Under the pieces are notes generated by a model. That model did no database searches. It was not told the DNA's origin and saw only the letters and a program-made list of their open reading frames with translations. A stretch of 32,046 nt of DNA from Terriglobia bacterium. GTDB lineage: Bacteria > Acidobacteriota > Terriglobia > Terriglobales > Acidobacteriaceae. Within the stretch, counting starts at the first letter, position 1. Every line of letters starts with the position of its first letter. Made by a program: the position numbers and the translations under genes. Below, piece after piece: positions 1 to 32,046 of this stretch. The DNA lies in NCBI GenBank assembly GCA_020073105.1, contig JAIQFW010000064.1, positions 1-32,046 of the forward strand, written 5' to 3'.

Positions 1-1198
<1,198 letters not shown>

Positions 1199-1323
1199 CT
1201 AAATTGTGTTTGGAATTTCGTGCAGGATGGGTGCACGACCAATTATGCCAGAAAGGGCTGTGGAAAGGAATGGGGAGTTCGGGCGGGATTGAATTGCTGT
1301 TCTTTGTTCAATCTTGCGATGTA

Positions 1324-1362
1324 ATTCGACACGATTGCAAATCTGATACGAATGTGTCGAAT
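1324..1362. promoter_or_regulatory. 9-bp perfect inverted repeat upstream of pyrG
   Basis: ATTCGACAC at 1324-1332 is matched by its exact complement GTGTCGAAT at 1354-1362, with a 21-nt spacer. It lies between the stop of the GloVer gene (1383) and the start of pyrG (1186), both minus strand. It could be a terminator stem without a U-tract or a protein-binding site for pyrG. The sequence does not say which. Confidence 0.35.
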
Positions 1363-1382
1363 GCTACTGTTACGCTCATGCT

Positions 1383-2774
1383 CTAGGGAATTACACGGAA
1401 CGGCACGTTGCTTGTCAGTACGCCGCTGGGGGTTGTTACGGTGACATAGCCACTGCTGGCTCCCGCGGGGACAGTCGCTCTGATATATGTGTCAGAGACA
1501 ACCGTGAAGATGGCAGGAGTTCCGTTGAGTGAGACAGACGTCGTTCCCCTGAAACCTTGGCCAAGAATACCACCTGCCGCCCCTACTCTCCCCGAATCTC
1601 GCACGAAAGCCACAAACGGAGGTAGACCCATATCGAGGCTGAACAGCGTACCCCAAGAGTTGCCTCCACCGTATGCCGTCGTCCCGTAGATAATCCCATT
1701 GGTGGCTTGAAACAACGGTCCAATGGGACTCGATCCATCATATCCATCGAAACCGTGCAGGGTAATCAATGTGCCATCGGGAGTGATCTGGAAAATCGTT
1801 CCAGCGCCACCGGGCCCGTCCTCCATCGTAGTTCCATAAAAATTCCCATCGCTGGCTTTCAGAAGTTTCTCAGCAGGGCAGAAACCCTCTGTATTGGGAA
1901 TGAAGCTGTGCAATCGTGAAAACTTGTTTGGCGCAATACTGAAAACTGTGCCATGCGTGTACTGTCCGCCATAACAGGTGTTTCCGTAAAAACTGCCGCC
2001 ACTCTCAACTAGTCCTCCACCAGGTTGTTTTCCTTTAGAAGTAATGAAGCTAAAGAGGGTTGAATACTTGCCAGACCGCGTAATTCTAAAGGCTGCACCT
2101 GCGCCGTGTAGCCCCCCTTCGCCAAGCGTGTCATATAAGGCTCCGTCACTGCCTTGAATCAGCGGCCCGGGATTGCCACCATCCCCCTCACAATCCGGCT
2201 GCACGCAGAGGCTAAAGAGACTCGAAAACGTACCGTCTGAGGCGATCTTAAATACCGTCCCACAATCGGGACACCAACGGCTCTTTCCTCCCGCACCGGT
2301 TGTTCCATACAGATAGCCATCGTCCGCTTCGATGATCCCACCAGGGACAGCCCCGTCGGCCCAACTGAATCTGTGAACAGTGGTCAGCTGGCCAACGGGA
2401 GTTAGTTTGAAGATAATGCCATTATTGTTAACACCGCCGTTGGCGGTCGACCCGTAGAAATTTCCGTCGGTGGCCAGGATTAACCATCTTGGGATTGACC
2501 CGTCACTGCAGTCGCCACTACTGCAAAAGCTGTAAATCGTGGTCACATCTCCGGTCAAATTGGTCCTGAAGACGGTCCCGCAGCAGTCTCCTCCTTGGAA
2601 AGTTGTCCCATAGAGGTCCCCGTCGGTTCCTTGTACCAGCGGTCCGACAGGCCAAACGCCTGATGTAAAGTCGAAGTTGAATAAAGTCGTGAAGGTTTGC
2701 GCGGTTGAGTAAATAGTGGTCACGATACAAAAAGATGCGATTGCCAGAAGCTTCTTCACAGCGGCCTGCCTCAT
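1383..2774 (-). CDS. Secreted GloVer-repeat (TIGR03803-like) protein with C-terminal IPT/TIG-like domain
   Basis: 463 residues. An N-terminal signal peptide (MRQAAVKKLLAIASFCIVTT, likely cleavage after the STAQ region near residue 26) indicates export. The body consists of seven repeats built on D-G-x-[LF]-Y-G-T-T-x-x-G-G, for example TDGDLYGTTFQGG, TDGNFYGSTANGG and SDGNFYGTTMEDG, each followed by G-[TI]-[VI]-F-x-[IL]-[TA]-x-x-G. This matches the 'choice-anchor tandem repeat GloVer-containing' family, probably a beta-propeller. The last 75 residues (from about LPPFVAFVRDSG to FRVIP) look like an IPT/TIG immunoglobulin-like domain. The start at 2774 has GGGAGGAG about 9 nt upstream. Function is unknown; a surface or extracellular role is inferred from the signal peptide and repeats. 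The gene stands alone, and a 243-bp gap separates it from the toxin-antitoxin pair. Confidence 0.85.
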   Translation of the reverse strand: MRQAAVKKLLAIASFCIVTTIYSTAQTFTTLFNFDFTSGVWPVGPLVQGTDGDLYGTTFQGGDCCGTVFRTNLTGDVTTIYSFCSSGDCSDGSIPRWLILATDGNFYGSTANGGVNNNGIIFKLTPVGQLTTVHRFSWADGAVPGGIIEADDGYLYGTTGAGGKSRWCPDCGTVFKIASDGTFSSLFSLCVQPDCEGDGGNPGPLIQGSDGALYDTLGEGGLHGAGAAFRITRSGKYSTLFSFITSKGKQPGGGLVESGGSFYGNTCYGGQYTHGTVFSIAPNKFSRLHSFIPNTEGFCPAEKLLKASDGNFYGTTMEDGPGGAGTIFQITPDGTLITLHGFDGYDGSSPIGPLFQATNGIIYGTTAYGGGNSWGTLFSLDMGLPPFVAFVRDSGRVGAAGGILGQGFRGTTSVSLNGTPAIFTVVSDTYIRATVPAGASSGYVTVTTPSGVLTSNVPFRVIP

Positions 2775-3033
2775 CGTAAGACTCCTCCCACGCCCGTGAG
2801 ACTAGCCGAGGACTATTGCACGGCGGGGGCTCTCGACTTTCACACCGCAAGGGCACCCCAATACGGCGGGCCGAACGGCAGAATTATGTTCTTGCTCGAC
2901 CCAAGTCGTCAACTGGAGAAATCAGCGATAGCACTCCTTAACGAAGCCCATGCACAAAGCCGTGCAAGTTGAGCTATTTCGTATCATCCCTGTTCATTTT
3001 ATGTCATACCCGAATAAATGTCGTTCACAGATA

Positions 3034-3061
3034 ATATGTCATATGGTAATATATGTGACAT
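3034..3061. promoter_or_regulatory. Likely AbrB autoregulatory operator
   Basis: ATATGTCATAT (3034-3044) and ATATGTGACAT (3051-3061) form an interrupted inverted repeat whose cores, ATGTCA at 3036-3041 and TGACAT at 3056-3061, are exact complements. A third half-site, ATGTCATA, is at 3001-3008. AbrB-type antitoxins commonly bind such AT-rich inverted repeats at their own promoter (family knowledge). The right arm touches the ATG at 3060, so binding would also block initiation. Confidence 0.5.
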
Positions 3062-3311
3062 GGCACAAGAAGCTCGGACCCGCATTAACGAAAACGGGCG
3101 AGTCGTGATCCCAGCGCCCTTTCGCAAGGCGCTGGGCATGAACATAGGAGATGAGGTTGTATTGCGTCTCGAAGACGACGAGATCAGAATCTTGACGATG
3201 AAGAAACGCCTGGATCGAGCCCGGCGTCTGGTTCGGAAATACGTCAAGCCCGGCGTTTCATTGGCCGACGAGTTGATCGCCGAGCGCCGCGAGGCGGCAA
3301 AACATGAATAG
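3060..3311 (+). CDS. AbrB/MazE-family (SpoVT-AbrB domain) antitoxin
   Basis: 83 residues, beginning MAQEARTRINENGRVVIPAP. The swapped-hairpin AbrB core (residues about 5-48) is plain: R-x-x-[IV]-N-x-x-G-R-[VI]-x-[IV]-P, then FRKALGM, GDEV and the LEDDEIRIL strand. The basic and acidic C-terminal tail (about 49-83) is the expected toxin-binding region. An upstream in-frame ATG at 3018 exists, but it would place the operator repeats inside the gene and add 14 residues outside the domain, so 3060 is preferred. The stop overlaps the toxin start by 8 nt, the usual coupled arrangement. The protein would bind DNA to repress the pair and would neutralise the PIN toxin encoded next. Family assignment is firm; the toxin-antitoxin role is inferred from pairing. 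Confidence 0.88.
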   Translation: MAQEARTRINENGRVVIPAPFRKALGMNIGDEVVLRLEDDEIRILTMKKRLDRARRLVRKYVKPGVSLADELIAERREAAKHE

Positions 3312-3690
3312 TATTGTATTGGACGCATCCGCTCTCCTGGCCGTATTGGCTGATGAACCTGGGGCCGAGAAACTGACGCCCGAATTGCTTGGCATGGCAA
3401 CCAGCAGCACGGTTAATCTGGCTGAGGTGCAAGGAAAGCTGTTGAGACGGGGTATGGATCCGGACGAGGCATGGGAAGCCGCACTGAGCCCCCTGCGGGA
3501 GCCCTCACCATTTACCGAAGAACACGCCAAGCTTGCGGGCAGTCTGGTTTTGCAGACAGGTATGTCTGGTTTGTCCCTGGGAGATCGAGCTTGCCTGGCT
3601 CTCGGAATGACTCTGCATTCTCCCGTCTACACGACCGACCGCGTATGGAAGAATTTGAAACTGGGCGTACGCATCCATGTACTTCGCTGA
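3304..3690 (+). CDS. PIN-domain RNase toxin (VapC-like)
   Basis: 128 residues forming one PIN domain. The four acidic residues expected to hold the catalytic metal are visible: D7 in VLDASALLA, E41 in NLAEVQGKL, D94 in LGDRACLALG and D112 in YTTDRVW. Proteins of this family are Mg-dependent endoribonucleases that often cut tRNA or rRNA; the target here cannot be read from sequence. The start overlaps the antitoxin stop by 8 nt, implying translational coupling, and there is no separate promoter. Length is normal for the family and all key residues are present, so it is probably active. The downstream gene could start inside its 3' end (3677) if the longest frame is used. Confidence 0.9.
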   Translation: MNSIVLDASALLAVLADEPGAEKLTPELLGMATSSTVNLAEVQGKLLRRGMDPDEAWEAALSPLREPSPFTEEHAKLAGSLVLQTGMSGLSLGDRACLALGMTLHSPVYTTDRVWKNLKLGVRIHVLR

Positions 3691-4777
3691 AGGCTGCTTA
3701 GCTGTGCGTGATTTGGTCGGTGCATCCAAACCGTTGCGCACCTGCGTCCTAAACAATCAGGTGCTTGTGCAGGCGCTTACCCCGAGACCGAGGCATGGAT
3801 TCTTCTGGATACTCACGGTCACTGCCTGCCTGGCGCTCTTTGGCCCCATTGCCTCCGCCCAGCAGCTCTCCAAGCGCCTCATCCTCAAAGACGGGTCCTA
3901 CCAGCTCGCCGCGCAATGGGAAGTAAAGGGCGACCGTGTGCGCTACCTGAGTTCAGAACGCAACGATTGGGAGGAATTACCCAACTCCATGGTCGATTGG
4001 CCAGCCACGGAGAAATGGGAGAAGGATCGCGCCGCCGGCGTTCCCAGCCCCGAGGCCGTAGCCTTGGACAAAGAACTGGCGGAGGAACGCGCCTCCGAAG
4101 AAGCCAAGAGTCCCCAGGTCGTGCCCGGCCTGCGCCTGCCTGAGGACGGATCGGTCCTGTTGCTGGACAGCTTCCAGACTCAGCCGCAGCTGGTGGAACT
4201 GCAGCAAAACGGCGGAGAGCTCAACCGCAATCGGACCCAAAACATCATTCGTGCCGTCGTCATTCCCATTCCGTTGGGCAGCAAGCAAACCATCGAATTG
4301 GACGGCCTGCACGCCACCGTCCAGGCGCACACCCCGGTGCCTTCCATCTATGTCAACCTGCAGCCCAATCAGGACTCCGCAGACGCAAGCGTCGGACCGC
4401 AACAACCGGTACAGCCGCAACAGCCGGAGCAGCCATGGGATCGGTTCCGCATTGTCCGCACTCAAGGGAAGAAGGGGAAACGCATCGTTGGCGCCATCAA
4501 TATCAATCCTCTCGGCAAGGTCAGCCAGAAACAAACCCTGGTTCCCACGACTTGCGTTCGCTTGACTGGGGGCTGGGTCAAGGTCACACCCACCGCCACC
4601 CTTGAACCTGGAGAGTACGCATTGGTTGAACTGCTCGGGCGAGAGGGCATGAACACGTTTGTGTGGGACTTTGGAATGGATCCAGCAGCTCCCGCGAATG
4701 CGGCAGCAGTGAAGCCCGGAGTAACAACGTCGTCCCAACCCAGCAAACCGCAAGACCTGCAAACACGGCCTCGCTAG
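3677..4777 (+). CDS. Secreted protein of unknown function
   Basis: I do not recognise this protein. The longest frame gives 366 residues, but its ATG lies inside the PIN gene and the true signal peptide (GFFWILTVTACLALFGPIAS, followed by AQQ) begins near residue 41. GTG codons at 3761 or 3767 are therefore more natural starts, although neither has a clear ribosome site. The mature protein has an N-terminal segment of about 50 residues resembling a 'KDGSYQLA..WEVKGDRVRYLS' beta-rich module, an acidic helical linker (EKWEKDRAAG to EERASEEAK), a beta-rich central and C-terminal region, and a proline/glutamine tract (QQPVQPQQPEQP). It has no catalytic motif that I can identify. It ends 51 bp before the convergent decarboxylase gene, with a REP-like hairpin between them. 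Confidence 0.7.
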   Translation: MYFAEGCLAVRDLVGASKPLRTCVLNNQVLVQALTPRPRHGFFWILTVTACLALFGPIASAQQLSKRLILKDGSYQLAAQWEVKGDRVRYLSSERNDWEELPNSMVDWPATEKWEKDRAAGVPSPEAVALDKELAEERASEEAKSPQVVPGLRLPEDGSVLLLDSFQTQPQLVELQQNGGELNRNRTQNIIRAVVIPIPLGSKQTIELDGLHATVQAHTPVPSIYVNLQPNQDSADASVGPQQPVQPQQPEQPWDRFRIVRTQGKKGKRIVGAININPLGKVSQKQTLVPTTCVRLTGGWVKVTPTATLEPGEYALVELLGREGMNTFVWDFGMDPAAPANAAAVKPGVTTSSQPSKPQDLQTRPR

Positions 4778-4790
4778 TGGCACGGACCAC

Positions 4791-4816
4791 GTAGGCCCGG
4801 ACGCCTTCGTCTGGGC
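4791..4816 (+). repeat. REP-like GTAG hairpin, copy A
   Basis: GTAG is followed by a 9-bp stem (GCCCGGACG pairing with CGTCTGGGC, one G-T wobble) around a CCTT loop. It sits between two convergent genes. A second copy at 14770-14795 matches at 22 of 26 positions. The 5' GTAG foot is the hallmark of REP sequences recognised by RAYT transposases (established for Enterobacteria and Pseudomonas). It may also act as a bidirectional terminator. Confidence 0.55.
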
Positions 4817-4828
4817 AGTCGCGTGCTC

Positions 4829-6265
4829 CTAGGAAACCTGTGTGGCTTCTTCCTGGATTCTCTTCCACGCCCGCTCCACGTGGCGAGCTTCGGTATTGGT
4901 TTGGCCAACGCACAGTCGCAATGTGAAGCGATCGTTGAGCTTGGTGTGCGTCAGGTAGAGGTCTCCACTGCGGTTCAAACGATCCATGATTCCCTGATTC
5001 ACTTCATCTCCACCCTTGTGCCGAAAGCAGACCAGGTTCAGCGGCACCGGCGCCGCCAACTCGAACCGTTCGTCTTCCTTTATCCAACCGGCGAACTGTT
5101 GCGCTAATTCGACGTGGCGGCGGACGTGGTGTTGGAGGCCTTCCATCCCATAGTGGCGGATGACGAACCACAACTTCAGTGCGCGAAAGCGGCGGCCGAG
5201 CGGGATCTGCCAATCGCGGTAGTCAAAGACCGCGCCCGATTCAGTCGCTTTGTTCTTGAGGTACTCCGGCAAGATGCTGAGGGTCTTGATGAGGGCCGCC
5301 CGGTCGGCTACCCAGAAGCAATCGCAGTCGAAGTTGGTGAACATCCACTTGTGGGGGTTGAAAGCATAGCTGTCGGCGAGTTCAACCCCGGCGTGGATAT
5401 GGCGAAACTCGGGACACAAGGCCGCCGTACCCGACATCGCGGCGTCGACGTGGAGCCAGACGTTGTTGTCCCGGCAAGTGCGGCTGATCTCGGGAACCGG
5501 GTCAATTGCATTCGACGAGGTCGTACCGATGGTGGCGCACACGAAGCACGGCACGAGGCCGGCACGGCGATCATCGGTTATCTGTTTGGCGAGCGTTGCC
5601 GGCCGCATGGCGAAGTTCTCATCCACTGCAATCAAACGCAGTTGGTCGAGGCCAAGCCCGGCGACCTGAACGTCCTTTTCGATCGAAGAATGCGCCTGCG
5701 TGGACGTGTACGCGACCAGCCTTCCGTCGCAGCCCCGACGATTACTCGCAAAGTTGGTGGCGCGCTCGCGTGCCGCCAGCAGAGCACAAAGAGATGCACT
5801 GGAGGCAGTGTCCTGAATCACCCCACCCCCGCTGTTCGTGGAAAGGAATCTCTGCGGGAGTCCCAGCATTCCGACCAGCCAATCAAGAACGTGGGTTTCT
5901 AGTTCAGTGCATGCCGGGCTAGTTGCCCAGAGCATTCCCTGTACCCCGAGCCCCGAAGAGAGCAGGTCGCCCAGGATGGCGGGCCCGGAAGCGTTTGCCG
6001 GAAAGAAGGCAAAGAAATTCGGCGACTGCCAGTGGGTGATGCCGGGAAGTATCAGTTTCTCGATGTTCTCCAGGATGCCGTCGAACGGCTCACCTTTCAC
6101 CGGAGGATTGGCGGGGAGCGAAGCCCGAATCTGACCCGGTTCAACGCGCGAAAGCACCGGATAAGACTCGATCCGTGAGTAGTAGTCCGCGATCCAGTCC
6201 ACCACGGCGTGGCCGTGGCGGCGGAATTCGTCGGGAGTCATGTGGAAAGTCTTTTCTGGCGGCAT
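4829..6265 (-). CDS. PLP-dependent group II decarboxylase (aromatic-L-amino-acid decarboxylase family)
   Basis: 478 residues from the ATG at 6265, which is preceded by AGGA at a good distance. It starts MPPEKTFHMTPDEFRRHGHA, the typical N-terminus of the DDC/tryptophan decarboxylase family. A longer frame back to 6355 only adds residues encoded by a CACAGAG repeat and is rejected. Visible family marks are H192 (AHSSIEK, stacks on PLP), D274 (LHVDAA, binds the PLP nitrogen) and K306 in AFNPHKWM, the Schiff-base lysine. GITHWQSPNFFAFFPA and SGGGVIQDTASSA are also typical. The enzyme would decarboxylate an aromatic amino acid to an amine; whether the substrate is Trp, Tyr, Phe or DOPA cannot be decided here. 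It is cytoplasmic and homodimeric by family. No transporter or pathway neighbour suggests a role. Confidence 0.93.
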   Translation of the reverse strand: MPPEKTFHMTPDEFRRHGHAVVDWIADYYSRIESYPVLSRVEPGQIRASLPANPPVKGEPFDGILENIEKLILPGITHWQSPNFFAFFPANASGPAILGDLLSSGLGVQGMLWATSPACTELETHVLDWLVGMLGLPQRFLSTNSGGGVIQDTASSASLCALLAARERATNFASNRRGCDGRLVAYTSTQAHSSIEKDVQVAGLGLDQLRLIAVDENFAMRPATLAKQITDDRRAGLVPCFVCATIGTTSSNAIDPVPEISRTCRDNNVWLHVDAAMSGTAALCPEFRHIHAGVELADSYAFNPHKWMFTNFDCDCFWVADRAALIKTLSILPEYLKNKATESGAVFDYRDWQIPLGRRFRALKLWFVIRHYGMEGLQHHVRRHVELAQQFAGWIKEDERFELAAPVPLNLVCFRHKGGDEVNQGIMDRLNRSGDLYLTHTKLNDRFTLRLCVGQTNTEARHVERAWKRIQEEATQVS

Positions 6266-6310
6266 GGAGTTTCCTGAGTACGAGATGCTGCCTATTAGAC
6301 CAGATTTGAC

Positions 6311-6404
6311 CCTGTGTTCCTCTGTGTCCTCTGTGGTTAAAGTTTTCCTGTCCATCCCCCAACAGTCAAACCTTCACCACAGAGAACACAGAGAACACAG
6401 AGGA
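6311..6404. repeat. Inverted pair of ~10-nt-periodic CACAGAG repeats
   Basis: The left arm 6311-6340 reads CTGTGTTCC TCTGTGTCC TCTGTGG. The right arm 6371-6404 is its near reverse complement, CCACAGAGAACACAGAGAA and onward. The 30-nt spacer is unlike either arm. The pair fills the gap between the decarboxylase start and the methyltransferase stop. The same layout with CACGAAG/CACAAAG units occurs at 17191-17269. Confidence 0.75.
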
Positions 6405-6407
6405 TCT

Positions 6408-7172
6408 TCACGTGATCTGCCCATAATAAACGCGGGTGGTGTACTCGATTGCCACGCGGTTATCTTGCTGGCTGGCGTCGAAGATGCGACGCAATTCCCG
6501 CAGCATAGGCTCGTAGTTCGCTTGACCAGGTTGAGGCGTGTACGAAGACGAGAGCAACCGGCCTTCGAGCGCCGGATAGTCGAACTCCTGTTTCATGTCG
6601 AACGTCTGTGATTCAAATGGCGTGGGTGCGAAGAAGTCCGCAATCTCCGCGGTGGTGCGCTCATGCCGGACTTCTTGGTAGTCCGTCCCGTATCTTGCCA
6701 ACAGGCGCTCGTAGTCACGGAGAAAGGGAGAGTCATCGGTGCGGCGCTCATTCCAAATCAACACTGCCCATCCGCCCGGCCTCAGAATGCGGACGAATTC
6801 ACGGCGAGCTCTTTCGCGATCGAACCAGTGCGCCGCCTGGGCCGCTGTAACGATATCGACGGAATGGTCCGGCAGGGTGGTCGCCTCCGCCGTTCCGGCA
6901 ACGCTAGTGAAGCGCGAGTAACCGCTTAGAAACTCTTCTCCGGCACGCCGCATATCAGAATTGGGTTCTACGCCGAACACACGATTGCCATTTTCCAGCA
7001 GCATTCGTGTGAAAATGCCCGTGCCGGAAGCGATGTCAGCGACCACCGAACTGGATACGAGGCCACAGTCGTTCTTCAGGACTTCGAGCACCGCCTTGGG
7101 ATACCCCGGACGGTAGCGAATGTAGTTCTCGACCCGCGAGGAAAAGCGGTGGGTGGGATCTTTCACCGGCAT
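6408..7172 (-). CDS. Class I SAM-dependent methyltransferase (Methyltransf_11 type)
   Basis: 254 residues from the ATG at 7172. It begins MPVKDPTHRFSSRVENYIRY, a common start for this family, so the longer frame to 7250 is rejected. Motif I, VADIASGTGIFTRML (about residues 44-58), and the acidic FGVEPNSDM strand end (binding the SAM ribose) define the Rossmann fold. VDIVTAAQAAHWFD and LRPGGWAVLIWNER are the later conserved motifs. The substrate is unknown; this subfamily is often annotated as a small-molecule methyltransferase. The gene is divergent from the M28 peptidase and their starts are 128 bp apart. It lies downstream of no obvious partner, so its pathway cannot be inferred. Confidence 0.88.
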   Translation of the reverse strand: MPVKDPTHRFSSRVENYIRYRPGYPKAVLEVLKNDCGLVSSSVVADIASGTGIFTRMLLENGNRVFGVEPNSDMRRAGEEFLSGYSRFTSVAGTAEATTLPDHSVDIVTAAQAAHWFDRERARREFVRILRPGGWAVLIWNERRTDDSPFLRDYERLLARYGTDYQEVRHERTTAEIADFFAPTPFESQTFDMKQEFDYPALEGRLLSSSYTPQPGQANYEPMLRELRRIFDASQQDNRVAIEYTTRVYYGQIT

Positions 7173-7299
7173 ATCAAACAGTGTAGCGCCTCCGCAGCGT
7201 CGCCCGGCATGTGTGCTCCACGGCGGTTTTGCGCTACCATGGAAACCCAATCACTTGCCGGCGTTGGCCGCTGGCTTGGACGCGGACTCTAGGAGCCTG

Positions 7300-9474
7300 A
7301 TGAAAGTTCTGCCGGTATTCATTCTGTTCTTTCTGCTCTTTGCCACGGTTGGCACAGGATCGGGCGGCACCAAGTCATCAGCGATTGGAGCATCGTCTGC
7401 GCCCATCGTTGGCTTCCGTGATTCGTTGGCGGAATCCGCGCGCGAAAGCCAATTCCTGAAAGTCCCTGATCCTAAGCTTGCGGAGGAGCACCTGCGGACA
7501 CTGACCCAGGCGCCGCATGTAGCGGGCACTGTGGAAGACCGGGCCACGGCCGATTACGTTGCAGAAAAATTCCGCGCCGCCGGCCTGGAGACCCAGATCG
7601 TTGAGTATCGTGTCTGGATCAACTATCCGTCGGAAGTCAGCGTGGATGTGACCGCTCCTGAGGGCGTTCATATGCACGGGCCGACGCCGGAGCACGTGGC
7701 GGGTGATCCTCTGGGCGATGATCCGCGCGTGGTCATGCCTTTTTCTGGGATGTCGCCATCGGGCGATGTCGAAGCTGAAGTTGTCTATGCCAACTACGGT
7801 TCCCAGGACGATTTCGAGAAGCTGAAACAGTTGAAGGTCGATGTGCGCGGCAAGGTTGTGCTGGCCCGCTACGGACAGAATTTTCGCGGCGTAAAAGCTC
7901 TGGTGGCGCAAGAGCAGGGCGCTGCCGGACTCATCATCTACTCCGACCCGGCCGACGACGGGTGGCGTCGGGGAGACAAGTATCCCCAAGGACCTTGGCG
8001 GCCGGACACCGGTGTGCAACGCGGATCGATAGGCTTCATGTTTGAATTTCCTGGCGATCCGACCACCCCGGGCATAGCCTCCGTGCCTTCGCTACCGGAT
8101 GACAAGCGCATCCCACTCGCGGAATCAGCTCAGATGCCGAAAATCCCGACCACTCCGTTGTCCTACGGGGATGCCTGGCCGATCCTCGAGAACCTGGGCG
8201 GGCCGGCCTCGCCGCGCGACTGGCAAGGTTCACTGCCGTTCACCTATCACCTTGGCCCCGGACCCGTGAAGGTCAAGATCCACCTCAAGCAGGACTACCA
8301 GTTCCGCACCATATGGGACGTGATCGGTCGCGTGCCGGGCAAGGATCTGCCTGACGAGTGGGTAGTTGTGGGCAACCATCGTGACGCCTGGGTTTATGGT
8401 GCCGTGGACCCCAACAGCGGCACCGCCACCATGCTGGAGACCGTGCATGGAATCGGCGAGCTGCTGAAATCGGGCTGGAAGCCGAAGCGCACTATTGTCT
8501 TCGGCAGTTGGGACGGGGAAGAGGAAGGCATCATCGGCTCCACGGAGTGGGGTGAGGAGCACGAACACGAACTGAGCGATGCAGCCGCTTACTTCAATGT
8601 GGACGCAGCGGTTTCAGGCCCGAACTTCGGTGCCTCATCTGTCCCTAGCCTGAAGCAGTTTCTGAGGGATGCCACGAAAGTTGTGCCCAGCCCAAAGGGG
8701 GGGACGGTCTACGAGGCTTGGAAGAAGACGAATCAGTCCGGAGCCCAAATCACACAAGGGCCGACCGAAGCCATCGGCGACGCGAAGCGGATCCCGGCAG
8801 CTTCGGCCAAGGCGGATGTGCCCGTGGGCGATCTGGGGAGCGGTTCGGATTACACCGTTTTCCTGCAACACCTCGGGGTGCCGTCCACGGATATGGCATC
8901 GACCGGTTCCTACGGTGTTTACCATTCTGCGTTCGACAATTTCACCTGGTTCAAGAAATTTGCCGACCCTGATTTCCTGTACGAACAGCAGATGGCACGG
9001 ATCCTGGGGATCGAAGTGCTCCGCATGTCAAATGCCGACGTGCTGCCGTACGACTACGAGGAATACGGGAAGGAAGTCACAGCCTACATCGAGAATGCCA
9101 AAAAGAAGGCGGATATGGAGTTTGGCAACCAGTCACCAAGCTTCGCTGAAGTTGCCCGTGCCGCAGCGCATTTCGAACAAGCCGGCGTAAGAATTCTCGC
9201 CAAGCAGAAGAGCGTACCGGTTGATCCTGCTACTCTCAACGACACCTTATGCCGGACGGAACGCGCACTCCTGATCGCCGGCGGTTTGCCGGATCGTCCG
9301 TGGTTTCACCACGCGATCTATGCCCCAGGGCGGTACACCGGATATGCGGCAGTCGTGATCCCGGGGATCAATGAAGCAATCGACAGACACAACCTGGAAC
9401 TCACCCGGCAGCAGATTGCGGCTCTGACGGAAGCGTTGCATAATGCGGCGAAACTGCTGGAAAGCCAGCTCTAG
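7300..9474 (+). CDS. Secreted M28B metallocarboxypeptidase (glutamate carboxypeptidase II-like)
   Basis: 724 residues from the ATG at 7300, preceded by AGGAG. The first 20 residues (MKVLPVFILFFLLFATVGTG) are a signal peptide, so it acts in the periplasm or outside. The domain order matches human GCPII: start of the protease domain (60-120), PA domain insert (about 130-290, with KVDVRGKVVLARYG and GAAGLIIYSDP), the rest of the M28 catalytic domain (about 330-560), and a transferrin-receptor-like dimerisation domain at the C-terminus. Zinc ligands and catalytic residues are present: H360 and D370 (NHRDAWVYGAVDPNSG), E407/E408 (DGEEEG), D435 (FNVDAAVSG) and H542 (YHSAFDNF). The enzyme should release C-terminal amino acids from peptides. 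Nothing is missing, so it is probably active. The specificity for glutamate is not certain. Confidence 0.93.
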   Translation: MKVLPVFILFFLLFATVGTGSGGTKSSAIGASSAPIVGFRDSLAESARESQFLKVPDPKLAEEHLRTLTQAPHVAGTVEDRATADYVAEKFRAAGLETQIVEYRVWINYPSEVSVDVTAPEGVHMHGPTPEHVAGDPLGDDPRVVMPFSGMSPSGDVEAEVVYANYGSQDDFEKLKQLKVDVRGKVVLARYGQNFRGVKALVAQEQGAAGLIIYSDPADDGWRRGDKYPQGPWRPDTGVQRGSIGFMFEFPGDPTTPGIASVPSLPDDKRIPLAESAQMPKIPTTPLSYGDAWPILENLGGPASPRDWQGSLPFTYHLGPGPVKVKIHLKQDYQFRTIWDVIGRVPGKDLPDEWVVVGNHRDAWVYGAVDPNSGTATMLETVHGIGELLKSGWKPKRTIVFGSWDGEEEGIIGSTEWGEEHEHELSDAAAYFNVDAAVSGPNFGASSVPSLKQFLRDATKVVPSPKGGTVYEAWKKTNQSGAQITQGPTEAIGDAKRIPAASAKADVPVGDLGSGSDYTVFLQHLGVPSTDMASTGSYGVYHSAFDNFTWFKKFADPDFLYEQQMARILGIEVLRMSNADVLPYDYEEYGKEVTAYIENAKKKADMEFGNQSPSFAEVARAAAHFEQAGVRILAKQKSVPVDPATLNDTLCRTERALLIAGGLPDRPWFHHAIYAPGRYTGYAAVVIPGINEAIDRHNLELTRQQIAALTEALHNAAKLLESQL

Positions 9475-9572
9475 GCCTGGCCGCTGCATTTTCGTCGCGT
9501 AATTGCTCCATGGCCCCGTGTGACCAGCCCAGTCCGATTTGCTATTCAACGAAGTGGTAAGCTAGCCTCCGC

Positions 9573-10214
9573 ATGAGCGCGGGCCACGCACTGGCGAATG
9601 TGCTGAAGGATCTTCCTTCCGCGGCAGTAGCTACTTTCCTTGCTCTGTTTCCCATCGTCAATCCTTTTGGGGGAGTTCCACTGTTCTTCTCCCTGACGTC
9701 GAGCATGTCCGCTGCCGAGCGTAGACGGACGGCCCTCAAGACCGCGGGCTACGTGATCGCCATTTTGGTGGTGTTCCTGTTCTTTGGAAGGTTCGTGCTG
9801 ATCTTCTTTGGAATTTCTCTGCCCGTTCTGAAAATTGCCGGTGGCCTCATCGTGGCCAATACGGCATGGGGCATGGTGACAGGAAACAGCCGCATGACCC
9901 TGGCCGAGACCGACGAGGCTGCGACCAAAGAAGACATCTCGCTGACCCCAATGGCCATGCCGATGCTCTCAGGGCCGGGTTCCCTTGGTGTTGTCATGGG
10001 GCTCGCCGCCCACGCTGACAGCATGGTCGCCTATCTCGGAATGGTTGTCGCCATTGTTGCCTTAGGCCTTGTGGTCTACCTGTTCCTGTGTCTCGGCGGA
10101 CCGCTGGTCAAACGCCTGGGGCCTACTGGGGCGGGCGCGATCAATCGCATTTTTGGTTTTCTGCTCCTGGCGATTGCCGTGCAGTTGGTGTGGGACGGCG
10201 TGGCAGACTTCTAA
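9573..10214 (+). CDS. MarC family (UPF0056) integral membrane protein
   Basis: 213 residues with about six hydrophobic membrane segments. The signature at residues 18-40, AVATFLALFPIVNPFGGVPLF, and MAMPMLSGPGSLGVVMGLA near residue 130 are the two conserved MarC blocks (NP[FI]G and GPG). The role of the family is unsettled. It was once linked to multiple antibiotic resistance in E. coli and this was later withdrawn; some members behave as amino acid exporters. The gene follows the M28 peptidase after 98 bp and is convergent with thiC. No ribosome site is obvious before the ATG. Family assignment is sure, function is open. Confidence 0.92.
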   Translation: MSAGHALANVLKDLPSAAVATFLALFPIVNPFGGVPLFFSLTSSMSAAERRRTALKTAGYVIAILVVFLFFGRFVLIFFGISLPVLKIAGGLIVANTAWGMVTGNSRMTLAETDEAATKEDISLTPMAMPMLSGPGSLGVVMGLAAHADSMVAYLGMVVAIVALGLVVYLFLCLGGPLVKRLGPTGAGAINRIFGFLLLAIAVQLVWDGVADF

Positions 10215-10299
10215 GGTTGGAAGTGGGAACTGGGGAACGGGTGTCCCTTGTCGAACCCCACTCAGTCGGCTCCGGTTCGAGACCCAGCCTGGGCGGTCA

Positions 10300-11783
<1,484 letters not shown>

Positions 11784-11829
11784 CGCTGCTGGGGCACAGT
11801 CTATCGGAGTCTTGTTACCTTTTGTGGGG

Positions 11830-11859
11830 TTGTTCGTCCAACTCCGTCAGGCTTACAAT
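11830..11859 (+). promoter_or_regulatory. Possible sigma-70 promoter of the M13 peptidase gene
   Basis: TTGTTC at 11830-11835 and TACAAT at 11854-11859 are separated by 18 nt and lie 28 nt before the ATG at 11888. The -10 is a 5/6 match; the -35 is weaker. The placement suits the divergent arrangement with thiC. Confidence 0.4.
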
Positions 11860-11887
11860 CGCGGGTTCCATTTCCAACGAGGTTTCT

Positions 11888-13924
11888 ATGCGCCTTTGCC
11901 GTTTGCTACCAGCATTCCTTCTCCTTCTCGCCGCTGGCTTCGCTCAAACTGCTTCCATCCCGAAGCCCGGTCCCGGGTTCAGCATCGACAACATCGACAA
12001 GACCATCGACCCCTGTGTCGATTTCTACCAGTACGCGTGCGGCCACTGGCTGAAAGCATCCGAGGTCCCCGCAGATCAGAGCATATGGGTGAGCTTTGTT
12101 GAACTGGACGAGCGCAATCTGGTGACCTTGCACGACATTCTGGAAAAGACGTCTGCCAACGACCCCGGCCGTGATGCCGTCAATCAGAAAATCGGGGATT
12201 TCTATAGCTCTTGCATGGATGAGAAGGCGGCGGACGCAGGGGGCCTCGGTCCCCTCAAACCGGAACTTGACCGCATCGCCGCAGTGAAGGACAAGGCAGG
12301 GTTGATCGTTGCCATCGCGCGCGTACACCTTGTCAGCAACAACCCGCTGTTCAACTTCTATTCCGCGTCTGATCTTCACAATGCCAATCAGGTGATCGCC
12401 TACATCGACCAGGGCGGATTGTCCTTGCCCGACCGTGATTACTACATCAAGGAAGACGCCCGCATGGTGGAAATGCGCAAGCATCTGGTGGAGTACGTGA
12501 CTCAGTTGTTCACGCTTGCCGGGCAATCAGCGGAACAAGCCGCCGCCTCGGCCCAGACGGTGTTGCGGATCGAAACTGCATTAGCGAAAGCCTCCATGGA
12601 CCGGACTATGCGCCGCGATCCCCGAAACCGAGATCACAAGATGACCCGAGAGGCGGCAGCTAGCCTGGCGCCGAATTTCTATCTCGACCGCTATTTTGCC
12701 GCCTCGGGGACACCCGCTTTTTCCGAACTCAACGTGGGCAACCCGGACTTCTTCAAGCAGGTGAATGGACTCCTGGATTCCGAACCACTCGACAACTTGA
12801 AGACCTACGTCAGTTGGCACCTGCTACGAGGGGCGGCGCCCTGGCTTTCGCAGCCGTTCGTGGAAGCGAACTTCAAGATGCGGCAAGCGTTGTACGGGCA
12901 GAAGGAAATCCAGGCGCGGTGGAAACGCTGCGTAGAGCTTACCGACCAGGATCTGGGAGAGGCACTAGGGCAGAAATACGTTGACGTCACATTCGGGGCC
13001 GAGGGTAAACAACGCATGCTGAAGATGGTCGACGCGCTGGAGAAATCTCTGGATGAGGACATTCAGGGGCTACCCTGGATGACCGACGAGACCAAAAAGC
13101 AGGCCAAGGTCAAACTGCAGGCCATTCGCAATAAGATCGGATATCCCGATATATGGCGCGACTACAGTTCGGTGGCCATTGTGCGGAGCGATCTGCTGGG
13201 GAACGTGATGCGCGCCACCGAATTCGAATCCAATCGGCAGATCGCCAAGATTGGCAAGCCGCTTGACCGGAAGGAGTGGGGCATGACTCCGCCCACGGTG
13301 AACGCATATTACAACAGTTCCTACAACGAGATCGTATTTCCCGCAGGTATCCTGCAGCCGCCGTTCTTCGACAAGCAGATGGACGATGCGGTGAACTTCG
13401 GGGGCATCGGACTGGTGATCGGGCACGAACTCACGCATGGTTTTGACGATCAGGGGCGCAAGTTCGATCCGCAGGGCAACCTGCGCGACTGGTGGACCGC
13501 GGAAGACGGCAAGGAATTTGAGAAACGCGCCAGTTGCGTTGCCGATGAATACAGCAATTTTGTCGTGGTGGACGACCTGAAACTGAACGGCCGGCTCACC
13601 CTGGGTGAAAACACCGCGGACAATGGCGGCGCTCGCGTCGCACTGATGGCGCTTGAGCACATGATCGCCGACGACAAAACCGGCAAAGCCGGCCAGAAGA
13701 TCGATGGCTACACGCCGGAGCAGAGGTTCTTTCTGGGATTCGGGCGGGTTTGGTGCGAGCAGCGGCGCCCCGAGTTCGCGCGGGCGCAGGTGACTACCAA
13801 TCCCCACTCTCCAGGAAGATACCGCGTGAACGGTGTGGTGCAGAACATGCCGGAGTTCCAGAAGGCCTGGGGTTGCAAAGCGGGACAGCCGATGGTCAGC
13901 GCCAACGCCTGCCGCGTCTGGTAG
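11888..13924 (+). CDS. Secreted M13 (neprilysin-like) zinc metallopeptidase, copy 1
   Basis: 678 residues from the ATG at 11888, with GAGG 6 nt upstream. The signal peptide MRLCRLLPAFLLLLAAGFAQ sends it out of the cytoplasm. The M13 N-terminal domain opens with DPCVDFYQYACGHWLK (about 41-55). The catalytic domain carries NAYYNSSYNEIVFPAGILQP (about 472-491), the zinc site HELTH (513-517, E514 catalytic) and E574-N-T-A-D578 (third ligand and supporting Asp). It ends with the family's SANACRVW tail. M13 enzymes are oligopeptidases that cut before hydrophobic residues. All active-site residues are intact. A second M13 gene of the same architecture lies at 28032-30125. A long in-frame extension upstream to 11651 overlaps thiC and is not used. 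Confidence 0.95.
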   Translation: MRLCRLLPAFLLLLAAGFAQTASIPKPGPGFSIDNIDKTIDPCVDFYQYACGHWLKASEVPADQSIWVSFVELDERNLVTLHDILEKTSANDPGRDAVNQKIGDFYSSCMDEKAADAGGLGPLKPELDRIAAVKDKAGLIVAIARVHLVSNNPLFNFYSASDLHNANQVIAYIDQGGLSLPDRDYYIKEDARMVEMRKHLVEYVTQLFTLAGQSAEQAAASAQTVLRIETALAKASMDRTMRRDPRNRDHKMTREAAASLAPNFYLDRYFAASGTPAFSELNVGNPDFFKQVNGLLDSEPLDNLKTYVSWHLLRGAAPWLSQPFVEANFKMRQALYGQKEIQARWKRCVELTDQDLGEALGQKYVDVTFGAEGKQRMLKMVDALEKSLDEDIQGLPWMTDETKKQAKVKLQAIRNKIGYPDIWRDYSSVAIVRSDLLGNVMRATEFESNRQIAKIGKPLDRKEWGMTPPTVNAYYNSSYNEIVFPAGILQPPFFDKQMDDAVNFGGIGLVIGHELTHGFDDQGRKFDPQGNLRDWWTAEDGKEFEKRASCVADEYSNFVVVDDLKLNGRLTLGENTADNGGARVALMALEHMIADDKTGKAGQKIDGYTPEQRFFLGFGRVWCEQRRPEFARAQVTTNPHSPGRYRVNGVVQNMPEFQKAWGCKAGQPMVSANACRVW

Positions 13925-14158
13925 ACAGACATCAACAGTTGTGATCATGTGTCTAGAGGTGGATCACGATGTTATCCACGGTGCTCTTTGACACAGAAAT
14001 TACGCAAGCATTACCGGGGCATGACAACCGGCCGGGTTGCATTCTCTAGGCTGATGGCGTGGGGCGCGAACAGTTCTGTGCACCACATTTCATTAGGTAC
14101 ACGATTGACCAGGGCGAAACCACACCTCCGATTTCGTCTCAAGTCAATGAAAACGGCG

Positions 14159-14195
14159 TAGCGGCGAGGGGTAACGCTCTCGCCGCTATTTGTTT
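14159..14195 (+). terminator. Rho-independent terminator-like hairpin
   Basis: TAGCGGCGAG (14159-14168) pairs perfectly with CTCGCCGCTA (14179-14188). Two more inner pairs leave a 6-nt loop, and TATTTGTTTG follows. It lies 235 bp after the M13 stop and just before the ccm promoter, so it would insulate the two units. The U-tract is interrupted, so efficiency is uncertain. Confidence 0.55.
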
Positions 14196-14213
14196 GCTGG
14201 CCTTCCAGACATC

Positions 14214-14242
14214 TTGACCCACTCCTGCTCCAGGGATAGAGT
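14214..14242 (+). promoter_or_regulatory. Likely sigma-70 promoter of the ccm operon
   Basis: TTGACC (14214-14219), a 17-nt spacer, then TAGAGT (14237-14242), 23 nt before the ccmE ATG. The -35 is a 5/6 match and the -10 is 4/6. Its place right after a terminator hairpin supports it. Confidence 0.5.
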
Positions 14243-14264
14243 CTACTTACGCAGGTTCCTAACT

Positions 14265-14744
14265 ATGTCCAGTCAAAGCGGCAAGTACCTGAAATTCGGC
14301 GGTGCCACTGCCGTCATCCTGTTGATGCTGGGGTATCTGGCGTACACCGGCGTGCAGGAGAGCAAGAGCTACTACGTCACTATCAAGGAACTCCACACCA
14401 TGGGTGACGGTGCCTACACCAAACGCCTACGAGTCGCCGGAAATGTGCAGCCTGGCTCGATCAAGCGAACCGGCACCAAGGTCGAATTCGTACTGGTTGA
14501 AAATGACCAACTGCTCCCGGTGGTGTATAGCGGCACCGAAGCCCCGCCGGACACTTTTAAGGACAACTCCCAGGCGCTGGCGGATGGCAGTTTCGGACGT
14601 GACGGTGTTTTCCGTGCGAAGCAACTGCAAGCCAAATGTGCGTCCAAGTATGCGCCGCAGCAGCCCGGAACCGGCGCGTCCCCCGCTGAACCCTCCAAAA
14701 GCATGACTCAAGTGCAGACCGGCGCCGGCGGAATGACCAACTAG
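14265..14744 (+). CDS. ccmE: Cytochrome c maturation haem chaperone CcmE, CxxxY variant
   Basis: 159 residues from the ATG at 14265. One N-terminal membrane anchor (FGGATAVILLMLGYLAYTGV, residues 11-30) is followed by the OB-fold CcmE domain: SYYVTIKELHTMGDGAYTKRL, RVAGNVQPGSI, VEFVLVEN, LPVVYSGTEAPPDTFKD, ADGSFGRDGVFRAKQLQAKCASKYAP. CcmE normally holds haem through a histidine in H-D-E-x-Y; here the same place reads C125-A-S-K-Y129. A CxxxY CcmE is known from archaea and some bacteria such as Desulfovibrio, in a System I variant without CcmH. The protein would take haem from CcmABCD in the periplasm and pass it on for attachment to apocytochrome c. It heads the operon, with ccmA 196 bp downstream. 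Confidence 0.88.
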   Translation: MSSQSGKYLKFGGATAVILLMLGYLAYTGVQESKSYYVTIKELHTMGDGAYTKRLRVAGNVQPGSIKRTGTKVEFVLVENDQLLPVVYSGTEAPPDTFKDNSQALADGSFGRDGVFRAKQLQAKCASKYAPQQPGTGASPAEPSKSMTQVQTGAGGMTN

Positions 14745-14769
14745 ATTTTGCGTTTTCTCCACGAGACAC

Positions 14770-14795
14770 GTAGGCCCAGACGTCCTCGTCTAGGC
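14770..14795 (+). repeat. REP-like GTAG hairpin, copy B
   Basis: GTAG is followed by GCCCAGACG, a TCCT loop and CGTCTAGGC, an 8-of-9 paired stem. It matches copy A (4791-4816) at 22 of 26 positions. A second small hairpin (GGCGAG paired with CTCGCC) follows directly, within 14791-14813. The pair lies between ccmE and ccmA, where it could stabilise or attenuate the operon mRNA. Confidence 0.55.
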
Positions 14796-14940
14796 GGGCG
14801 AGCGAAACTCGCCGGTTCTGCGGTTGAGAACATTTTTCAACCACGCTAGGGTCGTCGCTGCTCTGCATGGCCCTGCGACCCCTCGACTTCGCGTCCCGGT
14901 TCAGATATCTTCACTCAGTTCAAATCGTGTCCCGTCTACC

Positions 14941-15609
14941 GTGAGCGACTCTCCGATCATTACCGTCACCGGTCTGGTCAAACAGTTCGGACGGTTTGCC
15001 GCTTTGCGCGGGGTGAACGCCACTTTTGCACCTGGCCGTTTGTACGCCATCCTTGGCGACAACGGAGCAGGGAAGACCACTTTGCTGCGTTCTCTTGCCG
15101 GACTCGCTCCGCCGACCCGCGGGACCATTTCCATGTTGGGGACCACAAAACTGCGCGACGTATGTGCGCAGCTCGGATATATGGCGCATCCTTCGCTGCT
15201 CTACGACGAGATGAGCGGGATGGAGAACCTGCGCTACTTCGCTCGCCTTTACGGCATCACCGAGGACGCCCGGTGCGAAGGTGTGATTCGCGCCGTCAAA
15301 CTCGATCCGGTCTTGGAACGGCCCGTCGGGCAGTACTCTCAGGGCATGCGGCAACGCATGTCCCTGGCCCGGGCCCTGCTGAACGATCCCAGGATCTTGC
15401 TGCTGGACGAGCCGTTCTCCAATGTCGACGTGCGCTCCGCCCGCGAGATGGCCGGGTTACTCAGAGACCTGCGCGACCATGGCAAGACACTCTTCGTGGT
15501 TACTCATCAGGCATCTCTGCTCGAAAGCATCGCGGACGAATTTGTGTGGATGGAATCCGGGCAGATCGTGGACCGTACGCCTGACCTGCGGCGAGGGGAA
15601 ACGGCATGA
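14941..15609 (+). CDS. ccmA: Haem exporter ATP-binding protein CcmA
   Basis: 222 residues from GTG 14941. An ATG at 14824 would add 39 residues unlike any ABC domain, so GTG is preferred, although its ribosome site is weak. It is a single ABC ATPase: Walker A GDNGAGKT (39-46), signature YSQGMRQR (132-139), Walker B ILLLDE (152-157) and switch H189 in FVVTHQ. CcmA works with CcmB, CcmC and CcmD in the inner membrane; its ATP hydrolysis releases haem-loaded CcmE from CcmC (family knowledge). The stop overlaps ccmB by 4 nt (ATGA). The assignment as CcmA rests on the neighbours as much as on sequence. Confidence 0.92.
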   Translation: MSDSPIITVTGLVKQFGRFAALRGVNATFAPGRLYAILGDNGAGKTTLLRSLAGLAPPTRGTISMLGTTKLRDVCAQLGYMAHPSLLYDEMSGMENLRYFARLYGITEDARCEGVIRAVKLDPVLERPVGQYSQGMRQRMSLARALLNDPRILLLDEPFSNVDVRSAREMAGLLRDLRDHGKTLFVVTHQASLLESIADEFVWMESGQIVDRTPDLRRGETA

Positions 15610-16283
15610 GCGGGATTTCAGGGATTACTCGAGTGACTCTCGTCAAGGACCTCCGCCTGGAATGGCGCTCAAAGGATGCCATCAATTCCATGCTATTTTT
15701 TTCTCTGCTGGTGGTGGTGATCTTCAGTTTTTCCTTCGATCCCACGGCCGAAGAGTCCAGGCGCATTGCCGGCGGGCTGGTGTGGGTGGCGTTTCTTTTC
15801 GCCGCGGTGGTGGCACTGAACCAGACCTGGGCGCGCGAACTGCGTAATCAAGTGCTCGATGCTTACCGAGTGTCGCCGGCTCCGGCAAACTCGTTGTTTC
15901 TGGCTAAGGCCCTGGGCAACTTCATCTTCGTCACGGTTCTGGAAGCCCTGATGACGCCGCTGTTCATCGTTTTCTACAATTTGCGTGCCATCGGGCCGGC
16001 CTACCAGCTGTTCCTGGTTGCCGTTCTCGGAACCTGGGCCCTGGTAGTGAATGGGACGTTCTTTGCCGCCATGTCGCTGCGCACGCGCAACCGTGAGATC
16101 ATGCTGCCTTTGTTGCTTTTCCCGATCTCAATACCCGCTCTGTTGGCCATGGTGGAAGCCACCACCTCTATCCTGACTGGCGAATTTTCCGCCAAGTTCT
16201 GGATCGTGTTGCTTGTGGCCTACGATGTGGTGTTTACTACGGGGTGTCTGCTCTTGTTTGAAATTGTTTTACACGGAGAATGA
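15606..16283 (+). CDS. ccmB: Haem exporter membrane protein CcmB
   Basis: 225 residues with about six membrane segments. The family start is visible: an N-terminal LVKDLRLEWRSKDAINSMLFFSLLV amphipathic entry, then GGLVWVAFLFAAVVALNQTWARE (about 57-79), LRNQVLDAYRVSPAPANSLFLAKAL and the LPLLLFPISIPALLAMVEAT block (about 159-178). CcmB is the ABC permease partner of CcmA. The start overlaps the ccmA stop as ATGA and the stop overlaps the ccmC start in the same way, so translation is coupled. Confidence 0.93.
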   Translation: MSGISGITRVTLVKDLRLEWRSKDAINSMLFFSLLVVVIFSFSFDPTAEESRRIAGGLVWVAFLFAAVVALNQTWARELRNQVLDAYRVSPAPANSLFLAKALGNFIFVTVLEALMTPLFIVFYNLRAIGPAYQLFLVAVLGTWALVVNGTFFAAMSLRTRNREIMLPLLLFPISIPALLAMVEATTSILTGEFSAKFWIVLLVAYDVVFTTGCLLLFEIVLHGE

Positions 16284-16969
16284 AGCGGCCTTTCACCATT
16301 CTCGCTGTTCTGACCGCCGCCCTGCTGAGCTGGGGACTCTACGGCGCGCTGGTCACTGCCCCGACTGAGCAGACGATGGGTGACGTGCAGCGGATCTTCT
16401 ATTACCACGTGCCTTCGGCGTGGACAGCCTTCTGTCTGTTCTTTGTGAACCTGGTCGCCTCGATCGCATATCTTGCGCGGCGTAACCCCAAGGCCGATGC
16501 CCTGGCCCTGGCGTCCGCGGAGGTCGGCGTTGTGTTCTGCACCATCGTATTGGTGACTGGCCCCATCTGGGCGCGGCCGGTATGGGGAATCTGGTGGACC
16601 TGGGACCTGCGTCTCACGCTGACTCTGGTGTTGTGGCTGATTTATGTGAGCTACCTCATCCTGCGGCGTTTTTCCAGCAGCGGCCAGACTCCGGTGATGG
16701 CGGCGGTGCTGGCTGTGCTCGGTGCGCTGGACGTTCCGCTGGTCTATTTCTCGATCTGGTTTTTCCGTACCCAGCATCCGCAGCCGGTCATGGGTGGAGG
16801 CGGCTCGATTGACCCGCGCATGCTGCACGTATTTTTCATCAACCTGGCGGCATTTTCCTGCTTCGGCGCGCTGGTGTGCTGGTCGCGTTACCGGCTTGAA
16901 GTGGTCCGCCGGGAAGTGGAAGAAGCCCAAGCCCTGGAGTCGCTGCTTGCACCAAGGGGTTCTCGATGA
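16280..16969 (+). CDS. ccmC: Haem-handling membrane protein CcmC
   Basis: 229 residues with about six membrane segments. The periplasmic tryptophan-rich haem motif VWGIWWTWDLRLT (about 101-113) is clear, and the two expected axial histidines are H43 (FYYHVPSAW) and H166 (FRTQHPQPV). CcmC loads haem onto CcmE. The gene overlaps ccmB and ccmD by ATGA on each side. Members of the wider family (CcsA, CcmF) share the WWD motif, but length and position fit CcmC. The cytoplasmic C-terminal tail (about 205-229) is charged. Confidence 0.94.
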   Translation: MKRPFTILAVLTAALLSWGLYGALVTAPTEQTMGDVQRIFYYHVPSAWTAFCLFFVNLVASIAYLARRNPKADALALASAEVGVVFCTIVLVTGPIWARPVWGIWWTWDLRLTLTLVLWLIYVSYLILRRFSSSGQTPVMAAVLAVLGALDVPLVYFSIWFFRTQHPQPVMGGGGSIDPRMLHVFFINLAAFSCFGALVCWSRYRLEVVRREVEEAQALESLLAPRGSR

Positions 16970-17088
16970 GCTATTTGTATGCCGCCTACATCGCCACCTG
17001 GGCCATTCACATCGCCTATCTGGCAAGCCTGCTCCGCCGCTACACCCGCCTGCGCAAAGAGATCGACGAATTAAGGGGCAAGCAATAG
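16966..17088 (+). CDS. ccmD: Small haem exporter subunit CcmD
   Basis: 40 residues, starting inside the ccmC stop (ATGA). The protein is one membrane helix (YLYAAYIATWAIHIAYLASL, residues 3-22) followed by a charged cytoplasmic tail LLRRYTRLRKEIDELRGKQ. This is the size, topology and gene position of CcmD, which holds CcmABC and CcmE together. Sequence alone is too short to prove it; the operon context makes it very likely. No ccmF, ccmG or ccmH follows within the window. Confidence 0.85.
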   Translation: MSYLYAAYIATWAIHIAYLASLLRRYTRLRKEIDELRGKQ

Positions 17089-17190
17089 ATGCGGCTCAGC
17101 TGCCTACTTTTCTCGTTGCCAGCAGCATCTCGGCCTTGCCTTCCCCGCATCTGACGATTCCGAGGGAGCAGTGCGGGCAGCAGTGTCCTA

Positions 17191-17269
17191 ATTAACCACG
17201 AAGGGCACAAAGTAACACGAAGGAAATTCTCTGGGACTCACCTTTGTGTCTCTTCGTGTCCTTTGTGGT
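17191..17269. repeat. Inverted pair of ~10-nt-periodic CACGAAG/CACAAAG repeats
   Basis: The left arm 17191-17223 reads ATTAACCACGAAGGGCACAA and onward to CACGAAGG. The right arm from 17241 (CTTTGTGTC TCTTCGTGTC CTTTGTGG) is its near reverse complement. The arms are separated by about 17 nt. This is the same design as the pair at 6311-6404, with a slightly different unit. Confidence 0.75.
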
Positions 17270-17307
17270 GGATGAATCTAGGACGCCGCCCAAACGGGCC
17301 TCGCATC

Positions 17308-17335
17308 TTGACAGGCTATCCGTCAGATGTTTAAG
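17308..17335 (+). promoter_or_regulatory. Possible sigma-70 promoter of the SBBP-repeat gene
   Basis: TTGACA (17308-17313, perfect -35), a 16-nt spacer, then TTTAAG (17330-17335). An AT-rich stretch follows. The GTG start is 115 nt downstream, giving a rather long leader. Confidence 0.4.
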
Positions 17336-17450
17336 TAGTTATTTATCTTTTGCTCAAAGTTTTCTGGTGACAAGTACGCAGCCCGCTGCAGGCGCGATTG
17401 AGGAGTGCTGTGCGCCGTTCTTCTTCCTCTCCAGAAATCCGGAGGAGCTC

Positions 17451-20400
17451 GTGAGATTGAATTACCGTCAGTTGGGAATGGCTTGTTCGCGGGGCAGGAT
17501 CACGGTGGCCATGGCGCTGCTGTTGATGCTAGGGTTGGTTGCTCTGAGGTTGGGCTCCGGCGCCGCCCGGTTAGGGAACGAACCATCTCGCCTGCAGACG
17601 TCCACCGCCCAGAACCCAATATCAGCTCACGAGGCCCCAAATGTTCTGACCGCGTACGGCCATCTGCCGCTGATTTTCGAGCGCAACCAAGGACAAAGCG
17701 ATGCGCGAGTGAAGTTTCTGGCGCGGGGCGGTGGCTACAGCCTGTTTCTCACAGCAGACGAAGCGGTGCTGGCATTGCGGCAGTCAGCACTCAGCACTCG
17801 GCATTCAGCCAACTCAGTTTCGGTGCTGAGGATGGGTTTGGCGAACGCGAGTCGCCAGCCGGACATCGTCGGAGATAACGAGCTTCCCGGCAAGAGCAAC
17901 TACTTCATCGGCAACGACCCTGCAAAATGGCATCGTGACGTCTCCCAGTTCGCTCGGGTGCGCTACCGCAATGTGTATCCCGGAATCGATCTGGTCTACC
18001 ACGGCAACCAGGGCCGGTTGGAGTACGACTTTGAAGTCGCGCCCGGGGGTGATCCCCAACAGGTCGCGCTCCGATTTCTCGGTACTGACAGTCTGACAGT
18101 CGATTCCGACGGCAACTTGGTGCTCGGCCTGAAGCATGGGAGAATGCGGTTCCAGTCGCCGCGCGTGTATCAAGAACTGGGCGACCAGGAGCGTGCTGTG
18201 CCGGGCCGCTTCGAGCTCCGCGGCAGCCATGAAGTCGGATTCGCTCTGGGTGCGTACGACCGCAGCCGGGCGCTGATCATCGATCCGATTCTTACTTATT
18301 CCACCTATTTCGGCGGCAGCGGTGACGAGGCATGTTCTGTGATCCTGGGTACGCCGGTCTCGGGTTGCCCCGCCGTTACGGTGGATACGGCGCTGAACGC
18401 CTACATCGCGGGCATCACCAGTTCGGCTGACTTTCCGCTCGCCGGCACGCCCTATCAGTCAACCTTGAGGGGCGCAGCGAACATCTTTGTTGCCAAGTTC
18501 AACGGCGCGGCCAACACGCTGATATTTTCTACCTATCTGGGCGGGGACGGCACCGACTACACCGCTGGGGTGACCGTCGATCCGGGATTCAACGTCTTTG
18601 TGGCGGGGACGACCAACTCGACCAACTTTCCCACTAGCAGTAGCGCGTTCCAGACCGCGGCACTGAACACCAACAACCACGTCTTTGTCAGCCAACTGGA
18701 TCCAGCCGGCCATACTTTGCTTTACTCCACCTACCTGTCCGGCGACGGGACTGATACTGCATCCGGAATTGCGCTTGGTCCCGATGGGAATGCGTATGTG
18801 ACGGGAACGACAACCTCGACCGAGGTTGAGACCGGATTTCCGTCCACCCTGGGCGCATACCAGACTTCGCCGAGAGCCGCCAACCAGTTCTTCCTCACTA
18901 AGCTGAACCCGACCTTGTCCGGCGTGGACAGCGTGCCGTATTCCACCTACTTCGGTGGAAGCACGCCGAGTACCGGCCAGACCGTGGGCGGCGGCATCGC
19001 GGTGGACAACAATTCCAACGCCTACATCACCGGAGGGACGGACTTTACCAACCTGCCTGTCCTTAACGCATTTCAGGGAGCATCGAACGGTGGCTTGGAT
19101 GCTTTTGTGGCCAAGATTTCCCCGGGAGCTGTAACCGGCACGCAGCTGATCTATTCGACCTACATCGGGGGAAGCGGCGACGATATCGGCCATGGGATCG
19201 CGGTCGACACCAGTTCGAATGTGTACGTAACCGGCTCAACCATCTCGACCAATTTTCCAGCGGCAGGCACAGGAGTCTTTCAAAGCAACTCGGGAGGCGG
19301 AACGGACGCTTTTCTGGCCAAGTTCGGCACGCCTTGCACCGGGACGGGTTGTACCAATACCAACGTACCGCTGAACTACTCCACGTACCTGGGTGGGTCA
19401 GGTGACGACGTGGGCCTGGCGATCGCACTGGACAACACCGGGTCGCCGACCAACAACAATCAAGGCGCCCGTATTACCGGCTGGACAAGTTCGACCGATT
19501 TTCCTTCGGTTAACAATCCGGTACAGAGCGGTTTCGGGGGAGTGCCGGGGGTCACCGACGCGTTTGTTGCCCGAATCGACACGACGGCGACCACGCAAAC
19601 TGCGCCCGGCCACTACTCGACCTATCTCGGAGGGAGCGGCGACGACTACGGCACCAGCATTGCTTCCGACACCCAGGGTGCAAGTTATGTAGCTGGCGAG
19701 ACGACCTCGTCCGATCTCTTGACAAAAGCTCCGCCGCAGACATACTCCTACCAACAGAGCCTGAACGGTTCCAGCGACGCTTTTCTGAGCAAGCTTGGGC
19801 CTGTCCTGAGTTTCGGCTTGACGGCGAGCGCCTCTCCCTCTCCAGTGGGAGTGGGGAGCCAGGTGACGTTCACCTACACGATTACCAATACCGGTGACTT
19901 CACCAGCGGCATTACCTTCACCGATACCTTGCAGAATTCCAGCGCGGCAACTTTTGTTTCGGCCACGACCAACACCGGTACCAACGCCTGCGGCCAGCCC
20001 AATGGGGGCACGGTGTTGTGCAATATCGGAACTTTGAATGCGGGCGCGACCGCGACGGTGACCGTCATTCTGACCCCGGTGGCCCCGACACCACCGGCGA
20101 CCAACTCCGTAACTTTGGGGAACAGCGGTTTTGTGGGCGTTTCGGGATCGTCGCTTGCCAGCGCTGCGGCCAGCGTGACGGTAAACGACTTCGATATCGG
20201 CGTGGCACCGGCAACCGCGACCGTAGCAGCCGGAGTGCCTGCAACTTATACCGCCACGGTTACACCGACCGGCAGCATTCCCGCCAGCGTGTCCTTCTCG
20301 TGCAGCTCAGGGCTGCCCACCGGGGCCGCGTGCACCGAGACGACCAATCCAATTCCCAACCTGGAAAACGGGGCGGCTGACACGGTTTTGATCATCAACA

Positions 20401-20717
20401 CCACTGCGCGAGTCACCACCACAACCGAGTGGTGGCATGGAGGCAGGCCCTTTTATGCCGGCTGGCTGCCCATCTCCGGGTTGGCACTGCTGGGCGCAGG
20501 CATCGGTAAAGCTTCGCGGAAGCGCCGGGTCCTGATGGGGCTGCTGCTGGCGGGATTCTTCGCCCTGATTTTCTTCCAACCTGGTTGCAGCAGCAGTAAG
20601 TCCACCACCACTACGACCGGAACTCCAGCAGGAACCTACATTGTGACCGTGAGCGCCACGTCAGGAGGTTCGGGCGCGGCGGTACGCAGCACTACCGTGA
20701 CGCTGGTGGTGGAATAA
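17451..20717 (+). CDS. Large DUF7948/SBBP-repeat surface protein with DUF11-like domain
   Basis: 1088 residues from GTG 17451, chosen because GGAGGAG ends 3 nt before it and a hydrophobic export segment (ITVAMALLLMLGLVAL) follows near residue 17. Next come a DUF7948-type region (LIFERNQGQSDARVKFLARG to about residue 280), seven SBBP repeats marked by STY[FLI]GG.G.D (for example STYIGGSGDDIGHG, STYLGGSGDDVGLA) with V..D...N.Y[VI].G.T.S..FP, a DUF11-like adhesion domain (TASASPSPVGVGSQVTFTYT onward), and an Ig-like tail interrupted by a hydrophobic segment (LMGLLLAGFFALIFF) before a CSSSK and a Thr/Ser tract. SBBP repeats are predicted beta-propellers. An extracellular or surface role is inferred; no enzyme motif is seen. 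Codons for RQSALSTRHSANS include a 7-nt tandem repeat. Confidence 0.88.
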   Translation: MRLNYRQLGMACSRGRITVAMALLLMLGLVALRLGSGAARLGNEPSRLQTSTAQNPISAHEAPNVLTAYGHLPLIFERNQGQSDARVKFLARGGGYSLFLTADEAVLALRQSALSTRHSANSVSVLRMGLANASRQPDIVGDNELPGKSNYFIGNDPAKWHRDVSQFARVRYRNVYPGIDLVYHGNQGRLEYDFEVAPGGDPQQVALRFLGTDSLTVDSDGNLVLGLKHGRMRFQSPRVYQELGDQERAVPGRFELRGSHEVGFALGAYDRSRALIIDPILTYSTYFGGSGDEACSVILGTPVSGCPAVTVDTALNAYIAGITSSADFPLAGTPYQSTLRGAANIFVAKFNGAANTLIFSTYLGGDGTDYTAGVTVDPGFNVFVAGTTNSTNFPTSSSAFQTAALNTNNHVFVSQLDPAGHTLLYSTYLSGDGTDTASGIALGPDGNAYVTGTTTSTEVETGFPSTLGAYQTSPRAANQFFLTKLNPTLSGVDSVPYSTYFGGSTPSTGQTVGGGIAVDNNSNAYITGGTDFTNLPVLNAFQGASNGGLDAFVAKISPGAVTGTQLIYSTYIGGSGDDIGHGIAVDTSSNVYVTGSTISTNFPAAGTGVFQSNSGGGTDAFLAKFGTPCTGTGCTNTNVPLNYSTYLGGSGDDVGLAIALDNTGSPTNNNQGARITGWTSSTDFPSVNNPVQSGFGGVPGVTDAFVARIDTTATTQTAPGHYSTYLGGSGDDYGTSIASDTQGASYVAGETTSSDLLTKAPPQTYSYQQSLNGSSDAFLSKLGPVLSFGLTASASPSPVGVGSQVTFTYTITNTGDFTSGITFTDTLQNSSAATFVSATTNTGTNACGQPNGGTVLCNIGTLNAGATATVTVILTPVAPTPPATNSVTLGNSGFVGVSGSSLASAAASVTVNDFDIGVAPATATVAAGVPATYTATVTPTGSIPASVSFSCSSGLPTGAACTETTNPIPNLENGAADTVLIINTTARVTTTTEWWHGGRPFYAGWLPISGLALLGAGIGKASRKRRVLMGLLLAGFFALIFFQPGCSSSKSTTTTTGTPAGTYIVTVSATSGGSGAAVRSTTVTLVVE
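17784..17811 (+). repeat. Four 7-nt units (TCAGCAC type) inside a coding region
   Basis: TCAGCAC TCAGCAC TCGGCAT TCAGCCA run end to end in the DUF7948 part of the SBBP protein, adding SALSTRHSA-like residues. The unit is read in a different frame each time, so the protein repeat is not visible. It looks like an in-frame repeat insertion rather than selected protein sequence. Confidence 0.6.
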
Positions 20718-20753
20718 GGACAACAGATTTCATTTCACGGGTGCAGGGCAAGC

Positions 20754-21578
20754 TTAGGTCTTTACGTACTCCACTCCATATTCGGTTACCGAAAGGCTCA
20801 TCTTCCGGGACCGCACGATGCGGCCAGCCACAAAGATGTTCGCCGCACCGGGTGTGTAGGGCACTGCAACCTGGATCCAGGTGTCCTCAGGGTAGATTCG
20901 CGAGCTGCGGAAACAAACCCCTCCCCGTGAGACATTCACGACATCAACCACGTCGGCGCGCGGACCAGCTGGACCAACGCAACCCACTGTCCTCATGTTG
21001 ACGCGAGGATGCTTTCTCTTTTCGGGTCTCTTGCCAGTCACATGGGGTTCGTTCTGGGCGCCAGCCGCACCGGTTTTGTCCGGAACCGTCTCCCACACCG
21101 TACTGGCAGAGCACGCTTGACACTTGCGCGTGAGACGATGCGTGATCTGGAAGACAGAGAGATCAACCTCGTTGAGTGCGGTTTCTTCGCAGTTCTGGCA
21201 CGCACTGCACTTGAGGAGCACGCGAACCGTGCCTTCCTCCAGTTCCTTTTGCGGGGGAAATCGGATACCCCAGAAGTTCTCGCCTGGGTTAAGCACTTCG
21301 ACCCCGTAGAGATTCCCTTCCGGACGAATGCCGGTCTGTCCCACTACGCGGCCGACGGCTTCCTCGCCGCTGCCAATCCGTTGCAAGTAAATCTTCTGGC
21401 CTGGGGCCAGGGACTGTTTCAGAAGGAGGCAACAACCATTGCGGCTGACATTCACCGTCTGCACAACTCCGGAGAAGTGCACACCTGCCAGATCCGTACA
21501 CGAGATCTGGACGCTGATAGAGATGGAAATACGATCGCCCTTGCGGGTGGTTGAGGCTGGTGCTTCGAGGACTGCCAT
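20754..21578 (-). CDS. PilZ - zinc knuckle - PilZ protein
   Basis: 274 residues from the ATG at 21578 (MAVLEAPASTTRKGDRISIS); a frame to 21629 adds nothing family-like. The N-terminal third (about 15-110) is PilZ-like with VNVSRNGCCLLL and GVEVLNPGENFWGIRFP. The middle holds two cysteine pairs, CSACQNC (about 127-133) and CQAC (about 159-162), a likely zinc knuckle. The C-terminal third has KRKHPRVNMRTVGCV and VDVVNVSRGGVCF, i.e. the R-x(3)-R-like and [DN]-x-S-x-x-G motifs of a c-di-GMP-binding PilZ domain. The output of such proteins is not known. It may sense c-di-GMP and act through protein contacts. It is convergent with the SBBP-repeat gene, 37 bp away. Confidence 0.8.
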   Translation of the reverse strand: MAVLEAPASTTRKGDRISISISVQISCTDLAGVHFSGVVQTVNVSRNGCCLLLKQSLAPGQKIYLQRIGSGEEAVGRVVGQTGIRPEGNLYGVEVLNPGENFWGIRFPPQKELEEGTVRVLLKCSACQNCEETALNEVDLSVFQITHRLTRKCQACSASTVWETVPDKTGAAGAQNEPHVTGKRPEKRKHPRVNMRTVGCVGPAGPRADVVDVVNVSRGGVCFRSSRIYPEDTWIQVAVPYTPGAANIFVAGRIVRSRKMSLSVTEYGVEYVKT

Positions 21579-21683
21579 ATCCCGCAGAATAGGGCACGGA
21601 TGGTCCCCATTCGGTGATGACCGACACAACCAGGAGTTACGCGGGTAACCGTTGGAAGGTTACGGCGGGGGGGCTGGCCCGGC

Positions 21684-22337
21684 CTAAATCTCTAATTCAC
21701 TTTTGAGGGTGCCCCGCTCAAGCTCCGCTTGGGCGGGGGCTTTGTGTGTAGAACGAATCCGAACCGTGGGCACAAACCCCAACCTCTCTCGTCGCCGCGC
21801 CGTCCATTGCGATTCGATCTCCACCACTCCGTCCGCTCCGGTCGCGTAGTGCAGGAAGCTGCTCCATGGCCAATCTTCCGGCCGCTTCACCAGTCCGCGA
21901 GCAACCGGATTGCGATGGATGTAGCGCAGCTTCTCGACAAACTTCCCTTCGCTCCATACATTGAAGTCGTAGTACCGCGCTTGCCAGAACGAATCGGGGG
22001 CCCGCAGAGCTAAGGTTCGCGCCACGGACTGCTTCAGCGACTGCAGCATCTGCGCCAGGTGGCCCCGTTCCGGTTCGTCCACCAGCAAATGCACGTGCTC
22101 GGGCATGACCACGTAACCGTACACGCACAATCCGTAGGATTGGCGTACCCGCTCCAGAGAGGATTCGAAACAGGCTCGCGATTGCGGAGTGGCGAAGTTG
22201 GGCCGACGACGATAGCAACTGAAGGTGAGAAAATGCAGCCTGCCCGGATTGCCGGAAGTGTCGTAGTCCCCAGGGCATGGGAAAACTTTAGTCTTAGATG
22301 GAAAGACATTCTGTGACCAGTGAACACCCCCGCCCAA
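21684..22337 (-). CDS. REP-associated tyrosine transposase (RAYT, IS200-like HUH), frame probably disturbed
   Basis: RAYTs are single-copy HUH nucleases linked to REP hairpins. This frame gives 217 residues. Family core: LHFLTFSCYRRRPNF, YVVMPEHVHLLVDEPE (the HUH pair is H-V-H) and FVEKLRYIHRNPVARGLV, whose tyrosine is the expected nucleophile, then DWPWSSF. The normal family start is MP[WG]GL..F; it is present at 22278 (MPWGLRHFRQSGQ) but in another frame. Removing one G (plus-strand CC at 22239-22240) joins it to LHFLTFSCY, aligning residue for residue with the second RAYT in this window. The current frame must start upstream, inside the REP hairpin (22337), and its last residues (AQAELERGTLK) are also encoded by a REP hairpin. 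It is either a decayed copy or one with a changed N-terminus. Confidence 0.8.
   Translation of the reverse strand: MGGGVHWSQNVFPSKTKVFPCPGDYDTSGNPGRLHFLTFSCYRRRPNFATPQSRACFESSLERVRQSYGLCVYGYVVMPEHVHLLVDEPERGHLAQMLQSLKQSVARTLALRAPDSFWQARYYDFNVWSEGKFVEKLRYIHRNPVARGLVKRPEDWPWSSFLHYATGADGVVEIESQWTARRRERLGFVPTVRIRSTHKAPAQAELERGTLKSELEI
21706..21739 (+). repeat. RAYT element 1 left REP hairpin
   Basis: GGGTGCCCC core, then CCCCGCTCAAGC pairs with GCTTGGGCGGGG (one T-G wobble) around TCC. It also encodes part of the transposase C-terminus on the other strand. Confidence 0.7.
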
Positions 22338-22360
22338 GCAAAGCTTGAGCGGGGCACCCT
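22327..22360 (-). repeat. RAYT element 1 right REP hairpin
   Basis: Inverse of the left hairpin with loop TTT in place of TCC. On the minus strand GTAG comes directly before GGTGCCCC, the tetranucleotide typical of REP feet. Confidence 0.7.
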
Positions 22361-22466
22361 ACAGAGTAAAATCACAAGCTAGGGCGGGCCAGCCCCGATT
22401 CTTGTTTGTAGAAACCCTGGAAGTTCCTTTTTCTGCCTTGGAAGAAAGTCGCTTTCTGGTGTGAAT

Positions 22467-22898
22467 TCATTTCTCGTCGCAGCTATGTGTTAAGAACCGA
22501 AGGTACATCTCAGCTGCCTCGCGCTTTTCATTCGGGACCCATGCTGGTATGTATGCTGGATGGCCACCACACACCACACTTGGCTGGCCGAGTTGGGATC
22601 GTACTGCCTTGCCGCCTGGAATGTCCGCTTCGGAATCGAGCAACAATACCTCTGGTTGTGCTTCAGTGAGTTGTTCGAGGAGCTGAGCAAATGAATCCCC
22701 TTCATTTGTCGCGATCATGATTCCCTTGCCATTGTTCAGACGCGGCTTCGTTATATCGAACTTATTCGTTGCCCGCCTGAGTTGACCGACAAAAGGTCCA
22801 GAGGGATCGCGAATCACATGCACTATGATAGGCGACTCGGCTTGACGTCGATGGCAAGCATCCGGCAACCAACAACGCTGAGATAGCAAGGAGTACAT
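22467..22898 (-). CDS. Probable periplasmic lipoprotein, signal peptide out of frame (4-nt insertion)
   Basis: The readable frame gives 143 residues: a poor N-terminus (MYSLLSQRCWLPDACHRRQAE) followed by a convincing alpha/beta body (IIVHVIRDPSGPFVGQLRRA, GIMIATNEGDSFAQLLEQLT, EVLLLDSEAD, REAAEMYLRFLTH). The body resembles a substrate-binding-like small domain; I cannot name its function. Just upstream in another frame, ATG 22908 opens MSRHVLLAISALLVAGC, a textbook lipoprotein signal with lipobox LVAGC. Removing four bases (plus-strand GCAA, 22854-22857) would join this cysteine to HRRQAESPIIVHV. The gene therefore probably encoded a lipoprotein and is now frameshifted, or the sequence has an error. 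Its weak ribosome site supports no particular start. Confidence 0.6.
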   Translation of the reverse strand: MYSLLSQRCWLPDACHRRQAESPIIVHVIRDPSGPFVGQLRRATNKFDITKPRLNNGKGIMIATNEGDSFAQLLEQLTEAQPEVLLLDSEADIPGGKAVRSQLGQPSVVCGGHPAYIPAWVPNEKREAAEMYLRFLTHSCDEK

Positions 22899-22937
22899 GT
22901 CTGCTCATTTCGATTCACTCTTATCGCAGATTTCGCC

Positions 22938-22975
22938 GGGTGCCCCGTGTCTCGCCGCGGTTGCGAGACATGGGA
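22938..22975 (+). repeat. Solo REP hairpin with GGGTGCCCC core
   Basis: GGGTGCCCC followed by TGTCTCGC, a 7-nt loop and GCGAGACA. With flanking pairs the stem has 12 bp including one G-T wobble. It has the same design as the RAYT-flanking hairpins but a different stem sequence and no transposase beside it. It lies between the end of the response-regulator reading frame and the lipoprotein start. Confidence 0.6.
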
Positions 22976-23084
22976 TCTGGCGGGAAAGAGCGCCCCTACG
23001 CCCCCGCCGAGAGCTTGTGGTGGCTCTTCGACTGGGCGATTCCGTACCGGCGGATCTTATAAAGCAGCGCTTTGTAGCTGATCT

Positions 23085-23100
23085 TCAATAGCTCAATAGC
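23085..23100. repeat. Perfect 8-bp tandem duplication (TCAATAGC x2) in response regulator
   Basis: Two adjacent identical copies. One copy restores the NtrC-family C-terminus and moves the stop to 22996-22998. Such a short tandem repeat could expand and contract by slipped-strand replication. Confidence 0.85.
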
Positions 23101-24413
23101 GCCGCAGCCTGTTTGCGGTTCCAGTTGGTTTCATCCAGGGCCTTGGCGATGGCTTCGGCTTCGGCGCCATCCTTGGCGCTGCGGGCCAGAGACTTGAGCC
23201 CACCCACCGGGTTGGCCGCATCCTTCGATGCGGGATCAAACTGCGCGCCGCTGCCATCTCCCTTGGGGCGCAGTTCGTTGATGGCCAACTTCTCATCCCC
23301 CAGCACCAGATAGCGCTTGATGAAGTTGCTCAACTCACGCAGATTGCCGGGCCAGGGGTACTCCGCACAAGCTTGCAGCAACGGCGGCGACAGGGGCAAA
23401 GGAGGCCGCGCGTAGCGCTCGGCTTGGCGCGCCATGAAATGTTTCAGCAGAATGGGGATTTCTTCCTTGCGCTCTCGTAACGGCGGAACGTGCAGGGTGA
23501 AAGCGTTCAGCCGGTAGTAGAGGTCCTCACGCAGCCGCTTGGTGGCGAGCGCCTCGGGAATGTTGATATTGGTCGCGGCCAGAATGCGCACGTCGGCTTT
23601 GATCACCGAACGGCTGCCCAGGCGGGAGAATTGTCCGTCCTGCAGAATATGTAGCAGCTTTGCCTGCAGGTTGGTGGTCATCTCGCCAATTTCATCGAGC
23701 AGGATCGTGCCCTTGTTGCACAGCTCGAACTTGCCTGGTTTGGGATGGTTCGCGCCGGTAAAGGCCCCAGCTTCGTAGCCGAATAGTTCGCTTTCCAGCA
23801 AGTCGGCGGGCACAGCCGCGCAGTTTACCTTGAGGAAAGTTCGATGGGCGCGCGGGGACAGCTTGTGGATCAGGCGCGCCATGACTTCCTTGCCGGTACC
23901 GCTCTCCCCCAGCATCAACACCGGAATGTCAACGTTGGCTACCAGGGCAGCCTCGGAGCGCAATTTCCGCATGATGGGACTGGCAGCCACGAAGAACACG
24001 TCATCAGCGAGTTCTTCGACTTCTCCGGGATAGTTCTGCTGGTTAGTACCCAGGCACTGGTCAATGACCGCGTCCAGTTCTGCTTTCTGAAAGGGCTTGG
24101 TCAAGTAATCGTGCGCGCCCAGACGCATGGCTTGCACGACTTTCCGGGTGTCGCCCACGCAGGAGAGAATCACCACCTTGATGCCGGGCTGGAGCCGCCG
24201 GAGTTGCTCCAATGTCTCGAGGCCATCGATTCCAGGCATGAGCAGATCGAGCAGTACCAGGTCGGGGTGCAGGCCCTTGTTCACCCGCTCCACCGCTTCT
24301 TCACCGCGGCTGGCGGTGGTTACTTTGTAGTCGTCCACTTCGAGCAGAGTACGGATATACCGCAGCATTCCCGGTTCGTCATCGACCAGCAGAATGTTGG
24401 CCGTTTCTTTCAT
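23085..24413 (-). CDS. Sigma-54-dependent response regulator (NtrC family), C-terminal helix truncated
   Basis: 442 residues: receiver domain (D11, D12, phospho-acceptor D56, S84, K106), AAA+ domain with Walker A GESGTGKE (169-176), GAFTGA sigma-54 loop (216-221) and Walker B LLDE (about 238-241), then a Fis-type helix-turn-helix cut short. The frame ends ...NWNRKQAAALLSY. A perfect tandem duplication of TCAATAGC (23085-23092 and 23093-23100) shifts it. With one copy removed, the protein continues as KISYKALLYKIRRYG and stops at 22996, matching the tail of the activator at 26260-27330 (SISYRALLYKIRDAG). Without this helix it should not bind its enhancer DNA. The start overlaps the kinase stop by ATGA. 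ATP hydrolysis and sigma-54 contact could remain. Confidence 0.92.
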   Translation of the reverse strand: MKETANILLVDDEPGMLRYIRTLLEVDDYKVTTASRGEEAVERVNKGLHPDLVLLDLLMPGIDGLETLEQLRRLQPGIKVVILSCVGDTRKVVQAMRLGAHDYLTKPFQKAELDAVIDQCLGTNQQNYPGEVEELADDVFFVAASPIMRKLRSEAALVANVDIPVLMLGESGTGKEVMARLIHKLSPRAHRTFLKVNCAAVPADLLESELFGYEAGAFTGANHPKPGKFELCNKGTILLDEIGEMTTNLQAKLLHILQDGQFSRLGSRSVIKADVRILAATNINIPEALATKRLREDLYYRLNAFTLHVPPLRERKEEIPILLKHFMARQAERYARPPLPLSPPLLQACAEYPWPGNLRELSNFIKRYLVLGDEKLAINELRPKGDGSGAQFDPASKDAANPVGGLKSLARSAKDGAEAEAIAKALDETNWNRKQAAALLSY

Positions 24414-25351
24414 TGGCTTTTCCCTTGATTGGCGGCTTCAGGAGGAGTGAGCGGGACAATGAAGGAGAACTTGCTGCCAGCTCCAAGCTCGCTTTCCACC
24501 CAGATTTTCCCGCCCATGCTGCTGATCAGGCGGCGTGCTATGGCCAGGCCCAGCCCCATGCCGGACTGCAATTCGTTTTGAGGCAGGCGAAAGAAATCGT
24601 CGAAAACTTCCATGTGGTACTCAGGCGGGATGCCCGGCCCGGTGTCAGCAACGCTCACCTTCACCGAGTTCGGCACGGAGCTGACCTGCCGCCTGCGGTC
24701 GGTCAAAACACCCGGCTGGGCTACGTTGCGGCGGTCCCACATGTAAGGCTCGGCGTGGAGCCAGACTGTGCCCCCTGCCGGCGTGAACTTGGAGGCGTTT
24801 TCCAGGAGATTGGAGACCACGCGCTGCACCTTGGCCGAGTCGAAAGGGAACTCGGTGAGCTTGTCGTTGGCCAGGAAGTAGAGTGCCAAACCTTTTTCCT
24901 GGAAGGGATGCGACCACAGGCGGCAGACTTCAGATAGGCAGGCGTTCATGTCCCCGGCCTCGAAGCACATCCTGACCTCGCCGGTTTCAAGGACGCTATA
25001 GCTGAGAAAGTCCTGGATGAAGTGTTGCAGCCTCCTCCCGCTGGAACTCATATCGTGGAGGACCTCACGCTGGCGGTCATTCAAACCACCGAGCTTCTCG
25101 CTCTGCAAGAGTTCTACATACCCGTTGAGGATGGCGAGGGGTGTCTTCAGATCGTGGGCGGCGGACGCGAGGGCGTGAGTGGTACGCAGGAAGCGTTCTC
25201 GAAGCTGAGTGTACTGCTGCAACAATTCCTGACTGCACCCCGGATCGGGGCAAACCTCGGCGCCTTCCGGCTTGACAGGGCAGAGGCCGGAATCGGCTGC
25301 CCTCGACGCTCCCGCCTCAGGCAGACACGTGTTTTCAGGCACCACGGCCAT
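24410..25351 (-). CDS. Sensor histidine kinase (cytoplasmic) paired with the sigma-54 response regulator
   Basis: 313 residues from the ATG at 25351 (MAVVPENTCLPEAG); a GTG start at 25450 would add 33 residues and cannot be excluded. There is no membrane segment, so the input is probably cytoplasmic or comes through a partner. The N-terminal 40 residues contain several cysteines (C9, C24, C34, C39) that might sense metal or redox state, which is speculative. The HisKA domain carries the phospho-acceptor in LASAAHDLKTPLAILNGYVE (H66). The ATPase domain has NLLENASKFTPAGG (N box), VADTGPGIP (G1) and GMGLGLAIARRL (G2), followed by a strand and VPLTPP. It phosphorylates the regulator whose ATG overlaps its stop codon. 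Confidence 0.92.
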   Translation of the reverse strand: MAVVPENTCLPEAGASRAADSGLCPVKPEGAEVCPDPGCSQELLQQYTQLRERFLRTTHALASAAHDLKTPLAILNGYVELLQSEKLGGLNDRQREVLHDMSSSGRRLQHFIQDFLSYSVLETGEVRMCFEAGDMNACLSEVCRLWSHPFQEKGLALYFLANDKLTEFPFDSAKVQRVVSNLLENASKFTPAGGTVWLHAEPYMWDRRNVAQPGVLTDRRRQVSSVPNSVKVSVADTGPGIPPEYHMEVFDDFFRLPQNELQSGMGLGLAIARRLISSMGGKIWVESELGAGSKFSFIVPLTPPEAANQGKSQ

Positions 25352-25658
25352 GGTCGCGACTCGGTGGCTTGCTACAAAGAGGGAGGGATCACTTGGATCG
25401 TATGACACGGGTTTTGAGCTGTCAACGCCAAAACGCAAGCAAATTGCCACAGATGGGCAAAAGTCTGCAGTCGAAAGTACTTACGGGCGTTCCCCTCAAC
25501 CCATCTTTGGGCGAACAAAGAACGAATCAGAACCGCGGCAAGTACAGCTTTTGTCGGCTGGTTTCAAGCTCGGCGGTGACTAGGTCCCTGGCGTGCCACG
25601 AAGCCGGCCTTAATTCCCACCACGATTTGGCCCCCAAGGTGCGGTAAAGCAAGGGTCA
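25352..25658. other. Divergent intergenic region, no feature recognised
   Basis: About 300 bp lie between the kinase start (minus) and the PilZ start (plus). I see no gene, repeat or clear sigma-54 (-24/-12) element. It should contain promoters for both directions. Confidence 0.4.
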
Positions 25659-26060
25659 TTGTGCTCTCGGGGAATCATCTTGAACAGAACCAGGTCGGAA
25701 ACCGAACGCCGTAAGTGGGTACGCCTACCCTTGGCGATTCCGGTTTTTGTCCGCAGCCGAGATGATAATGGCAAGGAATTGTTGGAGTTTGCTACCGCAT
25801 TAAACGTTTCCGCTGGGGGAATCTTGGTGGCGGTACGGCGCTCTTTGCCGCTCTCGTCGCAGGTTATGCTGGAAATTCCCAGTGCGCCGCTGGTGGCCCG
25901 GGCTGACCTGCCGAAGTCTTCACGCAACCTGCGGGCCCGGACGATTTGGGTGACCCATGCCGAGGGTTATCAGTTGGTCGGCCTTCGCTTCTCCCACCCA
26001 TTGCTGAATCACAGTCCCGATGGGCAACGCCGCCGGAGGAAAGTTGTTTCTTCGGTGTGA
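25659..26060 (+). CDS. Single-domain PilZ protein
   Basis: Up to 133 residues. No ATG is available; TTG at 25659 (AAGG upstream) or TTG at 25680 (GGGGA 6 nt upstream) are candidate starts, and the second fits the domain edge better. A PilZ domain covers most of it: ERRKWVRLPLAIPVFVRS carries the R-x(3)-R-like c-di-GMP motif, LNVSAGGILV the [DN]-x-S-x-x-G motif, and YQLVGLRFSH the closing strand. The tail is very basic (GQRRRRKVV). Probably a c-di-GMP effector; target unknown. It lies between a two-component operon and a sigma-54 activator. No operon is proved, since about 200 bp separate it from the activator. Confidence 0.75.
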   Translation: MCSRGIILNRTRSETERRKWVRLPLAIPVFVRSRDDNGKELLEFATALNVSAGGILVAVRRSLPLSSQVMLEIPSAPLVARADLPKSSRNLRARTIWVTHAEGYQLVGLRFSHPLLNHSPDGQRRRRKVVSSV

Positions 26061-26259
26061 AAATGTTTTCCTCTCGGGAAAGCCCTGAATGAGCCCTCTT
26101 TCCACGGTTCTCTGCGTCCGCCTTGGATGAGTCAACTCTCCCGTAACGTTATGAATTATAAGCCGCTAAGTGCCAGTGAACGGGAGCGGCCATGAACTGG
26201 ATCGCTTTGGCTGTCGGGATGCACACTGGTTCATGCGTAGGAAAGTTGCAGGCGGCGAA

Positions 26260-27330
26260 ATGCCTATTTCAACAGCAAATTCGTTCAGTTCCTTGGTCCA
26301 GTCCTTAGGCGAATTTCCCCCTGAACCAGTGGTTTTCGGCAAATCGGAGGCCATGCAGGCGCTACGCGCACGCATGGACAAAGTAGCCAGCGCCAATGTA
26401 CCCGTCCTGATTCACGGCGAAAGCGGTACCGGCAAGGACATCATCGCCCGCATGATCCACGCTCTTTCCCCGTGGAAGAGCGGCCCCTTCGTCAAGGTGA
26501 ACTGCCCTGCGATCCCAGGGACCTTGCTGGAAAGCGAACTCTTTGGATACGAGAAGGGCGCCTTTACCGGAGCGTACGGCTCCAAGCCCGGGCGAGTGGA
26601 ACTGGCCCACCGCGGCACGCTCTTTCTGGATGAGATTTCGGAACTCGATCTGGCATTGCAGTCGAAGCTTTTGCAGTTGCTCCAGGACGGGCAGTTCTGC
26701 CGTATCGGGGCGCAAGAGGACAAGAAAGTAGAAGTTCGCGTGGTGTGCGCGACCAATCGGCAACTGGAAGAGGAAATCGAGAACGGCACCTTCCGCCAGG
26801 ATCTGTATTACCGTATCAACGTGGTGAATCTGCGGATGCCGCCTTTGCGGGAACGGCGCGGCGATGTGGAAGGACTCGTCGATTATTTTCTGGAGTACTA
26901 CAACCAGAAATATAACTGCCGGGCGCGCCCGCTTTCCGCCGATCTGGTCGCGATCTTGCAGAAATACCATTGGCCGGGGAACATCCGCGAACTGGAAAAC
27001 CTGATGAAGCGGTACGTGATCCTGGGCAGCGAGGACGTGATCAGCAGCGACCTGCTCGCACGGAACGACCAGGAACTGTTCAATCCGGACGTCAATCTGG
27101 ATGGCCCGATTTCCCTGAAGAAGCTCACGCGCCAAGCTACGCGAGAGCTGGAGCGCAAAGTCATCCTGAAAGTCCTGCAGGCCCATCACTGGAACCGCAA
27201 GCAAGCGGCGCGTGCCTTGAGCATCAGCTATCGCGCGTTGCTCTACAAGATCCGTGATGCGGGTCTGCCTCCTAATCGCAGCGCCCGGAAACGGCCGGAA
27301 ATTGTGATCCAGGGCGCGGCCGCGGACTGA
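26260..27330 (+). CDS. Receiver-less sigma-54 activator (PspF-like bacterial enhancer-binding protein)
   Basis: 356 residues from the ATG at 26260; GTG 26170 or ATG 26233 are alternative starts with no better ribosome site. The AAA+ domain fills residues 24-260: Walker A GESGTGKD (53-60), GAFTGA (100-105), Walker B FLDE (122-125), and the arginine-containing FRQDLYYRINVVNLRMPPLRER block. The Fis-type helix-turn-helix is intact: HHWNRKQAARALSISYRALLYKIRDAG (about 309-335). There is no receiver or GAF domain, so activity is likely controlled by a partner protein or by expression level, as in PspF. It would open sigma-54 promoters from an upstream enhancer. It is closely related to the AAA+ part of the response regulator at 23085-24413 and gives the template for that protein's lost C-terminus. 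Confidence 0.9.
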   Translation: MPISTANSFSSLVQSLGEFPPEPVVFGKSEAMQALRARMDKVASANVPVLIHGESGTGKDIIARMIHALSPWKSGPFVKVNCPAIPGTLLESELFGYEKGAFTGAYGSKPGRVELAHRGTLFLDEISELDLALQSKLLQLLQDGQFCRIGAQEDKKVEVRVVCATNRQLEEEIENGTFRQDLYYRINVVNLRMPPLRERRGDVEGLVDYFLEYYNQKYNCRARPLSADLVAILQKYHWPGNIRELENLMKRYVILGSEDVISSDLLARNDQELFNPDVNLDGPISLKKLTRQATRELERKVILKVLQAHHWNRKQAARALSISYRALLYKIRDAGLPPNRSARKRPEIVIQGAAAD

Positions 27331-27357
27331 ACTGCAATTCTTCCCGCTTTGAACCGC

Positions 27358-27400
27358 GGGGTGCCCCGTTCTTTCGCGTTCTTTGCGAAAGGGCGGGCAC
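27358..27400 (+). repeat. RAYT element 2 left REP hairpin
   Basis: GGGGTGCCCC core, then CCCGTTCTTTCGC pairs with GCGAAAGGGCGGG; loop GTTCTTT. It lies 28 nt after the activator stop and could act as its terminator. Confidence 0.7.
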
Positions 27401-27406
27401 AGCTTT

Positions 27407-27892
27407 TCATCCCGCAATCTCCACCGGCCACTCGTAGCAGTTCACTCTCACCGGGCCGGGTTCCCGCAGCGCATACCAGCGGAAACTGCTCCACCGCCAG
27501 TCCTCAGGGTTAGCAACCAAACCACGAACCACCGGGTTCTGGTGCATGTAGCCCAACTTCTCCGCTCGTTTCTTCGGGCTCCACACATTGAAGTCGTAGA
27601 AGCGCTCCTGCCAGATGGGCGCCTTCATCCGCTGCGCAAAGCATTGCTTCAGGACCTGCATCACGGTTGAGGGTGTGCCAACGTCGGGCTCCGTAATCAG
27701 CCAATGGAAATGTTCGGGCATGACCACGTATCCGGCGACAGAGAAGCGGTACCGCTGGCGCACTTGTTCCATGATTTGCAGGAAGAGGTCGCGACGTACC
27801 GCTGTTCCGAGAAGAGGCCGACGGCGATAACAGCTGCAAGTGATGAAGTGGAGGTCGTGACCACCGTAGAACCGCTCAAGACCGCCAGGCAT
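27407..27892 (-). CDS. REP-associated tyrosine transposase (RAYT, IS200-like HUH), intact
   Basis: 161 residues, starting with the family N-terminus MPGGLERFYGGHDLHFITCS. The HUH motif is YVVMPEHFHWLI (H-F-H) and the nucleophile tyrosine lies in AEKLGYMHQNPVVRGLV; WQERFYDFNVW and DWRWSSFRW are also conserved. RAYTs nick at REP sequences and are thought to spread them while being single copy themselves. All catalytic residues are present, so the protein may be active. It has a shorter C-terminus than the other RAYT here and clearly differs in sequence, so the two elements are not a recent duplication. It is flanked by its own REP pair, whose stem differs from those of element 1. Confidence 0.9.
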   Translation of the reverse strand: MPGGLERFYGGHDLHFITCSCYRRRPLLGTAVRRDLFLQIMEQVRQRYRFSVAGYVVMPEHFHWLITEPDVGTPSTVMQVLKQCFAQRMKAPIWQERFYDFNVWSPKKRAEKLGYMHQNPVVRGLVANPEDWRWSSFRWYALREPGPVRVNCYEWPVEIAG

Positions 27893-27968
27893 GAGAAGAT
27901 TGTTGGACGGCTGGCCTGTGGATGTCGGTGATCGGTGAACACCCGAACCGGGGAGGAATGCAACCCCC

Positions 27969-28010
27969 TACCCCGCCCTTTCGCACAAAACGCGAAAGAA
28001 CGGGGCACTC
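27969..28010 (-). repeat. RAYT element 2 right REP hairpin
   Basis: On the minus strand GAGTGCCCCGTTCTTTCGCG is followed by a TTTTGT loop and GCGAAAGGGCGGGG. It is the inverted partner of 27358-27400 and ends 22 nt before the M13 stop. Confidence 0.7.
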
Positions 28011-28031
28011 CAGGCTATAAAGACATCCCCC

Positions 28032-30125
28032 TCACCACACCCTGCAGGCATTCGCGTGCACCATGGTCCGCCCGGCGTGGCAGCCAAAGGCGTGAGCGAA
28101 CTCCGACATGTTGGCCACCACATTATTCACTCGATATCGGTTCAGCGAGTGCCCCTGGGTCATGACCGCGGTGCGTGCCGCCTCCGGGCGCGTGTCTCCA
28201 CACCAGACGTTGGCATAGCCGACGAAGAAGCTCTGTAACTCGGTCATGCCGTTGCCGGCTGGGGAATCAAGCTCCTTGCCCTGTGCCTTCAGCCTTTCCT
28301 GCAGGGCTGCCAGCGTCAGGTGAACGCCGCCGTTGTCGGCTGTGTCTTCTCCCGCAGAAAGTTTGCCGTTCTGCTTGACCCCGCCTCCGGCTTCAGGAAT
28401 GTCCTGGGTATATTCGTCCTGGATGCACTGGTCGCGCTGGTTGTAGTTGGCGGCGTCGGAGGCAGTCCACCAGTCTTTCAGATTGCCGTCAGCATCGAAC
28501 TTGCGGCCCTGGTCGTCGAAGCCGTGGGTGATCTCGTGGCCAATGACTGCGCCGATGGCGCCGTAGTTCACCGCATCGATTTCCTTGCCATCGAAAAACG
28601 GTGGCTGGAGAATTCCCGCCGGGAAGTTGATGGTATTGCTTTGCGCATCTTCGTAGGCGTTGACCGTGGGCGGCGTCATGCCCCATTCCGTACGGTCGGA
28701 AGGCTTGCCGAACTTGGCCATGCGGCGGTCGATCTCAAACTTCGCAGAGCGCTGAACATTCCCCAGGAAGTCGTTCGGCTTGATTTCCACCGCCGAGTAA
28801 TCACGCCAGCGGTCGGGATATGCAATCTTGTCCACCTGGGCGTTCAGCTTGGTGTGGGCTAGCTGCTTGGTCTGTGGGGACATCCAGGCGGCGGTGTCGA
28901 TATCCTCGTGCAGCGCTTGCTTGATGGCATTGACCATCTGCACCATGCGTTCCTTGTTCTCCGGCGGGAAGTACCGGGCTACGTAGGCCTGGCCCACGGC
29001 TTCGCCCAGGTCGGCGTCGGCGTTCAGAGAGCAGCGGCGCCAGCGTGGCTGAATCTGTTTGGCGCCGGAAAGCTGGCGTCCGAAAAAGTCGAAATTCGCC
29101 TCCAAGATCGGCTGGCTGAGAAAGGGCGCCATGAATCTCAAGGTTGAGTAGCGAAGATAGGCGCGCCAATGATCGACCGGGTGATCGGCGATCAACTTCT
29201 CCATCCCGCGGAAAAAGTCGGGCGCAAGCACGATGTACTGGGGCGAAGCCGGAGCGTTCATGGCCGTGAGATAGCGCTTCCAGTTGAACGAGGGCGTCAT
29301 CGCCTGGAGTTGCTCAAGTGACATCTTATGGTTCTGGTTCTTGGGATCGCGGCGGAGCACGATGTCCATCGCCGCGTTGGCCAGGCCGTTCTCAATGGCC
29401 AGAACCGCGGTCGCGTCACCCGCGGCCTGGGTCGGCGACACGCCGCTCAGTTCGAGCATCTTCGCAATGTATTTCACGTATTGATCGCGAATCTCGTTCG
29501 ACTTGTCGTCCGCGTTGAGGTAGAACTCTCGGCCCGGCAGGCCCATCCCGGATTGGTCGAGCACTGCCAGCGTGGTGCGGGCATCGTCGAAATCGGGAGC
29601 GGCATAGAGGCCGAACAGGACTCCGGGGTATTGGGCCTCGATGAAGTTCAGGTCGGCGGGGCGGATGATCTGGTGAATGGAGGCCACAACTTCGGGTAGC
29701 TCCGATTTCTTCTGCAGCTTTGCAATGCGATCAAGCTCGGGCTTCAGGGGCGCGATACCAGCCTTGTTGATGGCGTCCTCATTCATGCAGGCGGCGTAAT
29801 AATCTCCGGCTTTTTGCTCGATAGGAGTGCGATTCGAAGCCTTGGCCGCGTCCTCGAGGGTGTTGCGGACCGCCGAAACATTCCAGATGAAGAGTTTGGT
29901 GAAGGTGCCGGACGAGGTTTGGTCCGGGGGAATCGGGTTTGCCTTGATCCACTTGCCGCAGGCGTATTGGAAGAAATCGGAGCACGGATCCAGCGACTTG
30001 TCGATCTGGTTTGGGCTGAAGCGTTCCAGCTCAGGGAGCGATTCCGGCCCCTCGGCGGAGGCAGTTGGGAGGAGCAGAGTAAAGGAAACCACAATAGAAG
30101 CGACAAATGCTGTCAGGAGGCGCAT
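28032..30125 (-). CDS. Secreted M13 (neprilysin-like) zinc metallopeptidase, copy 2
   Basis: 697 residues from the ATG at 30125, with AAAGGA about 9 nt upstream. The signal peptide is MRLLTAFVASIVVSFTLLLP followed by TASA. The M13 N-terminal domain begins DPCSDFFQYACGKWIK (47-62). The zinc site is HEITH (530-534, E531 catalytic) with E593-D-T-A-D597. NAYEDAQSNTINFPAGILQP (about 489-508) and the NACRVW tail match the family. It shares order and motifs with the M13 gene at 11888-13924 but differs throughout, so it is an old paralogue. It should degrade peptides in the periplasm or outside. It is divergent from an M1 aminopeptidase, with 259 bp between the starts; the two could share control. 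A frame extending to 30284 is not used. Confidence 0.95.
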   Translation of the reverse strand: MRLLTAFVASIVVSFTLLLPTASAEGPESLPELERFSPNQIDKSLDPCSDFFQYACGKWIKANPIPPDQTSSGTFTKLFIWNVSAVRNTLEDAAKASNRTPIEQKAGDYYAACMNEDAINKAGIAPLKPELDRIAKLQKKSELPEVVASIHQIIRPADLNFIEAQYPGVLFGLYAAPDFDDARTTLAVLDQSGMGLPGREFYLNADDKSNEIRDQYVKYIAKMLELSGVSPTQAAGDATAVLAIENGLANAAMDIVLRRDPKNQNHKMSLEQLQAMTPSFNWKRYLTAMNAPASPQYIVLAPDFFRGMEKLIADHPVDHWRAYLRYSTLRFMAPFLSQPILEANFDFFGRQLSGAKQIQPRWRRCSLNADADLGEAVGQAYVARYFPPENKERMVQMVNAIKQALHEDIDTAAWMSPQTKQLAHTKLNAQVDKIAYPDRWRDYSAVEIKPNDFLGNVQRSAKFEIDRRMAKFGKPSDRTEWGMTPPTVNAYEDAQSNTINFPAGILQPPFFDGKEIDAVNYGAIGAVIGHEITHGFDDQGRKFDADGNLKDWWTASDAANYNQRDQCIQDEYTQDIPEAGGGVKQNGKLSAGEDTADNGGVHLTLAALQERLKAQGKELDSPAGNGMTELQSFFVGYANVWCGDTRPEAARTAVMTQGHSLNRYRVNNVVANMSEFAHAFGCHAGRTMVHANACRVW

Positions 30126-30384
30126 GGCAAGTCCTTTCCCGGGAGGTGAACGGGACGTTAGACGTTGAAGGCACGGATTTGTAACAAGTGCAGCCGAGCG
30201 AACTCCCCAACTCAACATTTTGTTATGAACTGTTGTGGCGCTGCCGGCGTGGCATTCGGGAGCACTTTCATTTTTCGAGAACATCTCGTAATCCGCTAAC
30301 GTATTTAGGGGATGCCTAGTCTAAACTGAGCCCAGCGGGGCGAGGTTCCGGCAGCACAACATCCAACAGGAAATTGGAGGGGGT
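30126..30384. promoter_or_regulatory. Divergent control region of the M13 and M1 peptidase genes
   Basis: This 259-bp gap must hold promoters for both genes. I see CAACA/TGTTG and CGAGA/TCTCG short inverted repeats near 30212-30234 and 30276-30288, but no convincing -35/-10 pair. Confidence 0.4.
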
Positions 30385-32046
30385 ATGAAAAGAAGACAGA
30401 TTCTGATGGTCTGCATGGTTCTGTGGGCCGCTCTGGCAGGGGCTCAGCGGTTGCCGCAGACAGCCGTTCCGGACAGCTACCAGCTGACACTCACCCCCGA
30501 TCTCAGCAAGGACAATTTTGCCGGCCAAGAAACAATCCAGGTCAGACTGCTGGCGCCCTCCACTCAGATTGCACTCAGCTCGGCAGACATCGAATTCCAC
30601 GAGGTATCGATTAGTCTCGCTGGAACCACCCAGAAGGCCACGGTGACTCTCGACAAAGAGAAAGAGATGGCGACCCTGACGGTTCCGAACCAGATCCCCG
30701 CGGGTCCAGCCACCATCCACATCAAGTACACCGGAATCCTGAACAACGAGATGCGGGGCTTTTACCGTGGGAAGGACGACCACGGCCGAAAATACGCAGC
30801 CACCCAGTTTGAATCAACCGATGCCCGCCGCGCCTTTCCGTGCTTTGACGAACCGGCTTACAAGGCCACCTTTGATATCACCCTGATTGCCGACAAGGGA
30901 CTCACCGCCATCGCCAATACCAGTGCGGTTTCTGACACCGCAGGACCGGGGAAGAAGCACACGGTCCGCTTCTCCACTTCACCGAAGATGTCTTCGTATC
31001 TGGTCGCGTTTGCCGTCGGCAACTTTGAATATCTTGAAGGCTCAGCCGACGGCATCCCGATTCGGGTGTACAGCACACCAGAGAAGAAACAACTCGGCAA
31101 GTTTGCCTTGCAAGCCAGCGAAAGCTTCCTGCGATATTTCGACCAGTATTTTGGAATCAAGTATCCGTACGGAAAGCTTGACTTGATCGGCCTGGCGGAT
31201 TTTTCAGCGGGCGCGATGGAGAACGTCGGCCTGATCACCTTCCGCGAAGTCGACATGCAACTGGACGAGAAGACCGCGTCCCTGGGGCAGAAGAAGGCCG
31301 TAGCGATTACGGTGTCGCATGAGATCGCGCATGAATGGTTCGGGGACCTGGTCACCATGCAGTGGTGGGACGACGTCTGGTTGAATGAAGGCTTCGCCAC
31401 CTGGATCGAAAGCAAGCCGATCGAGGCCTGGAAACCGGAGTGGCACGTGTTGCTGGACGAGGTCAGCCGCGGCGATTCGCTGGCCACCTTCGGGGCGTTG
31501 AACGTTGATTCGCTGGCGAACACACGGCCCATCCACCAGGCGGCAGAGACACCAGCGCAGATTGTGGAACTTTTCGATGGTATTGCCTACGGCAAGTCAG
31601 CAGCCGTGCTGCGCATGGTGGAAGCCTATTTGGGGCCGGAAACCTTCCAGGCGGGTGTCAACGCGTATCTGAAGGAACACGCCTATGGCAATGCGACGGC
31701 GGAGGATTTCTGGGGCACCCTGGCCCGCGTCTCCAAAAAGCCCGTGGACCGGGTCATGTCGGCGTTTGTACGCCAGCCGGGAGTGCCGCTGATTACCGCC
31801 AAGGCGAGGTGCGTCGACAACGCCACAGCCATGGACCTGAAACAGCAGCGTTACTACTTTGACCGGGCGCTATTCAACGCCGGCAATGATCAATTGTGGC
31901 AGGTCCCCATCTGCATGAAGGCGGCATCGCCGACGGCGGACAACGGCAACGCGGGAGACTGTGTGCTTTTGACGAAGAAGGAGGAAACCTTCACGGTTCC
32001 AGGCTGTTCCGCCGCGGTGCTGATCAACGGTGGCGGAACCGGTTAC
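30385..32046 (+). CDS. Secreted M1 family aminopeptidase (3' end outside window)
   Basis: 554 residues are visible and the frame is still open at the window edge. The ATG at 30385 has a strong GGAGGGGG ribosome site. Residues 1-20 are a signal peptide (MKRRQILMVCMVLWAALAGA). The N-terminal beta domain (about 25-215) is followed by the catalytic domain: exopeptidase motif GAMEN (276-280), zinc site HEIAHEWFG (H312, E313, H316) and third ligand E335 in WLNEGFATW. GIAYGKSAAVLRM carries the conserved tyrosine. It removes N-terminal residues from peptides and would complement the neighbouring M13 endopeptidase. The C-terminal ERAP1-like helical domain lies mostly outside the window. Confidence 0.95.
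   Translation, partial: MKRRQILMVCMVLWAALAGAQRLPQTAVPDSYQLTLTPDLSKDNFAGQETIQVRLLAPSTQIALSSADIEFHEVSISLAGTTQKATVTLDKEKEMATLTVPNQIPAGPATIHIKYTGILNNEMRGFYRGKDDHGRKYAATQFESTDARRAFPCFDEPAYKATFDITLIADKGLTAIANTSAVSDTAGPGKKHTVRFSTSPKMSSYLVAFAVGNFEYLEGSADGIPIRVYSTPEKKQLGKFALQASESFLRYFDQYFGIKYPYGKLDLIGLADFSAGAMENVGLITFREVDMQLDEKTASLGQKKAVAITVSHEIAHEWFGDLVTMQWWDDVWLNEGFATWIESKPIEAWKPEWHVLLDEVSRGDSLATFGALNVDSLANTRPIHQAAETPAQIVELFDGIAYGKSAAVLRMVEAYLGPETFQAGVNAYLKEHAYGNATAEDFWGTLARVSKKPVDRVMSAFVRQPGVPLITAKARCVDNATAMDLKQQRYYFDRALFNAGNDQLWQVPICMKAASPTADNGNAGDCVLLTKKEETFTVPGCSAAVLINGGGTGY

Follow-up and report, generated by a model that had tools for sequence, protein, structure and literature searches.

A cysteine-type CcmE and a five-cysteine CcmH in the cytochrome c maturation genes of an acidobacterium

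The window analyzed here, a 32,046-nucleotide stretch of DNA from a Terriglobia bacterium of the phylum Acidobacteriota (assembly GCA_020073105.1, contig JAIQFW010000064.1), encodes a cytochrome c maturation (ccm) operon that includes ccmE (14265-14744, + strand). The product of this gene, a Cys-type heme chaperone of 159 amino acids, contains LQAKCASKYAPQ, with the motif K-C125-A-S-K-Y129, in which a cysteine (codon TGT, 14637-14639, +) stands where E. coli CcmE has its heme-binding histidine (H130), and a tyrosine (codon TAT, 14649-14651, +) where the axial-ligand tyrosine is expected. In alignments with the E. coli-type CcmE chains 8ce8_E and 1sr3_A, Cys125 falls on the histidine. The HxxxY histidine of classical System I is accordingly absent, and CcmE carries the Cys-for-His exchange that characterizes System I* of Desulfovibrio and archaea (Allen 2006; Goddard 2010; as related in excerpts of PMC3601427, PMC9084895, and PMC3884852). 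The Pfam CcmE profile (PF03100) matches residues 35-132 with 88.4 bits (cut-off 24.6) and, because this match spans profile positions 2-99 of 99, the protein is an otherwise complete CcmE; the NCBIfam CcmE models also match, with scores under their own cut-offs. An earlier note on this DNA had read C-A-S-K-Y in place of H-D-E-x-Y in an otherwise normal CcmE, and the translation, the two codons, and the full-length Pfam match bear this out. The assembly, which is 97.6% complete and comprises 5.14 Mb in 308 contigs, contains no CcmE match other than the window copy.

Profile matches place ccmA, ccmB, ccmC, and a ccmD-like gene contiguously behind ccmE, as far as position 17088. CcmA, the ATPase of the heme-handling ABC transporter (14824-15609, +; ABC_tran, 104.6 bits), scores 123.6 against TIGR01189 (cut-off 131.6), and the true start of its gene is likely the GTG at 14941. 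It is followed by ccmB (15606-16283, +; Pfam CcmB, 129.5 bits), by ccmC (16280-16969, +; Cytochrom_C_asm, 99.7 bits), the product of which loads heme onto CcmE, contains the motif WWTWDLRLT, and scores 130.7 against TIGR01191 (cut-off 186), and by the ccmD-like gene of 40 codons (16966-17088, +; TIGR04391 CcmD_alt_fam, 27.3 bits, cut-off 24). None of the ccmF and ccmH matches that genome profile searches located lies on the contig of the window. Elsewhere in the window lie genes for a MazE-type antitoxin and then a PIN-domain protein, which likely form a toxin-antitoxin pair (3018-3690, +), two IS200-like Y1 transposase-family proteins (21684-22337, -, and 27407-27892, -), and two M13-family peptidases (11651-13924, +, and 28032-30284, -).

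The remainder of the pathway was sought in the whole genome, as the earlier note had proposed for ccmF, ccmH, and ccmG. Of two CcmF matches counted in the profile search, the one that was read lies on contig C170 (34694-35692, 225 bits) and is directly followed by CcmH (34176-34484, 60.8 bits). This stretch as read encodes CcmF (671 aa), CcmH (221 aa), and a CcmI-like protein (160 aa), a name that is our own reading because the only Pfam match of this protein is a weak one to HemY_N, below the cut-off. CcmH belongs to the CcmH family (PF03918, 60.1 bits) and reads MMCACGCNQILLECNHVGC, without the LRCxxC of classical System I. The absence of CcmH from the genome that goes with System I* as first defined is thus not observed, and a loss of CcmH was rejected, given that the gene adjoins ccmF on C170. 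No protein in the genome exceeded the DsbE/CcmG cut-off, with three TlpA/ResA-like proteins scoring 58-63 bits. The combination that the earlier note had named as arguing against its reading, a second CcmE of the histidine type together with a full ccmFGH set, did not turn up, given that the CcmE profile search of the 97.6% complete assembly returned no such CcmE and that CcmG above the cut-off is missing. The genome further contains 29 cytochrome c domain matches and, on contig C105, the System II protein ResB (262 bits) with an adjacent CcsA-like protein (Cytochrom_C_asm, 165 bits), so that Systems I and II coexist. At this System II locus (L206:3427-9745), the two genes adjoin one for a multiheme cytochrome, whose sequence has eight paired CXXCH stretches. 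Among the genomes of the same family that were surveyed, this one included, CcmE, CcmF, and CcmH were all found in 36 of 36.

Cys-type CcmE is the norm among the typed genomes of Acidobacteriota and the usual form in the phylum. CcmE was detected in 181 of 297 surveyed genomes, 160 of which were typed and 21 left untyped; the typed set comprises 138 Cys-type genomes, with the motif KC[PA]S[KR]Y or, in two of them, KCPTKY, 21 His-type genomes, and one borderline false match (G233). A stray mutation or sequencing accident in the window was rejected on the basis of the Cys-type motif in these 138 of 160 genomes. When named genomes were searched with the peptide pattern [LVI]x[ATL]KC[PA]SKY[EK], which selects the Cys type by construction, at least 592 stretches were recovered, 455 of them encoding CcmE relatives. 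The best 80 of these 455 come from more than ten phyla as labelled, including Acidobacteria, Zixibacteria, Latescibacterota, Gemmatimonadota, Chloroflexi, Desulfovibrio relatives, Planctomycetota, Myxococcota, KSB1, Bacillota, actinomycetes, and others. Among the 30 best-scoring CcmE loci of each phylum, 28 were Cys-type and 2 His-type in Chloroflexota, and 6 were Cys-type and 24 His-type in Myxococcota.

Cys-CcmE of the CxxxY form is known in archaea and Desulfovibrio (excerpts of PMC9084895 and PMC3884852), and the C120A variant of Methanosarcina acetivorans CcmE bound no heme and supported no production of holo-cytochrome c (excerpt of PMC9084895). To this extent the earlier note, which assigned the form to archaea and a few bacteria, was right; its "few" is outdated by the phyla represented among the best 80 relatives. 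The accompanying claim that CcmH is absent where CcmE is of the CxxxY type fails for this genome, with its CcmF and CcmH matches on C170, and for much of the phylum: Pfam CcmH is present in 100 of the 138 Cys-type acidobacterial genomes (none was matched in the other 38) and in 21 of 21 His-type genomes. Cys-CcmE thus has a wide distribution among bacteria, and the rule equating it with the loss of CcmH is corrected. In section 8 of a 2011 review (Stevens et al., PMC3601427), CPSKY is given as the commonest form of Cys-CcmE, occurring in delta-proteobacteria, Chloroflexi, and Firmicutes, and about one third of the bacteria with Cys-CcmE are stated to have CcmH as well; because Cys-CcmE and CcmH were already reported together there, their coexistence is no discovery.

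The part that looks new is the form of CcmH. Sequences were read for 73 of the 100 Cys-type and 12 of the 21 His-type acidobacterial genomes having CcmH, namely those that were fetched. Among the 73 Cys-type genomes, 60 encode a five-cysteine CcmH (62 sequences), 13 yielded only a paralog of the APCC type, and none has RCxxC; two of the 13 (G171 and G261) also possess a linked Cys-rich CcmH that was missed by Pfam. All 12 His-type genomes have RCxxC CcmH, and none has the five-cysteine form. Every one of the 62 sequences contains C-x-C-x(1-4)-C-x(6-8)-C, the fifth cysteine lies no more than 30 residues from the first in 61 of them, and there are four to six cysteines per 30 residues. Because all 62 retain four or five cysteines while the spacing and neighbours of these vary, the residues are under constraint for something. 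The five-cysteine CcmH is apparently undescribed: no description was found among the open-access PMC articles consulted, including excerpts of PMC9084895, PMC3884852, PMC3601427, and PMC12285233, and the excerpts of section 8 of PMC3601427 mention neither an altered CcmH cysteine motif nor Acidobacteriota.

The same association was followed across 241 loci with CcmF, a table that leaves out rows with CcmF shorter than 450 aa or with two CcmE types. The linked CcmH was RCxxC in 26 of 26 His-type loci; in the Cys-type loci with a linked CcmH (n = 96), it was Cys-rich in 83, CxxC in 8, three-Cys in 2, and of another form in 3, three rows (L071, L155, and L273) having been manually relabelled as Cys-rich once they had been read. 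The loci scored as having no linked CcmH (109 Cys-type and 10 His-type) include stretches that end before ccmH and do not amount to a count of absences. Among 91 Cys-rich or CxxC motifs from Cys-type loci, 2 have arginine before the first cysteine, a count in which the strings for the three relabelled rows are misread ones; at least one acidobacterial genome outside the table (G215) has arginine there as well. Cys-rich CcmH occurs beside Cys-CcmE in Zixibacteria (L246), Latescibacterota (L268 and L277), Gemmatimonadota (L280, L281, L300, and L302), actinomycetes (L265 and L276), and some Chloroflexi (L275 and L287), and CcmH was found in 28 of 50 Cys-type genomes picked for titles without Acidobacteria groups. 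Eight Chloroflexota loci pair Cys-CcmE with a CcmH that has CxxC only, the CcmH of Desulfosporosinus has CxxC and one further cysteine (three in all), and that of Cytobacillus has only two, widely spaced; the five-cysteine CcmH was on these grounds rejected as an obligatory partner of Cys-CcmE. In Myxococcota, RCxxC CcmH was present at 10 of 10 His-type loci, and 8 of the 9 Cys-type loci fetched lacked a linked CcmH; in two of the nine, the stretch contains no CcmF. Cys-CcmE systems of Desulfovibrio and archaea work without CcmH, according to excerpts of PMC3601427 and PMC9084895.

At 20 loci, CcmF and CcmH are encoded in one reading frame; CcmH was machine-read as Cys-rich at 18 of these, relabelled as Cys-rich at one (L155), and not Cys-rich at one (L433). 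At L288, CcmH lies in another frame than CcmF and hence is not fused. An AlphaFold2 model of the Cys-rich CcmH of a Bryobacterales record (22 rows, pLDDT 84.4) had as its best PDB matches in Foldseek 2hl7 (E = 0.004) and 2kw0 (E = 0.017), both with probability 1.00, which represent Pseudomonas aeruginosa and E. coli CcmH, respectively; the five-cysteine protein of this relative is thus predicted to adopt the CcmH fold. The model of a fused CcmF-CcmH protein (pLDDT 84.9) matches the solved CcmF structure 6zmq (E = 2.8e-26).

The history of the His/Cys switch was traced on a CcmF tree of 151 of the 241 rows, including 22 Cys-type rows that have no linked CcmH and were drawn at random, with the state taken from the linked or same-genome CcmE. 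On this tree, the state needs one change (shuffled mean, 31), located on a branch with modest support (78). One change likewise suffices on a CcmC tree of 34 His rows and 75 or 76 of 167 Cys rows. A short CcmC-plus-CcmF tree requires two to three changes per group, and its well-supported branches force no more than one; rooting CcmC against CcmF, on 174 columns and with an outgroup branch of 3.3, gave an unstable order. Together, His-CcmE and RCxxC-CcmH behave like a single lineage that occurs in several phyla. Because the switch needs a single change on both the CcmF and the CcmC trees, the association between the CcmE and CcmH types may be shared history; it is essentially one event and therefore provides no statistical proof of functional coupling, and an independent-pairs test of the association, which found one pair only, has no power.

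Compared with known systems, this genome resembles System I* of Desulfovibrio and archaea, as portrayed in the excerpted sources, in the presence of CcmABC and CcmF, but differs from it in having a CcmH with five cysteines and a CcmI-like gene, and from the archaeal variant, in which CcmD is missing, in having a CcmD-like protein. It is like the bacteria covered in the excerpted text of Stevens et al. (2011; PMC3601427) in combining CPSKY-type CcmE with CcmH, but whereas bioinformatics was there stated to give no compensating features in other Ccm proteins, the CcmH motif is changed here. With the classical System I of E. coli it shares the set of ccmABCDE and CcmFH(I) as well as the CcmE and CcmH families; unlike that system, with its histidine in CcmE, RCxxC in CcmH, and linked CcmG, it has a Cys-CcmE, a five-cysteine CcmH, and no CcmG linked to the ccm genes. 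How heme is released from the cysteine of CcmE is an open question, a thioether not being easily broken (excerpts of PMC3601427), and the CcmH of many Cys-type systems, with its consistently different cysteine motif, offers a concrete candidate for a compensating feature in this release.

We consider it probable that the organism possesses a Cys-type System I in which the CcmE of the window serves as the heme chaperone, CcmF, CcmH, and the CcmI-like protein encoded on C170 receive the heme, and the five-cysteine CcmH is the thiol-disulfide partner. The CcmABCD proteins of the window operon would present heme to CcmE, which would carry the heme on or at Cys125; Tyr129 would be the probable iron ligand, and both roles are drawn by analogy from work on Methanosarcina and Desulfovibrio. 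Holo-CcmE would then hand the heme to a CcmF-CcmH-CcmI-like synthetase, where CcmH, as ordinary CcmH is thought to do, would act on the CXXCH of the apocytochrome and probably reduce it. We propose that the extra cysteines of CcmH would also serve the handover, whether by keeping Cys125 reduced, by supplying a thiol at heme release, or by holding a metal; the extra-thiol release and metal proposals are weakened because CcmH-free Cys systems and the CxxC CcmH of Chloroflexota exist. In a bolder form of the proposal, to which we give limited credence, the five-cysteine CcmH, in some cases as a fusion with CcmF, would be a dedicated thiol relay or metal site by which the Cys-CcmE systems of Acidobacteriota, Gemmatimonadota, Latescibacterota, Zixibacteria, and some actinomycetes accomplish the difficult removal of heme from a cysteine; the textbook pair of His-CcmE and RCxxC-CcmH would represent a single derived lineage in which this older chemistry was replaced.

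The most serious competitor, to which we assign a little under an even chance, is that five-cysteine CcmH and Cys-CcmE were merely co-inherited from one old Ccm lineage, with no functional coupling of their cysteines. The single His/Cys change on each of the CcmF and CcmC trees and the persistence of Cys-CcmE beside CxxC CcmH in Chloroflexota agree with such co-inheritance, whereas the retention of four or five cysteines in every acidobacterial CcmH of this type, in many families and with varying spacing and neighbours, and of RCxxC at every His-type locus with a linked CcmH, argues against it. Plain System I* as first defined, with Cys-CcmE and CcmF acting alone and CcmH absent or irrelevant, is practised by the Desulfovibrio and archaeal systems and has parallels in the 38 Cys-type acidobacterial genomes lacking a Pfam CcmH match and in most of the fetched Myxococcota Cys-type loci; for the genome at hand we regard it as highly improbable, given that CcmH directly adjoins CcmF and that its presence in 35 of 35 other genomes of the family speaks for a retained function. 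Finally, the ResB and CcsA-like proteins encoded beside a multiheme cytochrome might indicate that System II matures most cytochromes here and that Ccm is a minor or specialised route, but the conservation of CcmE, CcmF, and CcmH throughout the surveyed family makes this rather unlikely.

Several minor observations accompany the Cys-type systems. The APCC-type CcmH paralog of the 13 Cys-type acidobacterial genomes, identified by Pfam match, lies outside the ccm operon (L207, L220-L222, L224, L225, and L228-L234). At the Chloroflexota loci (L358-L387), 23 of 28 Cys-type CcmE proteins end the motif as CPS[KR]F, with phenylalanine replacing the axial tyrosine, a kind of variant of which four cases were known to the 2011 review (excerpt of PMC3601427). 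One acidobacterial locus (L034, contig C239 of genome G103) encodes a second CcmF of a high-scoring type (438 bits) that was otherwise seen only in three His-type genomes of f20; the only typed CcmE of G103 is Cys-type.
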